Shown here: in pieces, positions 1-64,000 of the stretch | Numbering within the stretch: the first letter of the stretch is position 1 | Layout of the letters: the number at the start of each line of letters is the position of its first letter | From: Rubellicoccus peritrichatus | GTDB taxonomy: Bacteria; Verrucomicrobiota; Verrucomicrobiia; Opitutales; Cerasicoccaceae | Length of the DNA stretch: 64,000 nt | Assembly: GCF_033100135.1 (NCBI RefSeq) | Contig: NZ_CP136920.1 | Location: 620,001-684,000, forward strand | Direction of reading: 5' to 3' | The notes under the pieces: generated by a model | The model's database searches: none | What the model saw: only the letters and a program-made list of their open reading frames with translations | What the model was told of the DNA's origin: nothing | Made by a program: the position numbers and the translations under genes

Positions 1-308
1 TTAACTCAGGCGACGCTGCCGGGTGCGCAGCCCAGTATGAGGAAGATGCCGTCATGCATGCCAGACCGTTTGGGACTTTTACAGGAACAACGGAAATACA
101 GGCCTTCTGGCAAAAGCTGATCGATGATGGCTTTTCCCAAGTCGAATACATCGACCCTCATATTGAAGTCGTCGATGAAAACAGTGCCATTCTGGCGTCC
201 GGCTGGAAAATGAACAAAGCAGGTGGCGTTATCCATAAGGAATTATGGGTTCTGCAAGCAGATGGAACCGCCAAACTGCGGGAAGACGACTTCGAAGCCA
301 AGGGCTAG
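1..308 (+). CDS. NTF2/SnoaL-like protein, 3' end only
   Basis: The frame is open from the left edge of the window, so the start lies outside it. About 102 residues are visible, ending at the TAG before position 309. The pattern (GDAAGCAAQYEEDAVM, then GTTEIQAFWQKLIDDG, then GWKMNKAGGVIHKELW) is typical of the SnoaL-like/DUF4440 branch of the NTF2 fold, a small alpha+beta cone that binds hydrophobic or polar ligands. These proteins are usually about 120-140 aa, so only the first helix is missing. No catalytic residue can be assigned, and substrate and role cannot be inferred. The gene is followed directly by nested palindromes. Confidence 0.6.
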   Translation, partial: NSGDAAGCAAQYEEDAVMHARPFGTFTGTTEIQAFWQKLIDDGFSQVEYIDPHIEVVDENSAILASGWKMNKAGGVIHKELWVLQADGTAKLREDDFEAKG

Positions 309-315
309 GGCCAAA

Positions 316-510
316 GGACATTCATAAGGCCCGAAGGGCTGATATAATCAAGCCCAGGGTAAGCGATGTTAATCGCGCAGCCCTGGGTTTCATTGTTTTT
401 GAATCATAGAAGGCCTGAAAGGCTGACATATTCGGCATCCTTGAATGGTGCTACTATGTCAGCCTTTCAGGCCTCTAATTTCTTTATTCATCAGCCCTTT
501 GGGCCTCACT
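316..510. repeat. Nested REP-like palindromes
   Basis: Three inverted repeats lie here. The inner pair, 411-430 and 455-474, is a perfect 20-bp inverted repeat. The outer pair, 327-343 and 490-506, matches at 16 of 17 positions. A third, AGCCCAGGGT (351-360) against AGCCCTGGGT (379-388), forms a central hairpin. The words AGCCCAGGG and GCCCTGGG and the spacer AAGCG are familiar from REP-like intergenic repeats of Planctomycetota and Verrucomicrobiota (known pattern, from memory). Similar words recur at 55668-55760 and 56097-56165. This fills most of the 309-626 gap. Confidence 0.7.
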
Positions 511-626
511 ATAGGAACTACTTGAGTGTCTGCTGGCACAAGCGACAGAACCGATTCCATTTGCATTGCATTTTGTGGTTTTATTATACTCCAAAAGTCA
601 TCACACAAACGCCAATCTCAAAAAAA

Positions 627-914
627 ATGGAGTTACTTCAAATCATTCTATTTGCACTTGCGGCTGCACTATGCAACGCCGAGCATGTTCTTTACTGGCT
701 GCAAAAAGAGGGATATTTCATTTACAGGAAATCGCACTTAAAGCTCTTTTATGCAGTTGGCTTAACCATATATTTTATCACTTGTCTGGTCATCAAAGGA
801 CTGGCGAATGTAGAGTTCATTGAACTGATGATCCCACTACTATCTTTAGGCCTAACGACATACATGATACACTTCATCCTAATGGCAACCGGCCTGGATC
901 GATCAAAATATTAA
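627..914 (+). CDS. Small membrane protein of unknown function
   Basis: A 95-aa protein is predicted from the ATG at 627. The frame is open further upstream to 366, but that extension reads through the palindromes and is basic and low in coding character, so the internal ATG was chosen. Three hydrophobic segments are visible, about residues 3-18, 41-60 and 66-88, with a short charged loop (YRKSHLK) between the first two. No family was recognised. There is no good ribosome binding site, only an A-rich leader. It stands alone, convergent with the PL6 lyase gene. Confidence 0.5.
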   Translation: MELLQIILFALAAALCNAEHVLYWLQKEGYFIYRKSHLKLFYAVGLTIYFITCLVIKGLANVEFIELMIPLLSLGLTTYMIHFILMATGLDRSKY

Positions 915-950
915 GCCTGCATTGCCTATCACTGGCACACACTTTGTGCC

Positions 951-3116
951 CTACTGCGCATAGGTCACAACCAGCCTTGGTTCCGAGTTGGAGGTTTCTT
1001 TGGAGTAATAGCGTGCGTATTTTCCTTCTGTTCCTGAATTGGCAATGATGCATAATGAGAACTCACCATCTCCATCGGCTTCCCATTCGGCAAGTCGGGA
1101 TACATCCCATTCAAGCCAGTTGCCATTGGCAGGAATTTCCCTTGAGCCCAACGTGTAATCGAGAGAAGGGCGATTATTCCAGGTAATAGATGTTTCATTC
1201 CATCCATCATCACTAATGAAACGTAATGTATTCTTAAAGTCACTGCCACTTCGAGTTTCGACCTTTATACGAAATTGCACATCCACGATGGTTCCTGGAA
1301 TCGAGGACAGATCGAACTGGAGGAAAGTACGCTGATTCTCCCCTGAGTTACTCGCTCCTCTTCGGACATAGTTGCCACTAGACCCGTAGGTGCCGTTGGC
1401 AAAGCCTCCATCACGGACGTAGGCATCATCCGTTGGGTATACATTCACTGTCGTATAAGTTAAATCCTCAGGCAAGTCATCGATAGCGGGACTACCATAG
1501 GAGCCATAAGTGACACCAACATCCTCAAAGACCAAGGGCACATTAACTGCAGTGCCTGAGCCACCTGACTTCTCTTCACAACCAATATCACGATTCGAGG
1601 ATGGTCGGTTACGCATAAGAACATCGCGAATGACAAGACCATCCAAATCGCTGTCCGATGCTGCAGCATTCAGGAGCGGACTGCCGGAGCTAGGCCGATG
1701 AATGCCATATGCAGAGCTTAGCGATGACGAAATGACTGGATCACTTATTGATATCTCACTCGATGAGAATGAAATAGTTTTGCCTGAGACAAGATTGCCG
1801 CTCGTGTGGTGTAGTATGTTGCTCAAATAGGTGATACCATCCGACCCTGTATAATCGTAGTCGAGTGTATAATTCTGCGACGAGTAGGCGGCATTGTTTG
1901 CAATAAGCGTACTGTTGGGCGTCACCGTCCTGAATCCGTGTCCACCATCATCACGACCGTATCCGATTCCTATTCCAAAGGGGTTTCTGCAATTATAGAG
2001 CGTATTGTGGGCAATAATAGTATTGGTAACTGGAAGATATCCGGAAGAACCCGGGCTTGTATTCCCAGCGCCTAAAGCAATAGCTGACAAAGAGCTATCT
2101 CCCGTTAATTTTTCGAAGTAGTTATTGATGACAACATTGTCGTCGCCATAAATTCGGATACCACCTTCGGAAGTGCTTGTGGAATTGTCACCGATAAAGA
2201 AATTCCCTTCGACCCATGCCGAGTTTCCGTGTCGCAATGTCAACTGTCCTAGACTATATTTAAAAGTATTCCCAAGGTAAATATTATAATCTGACTTGCT
2301 GGAAACAATCTCGACCTCTCCATCACATCGATAGAACAAATTATTAGTGACAAAACTATGTGAGTCATAACTGGATGTGCTGCTGTCACCAATGCGAATG
2401 ATTTCCCAGCCATTAATGCTACCATTTCCATCAGGAATACCCGGGTACCGGAATCCAAAATAATTATTGTCAATCTGGTGCCATGCTCCTTCTGACGAAC
2501 TCACTCCACTAAACCAGATTGTCATTAAATTGTCTTTGCTTCTCTTTTTTTCAAATGAACAATGATCAACACGATTGAAACGGCCGTACAAGGAAACCCA
2601 TTTTGATTTGGTGTCCGTGACAGGGCCATTCGATAAATCATAGACCTTTACGTTGCTTAGTCGTGAATGGTAGGCATAGTTCGAGCCTGATCTAAATTGA
2701 ATCAAAGTACTTTGTGTCGATGAACTATTACTGGAATCTACACTGTAGCGAAATCCGGTCACAACTGCGTAGTCCGCACCGATCTCCAACCTTGAGGTGC
2801 CAGTAAAATTCACGCCACCTGGCGATTCGGGGCGTAAGGTGATTGGAGCCGAGGCGGTTCCATCGACACCGGTTAGTTTCACGGCCTTGTTGTTATAAGT
2901 GCCGTTCTTCCAAACGATTGTGTCCCCCGCCTGCACCGAAGGCAGCAGGTTGTTAAAGTCGGTTACTGAATTAACCGGCGGGTGTACCGTGGCAGCGATC
3001 AGCGGCGATATAAACGCTGCACCAGCTAGGAGCCATGCAACGGCGAAAACCAGGGAGCCTCGCGGGAAAGTGATATTTGAACAAACAGGGTCAGGGGTAT
3101 ATGTCTTTTTCTTCAT
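951..3116 (-). CDS. Secreted PL6 lyase (alginate lyase/chondroitinase B family) with C-terminal carbohydrate-binding-like domain
   Basis: Beta-elimination of uronic-acid polysaccharide, probably alginate, outside the cytoplasm. The 721-aa protein starts with an N-terminal hydrophobic segment (about residues 21-42, ending PLIAATV) consistent with a signal peptide. Residues 45-515 form a right-handed beta-helix with the PL6 core: SSKSDYN, with Lys274 as the likely Bronsted base, and LRHGN, with Arg295 as the likely acid. The CDGEVEI acidic residues (Glu267, Glu269) would hold calcium. After a linker, residues 555-721 resemble a DNRLRE/CBM96-type module (NVYPTDDAYVRDG near the start, EPRLVVTY at the end), a family reported to bind alginate. 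The domain order lyase then binding module is normal. Substrate is inferred, because PL6 also includes dermatan and poly-G/MG specific enzymes. The sulfatase gene lies upstream on the same strand, separated by 460 bp of repeats. Confidence 0.88.
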   Translation of the reverse strand: MKKKTYTPDPVCSNITFPRGSLVFAVAWLLAGAAFISPLIAATVHPPVNSVTDFNNLLPSVQAGDTIVWKNGTYNNKAVKLTGVDGTASAPITLRPESPGGVNFTGTSRLEIGADYAVVTGFRYSVDSSNSSSTQSTLIQFRSGSNYAYHSRLSNVKVYDLSNGPVTDTKSKWVSLYGRFNRVDHCSFEKKRSKDNLMTIWFSGVSSSEGAWHQIDNNYFGFRYPGIPDGNGSINGWEIIRIGDSSTSSYDSHSFVTNNLFYRCDGEVEIVSSKSDYNIYLGNTFKYSLGQLTLRHGNSAWVEGNFFIGDNSTSTSEGGIRIYGDDNVVINNYFEKLTGDSSLSAIALGAGNTSPGSSGYLPVTNTIIAHNTLYNCRNPFGIGIGYGRDDGGHGFRTVTPNSTLIANNAAYSSQNYTLDYDYTGSDGITYLSNILHHTSGNLVSGKTISFSSSEISISDPVISSSLSSAYGIHRPSSGSPLLNAAASDSDLDGLVIRDVLMRNRPSSNRDIGCEEKSGGSGTAVNVPLVFEDVGVTYGSYGSPAIDDLPEDLTYTTVNVYPTDDAYVRDGGFANGTYGSSGNYVRRGASNSGENQRTFLQFDLSSIPGTIVDVQFRIKVETRSGSDFKNTLRFISDDGWNETSITWNNRPSLDYTLGSREIPANGNWLEWDVSRLAEWEADGDGEFSLCIIANSGTEGKYARYYSKETSNSEPRLVVTYAQ

Positions 3117-3159
3117 AGGAGCTTCAAGAGAACGAAATCAAGGGGGTTTATTCATAAAT

Positions 3160-3188
3160 ATTAGTAATATAAATTAAACAAATGTCAA
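3160..3188 (-). promoter_or_regulatory. Possible sigma-70 promoter of the PL6 gene
   Basis: On the minus strand a perfect TTGACA (3183-3188) is followed after 17 bp by ACTAAT (3160-3165) in a very AT-rich stretch, 44 bp upstream of the start codon. The -35 is ideal and the -10 is weak, so the call is tentative. Confidence 0.4.
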
Positions 3189-3330
3189 AACTTTACTCCT
3201 CAAATAGAAAGTCCCATAAGCCACTGTCTCTCAATGTAATAGCAAACGCCACACTTCTTGAGCAGTGATCTTTTTTTGGACCATCCCATTGCCCCTAGTG
3301 TAGTGAATCCAAAGTTCCTATCACAAATAT

Positions 3331-3430
3331 TTTTTAGCCACGAAAATGCACGAAAAGACACAAAGGCTAGCATACATGCAACTTAGTTGATTACTTTTTG
3401 TGAATTTTTGTGCCTCTTTGTGGCTAAAAA
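3331..3430. repeat. Long imperfect palindrome, family A (GCCACNNA words)
   Basis: The left arm 3331-3366 and right arm 3395-3430 are imperfect reverse complements; the outer 10 bases (TTTTTAGCCA / TGGCTAAAAA) pair perfectly. Each arm is built of short related words (CACGAAAATG, CACGAAAAGA, CACAAAGG). It could form a long cruciform or RNA hairpin. Related right halves occur at 51808-51840 and 43585-43600. Confidence 0.65.
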
Positions 3431-3494
3431 TTATACTACAAATTTATGACTCACGATACTAGGGCCTTGAATCCTAAGCACATGCTATCTTCAT

Positions 3495-3577
3495 CTCTCG
3501 CAAAGTCGCCAAGACGCGAAGAAATAAGCCTGATATTATCTTGGCGCCTCGCACCTTGAACGAAGCGGGCGAGAGAA
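3495..3577. repeat. Degenerate repeat, family F (CGCAAAG/CGCGAAG words)
   Basis: CTCTCGCAAAG and CCAAGACGCGAAG words at 3496-3521 recur in inverted orientation at 51911-51940. GCGAGAGA at 3568-3575 can pair with TCTCTCGC at 3495-3502, giving an imperfect hairpin just after the sulfatase stop codon. The rest of the 3117-3577 gap holds no open reading frame that I would call a gene. Confidence 0.5.
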
Positions 3578-5080
3578 CTATGCTCCTGAAATACGAGGCA
3601 TTGCCATCGGCTCTTTGCCCATTTCAGCGAAGAGAAATTCCTTAATCAGCCTATTCTTTAAAGGTTGATGTGCCTCACTGTCCCAAAGGTTGAGCAGCTC
3701 ATTTGGATCTTCCTGCAGGTCAAAAAGCTCACCATAATCCTTGTTATAATAAACAGTGATTTTATAGCGATCCGTCACATAGGTCTTCACATGAATCGTT
3801 GTCGGCTGATGTCGGTTCTCCACAATAACATGATCGCGGACAGTTTCAACTTCGCCCGTCCATGACGGCCACTGATTTTCACCAACCATAGTCCGCGGAG
3901 CATCGATCCCTGCTGCGGCAAGGAAAGTTGTCGGCAAATCAACTAGCGACTGCAAAGACTTGGTATGGCCGCCAGTTGGAATTTCTCCAGCAGAGGCCGC
4001 AATAAAGGGAACGCGAATCAAATCCTCATAGTGAAAAGCCCCCTTGGCAACCAAACCGTGCTGTCCAAAGAAATGCCCGTGGTCCGTCGTAAAGACAATC
4101 AGTGTATCGTCAGCCAGACCACGCTCTTCCAGTCCATCGAGAATTTTCCCGATATAATGATCCATCATACTGATCATTCCGTAGTAAACTGCAATATTCT
4201 TTGCCATATCCTCCCGGCTAACCAGGTGGCTATGATAACCATGTATGCCCTGGCCATCTTCGCGCCAGGGACCGAAATCGGGTTTCTCCTCTTGAGTCAT
4301 TCCAAAATGAGGCGGATTCTGGTCGTGCTCCCCAGGCGTGATTTCAGGGACATCAATATCGGCAGGATCATACATACTCGCCCAGGGCTCTGGAACGAGA
4401 TACGGTGGATGCGGATCAAAGAAACTCGACCAGAGGAAAAACGGCTGATCCCCATTACGCTGTTCATCCATGAATGCCAGACTCCGCTCAGCAATCCACG
4501 TGTTGTAATGGTACTCTTCAGGAATTGGCCAGACGTGCTTCAAGCCATCGGTATGCCCAGTCGGCTTGATGTAATAATCGCGCCAGTTCTTGCAGCCCTT
4601 CTCCTCCATCCAGATTGCATAATGCTGCCCGACATGCGCCTCGTCAGCGTGATTACGGGCCAGCTCAACATGATGAAAACCGTAGAACGGCTGATTAAAT
4701 TCGCGCCAGAACTGCAGGTCCTGCAAAGTCGGATATGCCTCAAGTGAAGGAAACTCGGCAGTAGACTTTAATGGCTGAAAGTGAGCCTTACCAATTAACC
4801 CGGTGGCGAACCCAGCATCGTGAAACGACTGGCCAACCGTTGGTATCCGCTCATCCAACTTCGTCCCCAGCGACCAGGCGCCATGTTGACTGGGATACTG
4901 GCCGGTAATGATCGAAGCCCGCGTCGGCGTGCAAGTCGGATTTGGGCAATAAGCACGATCAAAAATCATTCCACGACTGGCCAGCTTGTCCAGATTAGGC
5001 GTCTTAACGGGAGACCCAATGGCACCAAGGGTATCCCAATGTTGCTGATCACTGGTGATGAGTAAGATATTTTTGGGCAT
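3578..5080 (-). CDS. Type I sulfatase (formylglycine-dependent)
   Basis: Hydrolyses a sulfate ester, probably on a sulfated polysaccharide or oligosaccharide. The ATG at 5080 gives 500 aa; a TTG three codons earlier is possible, but GAGG lies just before the ATG. The alkaline-phosphatase-like sulfatase fold is shown by LITSDQQ (Asp11 and Gln12, calcium site), the signature CTPTRAS (Cys50, converted to formylglycine, with Pro52 and Arg54) and TTDHGHFFGQHG (Asp333 region, metal site). Length is normal for the family. No clear signal peptide is present, since the hydrophobic N-terminus is the first beta strand, so a cytoplasmic location is possible. No anaerobic-type or FGE maturase gene is in the window. 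It may act with the neighbouring PL6 enzyme, but alginate is not sulfated, so the true target may be a fucan or ulvan-type glycan. Confidence 0.9.
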   Translation of the reverse strand: MPKNILLITSDQQHWDTLGAIGSPVKTPNLDKLASRGMIFDRAYCPNPTCTPTRASIITGQYPSQHGAWSLGTKLDERIPTVGQSFHDAGFATGLIGKAHFQPLKSTAEFPSLEAYPTLQDLQFWREFNQPFYGFHHVELARNHADEAHVGQHYAIWMEEKGCKNWRDYYIKPTGHTDGLKHVWPIPEEYHYNTWIAERSLAFMDEQRNGDQPFFLWSSFFDPHPPYLVPEPWASMYDPADIDVPEITPGEHDQNPPHFGMTQEEKPDFGPWREDGQGIHGYHSHLVSREDMAKNIAVYYGMISMMDHYIGKILDGLEERGLADDTLIVFTTDHGHFFGQHGLVAKGAFHYEDLIRVPFIAASAGEIPTGGHTKSLQSLVDLPTTFLAAAGIDAPRTMVGENQWPSWTGEVETVRDHVIVENRHQPTTIHVKTYVTDRYKITVYYNKDYGELFDLQEDPNELLNLWDSEAHQPLKNRLIKEFLFAEMGKEPMAMPRISGA

Positions 5081-5175
5081 ATGCCTCAACCGTAGGCGCA
5101 GTGACTAAGCCATTTCAAGCGGGAAGTTTGAAACTTGATCCTATTGTTATGTTATCTTGATCCCTTATGAAACTA

Positions 5176-5336
5176 TTTAGCCACAGAGTCACAGAGAGCA
5201 GAGTAGGCAAAGAATATCTTTTTTAGACAGAATTACTCGAATTTGGTAATTCAGCTTAGAAATAATTACTTAAATTCCGTTAATTCTGTCTAAATCTTAT
5301 TTGTCTTCTCGGTTCCCCTGGGGGCTTTGCGGTTTT
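5176..5336. repeat. Family A half element enclosing a family B palindrome
   Basis: TTTAGCCACAGAGTCACAGAG (5176-5196) is a family A left arm; its right partner near 5310-5335 (GGGGGCTTTGCGGTTTT) is degenerate. In between lies a family B palindrome with perfect 14-bp arms, 5222-5235 (TTTAGACAGAATTA) and 5281-5294. The same B element recurs at 44816-44888. The gap 5081-5405 has no gene. Confidence 0.65.
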
Positions 5337-5405
5337 AATTATTCAATCAACGAATTTATGCGACACCACACTAAGTAATCAAGAAACAGAGAGTTGGATT
5401 CAGGA

Positions 5406-6038
5406 CTATTCGCTTTTTGGTTCCGTCAACACAGGCTGCAGGTACTCCCAAACGGTCTCTTCGATAATCGCATGCCCTTCGGGTGTGGGATGGATGCGGT
5501 CCGGCAGATTAAGGCTTTTCTTCCCTGCAACACCTTCCAGGAGAAAAGGAATCAGCACGGCATCATTCGCCTCAGCGAGGTCCGGATATATTTTAGCAAA
5601 GGCCTTGGTGTATTCAGCCCCCAGGCTTGGCGGCATCAACATCCCGGCAATAACAATCCGGACATCAGGATTTTTTGCACGAACTCGATCAATGATTCCC
5701 TGAAGATTTTCCTGCGTTTTATCCGTATTAAAGCCTCGCAAACCATCATTAGCCCCAAGTGCGAGCACAAAAACATCGACCGGGCGCCTCAACATCCAGT
5801 CAACCCGACGAAGCCCACCCGCACTGGTGTCACCACTGACAGCACCAACCACGACTTCCCACGGCAGACCTTCCGCATCTATTTGATTTTCAATCAGAGC
5901 CGGATAGGCACGATCGGGATCGATTCCATAACCCGCAGTTAAGCTGTCACCAAAAAACAGTATCGTTCCATTTTCTTCTGCTGCAGAGAGACTCGAGAAA
6001 GTTAAAAGTATCAGAAAAACTCGAGATATTGTTTTCAT
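5406..6038 (-). CDS. tesA: Arylesterase / acyl-CoA thioesterase I (SGNH hydrolase)
   Basis: Periplasmic esterase of the GDSL/SGNH family. The start at 6038 gives 210 aa with a clean signal peptide (about residues 1-20, ending SLSAAEE) and an AGGA site seven bases upstream; a GTG further up at 6065 would spoil the signal peptide. All four blocks are present: GDSLTAGYG with nucleophile Ser32, the glycine block (SGDTSAGG, 68-75), GANDGLRG with Asn97, and DRIHPTPEGH with Asp180 and His183. E. coli TesA has the same order and length. Natural substrate is broad and not determined by sequence. It stands alone between two intergenic spacers. Confidence 0.9.
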   Translation of the reverse strand: MKTISRVFLILLTFSSLSAAEENGTILFFGDSLTAGYGIDPDRAYPALIENQIDAEGLPWEVVVGAVSGDTSAGGLRRVDWMLRRPVDVFVLALGANDGLRGFNTDKTQENLQGIIDRVRAKNPDVRIVIAGMLMPPSLGAEYTKAFAKIYPDLAEANDAVLIPFLLEGVAGKKSLNLPDRIHPTPEGHAIIEETVWEYLQPVLTEPKSE

Positions 6039-6224
6039 AAAAATCCTGAAATATCGACAGTTCACATTAATGGGTATTTTTAATGACTCCAGGAAATAGG
6101 TACACGCTTACGCAATTCATGCTAATGTATGAAACTTTCGAATGTATAATTCACTGCTGTGGAACTAAAAACATCGAGTGACCTGCCAATAACAGCTCGA
6201 GCATGGAAAAGTTTTTGACTCGCC

Positions 6225-6878
6225 CTACTCCAAACCGAGTTTCTTCAATTTTGGGCGAATCACGTAAGCACAATATCCAGCATTCGGATTGTTGTTGTAG
6301 TAGTCGTCATGGTAATTCTCGGCCTCGTAAAAAACGTCCAATGGGGTGACTTCTGTAACGATTGGATCATCATAAGCCTTGGCCTCATTCCACTTGGCAA
6401 TAGATGCTTCAGCAGCCGCTTTCTGGGCATCATCATGGTAAAAGATAGCCGAACGATACTGTGTTCCCACGTCATTACCCTGACGGTTCAAGGTCGTGGG
6501 ATCATGACTCTTAAAGAAGATATCCAGAATCTCGGAGAAGCTGATTTGTTCGGGATCAAATTCCAATTGCGCAACCTCGGCATGGCCGGTTTGGCCCGTA
6601 CAAATCTGCTCGTAAGTCGGATTTGGATTTTTTCCTCCGGTGTAGCCAGGCTTTACATCATAGACACCATTGATGCGCTGGAAAACAGCCTCGACACACC
6701 AAAAGCAGCCTGCTCCCAAGGTTGCAGTTTCCAGTTTCTCGGGTTTTTTTGATGACATTGGCTTTTGGATTATAGGTTCCTGTTTCTCTTCAGTCGCCGC
6801 CAGGGCGATACCAACTAAAAGAGCGATCAATGGGAAAATGACAACCCGCGATAGGGGAATTTTTGATTTGGATTTCAT
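6225..6878 (-). CDS. msrA: Peptide-methionine (S)-S-oxide reductase, exported
   Basis: Reduces methionine-S-sulfoxide in proteins. The 217-aa product has an N-terminal hydrophobic segment (about 11-28) ending IALAATEE, which suggests export or membrane anchoring, then a linker and the MsrA domain from about residue 50. GCFWC places the catalytic Cys at 58, and the family motifs [35 protein letters not shown] and the conserved HDDYY tail are all visible. Resolving Cys is probably in the C-terminal GYCAYV. There is no MsrB domain or neighbouring msrB. thpR ends 38 bp upstream of its start, so co-transcription is possible. Confidence 0.93.
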
Positions 6879-6916
6879 CGTTTTGAATAGACATCCAGGA
6901 AATGTTTTCGTTCCTG

Positions 6917-7468
6917 TCAGCCTTTTAGTCGTTCTTCCAGAGGAAAACTTTCGATCAATTCATAAAAACGCCTGGTCCCCCTCCGCTGACTGGCATACAG
7001 GCAATATTCCGTGACGCGCACAGGAGCCGTTTCAAAATCGACATGGCGTTTCATTAACTGCCGAACCAATTCTGAAGATGCCCCGTTACAACGCGCGAGC
7101 GTAATGTGAGGCTGCCATGCACGCTCACCAGGATCAAAGCCAAGCGAAAAGAGGGCATCCGTGATGCGGTGCTGTAGTTGAAACAGATGCGGGTGACCAT
7201 TACCAAGCCCTGCCCACAGAACAGTCGGATCGCCTTTGGTCGGGAAGCAACCAAGCCCTTTTACCGGCATGAAAAACGGAGCCACATCAATCGCCCGCAG
7301 CGCTTCTTGAACAGGCTCGATAACGGCATCATCGACTTCATCGAGAAAGAATAGCGTCAGATGAAAATTCTCTGACATTATCCAGCGCATTCCGCGCAAC
7401 GATTCGTTCAACTCTGATAAGGCTTCCCGAACGTAGCCGGGCAAATCAATAGCAACAAAGAGTCTCAT
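6917..7468 (-). CDS. thpR: RNA 2',3'-cyclic phosphodiesterase
   Basis: A 2H phosphoesterase that opens 2',3'-cyclic phosphates on RNA ends (historically 2'-5' RNA ligase, LigT). The 183-aa protein has both HxT motifs: His36-x-Thr38 in NFHLTLFF and His121-x-Thr123 in QPHITLAR. The N-terminal [10 protein letters not shown] is characteristic. Length is typical. It lies between deoC (77 bp upstream) and msrA (38 bp downstream) on the same strand. Confidence 0.92.
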
Positions 7469-7545
7469 GGGCTGGATGCGATAATTGAGACACCCCAGCG
7501 AGAAGTCGAAATGTTATTTCTGCAAGGGAGTCCCTCCCCTAATGA

Positions 7546-8238
7546 TTAATAGCTGCTCGATACTTCCTCTGGCGCCTGGCCTTCAAGCTCTTGGATTATT
7601 GCACCAGCGGCAGAGAGGCCCAGACGTTCGGCTCCAGCATCAATCAAAGCCTTTGCATCCGCAAAAGTCCGAATGCCGCCACTGGCCTTAATCTTGATCG
7701 AACGACGCTTATCAGCCCACGCTTTGACGTCTGCAAGCTGAGCACCAGCAGTCCCAAATCCGGTTGAAGTTTTAATAAAATCGGCACCGGAGTCTTCGCA
7801 GATTTGCAGCGCTGTCATACGCTGATCCAAGTTGAGGAAACAAGTCTCAACAATGATTTTGCTCAAGACGCCAAGTTCGCGACATAAACCACAAAGTGCA
7901 TCCAGCTCACGACTGACAAGGTCAACTTTGCCTTCACGTAAAGCAGGATAATCCATCACAATGTCCATATCGTTAGCACCTGCATGAAACGCAGCACGAA
8001 TCTCCTCTGCCTTTGCCTTTGTCGAAAAACGTCCGCTTGGAAAGCCAATCACAGTTGCGACTTTCACCTCGGAACCAGACAATCGCTCAACCGCAAGCGA
8101 AACATTTGAAGGATACAGGCAAACCGTCGCACACCCCAGCGCAGCCGCCTCTTCACAAAGTAAAATTAAATCAGGCTCGGTTGCGTCGAGCTTAAGATTC
8201 GTTGAGTCAAAGTAACGTGCAATTTCTTTAGCATTCAT
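7546..8238 (-). CDS. deoC: Deoxyribose-phosphate aldolase
   Basis: Cleaves 2-deoxyribose-5-phosphate to glyceraldehyde-3-phosphate and acetaldehyde in nucleoside catabolism. The ATG at 8238 gives 230 aa; a TTG three codons earlier is also open. The class I aldolase active site is complete: FIKTSTGF with Schiff-base Lys156, KASGGIRT with Lys184, and the acidic DMDIV segment with Asp92. Other deo genes are absent, but a cytidine deaminase and a purine nucleoside permease occur elsewhere in the window. Confidence 0.93.
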   Translation of the reverse strand: MNAKEIARYFDSTNLKLDATEPDLILLCEEAAALGCATVCLYPSNVSLAVERLSGSEVKVATVIGFPSGRFSTKAKAEEIRAAFHAGANDMDIVMDYPALREGKVDLVSRELDALCGLCRELGVLSKIIVETCFLNLDQRMTALQICEDSGADFIKTSTGFGTAGAQLADVKAWADKRRSIKIKASGGIRTFADAKALIDAGAERLGLSAAGAIIQELEGQAPEEVSSSY

Positions 8239-8288
8239 CAGCACCAAAGATAGACTCTCGGATGATAATACTGCGAGTGAGAAATGCT

Positions 8289-8924
8289 CTAGAATCCTGC
8301 GACCAGCGGCAGCATTGTAATAAACGCAACGAGTGCAAAAACAACACCTGACAGGAAGTTCAACTTATTGATACTTCTAAGTGTAATGTGTTCGGGCACT
8401 CGATGCCCAAACAGCGCAGCAAGGCATGCAATGTAGGTAAACCAAATCATTGAACCACAACCAGCGGCTATTGCGATCCACGGAGCAGCAACCCCACTGA
8501 ATCCATGAAAAGGCAAACCAGCTGCAATCGAAAAGGAAAGATACCCTCCCAAACGCATTGGCATGGTGATCGATAAAATGAATGTGATATAGAATAAACG
8601 CGATGGATATGTATCGGCTTCCTTCGATTTCAGAGTTTTTGCCTTGGGAGCCGTGAACATCTTATAGGCCATGTAGATGAATACCACTGTCGCCAATATA
8701 CGAAGGGCGAAGCCAAGGTCGAAAGGCATCAGGAGCAGACCATAAAGAGCAAGGAGTGCCATCCCGCAAAGAACCGCTTGGGCCAAAGCAATCCCGAAAC
8801 AAACCGCAAGCCCCGCAACAAACCCCCGTTTCACTGTGACCTGAGCACACCAGACAGTCCCCGACACCATCGCGACCGAATAGATAAAGCCAAGAACAAG
8901 GCCCTTGAATGCCAGAATTTCCAC
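8289..8924 (-). CDS. LysE-type transporter-like membrane protein
   Basis: A 211-aa inner-membrane protein with about six hydrophobic segments. The N-terminus (FKGLVLGFIYSVAMVSG, then a second helix with FGIALAQAVLC), the hydrophilic loop at about 92-107 and the C-terminal half give the layout of LysE/RhtB exporters, which expel amino acids. Sequence identity to characterised LysE is low, so the family call is moderate and the substrate unknown. GTG is the likely start. deoC lies 50 bp downstream. Confidence 0.6.
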   Translation of the reverse strand: MEILAFKGLVLGFIYSVAMVSGTVWCAQVTVKRGFVAGLAVCFGIALAQAVLCGMALLALYGLLLMPFDLGFALRILATVVFIYMAYKMFTAPKAKTLKSKEADTYPSRLFYITFILSITMPMRLGGYLSFSIAAGLPFHGFSGVAAPWIAIAAGCGSMIWFTYIACLAALFGHRVPEHITLRSINKLNFLSGVVFALVAFITMLPLVAGF

Positions 8925-9037
8925 TTCAGTAAAATATCACTACAGCAAGCTTAACTCAATAGGACCCTTTTGGAAATAAAACGACTCAATCTTGGGGATC
9001 GAATCTGGAAAACACCGATACCAGTGCCTTAATCATA

Positions 9038-9742
9038 CTAATCCCAATAAACAATACGGCTGCAATTGTCACAATGCATCGGCCCCTGCTTGTGGCGAAC
9101 GGCAGCTTCCACCTCTCCAGATACTTTCAAATGGCAGCCAGTGCATTTACTTCCATCCAGAGGTACCACCAGAGGGAACCGAATGCCGCGGCCAAGAATT
9201 TGCTCATAATGTTTGAGGTAGGTTTCATCGACATCCGCCTTGGCCGTTTCACTATCCTGGCGAGCTTCTGTCAGTTCTGACTTCAACGCATTCTCACGTT
9301 CTTTTAGATTACCGACTTCTCCTTCGAACAAACCGATGCGCTTCATGCGCTCATCCGTTTCAACAGAATACTCACTCTTTTTCTCATCGATCTCGAGCAT
9401 GGCGGCAATCTCCTGTTCCTCCAGCTCCCCGATCTCCTTTTGCATCAGTTCAATCTCGTGGGTCAAGGCCTGATACTCATCGTTCTTTTTGACCTCAAGC
9501 TGCTGATTGAGGTACTTGCGGATCTTTTCCTCGCGGACTTTCACCTCCTGATCGATCTCATTGCGCTTAACCTCCAGCTCTTTCAATTCAAGTGCTCCAG
9601 CGGCAATAGCATCCTTCTCTACCTTTATTTTGCCTTCAAGTTCCTCAACTTCACGGGGCAATCGCGTTATCTGGGTTTCGATACTGAGACGCCGGCCGTC
9701 CCGATCCTGTAAAATCAAGAGTTTTTCGATTTCTGGCTGCAC
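9038..9742 (-). CDS. Coiled-coil protein with C4-type zinc ribbon (CdsZ-like)
   Basis: The 234-aa protein is almost wholly coiled coil from residue 5 to about 180, followed by a C-terminal zinc ribbon: Cys200-x2-Cys203 and Cys224-x2-Cys227, ending RIVYWD. This is the C4-type zinc ribbon family (PF02591), whose chlamydial member CdsZ helps type III secretion, although most relatives have no assigned function and no secretion genes are seen here. Members are about 240 aa. The start is GTG at 9742, with GGAAG close upstream; no nearby ATG would keep the first heptads. It is divergent from the Trp-rich secreted protein gene. Confidence 0.82.
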   Translation of the reverse strand: MQPEIEKLLILQDRDGRRLSIETQITRLPREVEELEGKIKVEKDAIAAGALELKELEVKRNEIDQEVKVREEKIRKYLNQQLEVKKNDEYQALTHEIELMQKEIGELEEQEIAAMLEIDEKKSEYSVETDERMKRIGLFEGEVGNLKERENALKSELTEARQDSETAKADVDETYLKHYEQILGRGIRFPLVVPLDGSKCTGCHLKVSGEVEAAVRHKQGPMHCDNCSRIVYWD

Positions 9743-9902
9743 ACTTCCGAAGATGACGCTATGCCAGCCTGTCGCAAAGAAAAAAGACGACTAATTCCAC
9801 CATTCGGACGCTTTTCAAAGTTGAGAAAGCAAAAATCTGAATTACCCGGGCCAAAACCAGTTACGGTATCATTGTTATTGACACGCCCATTCCAAAGCGA
9901 AA

Positions 9903-10835
9903 ATGCTGGTATCCATGAGAGCATTCGCCATCTTAAGCACTCTTCTATTAACGCTGTCTGCCAAAGCGCAGACCTACGATATCCTGGATTTCTATCCGCA
10001 TGAGGATGACCTAACCTGGACCTACACCGGAACTGTCACAGGAACGGGGAATGGAATAACCGTCCCCATTGAAATGAGCCTAGAGGTCACACAAACTGCA
10101 GGATTCGGACCTGCGGATCAGCCTGTAATCATCGAAAAAGCCGACATCTCAGCAACCGCTACGATAAATGGAAGAGCCAGAACAACTCATGAACAGAGCG
10201 AATCATGGAAGGAGATCACGAGCAGTGGCATCTTTACTGTATTTAGTGTGGATAGTGAAACTCCGAACGGAAGCGTATTGTCTCCAGCATTAATGGAATA
10301 TCCGAGAATGATTACGATTGGTCAGTCTTTTACTTCGCAATCGGTAAACGGCAATCTCGACATAATGCCAACAGGCCCTGTCACCACGCAAGTTCACGAA
10401 AGGAGCTATGAAACGCTTCAAATGAATATTGAGATGGGCTCTGTAAGTGGCACAGCGTATATGGTACGCGGCGTTGGTATCGTTGCGATTGACCTAGACG
10501 GGGAGTCAGAGGATGGAATTCAGTTTTCCGGCCGCCTTCAAGTCATCGCCTCTCGTCTGCGGGTCGCAACTAATCCAATGGACTGGCTTTGGGCTGGCAC
10601 ATTCAACATGAGCAATGGCTGGCGTTGGTCAGAATGGTTTGGCCTCTTTTTTGAATCAGAAAGTGGATGGCTCTATGACTTGAATGAGGGCTGGCTATTC
10701 CCGGCCGCATCTTCTCAGGACAACGTTTGGCTCTACTCTATTAATCGAAACAGCTGGATGTGGACAGCAGAAGATATCGCGCCCTTTTTCTGGACAGCAG
10801 CCGACAACGACTGGATTTGGTCGCCACGCCAATAG
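9903..10835 (+). CDS. Secreted protein with Trp-rich C-terminal repeats
   Basis: A 310-aa protein from ATG 9903; a second ATG at 9915 gives an equally good signal peptide (MRAFAILSTLLLTLSAKAQ). Residues 25-215 are a beta-rich domain of unknown family. The last 85 residues carry 13 tryptophans in a repeated pattern: GW-x-W-SEWFG, SGWLYD, EGWLFP, NVWLYS, NSWMWT, PFFWTA, NDWIWS. Comparable Trp-rich tails are common at the ends of exported proteins in Puniceicoccales-type genomes (from memory). They might bind a surface glycan or anchor the protein. No function is known. It converges on aat with 12 bp between stop codons. Confidence 0.7.
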   Translation: MLVSMRAFAILSTLLLTLSAKAQTYDILDFYPHEDDLTWTYTGTVTGTGNGITVPIEMSLEVTQTAGFGPADQPVIIEKADISATATINGRARTTHEQSESWKEITSSGIFTVFSVDSETPNGSVLSPALMEYPRMITIGQSFTSQSVNGNLDIMPTGPVTTQVHERSYETLQMNIEMGSVSGTAYMVRGVGIVAIDLDGESEDGIQFSGRLQVIASRLRVATNPMDWLWAGTFNMSNGWRWSEWFGLFFESESGWLYDLNEGWLFPAASSQDNVWLYSINRNSWMWTAEDIAPFFWTAADNDWIWSPRQ

Positions 10836-10847
10836 TTCAATATTAGC

Positions 10848-11516
10848 TCACGAATTCCATTTGCCAAAGGGACGCGCTAGAGAAACGGCTTCGGCCAGTT
10901 CGTCAAGAAACTGATTGCGAGGCCACTCTTTAGCACCAAAACGGGCGAGATGCGCCGTCTTTTGCTGGCAATCAATCAGTTTGAAATTCCATTTGCAAAG
11001 CTGTTTGACCAAATGAACGAAGCCGACTTTGGAAGCATCCGGAATGCGATGGAACATGGATTCGCCGAAAAAGGCATGACCGATGGCAACACCATAAAGA
11101 CCACCGACCAATGCTTCACCATCCCAAACCTCCACGCTGTGAGCGTAACCTTCCTCATGAAATTTCTCATAAGCCTGCATCATTTCGGGTGTAATCCACG
11201 TGCCTTTCTGGCCAGGACGTGAAGTTCGCGCACAGGCCCGGATGACAGCGCTGAAATTCTGGTCAAAAGTGACCTTCCAAGTCGACTCCTTCAGAGTCTT
11301 TTCCAAGCTATGCGAAATATGCACTTCATTAGGGCGCAAAACGAAACGCGGGTTGGGACACCACCACAAAATGGGTGAACTGGCGTCGTACCAGGGAAAA
11401 ATCCCGGCCGCATAAGCTCGACCAAGCGTCTGCACTGACAAGTCTCCACCTACAGCCAAAGGGCCATCATCAGGCGCCTGACGGGGGTCTGGAAAACTAA
11501 TGCCAAAGCCATTCAT
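10848..11516 (-). CDS. aat: Leucyl/phenylalanyl-tRNA--protein transferase
   Basis: Transfers Leu or Phe from tRNA to N-terminal Arg or Lys of proteins, marking them for ClpS/ClpAP. The 222-aa sequence carries the Aat hallmarks: FPDPRQAPDDGPLAVGGDLS at the N-terminus, GIFPWYD, LWWCPNPRFVL, and GGLYGVAIGHAFFGESMF. Length is normal. The upstream dehydrogenase ends 6 bp before its start codon, so the two are probably co-transcribed by position; no functional link is obvious. Confidence 0.95.
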   Translation of the reverse strand: MNGFGISFPDPRQAPDDGPLAVGGDLSVQTLGRAYAAGIFPWYDASSPILWWCPNPRFVLRPNEVHISHSLEKTLKESTWKVTFDQNFSAVIRACARTSRPGQKGTWITPEMMQAYEKFHEEGYAHSVEVWDGEALVGGLYGVAIGHAFFGESMFHRIPDASKVGFVHLVKQLCKWNFKLIDCQQKTAHLARFGAKEWPRNQFLDELAEAVSLARPFGKWNS

Positions 11517-11522
11517 TAATGC

Positions 11523-12491
11523 CTAGCCGTTAACAACATTTATAGGTTTCCTCTCCAGAAATGCCAGAATATTCTCCTCCACGACTTCCAACAGACGTTG
11601 CCGCGCAGGAAACGAACTCCATGCCACATGAGGCGTGATAATGCAGTTTTTCGCCCTATATAACGGACAATTGGCAGCCATGGGCTCCTTGCTGACCACA
11701 TCCAGAGCAGCACCTGCAATCACATCAGTATCCAGAGCGTCACGCAATGCCTGCTCGTCAATAAGGCCACCCCGGGCCGTATTGATAAGGAATGCACTCG
11801 ATTTCATACTGTGAAGTAAGTCCCGATTGATAAAACCAGTATTCTCTGGGGTCTGGGGACAGTGAAGCGAAACAATATCCGAGTCTTGAAAAAGCTGATC
11901 GATATCAGCCCAGGCAAAGTTATCCCAATCAGGCGCATCTCGACGGCTTCTTGAATGAGCAGCGATCTTCATACCCATTCCACGCATGATCGTGGCGACC
12001 TTCCGCCCAATCGTCCCAAATCCAACAATTCCCAGTGTCAGGCCATCCAGTTCGACCAATGGCTTATCCCACCAGGTGAAAAGATGATGATTTTTCCAGC
12101 CACCCTCCTGAACCCAGGCATCCAATGATGCAGTTCTATTTGCCAGCGCCATAATCAAGGCAACCGTGTGCTGGGCGACAAAACTACTGGAATAGTCAGG
12201 CACATTGCAGACTGGAATTCTTCGCTCCCTGGCAGCCTCAATATCGATGATATTGAACCCTGTCGCAAGCACACCTATCATTTTAAGCGAAGGCAGCGCA
12301 TCGATTACCTTTCGATTGAGCGGGACTTTATTGGTCAGCACGATATCGGCATCCGCACAGCGGTCGATAATGACAGACTCCTCATGCTCGGTTGATCGAA
12401 ATGTCTCAAATCCGCCTAAAGCGGCAATCGCAGTCCAGGGCGATTCATCTTCAAAGTAAAAAGTCTCCGCATCCAAAACGACAATTTTCAT
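11523..12491 (-). CDS. D-2-hydroxyacid dehydrogenase (glycerate dehydrogenase-like)
   Basis: NAD(P)-dependent oxidoreductase of the D-isomer 2-hydroxyacid family, 322 aa. The Rossmann motif GIVGFGTIG (154-162) and the catalytic triad Arg240 (NTARGG), Glu269 (KEP) and His288 (TPHVAW) are in place. The WSS after the His is typical of hydroxypyruvate/glycerate dehydrogenases, but glyoxylate or phosphonate substrates are possible. It precedes aat with a 6-bp gap. Confidence 0.88.
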   Translation of the reverse strand: MKIVVLDAETFYFEDESPWTAIAALGGFETFRSTEHEESVIIDRCADADIVLTNKVPLNRKVIDALPSLKMIGVLATGFNIIDIEAARERRIPVCNVPDYSSSFVAQHTVALIMALANRTASLDAWVQEGGWKNHHLFTWWDKPLVELDGLTLGIVGFGTIGRKVATIMRGMGMKIAAHSRSRRDAPDWDNFAWADIDQLFQDSDIVSLHCPQTPENTGFINRDLLHSMKSSAFLINTARGGLIDEQALRDALDTDVIAGAALDVVSKEPMAANCPLYRAKNCIITPHVAWSSFPARQRLLEVVEENILAFLERKPINVVNG

Positions 12492-12561
12492 GTCTATAGA
12501 AACCGACTCCCGGGATGCAGGCGCAAGCTAATTTAAAGCCTCACGAGTCAACAGGAAGAGC

Positions 12562-12717
12562 CTAACGGGACAGAAAGCCGTTGATAAAAGCAGCTGGGAT
12601 GGCTCTTAAAACGATCACGGTACGCGAAACGATCCCTCTCAAAACGGAACCGCCACTGTTTGTGGTGATTTCCTGAGGATTTTCGCTGTTATTGTGATTA
12701 TTATTAACTGACATCAT
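12562..12717 (-). CDS. Possible 51-aa Asn-rich peptide
   Basis: ATG-ATG at 12717/12714 opens a 51-aa frame (MMSVNNNHNNSENPQEITTN at the start, then a hydrophobic, Arg-containing C-terminal half with TVIVLRAIPAAFINGF). It lies in the 366-bp gap between the dehydrogenase and the ABC operon. There is no clear ribosome binding site or homologue known to me. The contrast between a polar N-half and an amphipathic C-half is what makes it worth noting; it may be chance. No other structure is seen in the gap. Confidence 0.25.
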   Translation of the reverse strand: MMSVNNNHNNSENPQEITTNSGGSVLRGIVSRTVIVLRAIPAAFINGFLSR

Positions 12718-12857
12718 CCAAATATGAACAAGGGAGCGCGATAGAATGATTTTCCTGAGCACTTGCAAGGAAAAATTTCAGCAAAACGTATATTAATTGC
12801 ATGAACAGATCCTTGCGCATGCTTATCCAGAACTTCTTAATGATGCGGACTTAAGAC

Positions 12858-13631
12858 ATGAGCGAAGCGCTGATCAGTATTGACGGAGCAACGAAGCAAT
12901 ATGGTGAGCAAACCGTGTTGGATGCCTTTTCTCTTCAGGTCAATGCTGGTGAGTTCATCAGCTTAATCGGCCCCAGTGGCTGCGGGAAAACTACTTTGTT
13001 GAGGTTGCTGGCAGGACTGACAGAACTGTCAGGTGGAGCAATCACTATCGATGGCAAAGCCCCTCAGACTGGCAGACAGGACTTAGCCTACATCTTTCAG
13101 GACCCAACATTGCTTCCATGGCGAAATGCACGCCGCAATGTAGAGCTACCACTCGAATTGAAGGGCGAAACAGAAGAAAAACGACGAGAAACCGCTGATT
13201 CACTACTCAAGCTGGTGGGACTGGAGGATGCCGCTGAAAAGTATCCACGGCAGCTTTCTGGCGGTATGCGGATGCGTGCATCGCTGGCACGTGGCCTCTC
13301 GCTGAACCCTAAACTACTGCTGCTGGACGAACCTTTCGGCGCACTCGACGCCATGACGCGCAACCGCCTCAACGCCGAGCTCCTGCTCCTGCGCGAAAGA
13401 AAGCCTTTCACCGCGTTTTTCGTAACTCACTCTGTCAGTGAGGCGGTTTTCCTATCCAGCAAAGTCGTTATAATGTCTCCTCATCATGGACGTATTTCTG
13501 CGGTTGAGCAGGTAGAATTCCCCTTTCCTCGCCAAAATAGCTTGCGGGAAACGCTGGAATTTCAGCGGGTTTCGGCAAAACTGACCAAGCTGCTTCATAG
13601 CGCAGAGCTGGAGGGCTCCAAATGCGACTGA
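12858..13631 (+). CDS. ABC transporter ATP-binding protein (NitT/TauT-type)
   Basis: ATPase subunit of an importer of the nitrate/sulfonate/taurine/thiamine-precursor group, 257 aa. Walker A GPSGCGKTT (38-46), Q-loop FQDPTLLPWR (80-89), signature LSGGM (133-137) and Walker B LLLLDEPFGALD (153-164) are all intact; the LLPWR after the Q-loop and the GALD are typical of SsuB/TauB/ThiZ-like ATPases. Its stop codon overlaps the permease start (ATGCGACTGA). No substrate-binding protein gene is adjacent, and no TPP-type leader was found, so substrate is open. Confidence 0.92.
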   Translation: MSEALISIDGATKQYGEQTVLDAFSLQVNAGEFISLIGPSGCGKTTLLRLLAGLTELSGGAITIDGKAPQTGRQDLAYIFQDPTLLPWRNARRNVELPLELKGETEEKRRETADSLLKLVGLEDAAEKYPRQLSGGMRMRASLARGLSLNPKLLLLDEPFGALDAMTRNRLNAELLLLRERKPFTAFFVTHSVSEAVFLSSKVVIMSPHHGRISAVEQVEFPFPRQNSLRETLEFQRVSAKLTKLLHSAELEGSKCD

Positions 13632-14398
13632 GCATCTGGAGTCTGCCGCTTTTGAGCGGCGCGATCCTCATAGCGATCTGGTATGCCGCGATTGCGGTAT
13701 TTGACATCCCACATTATACCCTCCCCACTCCTGGAGCCATCCTCGGTGCAATCGTCGAAAAGCGGCACCTTCTTTTTCCGGCATTGGCCCAAACCGGCTG
13801 GGCAGCGTTGCTCGGATTCCTATTGGCCCTGTTCGGTGGATTCACGATCGCAGTGATACTGGCAGGGTCAAAAATCCTCAAGCGAGCCCTTTATCCCTGG
13901 GTCCTCACCTTACAAATGGTTCCAGTCATCGTCCTGATTCCTATTTTTGTGATTTGGTTTGGTCCTGGGCTTCCTTCGATCATGGCCATTACTTTCATGA
14001 TCAGTTTCTTTCCTATCGTCGCGAATACAACGCTTGGTCTTGTTTCAACCGACCAAGGTCTGCTTGATCTATTTGATACTTATGGAGCCACCAAATGGCA
14101 GGAGATCGCGAAACTACGACTGCCATATGCCCTGCCTCACTTTCTGACTGGAGTAAAAATTGCAGCCACGCTCGCTCCAATCGGAGCAATTACCGGCGAT
14201 CTACTGGCTGGCACCAGCGCAGGCACATCCGGCCTCGGTTATCTACTACTCCAGTTTCGGGCTGGATTTTATCCACCTGGGATCTACGCCATTGCATTTC
14301 TCTCGGCACTACTTGGCTTTGCGTTTGTTGCCACCGTTCAATTGATCTATTGGCTGCTTTTGCATCGCTGGCATGAATCGAGCAATCGAAATCAATAG
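13622..14398 (+). CDS. ABC transporter permease (NitT/TauT-type)
   Basis: Inner-membrane permease, 258 aa with about six helices, partner of the overlapping ATPase gene (10-bp overlap, so translational coupling is likely). The cytoplasmic EAA-like loop is the segment DTYGATKWQEIAKLRLPYALP, followed by GVKIAATLAPIGAITGDLLAG, which is the SsuC/TauC/ThiX pattern. The missing periplasmic binding protein may be encoded elsewhere. Confidence 0.9.
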   Translation: MRLSIWSLPLLSGAILIAIWYAAIAVFDIPHYTLPTPGAILGAIVEKRHLLFPALAQTGWAALLGFLLALFGGFTIAVILAGSKILKRALYPWVLTLQMVPVIVLIPIFVIWFGPGLPSIMAITFMISFFPIVANTTLGLVSTDQGLLDLFDTYGATKWQEIAKLRLPYALPHFLTGVKIAATLAPIGAITGDLLAGTSAGTSGLGYLLLQFRAGFYPPGIYAIAFLSALLGFAFVATVQLIYWLLLHRWHESSNRNQ

Positions 14399-14541
14399 CT
14401 TAACAACAATCAAAGTTCATGCTTCGCAGGGAAGCCATGGCCTCTTCATAATGATTTAAGACTACTCGAAGCTCAATTTTGATTAATTGAAATAATAAAT
14501 TCGACAGCGCCAGGTCATTTCATTGCATCGTCCAATTTTCA

Positions 14542-15876
14542 ATGCCACACGCTATTTCAACCAAGTTATTCACGTCTGTGAAAATACGGTTTTCCGACTA
14601 TCAGTTAATTGCCAGGCAGATCATCAGTTCGATGATGATTGGGTTTGCAGGCATGACCAGCACCGCTGCAGAAGAGACAAGCCAGGGACTCGCAGCAGAA
14701 TCCACTCTGATACAAAATGCATTTGGCAAAGACTTCATTAACCAGTCAGGACTCACTGGCGACTGGTGGGGAGCTGGTCAGACACTTGAGAAATGGGGAC
14801 TCTCGCCCTTTGCCACACTGACTGGTGAGTTTCTCGCCAATGCCAGTGGCGGAATCGATGAAGGCTCGGCATGGGGAGGACTGCTTGACCTGGGTATGGA
14901 AGTTAATTTCGAACCGAGCCTCGGCCTGGAGGGTACCAGCTTTTTTGTCAATGCCTTCGCCTTCCACGGTAACGATGTCTCAGGCAACTACGTAGGCGAT
15001 TTCAACGTCGTCAGTAACATCTTCACCACGACCGATTTCAATGTATTCAACCTATACCTGAAGCAATCCTTTCAGGATGACCACTACTGGGCCAAAGCCG
15101 GACAAATTGCTGCTGATGACGACTTCATGGTTTCGGATACGGCTTTGCTGTTTATGAATTCAGCTTTCGGGCCACTCCCGACAGAATCAGGTAATGTCGC
15201 TGCTCCCATCTATCCGTTAGCCGCGCCCGGTGCCCTTGCCTATATCGAACCCATTGAGGGCTGGTATTTTCAAACTGCTGTCTACGCCGGAGATGCAGGA
15301 CCGGCAACCCCAAGCAATCGTGGCTTTGACTGGCGCGCAGGCGGCAGTGCGGGTGTTGCATGGTTTGCAGAAACTGGATACCATTACCAATTAGCGGGTA
15401 AAGGCGTCCTCAAAGCTGGTGGTTACTATGCCACTGGCGAGTATCAAAACTTTGCCACATCACAAACAGAACGCGGGTTTGGGGCATTTTATGGCATTAT
15501 CAATCACGAATTCCTTGACACCAATGAAGACGCATTTGGGCTTAGCGTTTTCGGACGTGCCAGCCTGGCACCGGAAGAAGAGCTTGCGACTGTCTATGCT
15601 TATGTGGACGCAGGTATCAAGTTTGACAGCCTATTTCTGAAGGATGACGCCTTCGGAGTCGCCGTATCCAATACCTGGTTCGGCAATGACTATGTCTCCG
15701 ACAGTCGACAGAATGGAACATCAGTAAGCGATGCGGAAACCATCGTTGAAGTCACTTATCAAATCCTGATAACGGAATGGGCTGCAATCCAGCCAGACTT
15801 CCAATGGATCATTGATCCACACTTCAGCCAGCGTAACGCAGTCGTCGCCGGGATTCGCGCCAGCATCAACCTGTAG
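14542..15876 (+). CDS. Carbohydrate-selective porin, OprB family
   Basis: Outer-membrane beta-barrel. The 444-aa translation from 14542 has a long N-terminal region; the signal peptide most likely spans about 22-43 (SSMMIGFAGMTSTAAEE), so a start at the Met codons near residue 31 is possible. Features of OprB-like porins are visible: LTGDWWGAGQTLEKWGLSPFATLTGEFLAN, QIAADDDFM, alternating strands through the rest, PVEGWYFQTAVYAGD-like segment, and a C-terminal strand ending in aromatic/hydrophobic residues (GIRASINL). It follows the ABC operon by 143 bp, so it may bring the same solute across the outer membrane. Confidence 0.82.
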   Translation: MPHAISTKLFTSVKIRFSDYQLIARQIISSMMIGFAGMTSTAAEETSQGLAAESTLIQNAFGKDFINQSGLTGDWWGAGQTLEKWGLSPFATLTGEFLANASGGIDEGSAWGGLLDLGMEVNFEPSLGLEGTSFFVNAFAFHGNDVSGNYVGDFNVVSNIFTTTDFNVFNLYLKQSFQDDHYWAKAGQIAADDDFMVSDTALLFMNSAFGPLPTESGNVAAPIYPLAAPGALAYIEPIEGWYFQTAVYAGDAGPATPSNRGFDWRAGGSAGVAWFAETGYHYQLAGKGVLKAGGYYATGEYQNFATSQTERGFGAFYGIINHEFLDTNEDAFGLSVFGRASLAPEEELATVYAYVDAGIKFDSLFLKDDAFGVAVSNTWFGNDYVSDSRQNGTSVSDAETIVEVTYQILITEWAAIQPDFQWIIDPHFSQRNAVVAGIRASINL

Positions 15877-15902
15877 CGCAACCCAGTTACGGGAAGGTGG
15901 TT

Positions 15903-17084
15903 TTAACTAGCTGAGGGCAGGTCGATCTCGACTTCGACATCCTTCTCGTAATCGACACCATCAATGCCGAAGCCAAAGAGCTTGAGAAAGCCACTCTGGT
16001 ATCCTGCAAAGTCCGATTTTTCAAAAAGATTTTCAGTTGTCACATCAGGCCAGATCTCTTTGACCGCTTCCTGGATTTCTGGCTTCATTTCCCAGTCATC
16101 AACCCGCAAGCGACCTTGTTCGTCGAGGACAACTTCTCCACCGTTGTAGAGCTTCTCTTTGAAAAGTCGGTTGATCTGCTCGATACAATCCTCGTGCAGT
16201 CCTTTTTCCTTCATAACTTTGAAGAGGATGGAAACATAAAGAGGAACGACAGGAATCGCACTGCTGGCCTGAGTCACCACAGCCTTGTTAATTGAAACAT
16301 ATGCCTCGAAACCTTTTTTCTGAAGAACAGCTGCTGTTGCCTCCAGGTCCTCCTTGGCTTTCCCAATCGTGCCATGACGGTAAATCGGGAAAGTCACCTC
16401 CGGTCCGATATATGAATAGGCAACCGTCTTGGAACCATCAGCCAGAACACCGGCCTCCTGCAAGGCATCCATCCAGAGCTGCCAGTCCTCACCACCCATG
16501 ACTTTGGTCGTGTTGGCGATATCTTCATCGGTGGCAGGCTCCAAAGCGGCCTCAATGATCTGCTTCTTGTCAGTATCGACGGACTTTGCGCGAAATGGAG
16601 CACCAATCGGCTTCAAAACACTCTTGTAAACTGCACCGTCTTTGGGATCAACACGGCGTGGTGATGCCAGACTGTAAATCACGAGGTCGACCTGGCCCAA
16701 GTCAGCCTTGATCGCCTCAATTGTCTTGGCTTTGATTTCGTCGGAAAATGCATCACCATTAATGCTCTTAGCATAAAGACCGGCTTCGCTTGCGGCCTTC
16801 TCAAATGCGACTGAGTTATACCAGCCAGCAGAGGCAGGACGACCTTTGTCCGAAGGGCGCTCAAAGAACACACCAAGCGTAGCAGCGCCACTGCCAAAAG
16901 CAGCAGCAATTCGCGAAGAGAGGCCGTAACCTGTAGAAGCACCAATAACCAAGACTTTCTTGGGACCACCAGCGAGCTCACCCGCCTGCTTCGTCACCTC
17001 AATTTGCTCCTTCACATGAGCTGCACAGCCCTCAGGGTGTGAAGTAATACAGACAAATCCACGAATTTTAGGTTTTACGATCAT
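15903..17084 (-). CDS. fabV: Enoyl-[acyl-carrier-protein] reductase (NADH), FabV type
   Basis: Last reduction step of fatty-acid elongation (or trans-2-enoyl-CoA reduction). The start at 17084 ([10 protein letters not shown]) gives 393 aa, the normal FabV length; longer versions add an unrelated leader. The cofactor motif [13 protein letters not shown] contains Tyr53, and the Y-x8-K active site is Tyr235[11 protein letters not shown]244, at the same numbers as in Burkholderia FabV. FabV is naturally little affected by triclosan. It is monocistronic. Confidence 0.95.
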
Positions 17085-17161
17085 AACTAAGCCGAAAATT
17101 TCTAAGAGGCACTTCCCAGATTGCAAAGGTTATTCAAGCAAGAAGAGAGAAGAATGAATAT

Positions 17162-17224
17162 TTTGCCACAGAGGCTTATAAATCGAGACCCATTGCTCCG
17201 TGTTCTCTGTGCCCCTGTGGCAAA
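17162..17224. repeat. Family A palindrome
   Basis: Left arm 17162-17175 (TTTGCCACAGAGGC) and right arm 17211-17224 (GCCCCTGTGGCAAA) pair at 13 of 14 positions; inner words CCGTGTTCTCTGTG belong to the same family. It lies between the divergent starts of fabV and the HAD gene, an unusual place for a terminator. Confidence 0.65.
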
Positions 17225-17297
17225 GATATCTATCAATAAGCTAAGTCACTGACTTTTAGGCGTGCAGTTTTGCTTTCAGCCGCTTCACTGTGCCGGC

Positions 17298-17957
17298 ATG
17301 AATATTGGGGCAATATTTGACTGGGATGGAGTCGTCATCGACTCTTCGACCGCACATGAACAAAGCTGGGAGCGACTCTCCGAAGAAGAGAATTTGCCGC
17401 TTTTCGAAGGTCACTTTAAAGCAGGTTTCGGTCGTAAAAATGCGATCATCATACCAACCATTCTAAAATGGACGGAAGAGCCGACAGAAATCAAACGTCT
17501 GTCCAATCGAAAAGAAGCTCTATATCGTGAGATCATTAAGGAGGATGGGATTGATGCGCTCCCTGGGATACATGACCTTCTAACCTTCTTAAATCAAAAA
17601 GGAATCCCATGTGTCGTGGGCACTTCGACTGACCGCATAAATGTCGAAACCATCATGGATGCATTGGGCGTGCGTGTTTTCTTTCAAGACATTGTCAGCT
17701 CGGAGGATGTTTCACATGGCAAGCCCGACCCTGAAGTCTTCCTCAAAGCTGCAGGTAAAATTGACCGTGCACCAGAACGTTGTCTGGTCTTCGAAGATGC
17801 CCACTACGGCATCGAAGCCGGATTACGCGGAGGTATGAAAGTCGTCGGTGTGGCAACAACTCACCCAATCGAAGACCTTCATCAGGCCGACATGGCTGTC
17901 CACCGTCTGAACGAGCTGGATTTTGAAAAAATGCTGGAGATGTTCAACGCCTCATAG
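17298..17957 (+). CDS. HAD-superfamily phosphatase (beta-phosphoglucomutase-like)
   Basis: 219 aa from the ATG at 17298; an upstream GTG at 17262 is less likely. HAD motif I is FDWDGVVIDSS (Asp8 and Asp10), motif II TSTDR, the lysine in GKPDPEVF, and motif III EDAHYGIEAG. A helical cap sits between about residues 18 and 90. This is the subfamily of phosphoglycolate phosphatase and beta-phosphoglucomutase; substrate cannot be fixed from sequence. It stands alone. Confidence 0.85.
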   Translation: MNIGAIFDWDGVVIDSSTAHEQSWERLSEEENLPLFEGHFKAGFGRKNAIIIPTILKWTEEPTEIKRLSNRKEALYREIIKEDGIDALPGIHDLLTFLNQKGIPCVVGTSTDRINVETIMDALGVRVFFQDIVSSEDVSHGKPDPEVFLKAAGKIDRAPERCLVFEDAHYGIEAGLRGGMKVVGVATTHPIEDLHQADMAVHRLNELDFEKMLEMFNAS

Positions 17958-17987
17958 CTTTTGGCCGTTTTTTAAAATTCTTCTGGC

Positions 17988-19088
17988 CTATGCATTCTGC
18001 GCCAGAGGAAAGTCAGTATAGCCGGCAGCTCCAGTCGGGCTGTACCAAGTCGAAACATCAGAGTCAGGATTGAGCGATAACCCATTGGTAAAACGATCAA
18101 CTAAATCCGGGTTACTGATAAAAGGACGCCCAATCGCGATCATATCGGCATGCCCGTCAGCAATAGCCTGCTCAGCGGTTTCCTGAGTGTAACCGCAATT
18201 GCCCATGAGCGGACCATTGAAGACGGCCCGAAAATCGGCCAGAGTCATAGCCTCACCAAGTTCATGAAAGCCAAAAGCCAGGCCATCCATCACGTGCAGA
18301 TAAGCTAATCCGAATTTGTCCAGTTCAGTTGCGGCATAGATGAATTGCTCACGATAGTCAGGCGACCCCATATCGTTAAAACCACCATTTGGAGAAAGGC
18401 GCACCGCCACGCGATTAGCCGGCCAAACCTCAGTCACCGACTGAAGAATCTGACGGAGCAAACGAAAGCGATTCTCCACACTTCCACCGTAATCATCGGT
18501 CCGATGGTTGGTTTTCGACTGCATGAACTCATCCAGTAAGTAACCATTCGCGGAATGGACCTCGATCCCGTCAAAGCCAGCCTCTTTCGCACGTTCCGCC
18601 GCACGGCGATAATCAGCAATGAGTCCGGGAATCTCATTCGTTTCCAACGCACGCGGCGTCTCGTAAGGCTGCTTGCCCTTTGGCGTATGGATATATTCCT
18701 CGTTAATCTTAATAGCTGACGGAGCAACTGGAAGTTCCCCTGCATGAAAGTCACTGTGCGATGCACGACCGCAATGCCAAAGCTGGAGAAAAACAGTTCC
18801 ACCTTTGGCATGGATAGCATCGACAACTGTTTTCCACCCTTCGACCATCGCGTCGGTGTAAATACCTGGCGACTCAACCCAACCGTTGGCAGACTCTGAA
18901 ATAGTCGTTGCCTCAGTAATGATCAGTCCGGCAGAGGCACGTTGGGCGTAGTATTCCGCCATCAGTGCATTAGGAATGCGATCCACACCAGCACGTGCCC
19001 GCGTCATCGGAGCCATCGCAATGCGATTGCTCAAATCTAGATCTTGTAAAGTGTAAGGCTCAAGAAGTTTTGGTGAAAGTGTGCTCAT
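17988..19088 (-). CDS. nemA: Old yellow enzyme-type alkene reductase (N-ethylmaleimide reductase-like)
   Basis: FMN-dependent NAD(P)H reductase of activated alkenes, 366 aa. TIM-barrel markers: MAPMTRARAG, the HSANGYLLDEFMQSKTNHRTD segment (His178, Asn181, Tyr183 substrate site), NRFRLLRQI, and GRPFISNPDL near the end. Length and the C-terminal YPTGxxGYTDFP-like pattern fit the NemA subfamily. Physiological substrate is unknown; a role in detoxifying electrophiles is the usual inference. Confidence 0.92.
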   Translation of the reverse strand: MSTLSPKLLEPYTLQDLDLSNRIAMAPMTRARAGVDRIPNALMAEYYAQRASAGLIITEATTISESANGWVESPGIYTDAMVEGWKTVVDAIHAKGGTVFLQLWHCGRASHSDFHAGELPVAPSAIKINEEYIHTPKGKQPYETPRALETNEIPGLIADYRRAAERAKEAGFDGIEVHSANGYLLDEFMQSKTNHRTDDYGGSVENRFRLLRQILQSVTEVWPANRVAVRLSPNGGFNDMGSPDYREQFIYAATELDKFGLAYLHVMDGLAFGFHELGEAMTLADFRAVFNGPLMGNCGYTQETAEQAIADGHADMIAIGRPFISNPDLVDRFTNGLSLNPDSDVSTWYSPTGAAGYTDFPLAQNA

Positions 19089-19265
19089 TCAGTATGTAAA
19101 ATCTGATGATTGATTTGTGGTTAGTCTTAGAATCCAAACAAGCATGACAAAATTTCTGCTTTTGCAAATCGGACGGACAATATTTAACATTCAGTGCTTC
19201 ATGCGAGGCACCAAAAGTAGAATTCCAGAAAGCTATCAGAGCATGACTCATGAACCTCAAAAGCA

Positions 19266-19294
19266 AAAAGCCCTCCCGAAACTGGGAAGGCTTT
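19266..19294 (-). terminator. Rho-independent terminator of the redoxin gene
   Basis: Read on the minus strand: AAAGCCTTCCC, a six-base loop, GGGAGGGCTTT, then TTGCTTTT. It lies 24 bp after the redoxin stop codon. Confidence 0.8.
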
Positions 19295-19317
19295 GCAAAA
19301 ACGGAACTTGAGAAGAC

Positions 19318-19926
19318 TTACTTGGCGTATTTCACACCGCAACCGTAAGGGCGTGTAGAACCAGTTGTGACAGCCTTGCCGCCAAGAGACTCTGTTAAGG
19401 CGGCACTGACGTAGTTGTTGGCCTTCTTCACGTCGTCAGGGTTGGTGGACTTGATGCTGTCAATGGCACCATGGTAAACAACTTTACCTTCAGGATCGAT
19501 GACGAACATCTCTGGTGTTGCCTTCGCACCATAGAGCTTACCCACCTTACCGGACTCATCAATGAGGTAGGCATCAGGAGTTGCGCCCTTTTTCTTGGTC
19601 GCAGCAGCTGCCTCAGCACCACTCATGTGCCCCTGCTTGCCCGGAGCGGATGAGCAAATGGAAATCCACTTGACGCCCTTGGCCCGAAATTTCTCCTGAA
19701 GTTGCTGCATATTGCCGGACTCATAGTGTTTTTTGACAAATGGACAGCCATGGTTGGTCCATTCGAGAACAACATACTGGCCTTCAAAATCAGAAAGGCT
19801 GCGGGTTTTGCCGTCTGCGTCCGGCAAACTGAAGTTGGGTGCCTTATCGCCAGTATTGACGGCGGCACTTAGCGCGGAGGCTATGACAAGAGATGCGACG
19901 ATAGTTAGATTACGGAGCATTTTCAT
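19318..19926 (-). CDS. Exported redoxin / thioredoxin-fold protein
   Basis: 202 aa from the ATG at 19926, with a signal peptide (about 1-22, ending ALSAAVNTG). The AhpC/TSA-type thioredoxin fold is shown by GDKAPNFSLPDADGKTRSLS, NHGCPFVKKHY (single Cys in the active-site position, CPFV rather than CxxC) and ATPEMFVIDPEGKVVYHGAIDS. Two other Cys (ICSS and YGCG) could resolve a disulfide. Similar proteins are frequent in Planctomycetota and Verrucomicrobiota; a peroxidase or thiol role is inferred, not shown. It is divergent from cysE. Confidence 0.8.
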   Translation of the reverse strand: MKMLRNLTIVASLVIASALSAAVNTGDKAPNFSLPDADGKTRSLSDFEGQYVVLEWTNHGCPFVKKHYESGNMQQLQEKFRAKGVKWISICSSAPGKQGHMSGAEAAAATKKKGATPDAYLIDESGKVGKLYGAKATPEMFVIDPEGKVVYHGAIDSIKSTNPDDVKKANNYVSAALTESLGGKAVTTGSTRPYGCGVKYAK

Positions 19927-20063
19927 GATTATGGTGTTGTTTATAGAGACTGAAGAGAGAGATCTCAAAAGACTCTCTACTGTAGGACATAAGCCTGAAT
20001 GATCGGTTCCACTTGTCAAATACCTTGCCACGAATGTGGGAGTCGCGTTTAGCTACCGCCACC

Positions 20064-20840
20064 ATGAGCGATCCTGTATGGGAACAATTATATAGGGAGG
20101 CCGACGAAGTGGCCATGAAGGAACCGGCCCTGGCCAGTCTCCTGAAACAAGTCATCCTCAGCCGCGAGTCACTGGAGGACGCACTAAGCGTGCGCCTCTC
20201 CCGCAAGCTTGCCTACCACGCAACACCGGAAGGTTACCTCAAGGATGTCTTTCATGAAGCCTTCCTGCACGAACCCGGGTTAGGCGAGCGTGTCCGCCAT
20301 GACATTATGGCTGTGCGCACACGAGATCCAGCCTGCAGGAACTACATCACACCAATGCTCTACTTTAAGGGCTTCCAGGCACTCACCTGCTATCGTGTTT
20401 CCCATCATCTATGGAATCAGGGTCGCGAGGACCTTGCTATGTACCTGCAAAGTCTGACCTCTGAGGTGCTCGCTGTGGACATCCACCCTGCAGCCAAAAT
20501 CGGCTGCGGAATCATGCTTGATCATGCAACCAGCTTTGTCGCAGGCGAAACCACGGTGATCGAAAACAACGTTTCGATTCTCCACGAAGTAACACTCGGT
20601 GGAACTGGCAAGGAGCAAGGAGACCGTCATCCAAAGGTCCGGCATGGAGTTCTGATTGGTGCCGGGGCCAAACTTTTGGGTAATATCGAGATCGGCATCG
20701 GCGCAAAGGTCGGCGCTGGAAGTGTCGTCCTTGAGGATGTTCCCCCACACGTCACTGTAGCTGGCGTTCCCGCCAAAATCGTAGCCGAAGGCAAAGGCGA
20801 AGACCCTGCCTTTGGCATGGACCATCATCTCAACTGCTGA
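20064..20840 (+). CDS. cysE: Serine O-acetyltransferase
   Basis: First step of cysteine synthesis: serine plus acetyl-CoA to O-acetylserine. The ATG at 20064 gives 258 aa and the classical N-terminus (MSDPVWEQLYREADEVAMKE); earlier in-frame starts at 20013 (TTG) and 20034 are less likely. The N-terminal helical domain contains AVRTRDPA and TPMLYFKGFQALTCYR; the left-handed beta-helix contains VDIHPAAKIGCGIMLDHAT, HEVTLGGTGKEQGDRHPK and GAGAKLLGN, with the catalytic His in DHAT. The C-terminal tail ends in DHHLNC, in the region that binds CysK in other species. Confidence 0.95.
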   Translation: MSDPVWEQLYREADEVAMKEPALASLLKQVILSRESLEDALSVRLSRKLAYHATPEGYLKDVFHEAFLHEPGLGERVRHDIMAVRTRDPACRNYITPMLYFKGFQALTCYRVSHHLWNQGREDLAMYLQSLTSEVLAVDIHPAAKIGCGIMLDHATSFVAGETTVIENNVSILHEVTLGGTGKEQGDRHPKVRHGVLIGAGAKLLGNIEIGIGAKVGAGSVVLEDVPPHVTVAGVPAKIVAEGKGEDPAFGMDHHLNC

Positions 20841-20854
20841 GTCGGAATATTTTT

Positions 20855-20937
20855 AACAGGAAGAGCGAGAAGAACGAAAGGACGCTGTCAATTAAGCTAC
20901 TAGATATCGCTTTTCGTTCTTCTCGCCCTTCCTGTTT
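20855..20937. repeat. Long inverted repeat, family D
   Basis: The arms 20855-20880 and 20912-20937 match at about 24 of 26 positions (core GAAGAGCGAGAAGAACGAAA). A related, shorter element is at 24646-24712. It lies between cysE and hpnB, both on the plus strand, and could work as a transcription terminator, although no T-run follows. Confidence 0.7.
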
Positions 20938-20959
20938 ATTTTAATCCACTAAAACATCC

Positions 20960-22096
20960 GTGATTCTGGTCCTATCAGCCCTCGCCCTACTCGCCTGGCT
21001 TTACCTCGCACTTTTTCGTGGGCGTTTCTGGGAAGATGCGACACTCCCACAGCTTGATGAACCTGATGAATGGCCCTCGGTAATCGCCATCGTCCCAGCC
21101 CGCAACGAAGCTGAAACCATCGGTGAAACGGTCAGAGGTATTTTAGAACAGGACTATCAGGGTGAACTCAAACTTGTCGTTATAGATGATCAATCCGATG
21201 ACGATACTGCGCAGCTAGCCAAAGAGGCAGCAGATGCCCTCAATCAACAGGAGAACTTAATAGTTCTATCAGGCAAGCCTCTGCCCGAAGGTTGGAGCGG
21301 AAAAGTCTGGGCGATGCAACAGGGCTGGGAGCATACCAAAGCCCAGGCCGAACCTGTCAGCTATGTCTGGTTTACCGATGCCGACATCTTGCATCAGGAC
21401 AAAGCTCTCCGCCGGCTTGTAGCCGTAGCGACAAATGAAAACCGCGGACTGGTTTCAACCATGGTGGAGTTACGCTGCAAAGGCTTTTGGGAAAAAGCAC
21501 TTGTGCCTGCATTTGTATATTTCTTCAAACTGCTCTACCCTTTCCTATGGGTCAGCAACGACAAAAAGAAAATCGCTGGTGCAGCGGGCGGTTGCATGCT
21601 GGTGAGCGGCCAAGCGCTTGAGAAAATCGATGGCCCACGTGCCATTCAAGCCGATCTCATCGACGACTGCGCTCTCGGTTCAGCAATCAAACAAAGTGGT
21701 TTCTCTATTCGTCTGGATTTGACCCGTGACAGCCATAGCCTGAGGGGCTATCCCAAACTAGCGGATGCATGGAATACTGTGGCGCGAACTGCCTATACTC
21801 AGCTTGGATACTCACCATTAAAACTCATCGGTTCCGTAGTCGGCCTGGCCTGGCTTTTCTTTATCCCGGTTGCGTCTTTTTTATCACCTGACCTACTAAC
21901 CGCCTTACTTGGTGGTATCACCTGGTTAATAATGAGCCTGACCTTTCTTCCAATGGTCAAATTCTATCGGGTAAACCCGTTCTGGCTTTTTGCACTACCG
22001 TTCATCACTATCATTTACCTTGGTGCAACAATCGACTCAGCCCTTCGCTATCACAAAGGTCAAGGCGGTCAGTGGAAAGGCAGGTCGCAGGCTTAG
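20960..22096 (+). CDS. hpnB: Hopene-associated glycosyltransferase HpnB-like
   Basis: Family 2 glycosyltransferase, 378 aa, with a transmembrane segment at 2-20 and three more near the C-terminus. GT-A features: VPARNEAETIG, VIDDQSDDDT, FTDADI (DxD-type), and the HpnB signature KLLYPFLWV, AAGGCMLVS, LIDDCALG and RTAYTQLGYS. HpnB is usually encoded with hopanoid genes (shc, hpnC-H), none of which is here, so its substrate is uncertain. GTG start. Confidence 0.82.
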   Translation: MILVLSALALLAWLYLALFRGRFWEDATLPQLDEPDEWPSVIAIVPARNEAETIGETVRGILEQDYQGELKLVVIDDQSDDDTAQLAKEAADALNQQENLIVLSGKPLPEGWSGKVWAMQQGWEHTKAQAEPVSYVWFTDADILHQDKALRRLVAVATNENRGLVSTMVELRCKGFWEKALVPAFVYFFKLLYPFLWVSNDKKKIAGAAGGCMLVSGQALEKIDGPRAIQADLIDDCALGSAIKQSGFSIRLDLTRDSHSLRGYPKLADAWNTVARTAYTQLGYSPLKLIGSVVGLAWLFFIPVASFLSPDLLTALLGGITWLIMSLTFLPMVKFYRVNPFWLFALPFITIIYLGATIDSALRYHKGQGGQWKGRSQA

Positions 22097-22146
22097 GCTG
22101 TGTCTCTAAATTCCATAGATCGGAGGAACCCGATCCAGAGGTTGCC

Positions 22147-22176
22147 TTGACAAAATAAACGAGATTGGTTCTCATT
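22147..22176 (+). promoter_or_regulatory. Promoter with Fur-box-like operator
   Basis: A perfect TTGACA (22147-22152) is followed by AACGAGATTGGTTCTCATT (22158-22176), which agrees with the classical 19-bp Fur box AATGAGAATCATTCTCATT at 15 positions and has an inverted-repeat 7-5-7 layout. The site lies where a spacer and -10 would be, suitable for repression. It is 31 bp upstream of the P19-like iron gene, whose predicted role supports the reading. Confidence 0.6.
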
Positions 22177-22206
22177 TATTCTCTTTAATCATCACTTGGA
22201 TTCATT

Positions 22207-22751
22207 ATGAAAATACTTACGGGTTTATCAATTTTGGTTATTTTGTGTGCTTCGCGCCTTGGCGCAGTAGAACTAGTTATCGGAGAAGAGCGGGTTCCAC
22301 CGGGCATCGTTTTCATCTTTGAGGGAGCTATCAAAGATCATGTCATGCCTATGTCGATGCACCTCCCGGAAAAGAAACGCACGTCCATATAGAGGCCCGC
22401 GTGAACTGGGCGGAAAAAGATATACCAGCAGGAACGCCTCCCGGGGGCTTTGTACCCTATCTTTATATTACAGCGAAAGTTACTAATCAAAAGACAGGTT
22501 TGAGCACTTTCATTGACCTACTGCCGCACATCAACCTGATTGATAATTTTCATTACGCCCGAAACATTTCCTTGCCGGGAAAAGCAACTGATTTGTACCG
22601 AGTAGAATTCTCTGTCACTCCGCCTACGCACATGGATCTCGCTTTACACAAAGACTGGCTTGATACTTACGGAGAGACGCTCATGAAAGGAGCAACCTTC
22701 AAATACAAAGATGTGGATTTTGAGGAGATTGCCAAAGCCTCTCGCAAATAG
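22207..22751 (+). pseudogene. P19/Tp34-type periplasmic iron-uptake protein, frameshifted
   Basis: Two adjoining frames make one protein. Frame 1 (22207-22392) gives a signal peptide (MKILTGLSILVILCASRLGA) and VELVIGEERVPPGIVFIFEG ... LPEK, then runs off to a stop. The next frame continues the family pattern (ETHVHIEARVNWAEKD, FVPYLYITAKVTN, the PPTHMDLALHKD His-containing segment) to 22751. One extra A in the short A-run at 22370-22373 would join them in frame to about 181 aa, the usual P19 size. The metal-site His in HVHIE is right at the break. P19 binds Fe/Cu in the periplasm. The cause may be a real mutation or a base-call error in an A-run. A Fur-like box lies upstream. Confidence 0.72.
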
Positions 22752-22886
22752 CTGAGGACAGCAGCCTTTTCAAATCGTCTCTTCCCTGCATAAAGACCAA
22801 ACCATAGACATGGGCTGGCTCACAAGATATTGATCGAGTTTATTTTAGTGTAGCGATTGCGCGCCAATTTGATTCAAATTTGCCGC

Positions 22887-23228
22887 ATGGCAGATAAAAC
22901 ACTTTTCCAGAAAATTATCGATCGGGAGATCCCGGGCAACTTTGAGTACGAGGATGACATCTGTGTCGCAATTCGTGATATTAGTCCGCAGGCACCAACA
23001 CATTTGCTTGTGATCCCGAAGAAACTCATCGTACGAGTTGGAGAAGCAGAAGATGAGGATCAGCAAACCCTTGGACATCTACTACTAGTTGCACGCAAAC
23101 TTGGCAACAAATTTGGGCCGTATGGATTTCGCCTCATTATCAATAATGGTTCTGATGGCGGCGAAGCAGTTCCACACCTTCACGTCCATGTTCTTGCCGG
23201 ACGCCCCCTGGCATGGCCTCCCGGTTGA
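22887..23228 (+). CDS. HIT-family nucleotide hydrolase (HinT-like)
   Basis: 113 aa from the ATG at 22887 (a TTG ten codons earlier is also open). DKTLFQKIIDREIPG at the start and the histidine triad HLHVHVLAGRPL near the end are the HinT pattern, purine nucleoside phosphoramidase. It is followed after 9 bp by the OprD-like porin, but no shared role is evident. Confidence 0.93.
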   Translation: MADKTLFQKIIDREIPGNFEYEDDICVAIRDISPQAPTHLLVIPKKLIVRVGEAEDEDQQTLGHLLLVARKLGNKFGPYGFRLIINNGSDGGEAVPHLHVHVLAGRPLAWPPG

Positions 23229-23237
23229 GCGATTGCG

Positions 23238-24641
23238 ATGGCAATTAGGAGAAATATAAAATGGATTGTTTCTATCGTAATCGTTTATGCGATTACTTCT
23301 TTCATTACTTATGGGGTAACGACACCGAGTTACCTTTTTGATGATATCACTGCACCGGAGACTGCGGATAGCTTCATTACTCCATTAAATGACTTCCAGG
23401 AGCACCGTTCGATCCTCTATCAGGAAGCAATGGACCCGTCATTTTTCCCCTACTTGGAGGATGCTGTAGAGGAATACTCCCAACCTTTCATCAGTGACAC
23501 TGAACTTAGTTTAAATGTACGCAGTTACTATCTCAATCAGCAAAGAACCCGAATAATAAATCCCACTTCAGAAGCTTGGGCAATTGGCGGAGAGTTGGAT
23601 TATAAAAGCGGTTACTGGAAAGATTTTTTAGCAATTGGTGCATCCGTCTATACCACTCAAAAAGCTTATGCACCGGATGGACGAGATGGCACGCTACTGC
23701 TGGGCCGAGGTCAGAACGGTTTCAGTGTTCTTGGAACCAGTTACGTCGAATTCAAATTCGATAAAGTCAAAGCACGGTTTTATCGCCAGACCATTGAAAC
23801 ACCCTTTGTGAATCGCCATGACAACCGTATGATTCCCAATACGTTTGAAGCTTATGTAATTGGCTCTCGGGACTTGAGACCTGTTAGTTTCATTGTTGGT
23901 CAGATCACAAAAATGAAGACCAGAAATGAAAATCACTTTATCACCATCGCCGAACGGCTTGGCATCACAGAAGATACCAATGGCATCACAATGGCAGGTG
24001 CACGGTTTCATCCAAATGAAGACTCAAGAGTAGGTGCAATTAATTACTATGTATGGGATGCCATGAATATGGTTTATAGTGAAACAGCATTCGCAATTGA
24101 CCTGCCTGAACCATGGACATCCAGTTTCAATTTTCAATTCATGGACCAGAGAAGCGTAGGCGAGGCCCTTATTGGTGATTTCTCCGGACAAGAAATCGGT
24201 ATAAACTTCAGTCTTGGTTATCACAGTGCCATTCTTTCGCTAGGCTTCACGCGTATTTATGGCGATACCATTCGATCACCCTTCGGAGGCTATCCCGGTT
24301 ATTCCAGCATCATCGTCGATGACTTTAATCGAGCCGGCCAAGAAACCTTTATTCTTGGTTTCTCCTACGACTTCGAAGACATCGGCCTCGATGGCTTGAG
24401 CTTTTTCACCACTTACGCAAACAGCCATACTGTTGGCCAGATTCAACCAGGTGTTCCTGAGAAAAGCAGTGAGTATGACCTCACCATTGATTATCGTTTT
24501 CCTGAAGACAGTATTCTGGACAACTTATGGATTCGGTTGAGAGGTGCCTGGGTTTCGGGTGACAACCCGGCCGGAGCGCCTACCTTTCAGGCAATCAACG
24601 ACTATCGCATAATCATTAATTATACGATTCCAATATTGTAA
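23238..24641 (+). CDS. Outer-membrane porin, OprD family
   Basis: 467 aa. The N-terminus has a hydrophobic segment (about 8-26) that may be an uncleaved or long signal. From residue 87 the sequence matches OprD-type barrels: DTELSLNVRSYYLNQQR, AIGGELDYKSGYWKDFLAIGASVYTTQ, GTSYVEFKF, RQTIETPFVNRHDNRMIPNTFEAY. OprD porins pass amino acids, peptides or aromatic and sugar acids. The last strand ends DYRIIINYTIPIL. Its position 9 bp behind the HIT gene suggests co-transcription. Confidence 0.82.
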   Translation: MAIRRNIKWIVSIVIVYAITSFITYGVTTPSYLFDDITAPETADSFITPLNDFQEHRSILYQEAMDPSFFPYLEDAVEEYSQPFISDTELSLNVRSYYLNQQRTRIINPTSEAWAIGGELDYKSGYWKDFLAIGASVYTTQKAYAPDGRDGTLLLGRGQNGFSVLGTSYVEFKFDKVKARFYRQTIETPFVNRHDNRMIPNTFEAYVIGSRDLRPVSFIVGQITKMKTRNENHFITIAERLGITEDTNGITMAGARFHPNEDSRVGAINYYVWDAMNMVYSETAFAIDLPEPWTSSFNFQFMDQRSVGEALIGDFSGQEIGINFSLGYHSAILSLGFTRIYGDTIRSPFGGYPGYSSIIVDDFNRAGQETFILGFSYDFEDIGLDGLSFFTTYANSHTVGQIQPGVPEKSSEYDLTIDYRFPEDSILDNLWIRLRGAWVSGDNPAGAPTFQAINDYRIIINYTIPIL

Positions 24642-24645
24642 TGAA

Positions 24646-24712
24646 GAAGTGAGAAGGCAGAAGACTAACCCAACTGACTTAGCTCAAATAAACGCGTTAA
24701 CCTTCTCACTTT
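24646..24712. repeat. Short family D inverted repeat
   Basis: AAGTGAGAAGG (24647-24657) and CCTTCTCACTT (24701-24711) are perfect 11-bp arms. It lies between the convergent porin and hypothetical genes and may stop transcription from either side. Confidence 0.55.
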
Positions 24713-24716
24713 CCTC

Positions 24717-25184
24717 CTATAGAAAGATCATTCGCAAATTCATGCGACGTGGTGCATAGCTGGCGGCAAGCTGTTCGATAAGCTGCTGTACTTGGATGTA
24801 ATCACGTTGCCTTGCCTTGGTCCAATAATTCCGTGGAGGACATACTAGATCTTTTAACCCGGAAATCAACATCACCGCGTCGCGACATCCACTGAGCCCG
24901 CGCATTGCTTCCAGAAAGCGACTGCGAATCCACAAAGGATCATTGTGCTGATCACGAAAGTCACAGTGCTGAAAACCGCATCGCGCCCGGCCCTGTAAAT
25001 GAAGGTTGAGCAAACGTTCGGCACAACGCGTCAGGGAATCCATCACGGAAATATTTTCGCCTGAATTTTCCTGTGTAAATTCAATGGCATGCTTGATCTG
25101 GCGAACCAGATCCCGATCAGTCCCAACAGCCATGGCCATCAAATTGTTCAATGAATCCAGTTGCTCTAAACTCTCCACCGTCAT
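24717..25184 (-). CDS. Conserved-looking hypothetical protein downstream of nrdR
   Basis: 155 aa, helical, with no signal peptide or membrane segment. It contains six Cys/His-bearing sites (CAERLL, ARCGFQHCDFRDQH, SGCRDAV, LVCPPRNYW) and a QRDYIQVQQLIEQL helix. The cluster RCGFQHC could bind a metal. No family was recognised. It begins 61 bp after nrdR, the last member of a prfA-trpG-nrdR series. Confidence 0.55.
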   Translation of the reverse strand: MTVESLEQLDSLNNLMAMAVGTDRDLVRQIKHAIEFTQENSGENISVMDSLTRCAERLLNLHLQGRARCGFQHCDFRDQHNDPLWIRSRFLEAMRGLSGCRDAVMLISGLKDLVCPPRNYWTKARQRDYIQVQQLIEQLAASYAPRRMNLRMIFL

Positions 25185-25245
25185 GCTTGTATATCAGTAC
25201 AAATATCTAACAACTCAGGATTTACAAACAATTGGCTACTCGGAC

Positions 25246-25692
25246 TCACTTCAGCTCGCTCACCTCGCGAGCAAGCTCATCGAAATCGCGGAAATCCTTG
25301 TAAACACTCGCAAAGCGAACGTAGGCGATTTTATCAATCGCTTTTAGTCCGTTCATGATATGTTCACCAATCGCTTTGCTGGGGATCTCGCTATCGAATT
25401 CACGCTCAAGATTATCGACCATCTCTGCCACCATCATCTCAATCTGCTCGGCCTGAATCGGGCGTTTTTCAGTCGCCTTGCGAATACCGGAAAGCATTTT
25501 AACGCGATCAAACTCTTCACGTCCTCCGTCGCGTTTAATCACGACAAGGCCTTCGCGCAAAATCTCTTCAATCGTTGTGAAACGATGCTCACAATCAAGG
25601 CACTGACGCCGGCGACGAATTGAATGACTCGCCTTACCAGTACGGGTGTCAAGCACCTTGGTATCTTGATGACCGCATTTGGGACACTGCAT
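25246..25692 (-). CDS. nrdR: Transcriptional repressor of ribonucleotide reductase genes
   Basis: 148 aa. N-terminal zinc ribbon with Cys3, Cys6, Cys31 and Cys34, a basic DNA-binding loop (SIRRRRQC), then the ATP-cone domain ([21 protein letters not shown]). Binds (d)ATP and represses nrd operons. All family features and the usual length are present. It starts 9 bp after trpG ends, so it is likely in the same transcript. Confidence 0.97.
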
Positions 25693-25701
25693 AATATTGG
25701 G

Positions 25702-26268
25702 TTAATTCAACGAGAGGAAATTCTCCAGAATCTTGATACCGCCTTCCGTGGCAAACGATTCAGGATGAAACTGGACTCCGTAAATGGGTAGTTCACGGTG
25801 ACGCAACCCCATTATTTCGCCCTCTTTGGTTTCGGCTGTGATTTCGAGGCAATCCGGGAAAGTTTCCCGCTCGACCAGCAATGAATGGTAACGTGTTCCT
25901 GGAAATCGCTGGGCAATGCCATTAAAAACATCGGTATCCCGATGGTTGACCGGTGATGTCTTGCCATGCATCAGGCGCTCTGCCCGTATGACTTTTCCTC
26001 CAAAGTGCTGCCCCACGCACTGATGCCCAAGGCAAACCCCAAGTAGCGGTACTTTGCCTGCGAAGGCTTCAATCATTGCCAGACTAACACCTGCTTCATT
26101 GGGAGAACAAGGCCCGGGCGATATCAAAACACGGTCAGGCTTCAGCTCAATCGCCTCATCAACGGTGATTGCGTCATTACGAAAGACACGCTGCTCCACC
26201 CCCAATTGTCCAAAATACTGGACAAGGTTGTAAGTGAATGAATCAAAGTTATCAATTACGAGGAGCAT
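25702..26268 (-). CDS. trpG: Anthranilate/aminodeoxychorismate synthase, glutamine amidotransferase subunit
   Basis: Supplies ammonia from glutamine to TrpE or PabB. 188 aa, with [17 protein letters not shown] at the N-terminus, nucleophile Cys79 in GVCLGHQ and the catalytic His168 and Glu170 in QFHPES. In many bacteria one such protein serves both tryptophan and folate synthesis. The matching trpE is 30 kb away at 56351, so the pair is not in one operon here. Confidence 0.93.
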
Positions 26269-26401
26269 CTGAGAAAACCTTAAATACAGACATACGCCCT
26301 ACAAATAGTCAAGCACGCCCTAATACCCCCTATATTTAGGGGGGCTTAATTAAATCTTAATCTTATCAAATCCGAATTGACCTGATAAAAATGAGGGTAC
26401 T

Positions 26402-27499
26402 TTACTGGGCCTGCTTGTTCGCTTCCATCATCGCCTTGAGGCGGGCCTCATTATCTGCCTGGCGGAGTGCAATGACCAACTCCTCAAGTTCTCCTTCGAC
26501 GATCTGTGGAAGTGACTGCAGAGAGAGACCGATACGATGGTCCGTCAATCGGCTTTGAGGAAAGTTATAAGTGCGAATACGCTCCGAACGATCTCCAGTG
26601 CCTACCTGATTGCGTCGATGAGCCGCATACTTTTCCTGCTCTTCACGTTGCTTCCTTTCAAGCAATCGAGAGCGCAGAACAGTCATGGCCTTCAGTTTGT
26701 TTTTCAACTGACTACGCTCATCAGCACACTTCACTATAAGCCCGCTGGGCTTGTGGATGATCTGAACCGCTGAGTCGGTGGTATTGACTCCCTGCCCTCC
26801 AGGGCCGCTGGCACGAGCTACAGTGATCTCCAAATCATCCGGACGAATTTCGATATCCACTTCTTCAGCTTCAGGCAACACTGCAACCGTGGCCGTTGAA
26901 GTGTGGATGCGACCACTCGCCTCAGTGGTTGGAACACGCTGGACACGGTGAACGCCACTCTCGTACTTAAGATCTTTGTAAACATCCTCCCCTGTGACCA
27001 GAAACGAAACCTCCCTGAAGCCACCGGCTTCGGTTTCATTTGCGCCCATCGGTTCGATTTTCCAACCCTTGATATCGGCGTAACGATGATACATACGCCA
27101 GAGAACAGATGCAAACAAGCTGGCCTCATCACCACCCGCACCTGCCCGGATTTCAACAATCGTGTTGCGGCTGTCACTTGGATCAGGAGGGAGCATCGCT
27201 ACGAGCAGCTCATTTCTGAGCTTCTCACGTTTGTGCTCCAATTCCTCAAGTTCAAGTTCGGCCAGTTCCTTAAGCTCCTCATCCGCTTCAGCATCGGATA
27301 TCAGTTCACGATTACCCGCCAGATCACTTTCCGCCTGCTCCAACCGTTCGTAGAGTTCAATCAAATTACCTGTCCAAGTGTGCTCCCGAGACAACTCCGT
27401 CGCGCGACGCTGGTCACTGAAAAAGTCAGGCACGGCCATGAGCTCGTCGATCTCAGCACGGCGTTTACGAAATGGTTCAATGTCTGGGATGCCTTCCAT
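26402..27499 (-). CDS. prfA: Peptide chain release factor 1
   Basis: Reads UAA and UAG at the ribosome. 365 aa, with the stop-codon motif PTT at 190-192 ([14 protein letters not shown]) and the catalytic GGQ at 234-236 ([12 protein letters not shown]). The tripeptide position and the C-terminal [16 protein letters not shown] distinguish RF1 from RF2. The methyltransferase prmC, often the next gene, is absent; trpG follows after 133 bp. Confidence 0.97.
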
Positions 27500-27567
27500 G
27501 AGGAAACCGGACAGCGTGACGCCCCCACAGCGAGAATCAAAGCAAATTTCTCGTAGTGGAAGATTGA

Positions 27568-27719
27568 TTTAGGACACAGAGCTCACGGAGGAGGCACAGA
27601 GAACATAGAGTAATACCATTAAGCAATACAACTAAAGCGATATGAAGGCCTTGGGGTTCTTAGATTTCCTATGTATCTCCGTTAACTCTGTGCCTCCTCC
27701 ATGAGCTCTGTGTCCTAAA
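27568..27719. repeat. Near-perfect 34-bp inverted repeat, family A
   Basis: Arms 27568-27601 and 27686-27719 match at 33 of 34 positions and are separated by 84 bp. The arm words (AGGACACAGAGCTCACGG, GGAGGCACAGAG) are the family A vocabulary. It lies between the divergent starts of prfA and the HAD gene. Confidence 0.85.
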
Positions 27720-27795
27720 AATCATCCAAGCCAGATTTTGCCATGACTGAGATTTGACAGACAGCTTGTTGCATGTCTGCCTTGTCGCTGGATTT

Positions 27796-28818
27796 ATGCC
27801 GGACAAAACACATCTGAATCGCCGTAACATTGTCGCTGTCATTTGGGACTTCGACCGGACATTAACGCCTGGTTACATGCAGGCTCCGCTTTTCAAACGT
27901 TATGGAATCGACGAGGATTTTTTCTGGAAGGAAGTCAATGGGCTTTCGGATATTTACGCAGAGCGTGGGACGCGGGTTTCAAAAGATACCGTTTATCTCA
28001 ACCACTTGTTAAGTTTTGTTAAGAACGGCCCAATGAAGGGACTTCGCAACTGCCATCTGCGTGAGCTGGGGGCTGAGGTTCCTCTCTTTCCCGGACTGCC
28101 GGCTTTTTTCAGCGAGCTGAAGTCCGTCGCCACCTCACAGCCTGCCTACCAAAAGCATGATATCCACTTGGAGCATTATGTCATCAGCACAGGTCTGGCA
28201 GAAATGATTCGCGGCAATGCCATCGCCGACGAAGTGGATGACATTTTTGCATGTGAGTTTGTCGAAGACCCTCTGCCACCCAATTATTCAAAGCAGGACG
28301 AATTTCCGATGGATACTGACCATGAAATCAGCCAAATCGGGACCATCGTGGATAACACGATCAAGACGCGCTTCATTTTTGAAATCAATAAAGGCACAAA
28401 CAAAAACACGGACATAGACGTCAACGCAAAGATGGCGAATGAAGACCGGCGAGTCCCTCTCTCCAATATGATCTACGTGGCCGATGGCCCAAGTGATGTC
28501 CCGGTTTTTTCAGTTGTGAAACGTGGTGGTGGAAAGACTTTTGCCGTTTACAATCCATCCATCCCAAAAGAGTTCGAACAAAATGATGGTCTCCAACAAG
28601 ACGGGCGAGTCGACTCTTATGGTCCGGCCGATTACACTCCAGAATCCCAAACCAGTCGCTGGCTAAAGCTACAGGTAGAGCGTATCTGCGACCGTATTGT
28701 CAAAGAGCGCGAAGCTCTGCTGGCATCCCGGGTCGGTCGTGCGCCAAGGCATCTCCACCGTGAGGATGAACCTGCCATTGAGGAACCGGAACCACAAACT
28801 GAGTTGTTTGAGGAATAA
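27796..28818 (+). CDS. HAD-superfamily hydrolase with acidic tail
   Basis: 340 aa from the ATG at 27796. Motif I is [12 protein letters not shown], motif II is likely the YVISTG segment, and motif III/IV is [13 protein letters not shown] cap region lies between about 20 and 130. The last 30 residues are acidic ([18 protein letters not shown]). The subfamily resembles phosphoserine-phosphatase-type HAD proteins of unknown substrate. No operon partner. Confidence 0.72.
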
Positions 28819-28874
28819 TTCAGCTGCCGGCTTGCCTTAAACGCCACAAGCCAAGGGAGCAGAGCTTTTGAAAT

Positions 28875-29345
28875 CTAACTGACAGGAACTAGGGGTGACC
28901 AGTTATCAATTGGCCTGAAGTTCGGGCCGAAAGGCCGACCTATGCCGGTTTCAAACTTTTCTTTCAGACTCAGAAGGAAGTCTCCCCATTGCGTGGAACA
29001 ATGATGCATAAATGGCACCTCTTCCCGCCAACCACGATGGGCAAAGAAAAGTACCGTGTGGTTATCCTCTTGAGAGATTCTGAATTCCACATCCGTACCA
29101 ATCCATTCCTTTGGGCCATCGACACAGAGGAAAGTTACTTTTGTCGGACGCTCCAATTCCATGACCTGGAAATCAAAACCGCCCGCATCTTCACCAAAAC
29201 GAAACTCCAGAACTTCGTTAAGGCTTTCACTTCCGTTGACCTGCTCTGTCCACCAGGAGATAAATCCCTCTCTGGTGGACACAGCATCGAACATCTCATC
29301 CGGAGTGGCCGCGTCAGTGCTTATTCTATGAACTATGTTTGGCAT
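28875..29345 (-). CDS. SRPBCC (AHSA1-like) protein, first of two
   Basis: 156 aa with the helix-grip fold pattern of the AHSA1/START-like group: ATPDEMFDAVSTREGFISWWTEQVN, LEFRFGEDAG, PTKVTFLCVDGPKEW and FAHRGWREEV. Such proteins often sit behind an ArsR repressor, as here. Ligand unknown. Confidence 0.78.
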   Translation of the reverse strand: MPNIVHRISTDAATPDEMFDAVSTREGFISWWTEQVNGSESLNEVLEFRFGEDAGGFDFQVMELERPTKVTFLCVDGPKEWIGTDVEFRISQEDNHTVLFFAHRGWREEVPFMHHCSTQWGDFLLSLKEKFETGIGRPFGPNFRPIDNWSPLVPVS

Positions 29346-29400
29346 TATTTATATGGAAATTAGTAAATAGATTGTGCAAAAGATCTGCTTCCAAAACAAA

Positions 29401-29853
29401 TCAGCCAAGAATACTGGCCAACTTATCAAGGCTTGCAGTCCAACCACCCTTGAAGCTGTCGGCCATTTCCTGAACTGGAACATTGGCGTGAGTGAGAGTC
29501 AGTTCCGTTCCTCCAGCGACTTCCACTAAATCAATCGTAACGAGCGTCTCCGGCATCTGTTCCATCTCCTCATTGCCTGTCCAGGCGAAGATGAATGCGA
29601 GCTTCGCAGGAGGATCGATCTCTGTTATCGTTCCAGCCATCTTGCATTGGCCCATCTTTTCATGGCTGATGTTCACGCTGTAAGATCCTCCAACCTTCAG
29701 CTCGATATTGGCTCCTGAGCATTTTGAGTCATGGCAACCAAACCACTGAGTGATGAGCGCAGGATCAGTCCAGGCGGCAAAAACACGCTCACGCGAAGCA
29801 GCGAAAGTGCGTTTCATTTCCAATTTTAGCATATTATCTGTTGCTGTAGTCAT
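29401..29853 (-). CDS. SRPBCC (AHSA1-like) protein, second of two
   Basis: 150 aa: MKRTFAASRERVFAAWTDP, TQWFGC, VGGSYSVNI, ITEIDPPAKLAFIFAW and the C-terminal GGWTASLDKLASIL are AHSA1 landmarks. It begins 5 bp after the ArsR gene ends, so it is translated from the same mRNA. The unrelated sequence detail of the two SRPBCC copies suggests old divergence rather than recent duplication. Confidence 0.82.
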   Translation of the reverse strand: MTTATDNMLKLEMKRTFAASRERVFAAWTDPALITQWFGCHDSKCSGANIELKVGGSYSVNISHEKMGQCKMAGTITEIDPPAKLAFIFAWTGNEEMEQMPETLVTIDLVEVAGGTELTLTHANVPVQEMADSFKGGWTASLDKLASILG

Positions 29854-29858
29854 GGTGT

Positions 29859-30203
29859 CTATTGTTGAGTTTCTTTTTCAGGAGACTCCTCGAGAAAGGC
29901 TGCGAGTGAGTCGAGATTGTTCTCCCAGAAGACCTGGTATTCAGCCATCCAGGCAGATGCCTCCTTCATAGGCTTGGCATTGAGGGAAAGAAAATGTTCA
30001 CGACCGCGCTTCTCCCGCCTCAAAAGACTAGCACGCTCCAACACGCGCAGGTGTTTGGAGATCGCTGGAGCGGATACTTTGAATGCGGCCGATATATCTG
30101 AAACAACCCGCTCTCCAGTCATCAGCATCTCCAGAATCCGACGACGAGTCGGATCCGCCAATGCTGAGAAGGTGTCGCTGAGCAGAACAGAATCATTAAC
30201 CAT
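29859..30203 (-). CDS. ArsR-family repressor
   Basis: 114 aa winged-helix protein: FSALADPTRRRILEML, VSDISAAFKVSAPAISKHLRVLERA (recognition helix). No metal-binding Cys pair of the SmtB/ArsR kind (ELCVCDL) is present, as in the ArsR-SRPBCC pairs. The ATG lies inside the operator TTAACCATATGGTTAA, so binding would also block initiation. First gene of the operon with the two SRPBCC genes. Confidence 0.88.
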   Translation of the reverse strand: MVNDSVLLSDTFSALADPTRRRILEMLMTGERVVSDISAAFKVSAPAISKHLRVLERASLLRREKRGREHFLSLNAKPMKEASAWMAEYQVFWENNLDSLAAFLEESPEKETQQ

Positions 30204-30211
30204 ATGGTTAA
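30196..30211. promoter_or_regulatory. ArsR operator copy 1 (covers the start codon)
   Basis: TTAACCATATGGTTAA is a perfect 16-bp palindrome followed by GTTTTCA. The minus-strand ATG at 30203 lies at its centre. Confidence 0.7.
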
Positions 30212-30245
30212 GTTTTCAAATGCAACCGATCGCGTCAACATAAAT

Positions 30246-30261
30246 TTAACCAAATGGTTAA
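30246..30261. promoter_or_regulatory. ArsR operator copy 2
   Basis: TTAACCAAATGGTTAA differs from copy 1 at one base and is again followed by GTTTTCA. Its start is 50 bp from copy 1, about five helical turns, so both face the same side. Confidence 0.7.
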
Positions 30262-30303
30262 GTTTTCATTCAAGCAATGTCTTTGCCTGAATACATGAGT
30301 CAC

Positions 30304-30333
30304 AAAAAAAGAGGGGCATCGACTGATGCCCCT
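30304..30333 (-). terminator. Rho-independent terminator of the glgC unit
   Basis: On the minus strand, AGGGGCAT, a six-base loop, ATGCCCCT, then CTTTTTTT. It follows the 46-aa ORF by 55 bp. Confidence 0.85.
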
Positions 30334-30388
30334 TTCGGATAAAATTATTAGATTCTTCTTAAAGAAGAAATAAGCCCTGACAATCCAC

Positions 30389-30529
30389 TCAACCGCGGAA
30401 GCTGTCTTCTTCTTTTCTGAAGTATCCCTTCAAAAGCCCAAGAACAAAGACGAGCTTGATAGTTGTAGCAAAAAACGCCAACGCAAGCAGCGGGCCTAGA
30501 AGATTGTTGAATTCAAATGGTGGATACAT
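30389..30529 (-). CDS. 46-aa single-span membrane peptide behind glgC
   Basis: An ATG-to-TGA frame of 46 aa: MYPPFEFNNLLGPLLALAFF (start), a hydrophobic helix at about 9-34, then a charged tail GYFRKEEDSFRG. It lies between the glgC stop (60 bp upstream) and the shared terminator, on the same strand, which argues for real co-transcription. There is no strong ribosome binding site. No family was recognised. Topology would be N-out, C-in by the positive-inside rule, a weak guess. Confidence 0.5.
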   Translation of the reverse strand: MYPPFEFNNLLGPLLALAFFATTIKLVFVLGLLKGYFRKEEDSFRG

Positions 30530-30589
30530 TTGCGGGGAAGATAGAAGATTAACTGTTAGTTTTGAAAGAAAAAACGGAGTAAGAGCCGT

Positions 30590-31870
30590 TTAAATCTTCG
30601 TGCCATCCGGTACAATACCTCCCTTGGTCACAATCAGAACACCATCACGAACCATCAAATCGCCCTCACGCCACATGTCCGGCTTACCCTCTGGCGAAAG
30701 GACAACATCGTTCCCAATCCGAGCATTTTTATCAATGATTGCATTGGAAATCCTGCAATTCCGCCCAATCCCCACATCAGGCCGCTGCAAATCTCTGTTC
30801 TTCTGGCGGGCCTCATCATTTTCCATGAAATCCGCCCCCATCATAACAACTTTAGAGAGCTCGCAACCCTGATCAATCACAGCACGGACACCAATAACAC
30901 AGCGATTCATCTTTGCACCATTGACAATGCAACCACCAGCCACCAGCACATGCTCCATCTGACAGTTATTGAACTTGGAGGCAGCGAGGAAGCGAGCGCG
31001 TGTGTAAACAGGCGCATCGCCATCGAAAAAGTTAAAAGGCGGAACATCATCGGTAATGGCCAGATTCGCATCAAAAAAGGCTCCAACCGTTCCAATATCC
31101 TCCCAGTAATCGTCGAAAATGTAACTCGCCAGCTTCTTCTGCCCTAACAAACCTGGAATGATTTCCTTTCCGAAATCCTTCATCTGATTGTCCAGGGCTT
31201 CGCGCATAACTCGGGCGCTGAAGAGATAAATTCCCATCGATGCCAGGCACATTTCACCAGAATTTCCGTGTTCGACATACTTGCTGAGGCTTGGGCTGAT
31301 CAAGAGACTCTCGACAACGGACGAATCGGTTGGCTTTTCGACAAACTCCTTGATGCTGAAATCATCCTCCACCCGCATCACTCCAAGGCCACTGACCTCG
31401 CTCTTGTGGACAGGCTTTGCTGAAATCGTTATATCCGCCTCACAGTCAAGGTGGTGCTTCACAATCTTGCGAAAATCCATCTTGTAGAGCTGATCACCGG
31501 ATAAAATCAGAAAAAGATCATCATCCTGGGCCCTGAAATGATGCAAATTCTGACGAACTGCATCTGCTGTCCCCTGATACCAGCTATCGCCACTCATCGT
31601 TTGCTCCGCAGAGAGAATCTCACAGAAACCTCCATTAAATGGATCAAACTGATAAGCTCCCTGAATATGATTATGGAGCGAGGCAGTATTGAACTGCGTT
31701 AGAATATGAATCTGGTTGTAACCTGAGTTCAAACAATTGCTGATTGGGATATCCACCAGGCGATATTTGCCCGCCAAGGGGACGGCTGGCTTACAACGTT
31801 CTTCTGTCAACGGGTGAAGGCGCGTTCCGCGGCCACCGCCCATAATGATGCAAATGACTTTTCGATTCAT
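30590..31870 (-). CDS. glgC: Glucose-1-phosphate adenylyltransferase
   Basis: Makes ADP-glucose for glycogen. 426 aa. N-terminal nucleotidyltransferase: IIMGGGRGTRLHPLTEERCKPAVPLAGKYRLVDIPISN, substrate loop SGDQLYKMD, and a C-terminal left-handed beta-helix (RNCRISNAIIDKNARIGN). Length is normal. The only neighbour in the transcript is the 46-aa peptide; glgA and glgB are not here. Confidence 0.95.
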   Translation of the reverse strand: MNRKVICIIMGGGRGTRLHPLTEERCKPAVPLAGKYRLVDIPISNCLNSGYNQIHILTQFNTASLHNHIQGAYQFDPFNGGFCEILSAEQTMSGDSWYQGTADAVRQNLHHFRAQDDDLFLILSGDQLYKMDFRKIVKHHLDCEADITISAKPVHKSEVSGLGVMRVEDDFSIKEFVEKPTDSSVVESLLISPSLSKYVEHGNSGEMCLASMGIYLFSARVMREALDNQMKDFGKEIIPGLLGQKKLASYIFDDYWEDIGTVGAFFDANLAITDDVPPFNFFDGDAPVYTRARFLAASKFNNCQMEHVLVAGGCIVNGAKMNRCVIGVRAVIDQGCELSKVVMMGADFMENDEARQKNRDLQRPDVGIGRNCRISNAIIDKNARIGNDVVLSPEGKPDMWREGDLMVRDGVLIVTKGGIVPDGTKI

Positions 31871-32034
31871 AAGTTAGGCAAAGGGGTTTAAGTAGTAATT
31901 TGCTTGAAAAAATCCGCTATTTCCAGTTTCTTTTGAGTTTATATTTCGCTGTTACGGCATTGTTGCAAAGCATTAATAGTCAGAAGCTAGCTGAAATTGA
32001 AAAAGAACATACTACAGCAATGATTTAAACAGTA

Positions 32035-32058
32035 TGGCCCCCAGATATTGAGGGGCCA
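32035..32058 (+). promoter_or_regulatory. Hairpin in the glmS leader
   Basis: TGGCCCC (32035-32041) and GGGGCCA (32052-32058) form a 7-bp stem 22 bp before the start codon. No T-run follows, and no glmS ribozyme core was seen. It might affect translation. Confidence 0.4.
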
Positions 32059-32080
32059 AAAAATTATTTATATACTAAAT

Positions 32081-33931
32081 ATGTGCGGAATCGTCGGTTA
32101 CGTCGGAAAACAGAAAGCCAGTGCAATCCTCGTCGAGGGTCTGAAACGCCTTGAATACCGTGGCTATGACAGCGCAGGCATAGCGCTACTGGAAAATAAT
32201 GACATTGAAGTAATGAAGAAAACCGGCCGCGTCCAAAACGTTGCCGAGCTGATTTACGAAAGAGATATGGGGTCGCAAATCGGGATTAGCCATACCCGCT
32301 GGGCAACCCATGGAGAAGTCAATGATTCCAACGCCCATCCACACATGAGCTGGAATGGCAAACTCGCCCTGGTCCATAACGGCGTTATCGAGAACTATGA
32401 GGGCCTGCGCCGTTTCCTTGAAGGCGAAGGGGTTGAATTTTTGTCCGAAACCGATACCGAAGTCTTTGCCAATCTCATCGCATACCACTATGATAAGGAG
32501 GAAGAGGGTAATTCGGTAGATAGACTACTTGCAGCAGTCCGCCATAGCACCACATTGGTTGAGGGCACCTACGGAATCGCAGTCATCTGTACCGACTGCC
32601 CAAATGATATTATTGGAGCACGCAAGGGTTCGCCTCTCTGTCTCGGCGTTGGGAATGGCGAAAACATGATCGCCAGTGATGTTTCGGCCTTTGTAGGACG
32701 TACCCAGAATGTCGTCTATCTCGACGATGGCCAGATTGTCCACATCTCAGAGGATGACTTCTCTATCAGCACGATTGGTCGTGAATCTGTCGACCCGGTT
32801 ATCAATCAGATTGATTGGAAAATCGAGCAGGCGGAGCTGGGTCATTTTACACACTACATGGAGAAGGAGATTTTCGAGCAGCCAACAGCGCTGGAAAACT
32901 CGATGCGTGGCCGCTTCTCTGACGATGACTCGACTGCCAAATTCGGAGGACTCAACCTCGATCCCGTGCAATGGCGTCAAATTGACCGCATACTTTTCTG
33001 TGCCTGCGGAACCACCTGGCATGCATGCCTCACAGCCGAATACTTAATTGAGAAATACGCCCGCATTCCGGTCGAAGTAGAATACGCAAGCGAGTTCCGT
33101 TACCGGAATGCGCCACTTGATAAAAATACGCTGGTCTTCGTTATCAGCCAAAGCGGTGAGACCCTGGACACACTGGAAGCCTTACGTGAAGCCAAACGCA
33201 AAGGTTACATCGTACTCGGCATCACCAATGGCGTCGGCTCATCCATTGCCAGGGAAACTGACGGCGGCATCTACCAGCACGCCGGCCCTGAAATCGGAGT
33301 AGCATCAACCAAAGCCTTTACTTCGCAAATTCTTCTTAGCGGCATGCTCGCACTGCACCTTGGGCGCATGCGTGACTTGTCTTTTGGGGACGGCCGCGAA
33401 ATGGTCGCGGCATTCCGCTCTCTACCTGGCCTTGTTAGCACCGTGCTCGACCAAGCCGACAAGATAAAGGAAATCGCGGAGAAATACGCCGACTTCTCGG
33501 ACTTTCTCTTTTTGGGACGCCAAAGTATGTTTCCGATCGCACTGGAAGGCGCATTAAAACTGAAAGAGATATCCTATATCCATGCCGAAGGCTATCCAGC
33601 GGGTGAAATGAAACATGGTCCAATTGCGCTCATCAGCGAAGAGTGCCCCAGCGTGATTCTTTCGCCCCATGGCGACACCCTGAAGAAAGTCATATCCAAT
33701 ATTCAGGAAACACGGGCACGCAAAGGATCTGTCATTGCCATTACATCAGCCGGCAAGGATTTCCCTCAAGATACGGCAGACGAGATCATCCATATTCCAC
33801 AAGCGCATGACTGCATTATGCCAATTCTGGCAACGATTCCACTACAGCTGCTTGCTTACTACATTGCCGTAAAACGAGGATGTGATGTTGATAAACCACG
33901 CAATCTGGCCAAAAGCGTGACCGTGGAGTAG
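32081..33931 (+). CDS. glmS: Glutamine--fructose-6-phosphate aminotransferase (isomerising)
   Basis: Forms glucosamine-6-phosphate for cell wall. The start at 32081 gives MCGIVGYVG with nucleophile Cys2 (the codons before it are not conserved), 616 aa. Glutaminase domain about 1-235 (RGYDSAGIAL, TRWATHGEVNDSNAHPH), then two SIS domains (FCACGTTWHACLTAEY, ISQSGETLDTLEAL, and LGRQSMFPIALEGALKLKEISYIHAEGYPAGEMKHGPIAL in two parts), ending KPRNLAKSVTVE. Complete. Confidence 0.97.
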   Translation: MCGIVGYVGKQKASAILVEGLKRLEYRGYDSAGIALLENNDIEVMKKTGRVQNVAELIYERDMGSQIGISHTRWATHGEVNDSNAHPHMSWNGKLALVHNGVIENYEGLRRFLEGEGVEFLSETDTEVFANLIAYHYDKEEEGNSVDRLLAAVRHSTTLVEGTYGIAVICTDCPNDIIGARKGSPLCLGVGNGENMIASDVSAFVGRTQNVVYLDDGQIVHISEDDFSISTIGRESVDPVINQIDWKIEQAELGHFTHYMEKEIFEQPTALENSMRGRFSDDDSTAKFGGLNLDPVQWRQIDRILFCACGTTWHACLTAEYLIEKYARIPVEVEYASEFRYRNAPLDKNTLVFVISQSGETLDTLEALREAKRKGYIVLGITNGVGSSIARETDGGIYQHAGPEIGVASTKAFTSQILLSGMLALHLGRMRDLSFGDGREMVAAFRSLPGLVSTVLDQADKIKEIAEKYADFSDFLFLGRQSMFPIALEGALKLKEISYIHAEGYPAGEMKHGPIALISEECPSVILSPHGDTLKKVISNIQETRARKGSVIAITSAGKDFPQDTADEIIHIPQAHDCIMPILATIPLQLLAYYIAVKRGCDVDKPRNLAKSVTVE

Positions 33932-33933
33932 CC

Positions 33934-34003
33934 TAGAGCACTTTAACTGAAGAAACAAAAATCAACGCGGCCTGATGAGACAGAATTCAGTTAAAGTGCT
34001 CTA
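33934..34003. repeat. Perfect 17-bp inverted repeat, family E
   Basis: TAGAGCACTTTAACTGA (33934-33950) and its exact reverse complement (33987-34003), 36 bp apart. It follows glmS by two bases. The arm end AAAGTGCTCTA recurs once, at 38054-38064. Confidence 0.8.
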
Positions 34004-34052
34004 AGATAGCGAAAGGCGAGCTTGCCTGTTCGAAATCCAAAGGCATCCTCAT

Positions 34053-34745
34053 GTGGCGGTGAGTCATCCAACGCAGCATAAGAAGGCACAAGCTGAGCCC
34101 AGGAAATTCCTCTGGCTATTGATCGCCCAGATCACCCTGCTCTTCATATATCCTCTGGTTGAAGACCATCATCTTGAATCCTGGATTGTCATGGCCCTGG
34201 GGCTTTTCGTTTTGCTGGCCGCTCTCTGGTCTGTTGCCGACAACAAAAGGACACTCCTGATTGGCGCCCTGACCGGTATTCCAGCTGTCGCTTTAAACTG
34301 GTCACCTCTTTGGGGGAATGATCCACTTCGCATCATCGCCCTGATCTTTGGTCTCAGCTTCTACCTCTACATCAATTATCATCTGATCAAAAGCGTCCTG
34401 CAGGCTCCTAAAGTAACCGCTGATATCATTGCTGGCTCAATCGCAGTATATTTACTTTTAGGAATTACCTGGGCGGCAATTTATACTGGAATCGATAGTC
34501 TCATTCCCGGGAGCTTCAATGTCTCTAATCCACTTGACCCCAAAGCGGACCTGACTCGACCTGATTTTCTATATTTCAGTTTCATCACTTTAAGCACACT
34601 TGGTTACGGTGACATCGTGCCCATTAAACCACTGGCTCGCTCTTTCGCCTTTATGGAAGCCATGGTTGGCGTCATCTATGTCGCTGTATTCGTCGGTCGG
34701 ATTGTCGCCTTACACAAGCCAATGGAAAGCACCCCTAAAAAGTAA
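34053..34745 (+). CDS. Potassium channel-like ion channel
   Basis: 230 aa with about six transmembrane segments. The selectivity filter STLGYGDIVP (182-190) and pore helix FLYFSFITL are of the 2TM/6TM K+ channel type (Ion_trans_2). There is no S4 with regular Arg and no RCK domain, so gating is unknown. GTG start. The MFS gene follows after 5 bp. Confidence 0.85.
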   Translation: MAVSHPTQHKKAQAEPRKFLWLLIAQITLLFIYPLVEDHHLESWIVMALGLFVLLAALWSVADNKRTLLIGALTGIPAVALNWSPLWGNDPLRIIALIFGLSFYLYINYHLIKSVLQAPKVTADIIAGSIAVYLLLGITWAAIYTGIDSLIPGSFNVSNPLDPKADLTRPDFLYFSFITLSTLGYGDIVPIKPLARSFAFMEAMVGVIYVAVFVGRIVALHKPMESTPKK

Positions 34746-34750
34746 ATACT

Positions 34751-36085
34751 GTGTCTATTTCTAAAAAACTACCAAAGGGTGCCGTCGCCTGGGCCTTTTA
34801 TGATTGGGCAAATACCGGCTATGCCATGATCGGCCTGGCTCTGATTTTTCCACGGTTATACAAAAGCTATTGGGGTGCCAGCCTGTCTCCCGACAAGCAG
34901 ACCTTCTGGTTTACTATGACCGTTGCTGTTGCCAGCCTTCTTGTCGCGGTCCTGGCACCTGTTCTGGGAAGTGTGGCAGAACTGGGCGGCTTACGAAAGC
35001 GACTGCTTCTGCGCTTTGCCATTCTTGGCATCATCGCATGTGCGACAATGACCTTTGTTGGTGAAGGCCTCTATCTGATAGCCAGTATTGTTTACATTTT
35101 TGGCACAGTCAGTTTTTACTGCGCCAACATCTTTTTTGACTCCATGCTCGAAGTCGTATCGACAAAAAAGAACCGGCACTTCATCAGTGGCTTCGGATTC
35201 TCTTTTGGATATACTGCTGGATTTATTATCCTTCTGGTTGTCAGCCTTGTCGTAGCCAATCACGAAGATCTGGGATTCGATTCAACGTTGAAAGCCAGCA
35301 AAGCACTCTTTGCCTTCGCTGCAATCTGGTGGGCAGTTTTCACAATTCCGTTGATCTTTCGTATTAAAGAAGCCCCGAAAAAAGATCGGCCACCTGTCTT
35401 TTCCATGGCGCGGAGTGGCATCCTAGAAACATGGCATACGTTTAAGGATATTCTCCAGCAGCGGCATATCTTAATGTTTCTGGCCGCTTACTTGTTCTAC
35501 ATAGATGGCGTTAATACGATCATCACAACGGCGTCCAATTACGGAACCACCATTGGTTTCAGCGAAAAGCAAATCATCAGCGCCTTCTTTATCGTGCAGG
35601 TCATGGGTGTCCCCTTTGCCCTCATTTTTGGATTCTTTGGGCAAAAGTTTGGACCGCGCAGGTTGATCTTTGTTGCCATTATCGTTTACCTTGGAGTTAC
35701 CGCCTATGGCTCAACGATCACGCCGGAACCAGTCGTCATACTCGGCTTCAAGCTCTCCCAAATGTTCGTCCTCGCTGCGCTCATTGGCATGTGCCAGGGC
35801 GGAGTTCAAGCACTAAGCCGCTCCTATTTCACCAGCATTATTCCGCCAGGTAAGAATGTCGCCTACTTCGGCTTTTACAGCATGATCGGCAAAAGCGCTG
35901 CTGTCCTTGGTCCTGCGTTGATGGGGACAACCGCACTCATCTTTAATGATCCCGAAGATCCACTACTCAGCACGCGCTTGGGGCTCGGCTCCATCTCCAT
36001 CCTCTTCATCATCGGTGCCATATTTTTGACCAAAGCCAAACCTGCGGCTGAAGCCGAAAAACTGGCCAGGAAATTCGACAATTAA
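34751..36085 (+). CDS. MFS transporter, UMF1/Atg22-like
   Basis: 444 aa, about 12 helices. WAFYDWANTGYAMIGLALIF at the start, FDSMLEVVS, FGYTAGFI and GMCQGGVQALSRSYF are landmarks of the vacuole effluxer Atg22-like (UMF1) family. Yeast Atg22 exports amino acids; the bacterial substrate is not known. GTG start, probably in one transcript with the channel. Its last four bases overlap the stop of the convergent AraC gene. Confidence 0.88.
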   Translation: MSISKKLPKGAVAWAFYDWANTGYAMIGLALIFPRLYKSYWGASLSPDKQTFWFTMTVAVASLLVAVLAPVLGSVAELGGLRKRLLLRFAILGIIACATMTFVGEGLYLIASIVYIFGTVSFYCANIFFDSMLEVVSTKKNRHFISGFGFSFGYTAGFIILLVVSLVVANHEDLGFDSTLKASKALFAFAAIWWAVFTIPLIFRIKEAPKKDRPPVFSMARSGILETWHTFKDILQQRHILMFLAAYLFYIDGVNTIITTASNYGTTIGFSEKQIISAFFIVQVMGVPFALIFGFFGQKFGPRRLIFVAIIVYLGVTAYGSTITPEPVVILGFKLSQMFVLAALIGMCQGGVQALSRSYFTSIIPPGKNVAYFGFYSMIGKSAAVLGPALMGTTALIFNDPEDPLLSTRLGLGSISILFIIGAIFLTKAKPAAEAEKLARKFDN

Positions 36086-36903
36086 AGGACTTCTGGTGGA
36101 GCATTCTTCGACTCACTTGTCGCCCTCCAAAGCTGATTACGATAACGGTTGGGCGGGACACCGAGCCGCTGTTTAATCAAACGGGAAAAGTGATAAGGAT
36201 TCTGAAATCCCGTCCGGTAGGCGATCTCGGTCACACTCAAACCTGTGCTTTCCAAAAGCCGAATCCCCTCTTTCACTCTGCAATCCCAGAGCCATGCATT
36301 CGGGGTTGATTTCAGGTGCAAGCGGAACATGCGTCCCAAATGCTGAGCACTGATCCCGGCATGTTGTGCAATTTCCCTGAGTTTAATGTTATCCGCAAAC
36401 CGTTCTTCAATCATCACTTTGGCTTTGGCAACTGCTGGAGGCAATGGACGGTTGTGTGTGGGAGTAAGCCCCATTTCCCTAAAGAAAGAATGAAACACAG
36501 CCTGCGCGATAGAGGCCAGTAATGCTCCCGATGCGAACACGCTTCGGTCCATAACACCCATGGCAATCGTGTGAAGAGAACGCAAACGCTCAGGAAAGCG
36601 ATCCGGCCAATTGAGCTTTCGATAGGCTTCTATCGTTTCATGAGGCAACTCTGCCATCACAACTTCGCACCAACCATGGTAAGTCCCGGCAGAAAACCGA
36701 AAGAGCTCCTGCTCGCCTGGAAGCAACAAAATGGCATCACCAGCTTGAAGCAGATGTTCGCCACTCCAGCAATCAACCTCCACTGCACCCTCAAAAACAT
36801 AGACGAGTTGAAGGTTAGTATTCGACCTTAGACCAAGGACTGAATCATCTCGATAGACAACTTCATCCATAAAAAAAGAAGGACTGTCCCCAAAGAAGTT
36901 CAT
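36082..36903 (-). CDS. AraC-family regulator
   Basis: 273 aa from the ATG at 36903. N-terminal cupin-like sensor (NTNLQLVYVFEGAVEVDCW, LLPGEQELFRFSAG), C-terminal double HTH: AKVMIEERFADNIKLREIAQHAGISAQHLGRMFRLH and SVTEIAYRTGFQNPYHFSRLIKQRLGVPPNRYR. It diverges from the phytanoyl-CoA dioxygenase gene with 97 bp between start codons, which suggests local control, likely by a sugar or sugar acid. Confidence 0.9.
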   Translation of the reverse strand: MNFFGDSPSFFMDEVVYRDDSVLGLRSNTNLQLVYVFEGAVEVDCWSGEHLLQAGDAILLLPGEQELFRFSAGTYHGWCEVVMAELPHETIEAYRKLNWPDRFPERLRSLHTIAMGVMDRSVFASGALLASIAQAVFHSFFREMGLTPTHNRPLPPAVAKAKVMIEERFADNIKLREIAQHAGISAQHLGRMFRLHLKSTPNAWLWDCRVKEGIRLLESTGLSVTEIAYRTGFQNPYHFSRLIKQRLGVPPNRYRNQLWRATSESKNAPPEVL

Positions 36904-37000
36904 TCTAGATATTTTTATCAATCTCGAGGATATTGCAACCCAAAGCAAAATCAGCTATAATCTAATGACAGATATAAATCATACTTAAGCTCAGCCTCAT

Positions 37001-37981
37001 ATGAAAACCAACACACTCCCCACCACCTCAAAGCCCGGCTATTTCCAACCAGACACAATTGATGATTCTGTTACGGCTTTCTATGAGGAGAACGGCTATC
37101 TAGTTCTGGAAAATGCCTTGAATGAATCAGAAATAGAGGCCGTCCGAGCGGAAACAGCTGCAATCTGTCGTGGAGAACGCGGTGAGTTCGGAGGCCGAGG
37201 ACAAGACACTCCTAGTATCGAAGAAATGAAGAGCATGCCGGATGATGAAGTCATCAAGCATTTCCTCTGCATCCACCAGGTTCATAAAACCTCGAAGCTC
37301 ATGCACCAATTTCTGGCTCACCCACCACTGGTTGAAATCTTAAAAAGAACCATTGGCCCCAATGTTAAATCCATGCAGTCCATGCTCTTCATCAAAGCAC
37401 CTGGCAAACCCGGTCAGGCATGGCATCAGGATGAAGACTTTATTCCAACACGCGACCGTTCACTCGCCGGCGCCTGGATTGCGCTGGATGACGCGGTTGT
37501 GGAAAATGGCTGCCTCTGGGTCATTCCTGGTTCGCATAAACCAGGTATCCTCTGGCCACAGTATCCTCACAACGATGAGCGTTTCGACTGCACCGGTATG
37601 TCGTACGATTTTCCTTATTCAGACGACGATTCGATTCCAGTCGAAGTCAAGGCCGGCAGCATTGTCTTCTTTAACGGCTACCTGCTTCACCGCTCGCTCC
37701 CCAACCATTCCAGCAACTGCTTCCGGCGTGCTTTGGTAAATCATTATATGAGTGCCGAGTCTTTCCTGCCGTGGACCTACCAGGAAGGTCGAGGCATGGC
37801 AAAAATGGATCACCGCGATATTGTCATGGTTGCCGGAGAAGATCCCTATGCCTGGAAAGGTCATGAAGAGATCGCGACCGCACACGTCCGCTCTGCCGGC
37901 GATGGAGGCTGCGGCGATGGTCGAATGAAACTTGATGAATTCAAAAAGACGGCGACTGCCGATAAACGCTCAGGGGCTTAG
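37001..37981 (+). CDS. Phytanoyl-CoA dioxygenase-family protein
   Basis: Fe(II)/2-oxoglutarate dioxygenase, 326 aa. The iron site is His142-x-Asp144 (WHQDED) and His230 (YLLHRSLPNHSSN); 2-oxoglutarate would be held by the Arg in NCFRRALVNH. The N-terminal YEENGYLVLENALNESEIEAVR is typical. In Verrucomicrobiota and Planctomycetota this family is very abundant and usually of unknown substrate. Divergent from an AraC regulator. Confidence 0.88.
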   Translation: MKTNTLPTTSKPGYFQPDTIDDSVTAFYEENGYLVLENALNESEIEAVRAETAAICRGERGEFGGRGQDTPSIEEMKSMPDDEVIKHFLCIHQVHKTSKLMHQFLAHPPLVEILKRTIGPNVKSMQSMLFIKAPGKPGQAWHQDEDFIPTRDRSLAGAWIALDDAVVENGCLWVIPGSHKPGILWPQYPHNDERFDCTGMSYDFPYSDDDSIPVEVKAGSIVFFNGYLLHRSLPNHSSNCFRRALVNHYMSAESFLPWTYQEGRGMAKMDHRDIVMVAGEDPYAWKGHEEIATAHVRSAGDGGCGDGRMKLDEFKKTATADKRSGA

Positions 37982-38105
37982 GAAAACTTTTCTTATGATC
38001 CAATAAATTGTCTTACCTCGACAATCCATCGGACTTTTAGGGGAGATTCTAATAAAGTGCTCTAGCCTTGTCATTCTGACTGATTCGTGAAGATAATGTG
38101 ATCGA

Positions 38106-38126
38106 ATGTGAATCTTCCGTTCACAT
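38106..38126. promoter_or_regulatory. Palindrome upstream of the LacI gene
   Basis: ATGTGAA (38106-38112), a 7-bp spacer and TTCACAT (38120-38126) are perfect arms, 13 bp before the start codon. It could be an autoregulatory operator. Confidence 0.45.
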
Positions 38127-38138
38127 ATCTCGTGAATC

Positions 38139-39167
38139 ATGCGTATTACACTCAAAAGAGTTGCCGATGAGCTAGGCCTGTCAGTCTCTACTGTCAGCCA
38201 CGTCCTGAATGGTAAAGGCGGGTCATACAACGAAGCCACCCGTAAGCGTATCTCTGATGCCGCTGAAAAACTGGGCTACGTGCCGAATGCCTCAGCACGC
38301 GCCATGCGAACAGGCAAGTTCGGCACAATTGCGCTGATCATGTCAAACGACCCCAATCGCAGTATGCTTTTCCAGGCAATGGCGACTGGTATCTGCGAAC
38401 GACTGGAGGAAAAAGGTTATCACCTCATCCTCAGCATACTCTCCGACGAACAACTGACGGACCCTAATTTCCTTCCCAACATCATGCGGACCTGGATGGT
38501 CGACGGAATTTTGGTCGCCTATTTCAATAATATCCCCAAGCGCTTCGAGGAGCTGCTTAAGGACAACAACATACCATCCATCTGGCTGAATCGACAGGGA
38601 CGCTACGATGCCGTCAATTCAGACGATGGACCGGCTGTTGAAAAACTGGTCGAACATCTTTATTCACTCGGCCACAGAAATATCGCTTTTTCCGAGTTCA
38701 CCGGTGCGACCCGAGTCAAAGGGAGTTCAATGGGTGTCCGTTATGATACATTCGTGAGAAAAGCCGAATCAATGAATATCAAGCACACTCGCTGGGGCAC
38801 AGATGAATATACCCCACGCAAAGATCGCATAGGGCTCTGTCAAAAGTTTTTGACAAAAAGGAACAGACCTTCAGCAGTCATTGCCCTCTCTCCTTCCAAT
38901 GCAAATCCAGTGCTGGATGCCGCCAGATTGCTCGACATTAATATACCGGACGAACTCTCTCTGATCACTTTTGCTGATGACCGCACCGATCTTAGTGGAA
39001 TTGAAATTGCGTCGCTCATGATCCCTCTACGGGAAATAGGCGAATGTGCCGTCGATCTATTACTCAAAAAAATCAAAACACCAGTAAAACGAGTCGGCTC
39101 AAAGAAAATCGAACTGGACTACCACAAGGGTGAAACAGTTTCCAAGGCACCAAAGCGTCGTAAATAA
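38139..39167 (+). CDS. LacI-family regulator
   Basis: 342 aa. HTH and hinge: TLKRVADELGLSVSTVSHVLNGKGGSYNEATRKRI (first half residues 3-22), then ALGYVPNASARAMRTGK-like region. A periplasmic-binding-protein-like sensor follows, with LIMSNDPNRSMLFQAMATGI and PDELSLITFADDRTD. It reads toward the pseudopilin and SSS symporter genes and may control the latter. Confidence 0.93.
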   Translation: MRITLKRVADELGLSVSTVSHVLNGKGGSYNEATRKRISDAAEKLGYVPNASARAMRTGKFGTIALIMSNDPNRSMLFQAMATGICERLEEKGYHLILSILSDEQLTDPNFLPNIMRTWMVDGILVAYFNNIPKRFEELLKDNNIPSIWLNRQGRYDAVNSDDGPAVEKLVEHLYSLGHRNIAFSEFTGATRVKGSSMGVRYDTFVRKAESMNIKHTRWGTDEYTPRKDRIGLCQKFLTKRNRPSAVIALSPSNANPVLDAARLLDINIPDELSLITFADDRTDLSGIEIASLMIPLREIGECAVDLLLKKIKTPVKRVGSKKIELDYHKGETVSKAPKRRK

Positions 39168-39261
39168 GCTTCATATGAAGAAAAAGTGACAGTCGCGTCA
39201 CAATTCACAACGTTATGAATTTGGGTTGACTTATCTCTGTAATTCTGTCAGCTTATGGATA

Positions 39262-39891
39262 ATGAGCAGTTCCAAACACATGCGCCCGGCTTTCACTTTA
39301 GTTGAACTATTGGCCGTCATTGCCATGATTGGAATTCTCGCAGCCATACTCATTCCTGTGGTTGGCTCTGTTATGGAGCAGGCAGACACAGCAAAGTCGA
39401 CCAGTAATCTACGCCAACTCGGAAATGCGACCTCTCTCTATGTCGCGGACAACGATTACGAAGTACCAATGCTCGGTAACGGGAACTATGGCAATCCTCC
39501 CTGGTATATTACCTTATCCGGCTACATTGGCATCACTCAAAATGAGAGTGGCTATGGCTTTTTTGAAGAATCGACTGAAAGCATTCTTAGTAATCCTGCG
39601 ACGGATTTCCCGGAGTATTCCGTTAACTATGCGCCGAGTTTCAATACCGCAGCAGCAGGTAGCAGCACTGGAAAAATCCTCAAAATGACCGACGTCAAAT
39701 CCCCTTCGTCCAAATCCTGGCTTATCACAACCAGCCGTAGCTACTTCTATAATCCATACAATCAAATGAATGTGGAGTATCCCCACAACAAACAAGCTAA
39801 CGTATTATTCTTTGACGGCAGTGTTGCTTTGGTCGCCGAAGAGAAAGTCGTTGAATTGGGCAGAGACCTTCTCGACCCCTGGACAGAATAA
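39262..39891 (+). CDS. Prepilin-like protein (type II pseudopilin N-terminus)
   Basis: 209 aa from ATG 39262. After a short leader the prepilin peptidase site RPAFTLVELLAVIAMIGILA is clear; the hydrophobic helix and the following DTAKSTSNLRQLGNA are the family pattern. The C-terminal VEYPHNKQANVLFFDGSVALV with the H-x-x-x-N and FADGS-type motif is the verrucomicrobial and planctomycete DUF1559-like tail. Many such genes are scattered in these genomes; the assembly system is not nearby. It sits 94 bp after the LacI gene. Confidence 0.88.
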   Translation: MSSSKHMRPAFTLVELLAVIAMIGILAAILIPVVGSVMEQADTAKSTSNLRQLGNATSLYVADNDYEVPMLGNGNYGNPPWYITLSGYIGITQNESGYGFFEESTESILSNPATDFPEYSVNYAPSFNTAAAGSSTGKILKMTDVKSPSSKSWLITTSRSYFYNPYNQMNVEYPHNKQANVLFFDGSVALVAEEKVVELGRDLLDPWTE

Positions 39892-39929
39892 TGAGTCGCC
39901 CTACCCTAATCCTGGCGCAAAGTTAACTC

Positions 39930-41855
39930 GTGGGCTCACTTGACTGGATACTATTCTCTGGCGTCGTCGTCGGATTGATCTCGGTTGTTCTTTTCCTTCG
40001 GCGATACACCGCCAGTGTGGCAGACTTCCTTGCCGCCAACCGCTCAGCCGGGCGTTATCTCCTAACCGTGGCTGATGGTGTTTCCGGCGTCGGGGCCATT
40101 ACCGTTATTGCGGTATTCGAGCTGCACTACTCATCCGGCTTTGTCCCTGAGTACTGGCAACTGATGCTACTTCCCGTCGGGCTTATTATCTCGCTCTCTG
40201 GCTGGGTCATCTACCGTTTTCGCCAAACTCGCGCCTTCACCCTGGCTCAGTTCCTGGAAATGCGCTACAGTCGGCGCTTCCGTATCTTTGCAGGAACGAT
40301 CTGCTTCCTTTCCGGTATCATCAATTACGGAATTTTTCCTGCCGTTACCGCGCGATTTTTCATTCACATGCTCGGGATTCCGGATGCATTTGAACTCGGG
40401 CCGCTTCTGATCCCTACCTATCCGGTAACGATGGCCGTGATGCTCTCACTGGCACTCTTTTTCACCCTCACCGGTGGACAGGTCACGATCATGATCACCG
40501 ACTTTATTCAGGGCCAGCTGGTCAACATCGTGATGGTCCTCATCCTGGGATTCCTACTCTTTCGTTTTGACTGGCAGTCAATCATCGAAGCACTCAAAAC
40601 CGCACCCGAAGACGCTTCACTCATCAATCCATTTGAGACCGCAAAGGCTACCGATTTCAACTTCTGGTTTTACGCCATTGCCGTCTTCGGAAGTTTCTAC
40701 GGCGTGATGGCCTGGCAAGGCAGTCAGGCCTACAATGCATCAGCCAAAAATCCACATGAGGCCCGCATGGCTAAAGTTCTGGGCAACTGGCGGACTGCTG
40801 TGATCAACGTCCTGCCGATGTTCCTGCCAATCTGTGCCTTTGTCGTGATGAGCCATCCGGAATTTCGCGAAATGGCCAGCTCCATCACGAATCACGTCGA
40901 ACTCGTAGATGACGAACAAGCGAAGACACAGCTACTCACACCAACGGTTCTGCTCTATCTCCTGCCAGCAGGATTCCTAGGCCTTTTCGTCGCCGTAATG
41001 TGGGCTGCCGCCATTTCGACAGACAACACTTACTTGCACTCATGGGGTAGCATTCTAATTCAAGACATTATCATCCCACTACGTGGCAAACCATTGAGCC
41101 CGGAAGCCCATATGCTCGCCCTGCGCCTGGCTATTGTGGGCGTCGCCGTCTTTGGCTTCTTCTTCAGCCTGTTCTACAAACAGAACGATTACATATTCAT
41201 GTTCATGTCGATGACTGGTGCGATCTTTGTCGGAGGAGCCGGATCAGTAATCATTGGCGGACTGTACTGGAAGAAGGGTACAACCACCGCAGCCTGGGTT
41301 TCCATGTCACTTGGTGCAGGCATTCCAATCACCTGCATGACCGCACGCATGATTGATCCCGATTTTTTCCTTAACGGACAGGAGATCTGGTTCGCTGCCA
41401 TGGCATCCGCTTCGGTCTCGTACGTTGTTGTTTCTTTGTTCGGCAAAGAGAACTTCAACCTCGACAAGATGCTACATCGAGGCGAATACGCCGCCGATGT
41501 CGAAGCTCCCGGCCAACCAATAGGCGACTGGCTTAAGGCCATCAAACAGTTCGGTGTCGGACCTGACTTTTCAAAAAGCGATCGCTTCATCTATTTCTTA
41601 ACCGCAGCCATTGGAGTTGCGTTTTTCGGAGCTTTTATTTGGGCGCTCATCGTCCACCTGACCACGGGCACTGATGACAGCTGGTGGGCTACATTCTGGT
41701 GGGGCTTCCTCGTCGTCGGCGTCATCAAAGCCGTCATCGTCACCGTTTGGTTTCTCATCGGAGGGACAAAAGACATCATCGCTCTCCTGCGAGATCTCGG
41801 TAGTGCAGTTCGTGATGCACACGACGATGGATTTGTTGATAAGAACGAAGAGTAA
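39930..41855 (+). CDS. Sodium:solute symporter (SSS family)
   Basis: 641 aa, about 13-14 helices. The core FLAANRSAGRYLLTVADGVSGVGA, SGIINYGIFPAVTARFF and VAVMWAAAISTDNTYLHSWGSILIQDII are typical of SLC5-type transporters. A C-terminal extension (about 510-641) with two more helices ends in an acidic tail. Substrate is unknown; neighbours (LacI, PhyH, AraC) make a sugar or sugar acid possible. GTG start, 38 bp after the pseudopilin gene. Confidence 0.9.
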   Translation: MGSLDWILFSGVVVGLISVVLFLRRYTASVADFLAANRSAGRYLLTVADGVSGVGAITVIAVFELHYSSGFVPEYWQLMLLPVGLIISLSGWVIYRFRQTRAFTLAQFLEMRYSRRFRIFAGTICFLSGIINYGIFPAVTARFFIHMLGIPDAFELGPLLIPTYPVTMAVMLSLALFFTLTGGQVTIMITDFIQGQLVNIVMVLILGFLLFRFDWQSIIEALKTAPEDASLINPFETAKATDFNFWFYAIAVFGSFYGVMAWQGSQAYNASAKNPHEARMAKVLGNWRTAVINVLPMFLPICAFVVMSHPEFREMASSITNHVELVDDEQAKTQLLTPTVLLYLLPAGFLGLFVAVMWAAAISTDNTYLHSWGSILIQDIIIPLRGKPLSPEAHMLALRLAIVGVAVFGFFFSLFYKQNDYIFMFMSMTGAIFVGGAGSVIIGGLYWKKGTTTAAWVSMSLGAGIPITCMTARMIDPDFFLNGQEIWFAAMASASVSYVVVSLFGKENFNLDKMLHRGEYAADVEAPGQPIGDWLKAIKQFGVGPDFSKSDRFIYFLTAAIGVAFFGAFIWALIVHLTTGTDDSWWATFWWGFLVVGVIKAVIVTVWFLIGGTKDIIALLRDLGSAVRDAHDDGFVDKNEE

Positions 41856-42410
41856 TCAGTACAGCACGAGGCCTTTGCCGCAAATCTAACTGCGTACAGG
41901 GTCAGCGTTTAGCACTCAGCATTCAGCGCTCATAACTTGACTGTCAAAGAACGTTTACCGTCCGGCGATAAGTCGTCCGCCGAATGCAACCTCCAGCTTT
42001 AGTTCGTCTAATCGTTTAAGACATGGGCGATCCCACACTTGCGCACCTGGGCAAACGTGGCTGATTTGTCGGAGCTTTAAAAAGCTCCTGCGACGACAGC
42101 CGAAAAACCACTCGTGGAAAAGTCTTCCTCACATCAACCCGGTCCTTGATTAAAATACTGAATCGAGTCCGACCCCACATGTGCAGGATCGAGTGATAGA
42201 AAACCGTTAATCACCATTCGTGTTTTCGGAAACACCGTTAAGGCGGTTTGTATATTCGATGTGCATTCATGCCACCGATTATAACATGTCGAAAAAATCC
42301 GCCAATTGATCGGCTTGATACCCTTGATCTGTTGGATCATTTGGATCATTTGGCTATGTTTGATAGCTTTGAAATATTGGATATGCAAGGTGGGGCGCCG
42401 TGAACCTGCA
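41856..42410. other. 555-bp intergenic region
   Basis: No gene that I can support. It holds a short stem GGAGCTTT/AAAGCTCC (42071-42088) and a small tandem (GGATCATTT twice, 42334-42351). An 84-aa minus frame crosses it but has no coding character. Confidence 0.6.
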
Positions 42411-43397
42411 TCACGCTTCGCTTAGCGACGCCCACACATCTGGGTTTTTAATAATATCACGAAATACGGTCGATACGGCACGATATCCGTTTTCCAAAGC
42501 AACTGCATGGGCGGGAAACTCACCGTCATGATCACTACCGGTTAGGCTATCAATGACATTTCCGCCAGGCGGCGGCATCGTATAATTGCTGATGGTTCGC
42601 AGGATTAAAACGCGATGCATGTTAGCCTGTTTCACACGATGAAGATGCGCAATCGCGTGGAGTGTTCCTGTATCCTCCATACCTGAAGTGAAAAACTGCG
42701 AATTACCACCAGTCCAGTAATCCACCCAACGCTCAGCCCAGGCATTGTGGCGGGCACCATGCCAAAAACGCGCCGCAGCCAGTGTCCCGCCAGTCTGAAT
42801 CCTGGGCGGCTGAGTTGCTGTATCATTCTCAAATTTATTCCGAATCTCCGCAATCTCAGGATTATCGTACAACTCAATATCTTTAGTAAGGCTTACACTT
42901 CGCTCGATTAATTTCGAGTTGAGGCGATAGACTTGATAAGGGTAACCAAACAATTCCTGTGGCATGGATGATTCTCCATAAGGTTCCTTGGAACCGAGTG
43001 GCAAGATCCCGCAAGGCCACTCCTCGGGAATTTCGCGTGCATCGACTTCGAAAGCGAGATCGCCATCGACACACCAGTCCGCCCAAACCGGGCTCCCCAA
43101 CGAGCATACATTAGGATTACCTCCGGCAATGCCCACGACGATCCAATACGCCTCACTCAAATCCAGCTCAGGCGACATACCGAGCGCCATCATGGAAATA
43201 CTGGTGTTGGCAGTACCGACCCCGGCAACGATTGCCAAAATCTGCCCATCAGGTGAGCGATAGAGATCCTTAAGGCCAGACCCTGGTAATTCGAAAGGCA
43301 CCAGCCCCTCACGTTCCCGAATCACACTCAACTCGCCAGGCATATCGCCGGGCGGCTCAAACATCGTGATCAGGACGACCTTAACTTGGCTTGGCAT
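42411..43397 (-). CDS. Purine nucleoside permease (NUP family)
   Basis: 328 aa from the ATG at 43397. VKVVLITMFEPPGDMPGEL, GVGTANTSISMMALGMSPEL, YWIVVGIAGGNPN and the C-terminal ISNYTMPPPG and TGSDHDGEFPAHAVALENGYRA match the purine nucleoside permease (NUP) family first described in fungi. The fold is close to nucleoside phosphorylases, and a soluble phosphorylase-like role has been suggested, as here there are no membrane helices. An upstream TTG start would add a short hydrophobic leader. Neighbours purS and cdd are also nucleotide-related. Confidence 0.85.
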   Translation of the reverse strand: MPSQVKVVLITMFEPPGDMPGELSVIREREGLVPFELPGSGLKDLYRSPDGQILAIVAGVGTANTSISMMALGMSPELDLSEAYWIVVGIAGGNPNVCSLGSPVWADWCVDGDLAFEVDAREIPEEWPCGILPLGSKEPYGESSMPQELFGYPYQVYRLNSKLIERSVSLTKDIELYDNPEIAEIRNKFENDTATQPPRIQTGGTLAAARFWHGARHNAWAERWVDYWTGGNSQFFTSGMEDTGTLHAIAHLHRVKQANMHRVLILRTISNYTMPPPGGNVIDSLTGSDHDGEFPAHAVALENGYRAVSTVFRDIIKNPDVWASLSEA

Positions 43398-43495
43398 AAA
43401 CGGAAAAAAGCAGTGCAGCCCGAAGGAGACAAGCAAACGTCATAGCTTTTAATCATTCATCCAGAGAGAGCATTTAGGAATGAATCATCTTATTC

Positions 43496-43600
43496 ATCCA
43501 CAGATTACGCAGATTAAGAAGAATGCCCATCTTATTGATAAAATCCAATCTGTGAAAATCTGCGGATCATGAAAACTCACTGTACCTCTGTGGCTAAATA
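43496..43600. repeat. Family C palindrome (copy 1) followed by a family A half
   Basis: Copy 1 of family C is 43496-43567: CAGATTACGCAGATTAAGAA, GAATGCCCATCTTATTG, AAAATCCAATCTGTG and CTGCGGAT words. Copy 2 is at 51682-51762 with nearly the same core. Immediately after it, ACCTCTGTGGCTAAAT (43584-43599) is a family A right arm without its left arm here. Confidence 0.7.
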
Positions 43601-43668
43601 ATCACAGATACGACGAACCTCAATCTTCCGGCTTGCCATGTGCTTCGACGGTTGCGAAAACCAACTGC

Positions 43669-43908
43669 GTGAAGATCACCGTATTTGTCACTCCGAAGAA
43701 AAACGTCCTCGACCCGCAGGGAGTCGCAGTAACGCATGCCATGCATACACTGGGCTTTGAGTCCGCGAAGGAAGTACATGTGGGTAAGACCATTGCATTT
43801 GAAGTCGATGGCAGCGACACCCCCGAGTTTCGTGCTTCGCTCGACAAATTGTGCACCGATCTGCTCAGCAATCCTGTGATCGAGGATTACCGCTACGAGC
43901 TTAGCTAG
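43669..43908 (+). CDS. purS: Phosphoribosylformylglycinamidine synthase subunit PurS
   Basis: Small structural subunit that joins PurQ and PurL in purine synthesis. A GTG start at 43669 gives 79 aa beginning [18 protein letters not shown], the normal family N-terminus; a longer frame from 43633 adds unconserved residues. [23 protein letters not shown] and the C-terminal [11 protein letters not shown] are typical. purQ and purL are not adjacent. The stop overlaps the convergent ferredoxin gene by four bases. Confidence 0.9.
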
Positions 43909-44279
43909 GGCAACGGTCGCTCGACAAAGGCAAATTCTGCCACGACCTTGCCACCAATCAGGTGCTCCTGAATGACGCGTTCGATATTATCGATCGTCAT
44001 CGAATGGTACCAAACGCCATCGGGGTAGACCACGGCAACTGGCCCATGGAGACATACACGGAGACAGTTCGCCTTCGTCCTGAGAATCCCGGCACGCTCC
44101 AGGCCAAGCTCGGAAAGGCGCCTCTTTAGATAATCCCAGGCGGCCAAACCCGCTTCCGGTGCACAACACTTCGGCTTGGTTTGATCGCAACAAAGAAAAA
44201 TATGCCTCCGGGCGTCAAGGACTCCGACCTGCGCCGCCATACTTTCAAGTTGGGATTGTTGTTTTTCTGAATCAGCCAT
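43905..44279 (-). CDS. Thioredoxin-like [2Fe-2S] ferredoxin
   Basis: 124 aa from the ATG at 44279. Four iron-sulfur Cys are likely: [10 protein letters not shown] (two of several) and [21 protein letters not shown]. This is the family of Azotobacter FeSII-like or Aquifex-type 2Fe-2S ferredoxins with a thioredoxin fold. Electron partner unknown. Confidence 0.85.
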
Positions 44280-44360
44280 ACGGTAACTCACTAGAAAGGG
44301 CAATTTTCCGGAAAAAGAAAAGTGCCATTCTCAAACATTTCTGCATATCAATAAGACAGG

Positions 44361-44795
44361 ATGAAACCAATCTGGAAAGAGGCCCTCAATGCTGCTGCTG
44401 AAGCCCGGGAACGCGCCTATGCGCCCTACTCCAACTTTTACGTTGGGGCGGCCCTGCTGACAACTGATGGCCAAATCATTACCGGGGTAAATGTGGAAAA
44501 TGCCGCTTACTCCGTGGCAATCTGTGCCGAACGATCCGCCCTTGCCAGTGCGGTTTCTCAAGGCCATCAACAATTCGAGGCCGTTTTTGTCACAGCGCGC
44601 CATCGTGATTACGATCTTGATGACCCCGTATCTCCCTGTGGCGTCTGTCGACAAGCCCTGTTTGAATTCCGGCGTGCCGCCGGACAGCCACTGGCCGTTA
44701 TCATGGCCAATACGAAGCTCGATAAAATCAAGGAATCGAACATCGACGAGCTGCTTGTCGATGGCTTTGGCCCAGAGCTTGGTGACCAAAAGTAG
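44361..44795 (+). CDS. cdd: Cytidine deaminase
   Basis: 144 aa. Zinc site CAE (Cys55, Glu57) and PCGVC (Cys93, Cys96), plus the substrate loop VGAALLTTDGQIITGVNVENAAY. Normal tetrameric cytidine deaminase length. An AGACAGG site precedes the ATG. Works in pyrimidine salvage; deoC lies elsewhere in the window. Confidence 0.95.
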   Translation: MKPIWKEALNAAAEARERAYAPYSNFYVGAALLTTDGQIITGVNVENAAYSVAICAERSALASAVSQGHQQFEAVFVTARHRDYDLDDPVSPCGVCRQALFEFRRAAGQPLAVIMANTKLDKIKESNIDELLVDGFGPELGDQK

Positions 44796-44815
44796 CACTA
44801 TGACGTGACTCCTTT

Positions 44816-44888
44816 TTTAGACAGAATTAACGGAATTTACAGAATTAGGTTACTAAAAATTCCTTTAATTCCATTAATTCTGTCTAAA
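44816..44888. repeat. Family B palindrome, copy 2
   Basis: Arms 44816-44837 and 44867-44888 pair at 21 of 22 positions; the arm starts TTTAGACAGAATTAACGGA. It shares both arms with the 5222-5294 element. It lies 20 bp after cdd. Confidence 0.8.
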
Positions 44889-45016
44889 TCTTCTGTCCGA
44901 ATTTGTTGAGCAATGAAAAAGGTTTAGACGTAGTCCCAGGCAAGGCCCGAGAAATAAACCCTTGTCATTTATGAATCATTTTCATTCGTATGTGCTGTTA
45001 ACCTGCAAGCACAACT

Positions 45017-46321
45017 ATGCGAATATGCTCCTTCTTGAACCTTAGGAGATCCCTTGGGATAGCCTTTTTATCATCAATAGCTTCCAGCGCTTCGGCTGCT
45101 GAAGAGATTGCTCCAGCATTGGATTCAGGCAACACAGCCTGGATGCTGACGGCCACAGTATTAGTTCTGTTCATGACGCTACCAGGATTGGCCCTTTTCT
45201 ATGGTGGCCTGGTTCGTTCACAAAATGTCCTTTCCGTGCTCATGCACTGCTTCACCATCGCCTGTGTTGCTTCAGTCCTCTGGATTGTCGTCCTTTACAC
45301 GATGGCCTTCTCCGATGGGAATGCCTGGCTAGGCAACTTTGAGCACCTCGGCCTTAAAGGGATCGTCAGCGGTGATCTGACGGGAGATTTCCCCGAAACC
45401 GTCTTCATCATGTTTCAGATGACCTTCGCGATCATCACACCCGGGCTGATCGTTGGAGCATTTGTTGAGCGGATGAAATTCAGCGCAATTATCCTTTTCA
45501 CCATTCTCTGGCTCGTCGTTGTTTATGCTCCCGTAACCCATTGGGTTTGGGGCGGCGGTTGGCTCTTTGAAATGGGTGTCCTCGATTTAGCAGGTGGTAT
45601 CGTCGTCCATGCCACAGCCGGCATTTCGGCCCTGATTCTTGCTGCCATGCTCGGCCCAAGATCCGATTTCCCGAAAAAACTGCACATCCCGCACAGCCCC
45701 GGAATGGTCATGATTGGCGCATCCATGCTTTGGGTAGGCTGGTTTGGCTTCAATGCCGGCAGTCAACTCGCAGCCAACGAATCCGCTGGCATGACCATGC
45801 TCGTGACCCACATCTCCGCAGCCGTCGCCAGTTTGACCTGGATGGCAATCGAGTGGATCAAAAACGGCAAACCCGGATTGGTTGGTATTGTGACAGGAAT
45901 GGTTGCCGGACTCGCCACCATCACGCCGGCATCCGGCAACGTTGGACCACTTGGAGCCCTGATCATTGGCTTCCTCGCTGGCCTCGTCTGCTACTTTGCC
46001 TGCGGAATCGTAAAGAACAAACTCCGCATTGACGACACGCTCGACGTCTTCGCGGTTCACGGTGTTGGCGGAATCATGGGAACCATCCTCGTCGCTGTCC
46101 TCGGAGTGGAAATGTTTGGCGGAACCGGCGTCGAAAGCATCGGCGGCCAACTGAAGACACAATTCATTGCCCTTGGCGCTGTTATTGGCTGGTCAGCCAT
46201 TGCTACCGTGATTATCGTTTTCATCTGTAAGGCAACCACCGGCTTACGTGTAAGTCAGGAAGCCGAAAATACCGGACTCGACCAGACAGAGCACGGAGAA
46301 ACAGCCTACAATTTCGAATAA
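45017..46321 (+). CDS. amtB: Ammonium transporter
   Basis: 434 aa with an N-terminal signal-like segment (1-30), then 11 helices. Signatures: DSGNTAWMLTATVLVLFMTLPGLALFYGG, DLAGGIVVHATAGISAL (ammonium conduit His), and DVFAVHGVGGIMG (second His). The C-terminal segment ends in a short cytosolic tail that would contact GlnK. glnK follows after 31 bp. A TGTGCT/AGCACA stem (44991-45013) precedes the start codon. Confidence 0.95.
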   Translation: MRICSFLNLRRSLGIAFLSSIASSASAAEEIAPALDSGNTAWMLTATVLVLFMTLPGLALFYGGLVRSQNVLSVLMHCFTIACVASVLWIVVLYTMAFSDGNAWLGNFEHLGLKGIVSGDLTGDFPETVFIMFQMTFAIITPGLIVGAFVERMKFSAIILFTILWLVVVYAPVTHWVWGGGWLFEMGVLDLAGGIVVHATAGISALILAAMLGPRSDFPKKLHIPHSPGMVMIGASMLWVGWFGFNAGSQLAANESAGMTMLVTHISAAVASLTWMAIEWIKNGKPGLVGIVTGMVAGLATITPASGNVGPLGALIIGFLAGLVCYFACGIVKNKLRIDDTLDVFAVHGVGGIMGTILVAVLGVEMFGGTGVESIGGQLKTQFIALGAVIGWSAIATVIIVFICKATTGLRVSQEAENTGLDQTEHGETAYNFE

Positions 46322-46334
46322 GCAAAACCATTAA

Positions 46335-46691
<357 letters not shown>

Positions 46692-46736
46692 TGATATTGA
46701 TGAAGCCGTATTAACGAAATAATACGTTAGCAATTT

Positions 46737-46769
46737 GAAAGGGCCGCCCAACATTCGGGCGGCCCTTTC
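46737..46769. terminator. Strong bidirectional terminator
   Basis: GAAAGGGCCGCCC, a 7-base loop and GGGCGGCCCTTTC form a perfect 13-bp stem, followed by TGTTT on the plus strand. It lies between convergent glnK and the GH36-like gene. Confidence 0.9.
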
Positions 46770-46787
46770 TGTTTATACCCCATTACT

Positions 46788-48986
46788 CTAATTACTATCT
46801 CCCGGATTATCTGCTCGATATACAACAATACCCAGCAATCCCCGGAAGAGCGCAAAATCATCAACCGAAAGAAGCAGAACACCATCAACCCATTCCCATG
46901 GGATGTCCTCTTCACGGTCGCCGGATTCACTCTCGAAAACGCCCACGACTTTCTTAGGCCACACGCTATAATCAATCGAAAGCTTGCCCAATCCAATCGG
47001 AATGAAAGCAACGGCCGAGCTCTTTTCAATCGCCTGATCATCTTGTGAAATAATAGCCCAATCTCCTTCCCAGCCCAAATTTGGAAAGCGATCAATCAGC
47101 CCGGACTCGTGGGCTTCACTTCTTAAGGCCAGTGAAACTAAACGCTCCTCACCATCTAAAACTTCAAGCCGCCCCCAGCAGTTTATTTCAGGATCACGAT
47201 TAAAGTCACCAAGATGACTATTGAGCCAAAGCGGTTTCCACCCAGCAGTCCGACGAAACCATTTGGCCAAAGCACGACGTGGCCGAAACTGCTCTTTGGG
47301 CATTTCGCTTCCATCTGCCATGTAAGTTGGCAAGATACCGCCCGGAGCACCAATGACTGCCGTATTGAGCAAAACATCACGTTCCGCTTCCCAATGGTAT
47401 CCGCTTGATGCATTAATGGCGAGCCCACCCCGGCCAGCAATCGTCGCCCAGGCGCTCCACTGTCCGTGGCCTTCAGCCTCACGGCCAGCAGCATCCCCCA
47501 GATCATCAAGTGAAACAATATTGCCATACTTGGCAAAGAGCGGGCTCAAGCTGTAACAAACAATAATAATATCAGGCCGAACCTCCAATGCCGTTTTGGC
47601 AATAATGTCAAAAAGGCCAATCCCCATGCGCTCACCTCGCCACTCGAGATCACGAGGTACTGCAACATCCGGTCCCGGCAGCCCGTAACAAAAATCGAGC
47701 TTGAGCAGTGAAGTCGGGTAACGCTCAATTACGCGCTTCGTCCGTTCGATCAGAAATTGCCTGGCCCGCGGCGAACTTGGATCCAGTGCATAGTGACGAG
47801 GCGCTTTCGAAAACGGATCAAAGGACCAACTGCACTGTCGCGGCTCACCATCGGCACCGCAAAGAAGATCGTTCTTATCCAAATCGAAAACTTCAGGGTC
47901 ATCCAGCCAGCCAACTGACTGCCAGAATCCAATCTTCAGGCCAAGATCGAGTGCCTTCTGCACCGACTGATCAAACTCAGGAAAGCGCTCATAGTTGGGA
48001 TCGCCACTGGAATTCATCGTCTCCCAGAGATCGTCATAGACCAGCACATCAACATCAAAAGAGTTCTTCGAGCGCTCTGCCGTATCATCCAGCTCAAAGA
48101 CTCGCTCTTTAAAGTCACCCCATGTATTCCACCACGAAAGCTGATGCCCACTTGGTTTCGTTTCAGCCTGTTCCGGATAATAAAAACGACCGTAGACCTC
48201 AACCGGATGGTCGCCCCAGGTCACGTGAAGAAAATCTTCCCAAGTTCGAGTTGGCTGATCAACACTTCCCCATAAATCCTCACGGTATAGTATTTCAAGG
48301 CAGGCGCAGGACGAACGTGTTTGAAAAGTTAGCGCACCATCAGGCGCTGATGGCGTCCCGAGAACAACCCAGCCATGCTTACCGCCCATCCCGCAAGCTA
48401 ACAAAGGCCGAGGGTAAGCCGCTCCGTAAAGCGAACCCATCGCAGGAGCAAAGTTGCCAAGCGCAATCCTGCTATGGCCGAGCTCCCAATTCCTGAAGAA
48501 GCTTTGAATCGGCCCCGTTTTCCCACCAGGAATACAAACCCCTTCGGCCAACCAGGCCGGCCAGAAAGGCACGTCCAATGACGGAACAATACGGCGCTCC
48601 TCCTCACCCATTTCGACCGCACCGATATACATCGCGATGATCGGGATGGGTTGCCCAAGCCAATGCAAAGAAAAAGATTCAATGCGCAGGCTATCCTCAA
48701 GAATCGTGAAACGCATTTGCCCATTGGCCACGTCCGGGAAAACAAGTTCAAGCTCACCCGAGGTCGCATTATCACCTGGCTTAAACCCAGAAACCTCAGC
48801 CTTAACAAAAAGGCGCTCACCACCAGATGGCGCCAGCCAAAGGCTGGGCAGAAGTGGCCCCTCCCAGACCATTTGATCTTCTGAACCGCGATAGACCCGC
48901 AAACGGTCAGACTGGAGATCCCAATCACCATTTAACATATCAGAAACCCAAGAGAGAGCATTCATTTTATTGGACATGGAAAACAT
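46788..48986 (-). CDS. GH36-like alpha-galactosidase-type glycosidase
   Basis: 732 aa. N-terminal beta domain (about 1-270), then a TIM barrel. SLLKLDFCYG places the likely nucleophile at Asp431, and SLDDLGDAAG and GRGGLAINASSGYHWE belong to the second half. The pattern is of clan GH-D (GH36/GH27) but distant. Start could also be one of the Met codons at 48977 or 48965. No signal peptide, so cytoplasmic. It diverges from a GH78-like gene across 491 bp, suggesting use of a galactose- and rhamnose-containing oligosaccharide. Substrate is inferred. Confidence 0.7.
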   Translation of the reverse strand: MFSMSNKMNALSWVSDMLNGDWDLQSDRLRVYRGSEDQMVWEGPLLPSLWLAPSGGERLFVKAEVSGFKPGDNATSGELELVFPDVANGQMRFTILEDSLRIESFSLHWLGQPIPIIAMYIGAVEMGEEERRIVPSLDVPFWPAWLAEGVCIPGGKTGPIQSFFRNWELGHSRIALGNFAPAMGSLYGAAYPRPLLACGMGGKHGWVVLGTPSAPDGALTFQTRSSCACLEILYREDLWGSVDQPTRTWEDFLHVTWGDHPVEVYGRFYYPEQAETKPSGHQLSWWNTWGDFKERVFELDDTAERSKNSFDVDVLVYDDLWETMNSSGDPNYERFPEFDQSVQKALDLGLKIGFWQSVGWLDDPEVFDLDKNDLLCGADGEPRQCSWSFDPFSKAPRHYALDPSSPRARQFLIERTKRVIERYPTSLLKLDFCYGLPGPDVAVPRDLEWRGERMGIGLFDIIAKTALEVRPDIIIVCYSLSPLFAKYGNIVSLDDLGDAAGREAEGHGQWSAWATIAGRGGLAINASSGYHWEAERDVLLNTAVIGAPGGILPTYMADGSEMPKEQFRPRRALAKWFRRTAGWKPLWLNSHLGDFNRDPEINCWGRLEVLDGEERLVSLALRSEAHESGLIDRFPNLGWEGDWAIISQDDQAIEKSSAVAFIPIGLGKLSIDYSVWPKKVVGVFESESGDREEDIPWEWVDGVLLLSVDDFALFRGLLGIVVYRADNPGDSN

Positions 48987-49477
48987 CTTAAAATTGAAAC
49001 GTTAAATAAGTAGCAGTAAAATCATTCAAAAGCACCCAAACCAGCAGTTCAACCAGTCAACCACAGGTAGATAATGAATGCATAAGAACGATTGGCATAC
49101 AATCTAAATCTGATTCATTTACGTGATCGTTACGCTTTTTAAAGCTCTTCGCATTTTCTTTATATTTATGGACTTAATTCATAATTCTATAGCTTTTTGT
49201 TTTATAAAATTGACTTAAAAACTATAACGTTCTACATACATCAACCCAACGAAACACAAACCAAAACTTCGAAGTCAGTAAAACGGCAACAGCAGGAGAG
49301 AAGACCATATCAACAGAGTATTAAAACACATTTGAGTAATTAAGGTAGGGCGCAGTCTCCAGACAAGCCGTTCAGTAACCGCGTTCGTGAGAGCGTGGAC
49401 CGAAGATCCATCGCCTTACGACGACGGCTTGCTTGGAAACTGCGCCCTACCAAAGACAGAATACAAATTAACAAAAC
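48987..49477. other. 491-bp divergent intergenic region
   Basis: AT-rich from 49060 to 49320. TTGAAACGTTAAA (48994-49006) resembles half of a LacI-type site, weakly. The REP-like repeat at 49344-49451 is listed apart. No gene. Confidence 0.5.
49344..49451. repeat. REP-like repeat GGTAGGGCGC
   Basis: Arms 49344-49371 and 49424-49451 match at 25 of 28 positions. The outer GGTAGGGCGCAGT / ACTGCGCCCTACC is the hallmark of a REP-like family I know from Opitutia-type genomes. The inner segment also holds TCGTGAGAGCG-like short symmetry. Confidence 0.75.
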
Positions 49478-51649
49478 ATGCACGAAACGCTTCCTGACTT
49501 CCCACTCAACCCAATCTGGTTCTGGGCCCCGATTGAACACCCGAACCAAATCGTCCTCCTGCGATGGAATGTAACAGGGCTTAACGATGTGGAAGATCTG
49601 CGGATTCAAGTCACGGCCAACACGCGTTATTTCGTTTGGTCATCAGGTCAGTATATCTCGCAGGGAGCATGTCCTTCACCGTGGCCGGAAAACGCAGTCG
49701 ACAGCCATTCCATTTCGCTGGATACAATCGTCGATGGGTCACTTAATCTATCTTTTCTTGCACACTGGTATGGCGTCCGCACGCAAAGCCATCCGCTGGC
49801 TCGGCCCGGCTTATGGTTTCAGCTCCAGGTAAAACGCAGCGGCAGCTGGGAAAACATTGAACCAACAATCAATGAATGTAAAATTTGCCTCCAGGCCGGT
49901 TGGCAGCAAAGTGTTTTTCGTCGCACCTGGGCAACGGCCTGGATGGAGCTCTTTGACTCAAGCAAGCACCCGCATGACTGGATGCAAAACGACTTTGACG
50001 ACAGCGACTGGCAACATCCAGTTGTGGTGGAACGTGATGAGATCGTTCTTGTCCCGCGACAAACCCCTTACCTCAAAGAATGGCTGCAACCCGCTGGAAG
50101 CATTCTAACGGCAGCACGTGTTCAAGCCAACGCCCCCATGGCCGAGGACGGAGCTGGCTTAACCAAAATGATGGACGAGGAACCATGGGACATGGTTTCC
50201 ACCGAAGAGCTGCAATGCATCCGCTCCCAGTGGGAAGAAAAAGGCACAATCGAATTGAATGGTAATGGCTCCGGCCTGGCGCTTTGCTTCGACCTTGGCC
50301 GTCAATACTCGGGCCAGCCTGAATTTGAAATCGAAACCGACGACGGTATCGTAGATTACTACGGCGCCGAGCTTTTAGAGAAAGGTCGCCCCTGGGGCTT
50401 CAGAAAAAACGGCGAATATGGCAACCGCTGGCTGGGCTCAACCAATGCAGGACATTTCAGGACAATCAATTACAATGGCTTCCGCTACTTGCTAATCGTG
50501 CTTCGACCTGGCAAGTCTCCAATCAAACTAAAACACCTCGCAGTATGGTGCCGGCAAGCCGACATCAAGCCCGTGCAGTCCTTTCAAAGTGACGATTCGG
50601 AGCTACAACGCATATGGGACATCAGTATCCACACCCTGCACATCGCGACTCAGGATACACCTGTTGACTGCCCGACCCGCGAGCAGGGATTATTTATTGG
50701 CGACGGCGTCTGGAATGCACTTTGGCTGGCAAAGCTCTTCGATGAACCCAGCTACTTCACCCAGCTGCTCGACACCGTTGCAAAGACACAGTATGCAAAC
50801 GGACTCTTTCCATCGGCAATCTTCTCAAGCCTTGAGCCACCGCATTTCCTTTTGGACTTCTGCCTGATCTTTGTCTGGAGCGTCGATGTTTATCGTGAGC
50901 AAATTGGCGATCTCGAAACAGTCAAGCGGATGATGCCTGTGGCGGAAAGAACACTCGCCTGGTATCAGGACAAGATTGCTCAGGACGGTCTAATACATGC
51001 CGAACCCAAAATCACCAACATGCAGCCCGGCGGAGATTTCCAAGTCGTCTTTATCGACCACCCGGGTGTGGGCTGGCACTGGTTCCCCCATCCCGGCATC
51101 GAACGCTCAACTCGCCAGCTCGGCTTGAACGCCTACCTGGCCATTGCAATCGATGCCTTTCTCACAAGTGCCACTGCAGTTGATTACAAAACCCAACTCA
51201 AGCCCGAGTTTCTCGACACGGATACACTGAGGAAAAACGCGAAGGAGGCATTCTGGAATCCCGAGCTTGGTCGCTTCGCAGATTGCGTGGATGAAAACGG
51301 CGAACAAAAAGGATGGAGCGAGCAGTCACAAGCCCTGGGCATCGTCGCCGGAATCGTCTCACCAGATGAAGCCAAAGGCGCACTGACCAAAACCTTTGCA
51401 GAGAGGGACAACGGCGAAGTCTGCCGATGCAGCCCCTACTCATGGATTTACCTGGCTCAAGCCATGGAAATCGCAGGACTACGAGATCAAATCCTGCCAC
51501 TGGTTCGTGCCGACTGGTCCAAGATGGCAAAACACGAATGGACTACGACCTGGTGGGAAACCTTTGAAGGCACCAACGACGACAGCCTTTGTCATCCCTG
51601 GTCCGCCCTCCCCGCCTGGTTGCTCAGCGATGAAGTGAAGTTGGCGTAG
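49478..51649 (+). CDS. GH78-like alpha-L-rhamnosidase
   Basis: 723 aa. N-terminal beta domains, then an (alpha/alpha)6 barrel from about residue 370. DCPTREQGLFIGDGVWNA (with acidic residues) is the family's catalytic region (CPxREQxGWxGDA-type), and the late ETFEGTNDDSLCHPWSALPAW holds the second acidic site. Probably removes terminal rhamnose. No signal peptide. It is the divergent partner of the GH36-like gene. The longer than usual gap between domains is ordinary for GH78. Confidence 0.82.
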   Translation: MHETLPDFPLNPIWFWAPIEHPNQIVLLRWNVTGLNDVEDLRIQVTANTRYFVWSSGQYISQGACPSPWPENAVDSHSISLDTIVDGSLNLSFLAHWYGVRTQSHPLARPGLWFQLQVKRSGSWENIEPTINECKICLQAGWQQSVFRRTWATAWMELFDSSKHPHDWMQNDFDDSDWQHPVVVERDEIVLVPRQTPYLKEWLQPAGSILTAARVQANAPMAEDGAGLTKMMDEEPWDMVSTEELQCIRSQWEEKGTIELNGNGSGLALCFDLGRQYSGQPEFEIETDDGIVDYYGAELLEKGRPWGFRKNGEYGNRWLGSTNAGHFRTINYNGFRYLLIVLRPGKSPIKLKHLAVWCRQADIKPVQSFQSDDSELQRIWDISIHTLHIATQDTPVDCPTREQGLFIGDGVWNALWLAKLFDEPSYFTQLLDTVAKTQYANGLFPSAIFSSLEPPHFLLDFCLIFVWSVDVYREQIGDLETVKRMMPVAERTLAWYQDKIAQDGLIHAEPKITNMQPGGDFQVVFIDHPGVGWHWFPHPGIERSTRQLGLNAYLAIAIDAFLTSATAVDYKTQLKPEFLDTDTLRKNAKEAFWNPELGRFADCVDENGEQKGWSEQSQALGIVAGIVSPDEAKGALTKTFAERDNGEVCRCSPYSWIYLAQAMEIAGLRDQILPLVRADWSKMAKHEWTTTWWETFEGTNDDSLCHPWSALPAWLLSDEVKLA

Positions 51650-51997
51650 GCAACTTTGTCACAGAGGACACAGAGTTTTTTATCCGCAGATTGCACAGAT
51701 TAAGAAGAATGCCCATCTGATTAAAAAAATCCAATCTGTGTTCATCTGCGAAATCTGCGGATGGATTGAAATCCAGCATTTGATAAAAATGAAGATCAAA
51801 TTCCTTCTGTGCCTTTTTGTGATTTCTGTGGTTAAAAATAAATCAGGCGCGGTTGCGTGTTCTTAGTGCGCGCTTTGTGCTCTTTGTGTTCTTTGTGATC
51901 AGAGTAAGACCTTAGCGCCTTCGCGTCTTTGCGAGAGAATAAGAACAGAGACAGAGCTTGACCAATCGATGAAGCCACTTAAGACAACTTGCACCTC
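51650..51997. repeat. Composite of nested repeats: family A, C and F
   Basis: TTGTCACAGAGGACACAGAG (51657-51676) is a family A left arm. Inside it lies family C copy 2 (51682-51762) with perfect 11-bp ends ATCCGCAGATT/AATCTGCGGAT. The A right arm follows at 51808-51837 (TGTGCCTTTTTGTGATTTC, TGTGGTTAAA). After that, TTAGTGCGCGCTTTGTGCTC words and a family F element (51911-51940). No gene in this gap. Confidence 0.7.
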
Positions 51998-52858
51998 ATG
52001 GACACCCTTTGCGTCAGTTCGCATGTAGCACCCAAATTTTCGGTCGTCATCCCGACTTATAATCGCAGCGAATTCATTATGGATTCCATTGAATCGGTCC
52101 TCGCGCAAAGTTTCGACAACCTGGAATTGATTGTTGTCGATGACGGTTCCAGCGATAACACCCTTAACAAGCTTGAAGCCTTAAAGGACCCGCGTCTGCA
52201 AATAATCCAACAAGGCAATCAGGGAGCAGCAGCAGCCCGCAATCGCGGCATCGAAAGAGCCTCTGCCCCATGGATCGCATTTCTGGATTCTGACGACCAA
52301 TGGATAAGCAAGAAACTGGAAGTTACACAAAATCACATTCAAGCACACCCGGACATTTCGCTTTTCCATACTAGAGAGATCTGGATGCGCAATGGCAAGG
52401 TCAGCCGGCAACGTTCACAACACCGCAACCCTGATGGGTGGGCGTACCTTTCGGTCCTGCCCTTATGCTGTATCAGCCTATCAACAGCTGTGATCAGAAA
52501 AACCCTTTTTGACTCTATTGGTCAATTCGATATCAGCTATCCTGCTTGCGAAGACTATGAGTTCTGGTTGAGAGCAACGCAGCGCTACGAAACCCATCTG
52601 ATACCGGAGGCCTTAACGATTAAAAACGGCGGACGCCCGGATCAATTAACCTCGTCGATTCCTGATCTCGATCGATATCGTATCCGCGCACTGATTAAAA
52701 CACTGGAGGCCGGGGGAATGCAGGAGGCCTGGAAAATCGCCACGCGCAATGAATTAATCCTGAAGCTGAAACGCTATATCAAGGGAGCCAGGCGCTGGAA
52801 TAACATCGCTGCGGCTGAGGAGCATGAAGCACTCCTGCAAAAGTTTCAGCAGGCTTAA
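51998..52858 (+). CDS. Glycosyltransferase family 2 protein
   Basis: 286 aa from ATG 51998. GT-A fold: FSVVIPTYNRSEFIMDSIES, IVVDDGSSDNT, AAARNRGIERASAPWIAFLDSDDQW (DxD) and CEDYEFWLRA. Transfers a sugar from a nucleotide donor, probably for a cell-surface glycan; acceptor unknown. No polysaccharide cluster is nearby. Confidence 0.88.
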   Translation: MDTLCVSSHVAPKFSVVIPTYNRSEFIMDSIESVLAQSFDNLELIVVDDGSSDNTLNKLEALKDPRLQIIQQGNQGAAAARNRGIERASAPWIAFLDSDDQWISKKLEVTQNHIQAHPDISLFHTREIWMRNGKVSRQRSQHRNPDGWAYLSVLPLCCISLSTAVIRKTLFDSIGQFDISYPACEDYEFWLRATQRYETHLIPEALTIKNGGRPDQLTSSIPDLDRYRIRALIKTLEAGGMQEAWKIATRNELILKLKRYIKGARRWNNIAAAEEHEALLQKFQQA

Positions 52859-52905
52859 ATAAATTGCCGATGGATGAACCGAAGGCCAGTGCGCATGGCG
52901 CCATA

Positions 52906-55014
52906 TTATTCCAAGGACTTGAGCAGTTCTTCTTTCTCACCTTCAGGCAGTGTGCTGGCGGTAACTAACTGGCGGGCGGCGTTGACGTCGCGCTTTTTCC
53001 ATTCGTAGGAAATGCGACGGGTCATATTTTTGCGCCTGTTTTCATCTTCAATTTCCAGTGCCCAGTCGAAGGCAGCATCAGGCTCAATTCGATATACCTT
53101 GTCGACAAGGCTTTCGACTGCCTTTTGCCGGGCGTTCCCTTTTGGAAGATTGGACACCCATTCCGATGCGGCAAACATGTCATGGTCGAGCCAGGATGAA
53201 GTCACCCCACCGACGGCCTTCTCGATTTTATCTTCAGGTAACGTCAGGACCCAATTCGCAGCACTTTCAGGATCGTTGCGGCCCCAACGGGCAGCAAGTT
53301 GCCGATATGCATTATCCTGCAAATTGTCATCATTGGAAGATTGAAGGAAGTGCACGGCCGCCTGCGGGTCACTTTCAGCCCATGCAGAAACCACTTCACG
53401 CATGGCAGAATTTCGAAGCTCTTCATCGGGAAAAGACATCACCCAACTTGCCGTGGCTCGTGGATCGCTCTCAGCCTTGGCCTTAGCAACCTGATTCAAC
53501 ATCTCTCTACGCTCCCTGCCTTCTGGCATTTGTGAAGCAATGACATAGGCGCGGTCTGCATCCAATTGCGCAGCCTCTCTTGAAAAACTCCGAAAGGCAT
53601 TTTCGCGTTCCGGCCCCAGAGGCAAGGTATTGAGCCAGGCATAAGCGGATTCCGGATCCTGACCGGACCAGTTCCGGGCAAGATTTCTAACGGCATCCGT
53701 ATAGGAACGGCCATAGGGAAGGCTATCGAGCAGTTCCAATGCCATCCCCGGGTCTTCCTGGGAAACCCGGTCAACAATGTTGCGCATCGCATTGGTCCTG
53801 GCATTGCCTCCGGTGTTTTCGATAATCCAGGCCAGAGCTACTTGAGGGTCGGCATCTGAATCTCCCAAAGAATATGAGATGCGGTTCATTATTTCATTCC
53901 TGTCTTTAAGCGACATGGAGGAAAGATAAGCAGTGGCCTGATCAAAGTCGTTCCGAACCCAGTTGGAAACCACATTAGACAACGAATCACGACGGGTCCT
54001 CCCACTCAAAGTCGATTGGATTTCAACAATGGCAGCTTGAGGATCATCCTGACCTTTCTGTGAATAATATCGACTGACAAGACGCTGCTTTCGCTTACCT
54101 TCGTCCAGACTGAGCAAGTAACTCCATGCCGCATCCTCATCATACCTGGCCCAATTGGATATAACATTGCCACTGCTGTTGAACCAGCGGTCATCAGCAT
54201 CACCTGCCAGGGTAAGCGCCAGTACGGGGTCATCCTGAACGAACATATTCGCGAGATTCTGAAGAATCTGTTTTCTCTCCCGCGCATTTTCGATTCCGTA
54301 GGTGTATGCGAGCGCGGCATCGCGATCCATGTCGGCCCAGTTCTTTATAATCTGGGCTTTGCTATGGCTCCAGGAATAGTGATTAGATCCTGACGGCCTG
54401 GGCAGGGAAGCGATCAGTTCAATGGCACCGACAGGATCATCATCCGACATGACATTACCTACCGCCCTAATCATGGAAGCACTGTCTTTCTCATCCGATA
54501 CAGACTGGGCATAGGCCAGGGCTTCATAAGGCGAGATTTTCGCCCAAATCGCCATGACACTGGTTGACAAACTGCGCCGAGAATCTTCATCAAGATCCTC
54601 GACATAACTCATTGCCGCTTCAGGATCCAACTCTGCCCAGTATATTAGCAACTGGCGCATCTGCTCGAGCACCTCACGTTGATCCTCGCTTTTCGTCCCT
54701 GCGTTTGGCTTCAGCAGATCAAGAGCACGCTGAATCTCATTCTCGCTGAGCGAAGCAACCGCAAGATTGACTTCAAGCCGCTCAAGAAAAGACGAACGGT
54801 CTTCATCCTGGAGCATGGCCATCGTCTCATCAAAACTTGGCCCCGCAGGAGCTTCGACTGGCTCGCCATCCTTTGAGGTTTGCGGTGTTGGTAAAGTCGC
54901 AGGAGGCCGAAACACAGGACGCTTTGAATTCTCTTCCGATACAAAAAGACGCCCCACAACTGCACCGAGGGCGGCAGAAACAATACATAATACAATGACG
55001 GCAAATCGGTTCAT
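52906..55014 (-). CDS. Exported helical-repeat solenoid protein, about 18 repeats
   Basis: 702 aa from the ATG at 55014 (GAGG 9 bases upstream; a start 18 bases earlier is open but would use that site as code). One N-terminal membrane span or signal anchor (about 4-22), a Pro/Ser linker, then roughly 18 units of 30-37 residues with the consensus WAxxDPxxAxxWxxxLPxxxxR, from about 100 to the end. It resembles HEAT/TPR-like solenoids but matches none I know. It probably forms a curved scaffold in the periplasm. Sequence drift between units suggests ancient duplication. The next gene upstream, 34 bp away, is a Tsr3/DTW-like protein. Confidence 0.75.
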   Translation of the reverse strand: MNRFAVIVLCIVSAALGAVVGRLFVSEENSKRPVFRPPATLPTPQTSKDGEPVEAPAGPSFDETMAMLQDEDRSSFLERLEVNLAVASLSENEIQRALDLLKPNAGTKSEDQREVLEQMRQLLIYWAELDPEAAMSYVEDLDEDSRRSLSTSVMAIWAKISPYEALAYAQSVSDEKDSASMIRAVGNVMSDDDPVGAIELIASLPRPSGSNHYSWSHSKAQIIKNWADMDRDAALAYTYGIENARERKQILQNLANMFVQDDPVLALTLAGDADDRWFNSSGNVISNWARYDEDAAWSYLLSLDEGKRKQRLVSRYYSQKGQDDPQAAIVEIQSTLSGRTRRDSLSNVVSNWVRNDFDQATAYLSSMSLKDRNEIMNRISYSLGDSDADPQVALAWIIENTGGNARTNAMRNIVDRVSQEDPGMALELLDSLPYGRSYTDAVRNLARNWSGQDPESAYAWLNTLPLGPERENAFRSFSREAAQLDADRAYVIASQMPEGRERREMLNQVAKAKAESDPRATASWVMSFPDEELRNSAMREVVSAWAESDPQAAVHFLQSSNDDNLQDNAYRQLAARWGRNDPESAANWVLTLPEDKIEKAVGGVTSSWLDHDMFAASEWVSNLPKGNARQKAVESLVDKVYRIEPDAAFDWALEIEDENRRKNMTRRISYEWKKRDVNAARQLVTASTLPEGEKEELLKSLE

Positions 55015-55048
55015 TATATGAACCTCTAACATTTAGCTAAGGATCAGG

Positions 55049-55591
55049 TCAAGCATCCGCCCGCGCAAGCGTTTGCAAAAATTCCTCCCGCCAATGGTAG
55101 TTCTCCAGGAGGCTTGGATCATCATCACCCAGCATTTTCCGGGCAAGGTAAAGCGCCTCAACCGAAGCCAGTCCCGCAGTCGGGTCTTCAGCGATTTTGC
55201 TGACACGCGGATAAGCAGTCGAAATCCCTTCGGGAAGACTGCGGCAGATCGGCTCACCATGTATTTTTTCTTCAAGCTGAGGGAGCAGGCGCCAGGTTGA
55301 GTCGAGCAAAAGCAATGGCCGCTCCAGACGGTTGGTTTGCTGAAGGCGATCCTGATTGAAACCTGCCTCCAGCAAACGATCGCGCAATAATGATTCTTCG
55401 CCCTGATTAAGCTCGGTATCGGCCTTCGAAAGAACAGGAGCATCAACCGCCAACAGAATAAAACCAGTCGCATCAAAACGAAAATGATCCGTCGCCCGGC
55501 GAAAGAGCAAATCATCGCGCTGCCGCAATGGCTCGAGGCTGCATTTGCTCAACCGCTCCTTCGGATGTCTGACAATTAAAACAGGAATCAT
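55049..55591 (-). CDS. Tsr3/DTW-like RNA aminocarboxypropyltransferase candidate
   Basis: 180 aa from the ATG at 55591. [54 protein letters not shown] (D-x-T/S-W, the DTW-type motif), [15 protein letters not shown] and [15 protein letters not shown] follow the order of the TDD superfamily (Tsr3, TapT), which moves the 3-amino-3-carboxypropyl group of SAM to RNA uridine. The match is by motif only. A second minus-strand frame of 160 aa overlaps it and is a shadow. Confidence 0.55.
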
Positions 55592-55765
55592 GGTTGAATT
55601 AGATAAAAGAAGTGAAACTTGCCAGGACAAGCAGTCATTCAAAAGAATAGTATTTATGAATCTTCTTAGACCTGAAAGGCCATGGCATACCAAGCCCGGG
55701 GAACGCCCTGGGTTCAGAATAACTAAAAACAACATGAGCCCTGCAGGGGTGTTACATAGGTTTGC

Positions 55766-55888
55766 TTAATCCCATAGATAGCGCTCATCATATTCAACCT
55801 GATAGCGTTTAAGGAAATCGAGAAATTCCTCTTTAAATGTATATGACCTATGGTGCTCCAGTTGATTGTCGATATAGCATAATAGAAC
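55766..55888 (-). pseudogene. C-terminal remnant of a REP-associated tyrosine transposase (RAYT)
   Basis: Read on the minus strand, this stretch ends VLLCYIDNQLEHHRSYTFKE, then a short helix (EFLDFLKRYQ) and VEYDERYLWD followed by TAA. The pairing of YIDNQ, LEHHR, TF-EEF and EYDERY-W is the C-terminal signature of Y1 (IS200-like) RAYT transposases. Upstream, the HUH catalytic domain is missing and the frame has lost resemblance, so it is a broken fragment of about 40 codons. REP-like hairpins, the usual substrates of RAYTs, flank it on both sides. Confidence 0.65.
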
Positions 55889-55957
55889 TGGCAATTGAGA
55901 TTCGTAGAAGACTTTGTCTCTAGTGTGACAAAATGTCTGCGGGCTTACTCTGACAAA

Positions 55958-56068
55958 GTAAGCCGCTTAGTGTGGCTCTGCAAGCAGGCTTGGTGCGACG
56001 CAGTAAGCCCCTTGCTCTGTCTCTGCAAGCCCCTTACTTCGTTAGAGTAAGCCGCTAGGTCGAACGGG
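55958..56068. repeat. Degenerate 22-bp tandem array, five units
   Basis: Units start at 55958, 55980, 56003, 56025 and 56047 and are 22, 23, 22, 22 and 22 bp. Each begins G(T/C)AAGC, alternating GTAAGC and GCAAGC, with CCCTT or CGCTT often next. 22 bp is two helical turns, so the sites would face one side. The facing GGGCTTACT (55941-55949) can pair with AGTAAGCC. Confidence 0.6.
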
Positions 56069-56096
56069 ATATTCAGATTGCTTGATCTTTTCTCAA

Positions 56097-56165
56097 TCTT
56101 GAGGCTCGAAGGGCTGAGGCAAACAAGCCCCGGGTTTGGTATGTCATTACCTTGCAGGCCTCTTC
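56097..56165. repeat. REP-like element near trpE
   Basis: Words GGCTCGAAGGGCTGA, AAGCCCCGGGTTTGGT and GCAGGCCTCTTCAAG relate it to the 316-510 and 55668-55760 elements. TTGAGG (56098-56103) pairs loosely with CCTCTTCAAG. Confidence 0.5.
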
Positions 56166-56350
56166 AAGTCTGGAATTCGCATTTAAATCCCGGACATGTA
56201 AGCAAGGCAGCTCTATAGAAATACGATTGTGCGCAGTTTCGGTCTGCAGCTGTATCATGCAAGAATAGTCGAAGTTAGCCAGTCTTTGACCGCTTTTGCT
56301 TGTCTAGACATTACGGTCCGGTCACCGTTCAGCGTCCCACGATTTTTGAA

Positions 56351-57838
56351 ATGAAGCTATTTCCGACAGAAACAGAGTTTGTTGAGCTGGCGAAAGAGGG
56401 AAACCTCGTGCCTGTCTATACTGATTTGATGGCAGACTTTGAGACGCCTGTATCGGTTTTTTCCAAATTGAGAGCGGAAAAACCGGCGTTTCTATTTGAA
56501 TCAGTGGTCGGGGGCGAACACATCAGCCGTTACAGCTTTGCGGGATGCCGGCCAGTGAAGATTTTTGAAGCTTACGAGAAAGTAACTCGAATCACAGACG
56601 CCGATGGCAAAGTCACAGAGCTTCCAACACCAGCCGATCCATTGTCATTGGTGGAAGAAGAAATGGCGCAATACCAGCCAGTCAAAATCCCGGGGATGCC
56701 TCCAATGCTGGGCGGTGCCGTTGGTTTTCTAGGGCACGAGTATGTCCACTGTGTTGAACCAACCGTCCCCAAGGCTGCCAAAGATGTCCTTGGAGTGCCA
56801 TTGATGTTCTTTGCAATCATGGACAGCGTCGTGATTTTTGACTTGGCCAGGCAGACACTACGCCTCTGTGCCAATGCTCATATCGAAGAAAACACCGATC
56901 CGCTCGAAGCCTATCGCCTCGCTGTGGCCGAGGTGGAACGCCTTTACAGTCTGCTGGAAAAAGGCAGTAAACTCGGTCCGATGCCACTGACCGACACCGG
57001 AGAAATCACGGTGCCCGATGGAAACTTTACCAAAGAACGCTATGAGGGATTTGTTGAGAGCACCAAGGAATACATTCGCGCGGGCGATGTAATCCAAGTG
57101 GTTGGCTCACAGCGATTTGAAAAGGATTACACCTGCGATTCAATCGACCTCTACCGGGCTTTGAGAATCGTAAATCCTTCGCCATACATGTTTTGCCTCG
57201 ATACCGGAAGCTACTCTGTTGTCGGAGCATCGCCAGAAGTGCACGTCCGCGCAACAGAAGGCCTGGTCGAGATTCGTCCGATTGCCGGAACCCGCCCACG
57301 CGGCTCGACCGAAGCCGAGGATGTTGAGCTGGAAAAAGAACTGTTGGACGATCCCAAAGAACGGGCGGAACACCTGATGCTGGTTGATCTGGCACGCAAT
57401 GACATAGGTCGGGTCTGCGAAATAGGCACTGTCGAGGTGAAAGACTACGCACTGATCGAACGCTATTCTCACGTCATGCACATTGTTTCCCAGGTCGAAG
57501 GCCAACTTGCCGAAGGCAAAAATGCTTACGACCTAATGCGGGCAACCTTTCCAGCCGGCACCTTGACTGGCGCACCAAAGGTTCGTGCCATGCAGATTAT
57601 CTCTGAGTTCGAAGGTGAACAACGTGGTGTTTACGGAGGCGCCCTTGGATATTTCAGCTATCAGGGCAATCTGGATTGCTGCATCGCAATTCGTACCGCA
57701 CTGCTCAAAGACGGAAAGATATACATCCAGTCAGGAGCGGGCTTAGTCGCTGATTCTCAACCAGAAGCAGAATATTACGAAACGGTAAATAAGGCCAAAG
57801 GGATGCTGAAGGCCGTTGCACTTTCGGAGAAGCTTTGA
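56351..57838 (+). CDS. trpE: Anthranilate synthase component I
   Basis: Converts chorismate to anthranilate with TrpG. 495 aa from the ATG at 56351; an upstream TTG at 56300 is not conserved. DFETPVSVFSKL, SRYSFAG at the N-terminus, HVMHIVSQVEG, and the C-terminal active-site PAGTLTGAPKVRAMQII and YGGALGYFSYQGN are all present. Unlinked to trpG, so assembly of the complex relies on distant genes. No leader peptide or Trp attenuator was seen. Confidence 0.95.
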   Translation: MKLFPTETEFVELAKEGNLVPVYTDLMADFETPVSVFSKLRAEKPAFLFESVVGGEHISRYSFAGCRPVKIFEAYEKVTRITDADGKVTELPTPADPLSLVEEEMAQYQPVKIPGMPPMLGGAVGFLGHEYVHCVEPTVPKAAKDVLGVPLMFFAIMDSVVIFDLARQTLRLCANAHIEENTDPLEAYRLAVAEVERLYSLLEKGSKLGPMPLTDTGEITVPDGNFTKERYEGFVESTKEYIRAGDVIQVVGSQRFEKDYTCDSIDLYRALRIVNPSPYMFCLDTGSYSVVGASPEVHVRATEGLVEIRPIAGTRPRGSTEAEDVELEKELLDDPKERAEHLMLVDLARNDIGRVCEIGTVEVKDYALIERYSHVMHIVSQVEGQLAEGKNAYDLMRATFPAGTLTGAPKVRAMQIISEFEGEQRGVYGGALGYFSYQGNLDCCIAIRTALLKDGKIYIQSGAGLVADSQPEAEYYETVNKAKGMLKAVALSEKL

Positions 57839-57887
57839 AACATGGAGTCCTAAACCGAGTCTACATATTGTCGATACCAAGTAAGTG

Positions 57888-59003
57888 ATGCCACAAAAGA
57901 CCACAACAGAGAGCTCCAATGACCACGCAAAAAAGAATACGGTGGAGCGTGAAGTTGTGGCATCTGTCGAGCAATCGACAGATACTCCCGAATCCAAGGG
58001 AAACTTAGGGAGCGTGCCGAGAGACGAAGATAGCGAAAGGCTTAATATCAATCGTCCTCAAGTATCCGTGCCGGAGCCAGAAGCTTTTGAGGATCTTCCT
58101 CAGACTGAACGCACACCACTCAAACTTTACCTTCAGGAAATCGGTAAAACCCCTCTCTTGAAGCCGGAAGAAGAAGTCGATCTGGCCCGACGGATCCATA
58201 AGGGTGATGAAAAGGCCCGGCAGAAGATGATTCAGTCCAATCTTCGTCTAGTCGTAAAAATAGCCCATGATTATGCAAATTTTGGCCTGCCACTGCTCGA
58301 TTTGATCAGCGAAGGTAACATCGGCCTTATTAAGGCCGTGGAACGGTTTGATCCTGACAAGGGAGGAAAGCTCTCTACCTATGCCGCGTGGTGGATCAAG
58401 CAGTCGATCAAACGAGCCCTGGCCAATCAGTCCAAAACGATTCGCCTGCCAGTTCACCTGGTGGATAAAATTGCCAAGATGCGGCGAATGACGACCGCAC
58501 TCCGCGAAGAACTTGAGCGTGAGCCAACAGACGAGGAAATCGGCTACGCCATGGAAATGCCGACCAATAAGGTTGCACATTTGAAGTCGGTCAGCGTTCG
58601 TCCAGCCAGCCTCGATGCTCCAGTTGGAGACGGCGAAGACACCGAATTCGGTCAGCTCGTAGGCGATGAAAATGCAATTTCCCCATTCGAGTCACTCAAA
58701 AGCAAATCGCTCATGACAGACATCAGCGAAATGCTGGAAGAACTTGAAGAACGAGAAGCCGATATCATTCGCCTGAGATTTGGTCTGGGTGGTGAGCGCC
58801 CACAAACCCTCGAGGAAGTTGGACAACATTTTGATGTAACTCGCGAACGGGTTCGCCAGTTGCAGAACATGGCCTTGCAGAAAATGCGTCGCTCCATGGC
58901 AGTCCGGGAACGCCAACGCACTGCTGAGGAAGTCCACGAAGAAAATATCGAACGCTCAAAAATGGAAGTCCTGAAGGAATTCTTCAAAGGCCAGGATAGT
59001 TAG
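57888..59003 (+). CDS. Sigma-70 family RNA polymerase sigma factor (group 2 type)
   Basis: 371 aa (GTG one codon earlier also open). After a poorly conserved N-terminus, region 1.2 (TPLKLYLQEIGKTPLLKPEEE), regions 2.1-2.4 (NLRLVVKIAHDYANFGLPLLDLI, GGKLSTYAAWWIKQSIKRAL), region 3 and region 4.2 HTH (TLEEVGQHFDVTRERVRQLQ) are complete. Lacks the long region 1.1 of main RpoD, so probably a stationary or alternative sigma of the RpoS-like group 2. Confidence 0.9.
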   Translation: MPQKTTTESSNDHAKKNTVEREVVASVEQSTDTPESKGNLGSVPRDEDSERLNINRPQVSVPEPEAFEDLPQTERTPLKLYLQEIGKTPLLKPEEEVDLARRIHKGDEKARQKMIQSNLRLVVKIAHDYANFGLPLLDLISEGNIGLIKAVERFDPDKGGKLSTYAAWWIKQSIKRALANQSKTIRLPVHLVDKIAKMRRMTTALREELEREPTDEEIGYAMEMPTNKVAHLKSVSVRPASLDAPVGDGEDTEFGQLVGDENAISPFESLKSKSLMTDISEMLEELEEREADIIRLRFGLGGERPQTLEEVGQHFDVTRERVRQLQNMALQKMRRSMAVRERQRTAEEVHEENIERSKMEVLKEFFKGQDS

Positions 59004-59017
59004 GCAGATCCCCTTTT

Positions 59018-60061
59018 GTGACTGAGAAAGAAACAAAGAAAAAGAATAGCAAAGCCATCTCGATGAGTAGCATTGCTGCTGAATGCGGGGTTACCCATGC
59101 CACAGTTTCCAATGTACTGAGGAACAATCTAAAAGTCCGCATTAAGCAGCAAACAAGAACAACGATACTACAGGAAGCCATTCGCTCTGGATTTCATTCG
59201 CGCCCGGACCAACGCATAGACGCTCACAAACGACAAATTGCATTTATTTTTCTTGATACGGATTTCGCTTATCAGGGCTTCTCACTTTATCATGCTCTTC
59301 TACAGGAGCTCAAAATCCGTGAAGAAACCTATCGTTACAACATCCAGCCTTATGGATGCGAACGTGATGATCTGGACAAGACGCTTTACAAGGCGGTATG
59401 TGAAGACAAAGCAGACGCTGTTCTATTGTCGCGCTATGGTGGCCCGGAACATATCAACAGTCTGGTCGCACGCCTACCAGTCCCCCTGATTTATCTCGAA
59501 GATCTCAAAGGGCTGCATTGCTCCTCAATTGGTGCCAAAAGTGATGACATCGGAAAACTTGCAGCAGAACATCTCCACCTTTTCGGATACCGATACTTTG
59601 CTTCGTTTGGGATCAAAAGGACCTATACGCAGGAAAGACAAAAAGGGTTTCTACAGACTTTACGTGCCCTGGATATCGAAAGAGATCGTATCATTGAACT
59701 AGAGGACGAACTCACTGTCATTGGTGGAACAACAATGACAAAGGCACTTATCTCACAAAAAATCAACGAGCCCATCGGAATCTTTTGTCACTCCAACTTA
59801 ATTGCCCATGGCGTCTTACAAGCCTGCTATGATCAAAAGATATCAGTCAATTCCCGATTTGGCATCGTTGCGGGCGATGACAACGAATTCTGCACTTATT
59901 CTCATCCAACGTTGACTGCTTTGAACCTCAATCCAGCGCAACACGCTGAAACGCTTCTTGAGATGCTAAAAAGAACTTTCAATGGAGGAGGTAAGGAAAC
60001 CCATGCAATTACCCCGTCGTTAATCCAGCGACAAAGCACAAAACCATTAAAGAGTTATTAG
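59018..60061 (+). CDS. LacI-family regulator next to the secreted glycosidase
   Basis: 347 aa. HTH near the N-terminus: SMSSIAAECGVTHATVSNVLRNN, then RIKQQTRTTILQEAIRSGF. Sensor domain in LacI style (GAKSDDIGKLAAEHLHLFGY). GTG start, 14 bp after the sigma factor gene. It converges on the 1104-aa glycosidase gene and could regulate it. Confidence 0.88.
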   Translation: MTEKETKKKNSKAISMSSIAAECGVTHATVSNVLRNNLKVRIKQQTRTTILQEAIRSGFHSRPDQRIDAHKRQIAFIFLDTDFAYQGFSLYHALLQELKIREETYRYNIQPYGCERDDLDKTLYKAVCEDKADAVLLSRYGGPEHINSLVARLPVPLIYLEDLKGLHCSSIGAKSDDIGKLAAEHLHLFGYRYFASFGIKRTYTQERQKGFLQTLRALDIERDRIIELEDELTVIGGTTMTKALISQKINEPIGIFCHSNLIAHGVLQACYDQKISVNSRFGIVAGDDNEFCTYSHPTLTALNLNPAQHAETLLEMLKRTFNGGGKETHAITPSLIQRQSTKPLKSY

Positions 60062-60099
60062 GATAATTCATCTGAATTAATCATCATGGCAAAAAACAA

Positions 60100-60127
60100 T
60101 GGCAGGAGAACAAAGTTACTCCTGCCA
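60100..60127 (-). terminator. Terminator of the glycosidase gene
   Basis: TGGCAGGAG and CTCCTGCCA form a perfect 9-bp stem with a 10-bp loop; on the minus strand it is followed by TTGTTTTTTG. It lies just past the stop codon at 60156. Confidence 0.75.
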
Positions 60128-60155
60128 CTGTTGTCACCAGAGAACTTATTTACTT

Positions 60156-63100
60156 TTACTGCACTGGTTGCAGTGCCCTAAGAGCCGTATCATCTCCAAA
60201 GTTTGTGATATAAACCGGCATATCAGTGATTGGGAAATTCGCATCCACATTGAGTTGACGCGTGTTACCGAATGCGTCGGTTACCGTGCACATTCCCAAG
60301 TCGATACCGAGCGTTGTATTATTTGATTCATCCGGCACCCAGGCAGTGAATACTTCGCTTGTACCTTTGTCCCAGAGGTATGCCCATATGTCCGTATTGG
60401 TCATGGCAAGGCGAGGTGTGCTCGTCGCGGTGACGCCATCCAACTGGCGAATGAGCGTCGCAGTCGTAAACCAGGAGGGCCGAATGGAATCGTCGTTACG
60501 CATTAAGCCCGCACCAGCATGCTGGGTTCCATTACTGCCTGTCTCACGGTAAATAAAAACCTTCTCAACACCATTCGCCAGAATGATCATGAGATTGCGA
60601 GGAAGCTTAGCAGCTTGATGACGCTCGGTGCGACCAATGGGCCCATCAACATCATAGCCTGTCTCAGTCATCCAAATCTCCTTCCCGGGTGCGTTTATAT
60701 CACGCCAATCAGAAAGATCCTGCAGCAGCTCCTCATAGGTTTTAGTCAAAGCATCACCACTATTTGCATCACTGGTAGCCGTCTCCGGGTCCTGCAATCC
60801 GCTGTAATAGTGGACATTGATTATATCCGTAAAGTCCAATGGAGTTTTTCCATCTGAGTATTGATACGTACCAAGCTGACCAACAATTGAAAGATCAATA
60901 CCAGCATATCCACCGTGACTAATCGTTGCTGTTGGGTCGGCCAGTCGAGCAGCCTCCGCACCAGCACGAAACATTTCAAAGTACTCTTCCATTGTCCCAA
61001 CGAAGAAGCCCCAATTGGGTGCATCCAGATTAGGCTCATTCCAAAGCTCGAAATGATTGATAGTATTCAATCCGCTCAGTCCATCAGCAGTTTTAAGATC
61101 AGCTACTGGATGTGTTTGAGAACCAAACCGGGCTACTGTCTGGAAAACAGCATCGGCAAAGTACTGATTATCTGCAGGTGGGTAATTCGGGCGATTCCTT
61201 GTTACATCAGCGGGAGCTGAAGTCGCCCATTCCGGACACTGAAGAATGTATGGCAACATAATGAAGCCTGCGTCCTTATAAGACTGCATATACGAAGTAT
61301 GAGGCACACGCCATGGGCTAACTCCACCTGAGTAATCATAACTATTTTCACCTGTACTAAAGAAAAGCCATTTCATATTTTCAAAACGCACATAGCTTAC
61401 ACCAAGTGATTCGTGAATAGGAATGTACTCAGGTTTTGCCACATTCATACCAAATCGTGAGGCTGCTGATCGAGGTACTGTGGTATCGGGCATGACGAAG
61501 TAGTTAGATTGGAAGAGTTCGCTGCCAACACTACTCTGCGCATCCACTCCCAGATAGTAAGAGCCAGTTTCCAAAGGAACCGAGGTCGAAAGAGCAACCA
61601 GCCCAAAGGAACGAGGCTCGACTGTGACACTTGTGGATCGAGACTGAATGACGTCACCAACACTTGGAATGCCAACGAAATCATTACCGGCGCCATCATA
61701 GACATAGAGCGCTTTTGGCGTGCGGAAGACAGGAAGCGACTCACCTGGCAAGGTGTGATAACGTAACCTCAAGTAGCGAGCCGAAACAGGTCCTGTGAAT
61801 GGAAGTTCTACAAGGCCCCACTTAGTCTCCATATCAAAACCTAGTAATTCGGGAATGTCCGTATAAGTAACTCCATCTTGAGAGTAACTGAAGTCAACGA
61901 GTTTGATCCAGTTCGCATCACCGGACTGATAATTCATTTTGATAAGATCTCGAACCTGCCCCAGGTCCACATACTGGAACATTTCGGTGAAGCCTGAGTT
62001 CATCCATAACGTGCTAAAAGCCGTTGAGACATCATCATCAGTCAGCGTATTATCTTGGATAACCTCGCCGTTTAATTCAATCCAGCTGACAGTTCCCTGC
62101 GCATGATCATTTCCATAGACCGGATCAACCAGTGCTTCATCGTATAAATCACGGTTTGTTTGCAACGAATAATCAATGGAGACCGAAGCAGCTTGATCGC
62201 TGTAATTGTTAACGACCATCATCCCTCCAAAAGGAACCCCCGGCTCACCCCAGCCCGGACTGGACATACTCAGTTCAAGAGGCTGCTCTGGTGCTGTGAT
62301 CTGTGTTGCAATCACTAAACCATCGGCCCCAAGTGAAGTCGGGCCTGCGCCAGGAGTAAACCAGACAAAAGAAACCGCCTGTAGAGGAAAATCAATGACA
62401 CCGTTCTTATCTGTCTGAGGGTAGGCTTGAACAAAACTGCCTGGGGTCGTTGGGATTTCCAACCAATTCCATCCAAGCCAATCGCCATTCTGTAATGCGT
62501 AGAGATTTTCCCCCTCTGCATCACGTAATTGAATACCAACGGTCTTTACATTCGATTGATCATGCAGATAAACCCAAACACCGAAATAATCGACTGCTCC
62601 CGGGATATTAGTACTGAGGAGATAATCACCTTTTGCCTGGTGTTTCGCTTCTCCAAAAAATTCAAGCGCAGTCGTTCCTGCTTTTGCATCCACTTCGCCG
62701 TAAGGCTCATATGCGGTGAATTCCATGTTCCAGTCATAAATAGTCAGAACACCACCCTCTTCCAGAGGATTGAGCAACACTCGCTGCACATCAGTACCCA
62801 AACCAGCGATAATGCTATTGGCCGGAATGACATCGGTTGCGATGGGTGACTCGCCAACAACTTCCATTGCGTTAAGATAAGCATAGCCGCCTTGAAGAAC
62901 CGACAGATTCAAAACGATTTCACCCAGAGCATTGGGACGAACTTTAGCCAGAGTAGCAACTGAGGCATTGTTGGCATTCGGACGGCTACCACTACCGATT
63001 CCAGGACCACTGCTAATGAGTGTATCTGAAACGGTGTTAGCGCCCACAGCTTCGTATAAGCCTTCACGAACAGTCGCTATATCTCGTGAACCGAAAATGG

Positions 63101-63470
63101 TAAATGTGTAAACGAGGGTAGGATCCAAGTTGGATAGGGTCAACGAGCCTCCACCGTTCCATGAATTAACGTAGTAGCAATCACTGACAGCATTCAATTC
63201 TGCCAAAGCACCAACGCTTGCGAGCGGATCCAGCGTCCCACTGGCATTCGCACTCCAACCACTGGAAAATGTCAGGGTGATACCTGTATTCTCACCGGAA
63301 GTATCAATCAGGTTATGCAGCGGGCTGTAGGTATATACTGGATTCCATGAATTGCCATTAGTGTCAGGCTGAGATGGAGGTGGGTAAAAGAAATCCAACA
63401 GCAACTGTTGGGATTTTAAGCAGGAGGCACTGAATAGCACACAAGCAAGAGCCACAATATGTATCTTCAT
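60156..63470 (-). CDS. Secreted 1104-aa glycoside hydrolase (clan GH-A, GH39-like)
   Basis: Signal peptide (about 1-20, KIHIVALACVLFSASCLKSQ). Residues 20-650 form several beta-sandwich parts, one with F5/8-type C features (SARYLRLRYH). The catalytic barrel spans about 690-1010: FELWNEPN with acid/base Glu812 and IWMTETGYD with nucleophile Glu936 (124 residues apart, fitting clan A). The nearest memory matches are GH39 and related families, but assignment is uncertain; substrate unknown. The gene is preceded by a 28-bp palindrome and has its own terminator. The LacI gene is convergent. Confidence 0.72.
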   Translation of the reverse strand: MKIHIVALACVLFSASCLKSQQLLLDFFYPPPSQPDTNGNSWNPVYTYSPLHNLIDTSGENTGITLTFSSGWSANASGTLDPLASVGALAELNAVSDCYYVNSWNGGGSLTLSNLDPTLVYTFTIFGSRDIATVREGLYEAVGANTVSDTLISSGPGIGSGSRPNANNASVATLAKVRPNALGEIVLNLSVLQGGYAYLNAMEVVGESPIATDVIPANSIIAGLGTDVQRVLLNPLEEGGVLTIYDWNMEFTAYEPYGEVDAKAGTTALEFFGEAKHQAKGDYLLSTNIPGAVDYFGVWVYLHDQSNVKTVGIQLRDAEGENLYALQNGDWLGWNWLEIPTTPGSFVQAYPQTDKNGVIDFPLQAVSFVWFTPGAGPTSLGADGLVIATQITAPEQPLELSMSSPGWGEPGVPFGGMMVVNNYSDQAASVSIDYSLQTNRDLYDEALVDPVYGNDHAQGTVSWIELNGEVIQDNTLTDDDVSTAFSTLWMNSGFTEMFQYVDLGQVRDLIKMNYQSGDANWIKLVDFSYSQDGVTYTDIPELLGFDMETKWGLVELPFTGPVSARYLRLRYHTLPGESLPVFRTPKALYVYDGAGNDFVGIPSVGDVIQSRSTSVTVEPRSFGLVALSTSVPLETGSYYLGVDAQSSVGSELFQSNYFVMPDTTVPRSAASRFGMNVAKPEYIPIHESLGVSYVRFENMKWLFFSTGENSYDYSGGVSPWRVPHTSYMQSYKDAGFIMLPYILQCPEWATSAPADVTRNRPNYPPADNQYFADAVFQTVARFGSQTHPVADLKTADGLSGLNTINHFELWNEPNLDAPNWGFFVGTMEEYFEMFRAGAEAARLADPTATISHGGYAGIDLSIVGQLGTYQYSDGKTPLDFTDIINVHYYSGLQDPETATSDANSGDALTKTYEELLQDLSDWRDINAPGKEIWMTETGYDVDGPIGRTERHQAAKLPRNLMIILANGVEKVFIYRETGSNGTQHAGAGLMRNDDSIRPSWFTTATLIRQLDGVTATSTPRLAMTNTDIWAYLWDKGTSEVFTAWVPDESNNTTLGIDLGMCTVTDAFGNTRQLNVDANFPITDMPVYITNFGDDTALRALQPVQ

Positions 63471-63522
63471 AGATATTTATTATTAGGTGATTGAGATAGG
63501 ATGCCTAAATCGGCAGGGGACT

Positions 63523-63550
63523 AATTTACAAAACATATATTTTGTAAATT
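63523..63550. promoter_or_regulatory. Palindrome upstream of the glycosidase gene
   Basis: AATTTACAAAA (63523-63533), a 6-bp spacer and TTTTGTAAATT (63540-63550) are perfect 11-bp arms, 53 bp before the start codon. A good candidate operator, perhaps for the LacI protein encoded at 59018. Confidence 0.5.
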
Positions 63551-63663
63551 CATCAAGCAAAATCTTTCATTCCCTCTCAAATTAAAACTACAGTATTTCA
63601 GGTAATGCCTGCTGAAAGTTAGTGCTCAACTAAAAGAAAGTAGAAACCACACAAGCCAATGAT

Positions 63664-64000
63664 TTAACAGCCTGCCATATGGTCACGCTTTCGCATCTCA
63701 CTGACTGACAACGTGATCAGTTTCTTCAAAACATCCAAATCAACGTCACTCAATCGCTTAACATAGAGGCAGGAAACACCGTTTTTGTACTTTCCCATTT
63801 TCTCCATAAGGTGGCCGTAGTCATCAAAGCCGGTCATGATGTGAATCGACAAGCTCTTCTTACGTGGTGAAAAACCTGTCAGAAACCACCCTCCCCTGCA
63901 ACCACTTCGCGTTTTGTAATCGTAATGCCCGAATCCAATAATGGCCTTACCCCACATCTTCGGCTCCTCTCCGGTAAGTTCCTGCATAAGCAAAAGCAAA
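63664..64000 (-). CDS. DUF1801-like protein, C-terminal part
   Basis: The frame is open to the right edge, so the N-terminus lies outside. Visible: EEPKMWGKAIIGFGHYDYKT, WFLTGFSPRKKSLSIHIMTG and GKYKNGVSCLYVKRLSDVD, the YdhG/DUF1801 pattern, a small fold related to the frataxin/CyaY group. Function unknown. Confidence 0.8.
   Translation of the reverse strand, partial: LLLLMQELTGEEPKMWGKAIIGFGHYDYKTRSGCRGGWFLTGFSPRKKSLSIHIMTGFDDYGHLMEKMGKYKNGVSCLYVKRLSDVDLDVLKKLITLSVSEMRKRDHMAGC

Follow-up and report, generated by a model that had tools for sequence, protein, structure and literature searches.

A decayed locus in the genome of Rubellicoccus peritrichatus probably represents the remains of a subclass 1.2 Y1 (HUH) element with mirrored arms, in which the 5' part of the gene has been replaced by a dispersed segment. 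The locus lies in the window, the 64,000-nucleotide stretch that was analyzed, and coordinates refer to the window unless another sequence is named. The initial annotation had described a decayed locus, a transposase remnant with REP-like words on both sides, and this description largely holds: the gene is a truncated Y1 transposase, and the words flanking it are inverted. The protein homology, the arms, the junctions, and dispersed copies of an arm in one other genome were all observed directly. Bacterial transposases have a well-known tie to palindromes, the REP/REPIN systems, which has been described for class-2 and class-3 Y1 enzymes. New here is that subclass 1.2 has mirrored arms and pairs of arms without a gene, which are of the REP/REPIN kind and whose function is putative.

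The remnant gene corresponds to the last third, at the C-terminus, of a Y1 (HUH) transposase with about 150 amino acids. It was assigned to TnpA-Y1 subclass 1.2 by profile, BLASTP, and family searches. A 150-column profile (A1), which was built in this analysis from 13 family members and is not the profile of Quentin et al. 2018, matches the minus strand at 55769-55903 (model 106-150 of 150, 53.2 bits, E 1.1e-13), and the stop codon follows at 55766-55768. At E<=1 the profile finds two places in the whole genome, the fragment and L001 (226.8 bits). L001 is the intact copy that had been proposed to be sought elsewhere in the genome; it is the one intact paralogue, and its arms are unrelated. 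BLASTP aligns the fragment without gaps to residues 116-151 of L001 (18/36, 50% identical), and this is its sole other match in the whole genome at E<=10 (E 1.6e-6). The fragment also has 18 matches at E<=1e-3 spread over 9 of 53 other genomes; these represent the family and the order, the same genus is not among them, and the state before truncation is unseen in them. Together these matches bear out the convincing C-terminal Y1 signature that had been claimed. The fragment was originally placed at 55766-55888 with 40 codons. It is real and somewhat longer, since the homology continues to 55903, about 5 codons past that end. On the minus strand there is an open frame at 55766-55894 (42 amino acids, TTG start), and from stop to stop the frame is open for 66 codons.

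Part of the catalytic apparatus is retained in the fragment. The initial annotation saw no catalytic part, which is correct for the HUH half and incorrect for the YxxxQ motif, in which both Y and Q are still present. The Tyr codon is at 55874-55876 on the minus strand, as identified from the sequence and from profile alignment to solved IS200/IS605-type transposases. The motif aligns with the YIENQ/YIESQ end of 2fyx and 2xm3, the two best solved relatives of this type, and ISHp608 (2a6m) is also among the eight solved relatives listed. The tyrosine is presumably the nucleophile and the glutamine a metal ligand. Eight A1 columns inside the fragment are invariant or nearly so (Y116, I117, Q120, H123, H124, F129, E132, and L137), and all eight are unchanged in its alignment, suggesting that the truncation is recent relative to the age of the family. 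The intact columns and the open frame would also fit a functional small protein, for example a dominant-negative partner of an intact transposase, and Y1 dimers can share tyrosines in trans. This is very improbable given the TTG start and the decayed arms. The remnant is an ordinary case of decay of a mobile gene.

Searches with general models gave no matches to the fragment. The Pfam search that had been proposed for it was negative for the fragment itself, as were the NCBIfam models, and the Y1 models of these databases match L001 only to residues 119 (Pfam) and 117 (NCBIfam). Pfam was empty at E<=0.001 for the left neighbor at 55052-55591, and Rfam was empty at E<=0.1 for 55500-56300.

The motifs of the fragment are those of subclass 1.2. 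The available part of Quentin et al. 2018 (PMC6006769) characterizes this subclass by Y---Q--HH, WQ, a median length of 148 amino acids, and low copy number, and its table gives REP as 'no' and places the subclass chiefly in Cyanobacteria and Bacteroidetes. In the fragment the Y---Q--HH motif reads YIDNQLEHH, and the A1 match at 106-150 (E 1.1e-13) shows that the C-terminal domain following the Y motif is present as well. The HUH and WQ motifs are absent from the truncated fragment. Among the fetched relatives Y---Q--HH is found in 73 of 75, a HUH-type motif in 74 of 75, and WQ in 75 of 75, the last count not being independent because WQ belonged to the pattern used to find the relatives. L001 matches the NCBIfam IS200-type model (60.4 bits, cut-off 55).

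The initial annotation had called the fragment a RAYT remnant, and this identity did not stand. If the fragment came from a class-2 RAYT (REP-associated tyrosine transposase) that spread the REP palindromes of the genome, inverted REP-like words would be expected on either side, as are found, and the genome does have a gene of this type, L002, matching the NCBIfam model REP_Tyr_transpos at 97.6 bits (cut-off 80). However, the motif is Y---Q--HH and not the Y---NP of class 2, and REP_Tyr_transpos matches neither the fragment nor L001 at E<=1. Also, the IS200 model matches 13 of the 13 aligned family members, as against 6 of 13 at E<=0.001 for the REP_Tyr model (best 4.5e-8). Class-2 identity was rejected on the Y motif and the NCBIfam result, and the whole scenario is improbable. 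L002 (1396-1872) and L003 (1123-1710), the latter a weaker REP_Tyr_transpos match at 52.4 under the cut-off of 80, are two further Y1 genes of this genome akin to class-2 RAYTs; the whole-genome search with the fragment matched neither. By eye, L002 seems to be flanked by the inverted word GACAAGCCGAACGT / ACGTTCGGCTTGTC, one per side.

Mirrored arms are common at intact subclass 1.2 genes. The 5' and 3' arms of L001 are inverted copies of each other (82% over 105 nt), and as DNA each forms three hairpins, outer, middle, and inner, with folding z scores of -3.07 and -3.81. The inner hairpin is near the start or stop codon. In the flanks of 18 relatives the same arm plan was seen by eye in many, uncounted, with words differing from gene to gene. 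A larger sample was drawn from named records: of 583 confirmed loci, the 80 most like one protein were taken, so that the sample is neither random nor fully independent (L098 and L147 come from one MAG). Of these, 75 were kept, and five with flanks under 220 nt were dropped (L087, L096, L103, L137, and L150). As a control, 218 long ORFs were taken from 74 of these loci. The flanks show inverted similarity above the 99th percentile of the control at 60 of 75 loci, compared with 3 of 218 control ORFs, and above the control maximum (49) at 36 of 75, compared with 0 of 218. Folding at z<-3, based on 40 single-base shuffles for each flank, was found upstream in 40/75 loci (controls 6/74), downstream in 30/75 (9/74), and on both sides in 20/75 (0/74).

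The arms are found in several phyla, and they do not follow a single rule. When loci are grouped by record title, the control 99th percentile is exceeded in 13/15 Planctomycetota, 20/24 Verrucomicrobiota, 3/4 Acidobacteriota, 18/24 Bacteroidota, and 6/8 others; at the control maximum the Bacteroidota fall to 3/24. Direct similarity between the flanks exceeds the control maximum in 13 of 75 loci, some of which carry direct copies. The inverted-arm rule is therefore not universal, because these 13 loci exceed the direct-flank maximum and 15 of 75 fail the inverted test at the 99th percentile. Pairing arms from different loci gives a heavier background (95th percentile 34, 99th 47, maximum 81) because words are common to different genomes. 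Own arm pairs are above these three levels in 55/75, 37/75, and 16/75 loci, respectively, and the own partner is the best of all partners in 34/75. Within the fetched flanks, 33 of the 75 loci have extra arm matches (E<=1e-4) once the gene and its surroundings, 230 nt to either side, are masked; this count is uncontrolled, and several matches lie just beyond the mask.

Gene-less copies of an arm are numerous in Terriglobus albidus. The 113-nt 5' arm of L143 has at least 55 matches at E<=0.01 in this genome, which combine into at least 15 inverted pairs of 193-297 bp, and one of these pairs depends on a partial match of 23 nt. There are at least 40 arm places, including that of the query itself (39 further; each inverted pair counted once). 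These counts are lower bounds, as 40 of 164 candidates were scored. All 15 pairs are oriented as around the gene. Among the 16 loci listed, AGCGCTGAAGGCGC is near the start in 15 and is present with one change in the sixteenth, and seven display the inverse end of AGCGCTGAAGGCGC within the stretch shown. The same query had no matches in four of five other genomes and 4 weak matches in the fifth. The 5' arm of L001 matches nothing in its genome at E<=0.01 besides its own partner, and L001 thus has no gene-less pairs there. A positive whole-genome result for gene-less copies of an enzyme's own arm comes from one genome.

Comparison with known systems shows similarities to each of the Y1 groups. 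The Y---Q--HH motif, the length of about 150 amino acids, the WQ and DH[IV]H-type motifs of the intact relatives, and the low copy number in the window's genome are as in TnpA-Y1 subclass 1.2. In contrast to the REP 'no' given for this subclass in the available part of PMC6006769, mirrored hairpin arms are found in most loci tested here. The distribution also extends beyond the range given there to Verrucomicrobiota, Planctomycetota, and Acidobacteriota, and unlike the subclass as described in that part, one genome here has a dispersed gene-less population. A Y1 gene between inverted palindromes and scattered gene-less inverted pairs are features of class-2 RAYT / TnpA-REP systems with REPINs. 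As given in the same part of PMC6006769, however, class 2 has Y---NP and GT[AG]G-footed REPs, while the Y motif here is different and there are three hairpins per arm. Similarity to IS200/IS605 (subclass 1.1) is seen in the nearest solved structures, which include ISHp608, and in the fit of the NCBIfam IS200 model to L001. That subclass is described there as having many near-identical copies and small subterminal hairpins, in contrast to the mirrored arms found here and to the window's genome, where a single copy is intact. TnpA-Y1 class 3, as far as the available part of Quentin et al. 2018 describes it, likewise has atypical flanking structures and many copies in an acidobacterium; its motifs are Y----Q and NHVH, whereas L143 has YIDTQAEHH. 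No report of REPs or mirrored arms for subclass 1.2 emerged from the searches of open-licence literature made here. The available parts of PMC3733652 and PMC4853749 deal with GTAG and CGTC repeats and with other MITEs, respectively.

Overall it appears somewhat likely that subclass 1.2 is a further REP-type system present in several phyla. Its enzymes would co-evolve with their own mirrored three-hairpin arms and could seed REPIN-like populations of inverted pairs, and in the window's family the arms would also be enclosed in IS5-type terminal inverted repeats (TIRs). The result would be miniature hybrids that bear the marks of two transposases unrelated to each other. If cognate arms and populations without a gene do belong to subclass 1.2, the association of transposases and palindromes is wider than in the published classification, and the GCCC..GGGC-type palindromes of Verrucomicrobiota, Planctomycetota, Acidobacteriota, and Bacteroidota gain a candidate enzyme.

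Decayed arms are recognizable on both sides of the remnant. The 3' arm, on the minus strand at 55660-55766, was found by alignment to the ends of the B elements, a group of repeats of about 300 bp described below, and it keeps the order of inner word CACCCCTGCAGGGCTC, middle word, and outer word. The presence of REP-like words on both sides, noted from the start, was confirmed: on the plus strand, the left outer word at 55668-55701 is an inverted copy of the right outer word at 56128-56161 (28/34 ungapped, 82% over 34 nt). The right word is the leftover of the 5' arm and gives the far end of the old element. The remnant 3' arm scores 30-39 against the ends of six full B elements, compared with a maximum of 26 for 400 random pieces. 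Scores of at least 30 are also reached at 12 of 94 Y1 loci, the best being L056 and L157 (44), so the 3' arm is no closer to the B elements than to several intact arms elsewhere, which counts against the proposed reading. The arms of L001 score 19, which is the random level. The words of the remnant are recognized by sequence and not by present structure, because neither arm folds better than its shuffles (z +0.35 and -0.40), a further point against that reading. Outside the left arm, at 55624-55645 on the plus strand, there is a possible decayed IS5-type terminal repeat (p 0.0005 or 0.01 depending on the TIR form, with 2000 shuffles for each of two forms). A decayed TIR to the right of the remnant was not established by the same procedure (p 0.0125 and 0.29, 2000 shuffles per form).

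The place of the 5' part of the gene is taken by a segment of 235 nt. It occupies 55899-56133 on the plus strand and is 87% identical to positions 2030647-2030881 of the same genome (G000:C1; 86% over 236 columns under another scoring). The segment opens with a lead of 24 nt, continues with a palindrome array, and closes with the left portion of a B element of about 300 bp. This last portion begins with the IS5-type terminal inverted repeat and is found on the plus strand at 56055-56135 (80% to positions 227-307 of the B query); other B elements also match as far as 56135. Both junctions are well defined. On the left, the segment starts at 55899 and protein homology stops at 55903, within 5 nt. 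On the right, the last position of the segment is 56133, which falls in the right arm (from 56128) and within CCCCGGGT (56128-56135), a word that the right arm has in common with the B middle word. The old element has lost two thirds of the gene, from its 5' end, and also the inner portion of the 5' arm.

A typical intact element of this type has one gene of about 150 codons, with a mirrored arm of about 100 nt at either end; every arm carries three hairpins (outer, middle, and inner). The action of the enzyme and the order, direction, and age of the events we infer as follows. The enzyme would bind the hairpin arms on single-stranded DNA, its tyrosine would cut and join at the arm ends, and it would move its own element as well as gene-less copies made of two inverted arms. 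At the window locus, the segment also found near genome position 2,030,650 would have taken the place of most of the 5' arm and of the gene's first two thirds. The likely route is ectopic recombination, or conversion, between words of the arm type, because the right junction falls in CCCCGGGT, which the segment and the old arm have in common. The locus would thus provide one well-bounded example of the loss of such a gene. A second subclass 1.2 remnant was seen by eye at L060 (1459-1617, genome G017); it has an open C-terminal stretch of 53 codons, a retained 3' arm, and HUH-like coding upstream in a different frame.

The palindrome array within the segment does not appear to belong to the Y1 enzyme. 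It is made up of imperfect palindromes of about 22 bp led by GTGTGACAAAATGTC and extends over 55923-56056 on the plus strand (DNA fold z -4.89 for 55938-56058). The genome has nine such arrays, with variable halves and a lead of GTGTGNCAAAATGTC or one change from it. Besides the one in the window, they are at G000:C1 positions 472291, 1888829, 2030671, 2528946, 3157155, 4323821, 4372665, and 5377844, and a further one-mismatch match to the lead, at 4787343, is without an array. With two mismatches the lead is found at 9 places in its own genome, compared with 1 for a reversed-pattern control. Nine other family genomes have 6 matches summed, all with two mismatches, compared with 7 control matches. 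For four of the nine arrays, a B element or a piece of one lies no more than about 130 bp away. The arrays were considered as REPs of the enzyme and rejected: a query of window 55500-56400 gave 13 matches, none at the place of L001, and the lead word is not above control in the nine family genomes. The initial annotation had linked the fragment to the palindromes of this genome. This is right in that the B elements share the word class of the 3' arm, but they are bounded by IS5-type TIRs, and the searches made here revealed no tie to a Y1 enzyme for the 22-bp array.

The B elements probably owe their spread mainly to their IS5-type ends, and the Y1 enzyme is probably not the driver. They are 293-309 bp long, and the genome has six full elements (query included), one partial element, and several pieces; in nine other family genomes at most 25 nt of the terminal repeat were matched. 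Their ends, CTAGGGCTAACGGACATTCA, are also the ends of a DDE element of about 847 bp in G006, a member of the family. The reading frame of that element is in two pieces, which match DUF4096 (88.5 bits) and DDE_Tnp_1 (73 bits), and L191 in G005, another genus of the family, is a related copy (77-82% identical). The same IS5-type ends bound other interiors in the window's genome (L192-L194 and L196). The spread is ascribed mainly to these ends because the TIRs match the DDE element and bound other interiors and other arms. No DDE gene was found in the window or in the ten own-genome stretches examined. At the flanks of seven B copies, inspection by eye for target-site duplications revealed only CTAG-like ends. 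L001 was rejected as the present driver of the B elements, as the genome contains no other match to its 5' arm and its arms score at random level against the remnant arm.

The shared ends raise the question of whether plain MITEs of an IS5-type DDE element account for the B elements and for the words near the fragment, with the Y1 fragment as a bystander. The match of CTAGGGCTAACGGACATTCA to the ends of the DDE element and its occurrence around other interiors agree with this. However, the interior of the B elements has the mirrored outer-middle-inner plan known beside intact subclass 1.2 genes (by eye; the remnant arm by score). In addition, the same TIR in G005 encloses arms that follow this plan but are built of other words (L170, L176 with L182, L185, L187, and L189, by eye), which plain MITEs would not predict. 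The bystander explanation is possible though rather unlikely, and a Y1 element with arms of its own is preferred. L169 of G009 was grouped by eye with the G005 loci as a second hybrid miniature family. The other interiors in the window's genome, at L192 (1502-1726), L193 (1430-1652), L194 (1521-1739), and L196 (1442-1974), range from about 220 to 530 bp and look unrelated by eye, and three of them contain an inverted GCACGAAG-type word, also by eye. A partial B element lies near the left end of the window, at 327-360 and 458-511.
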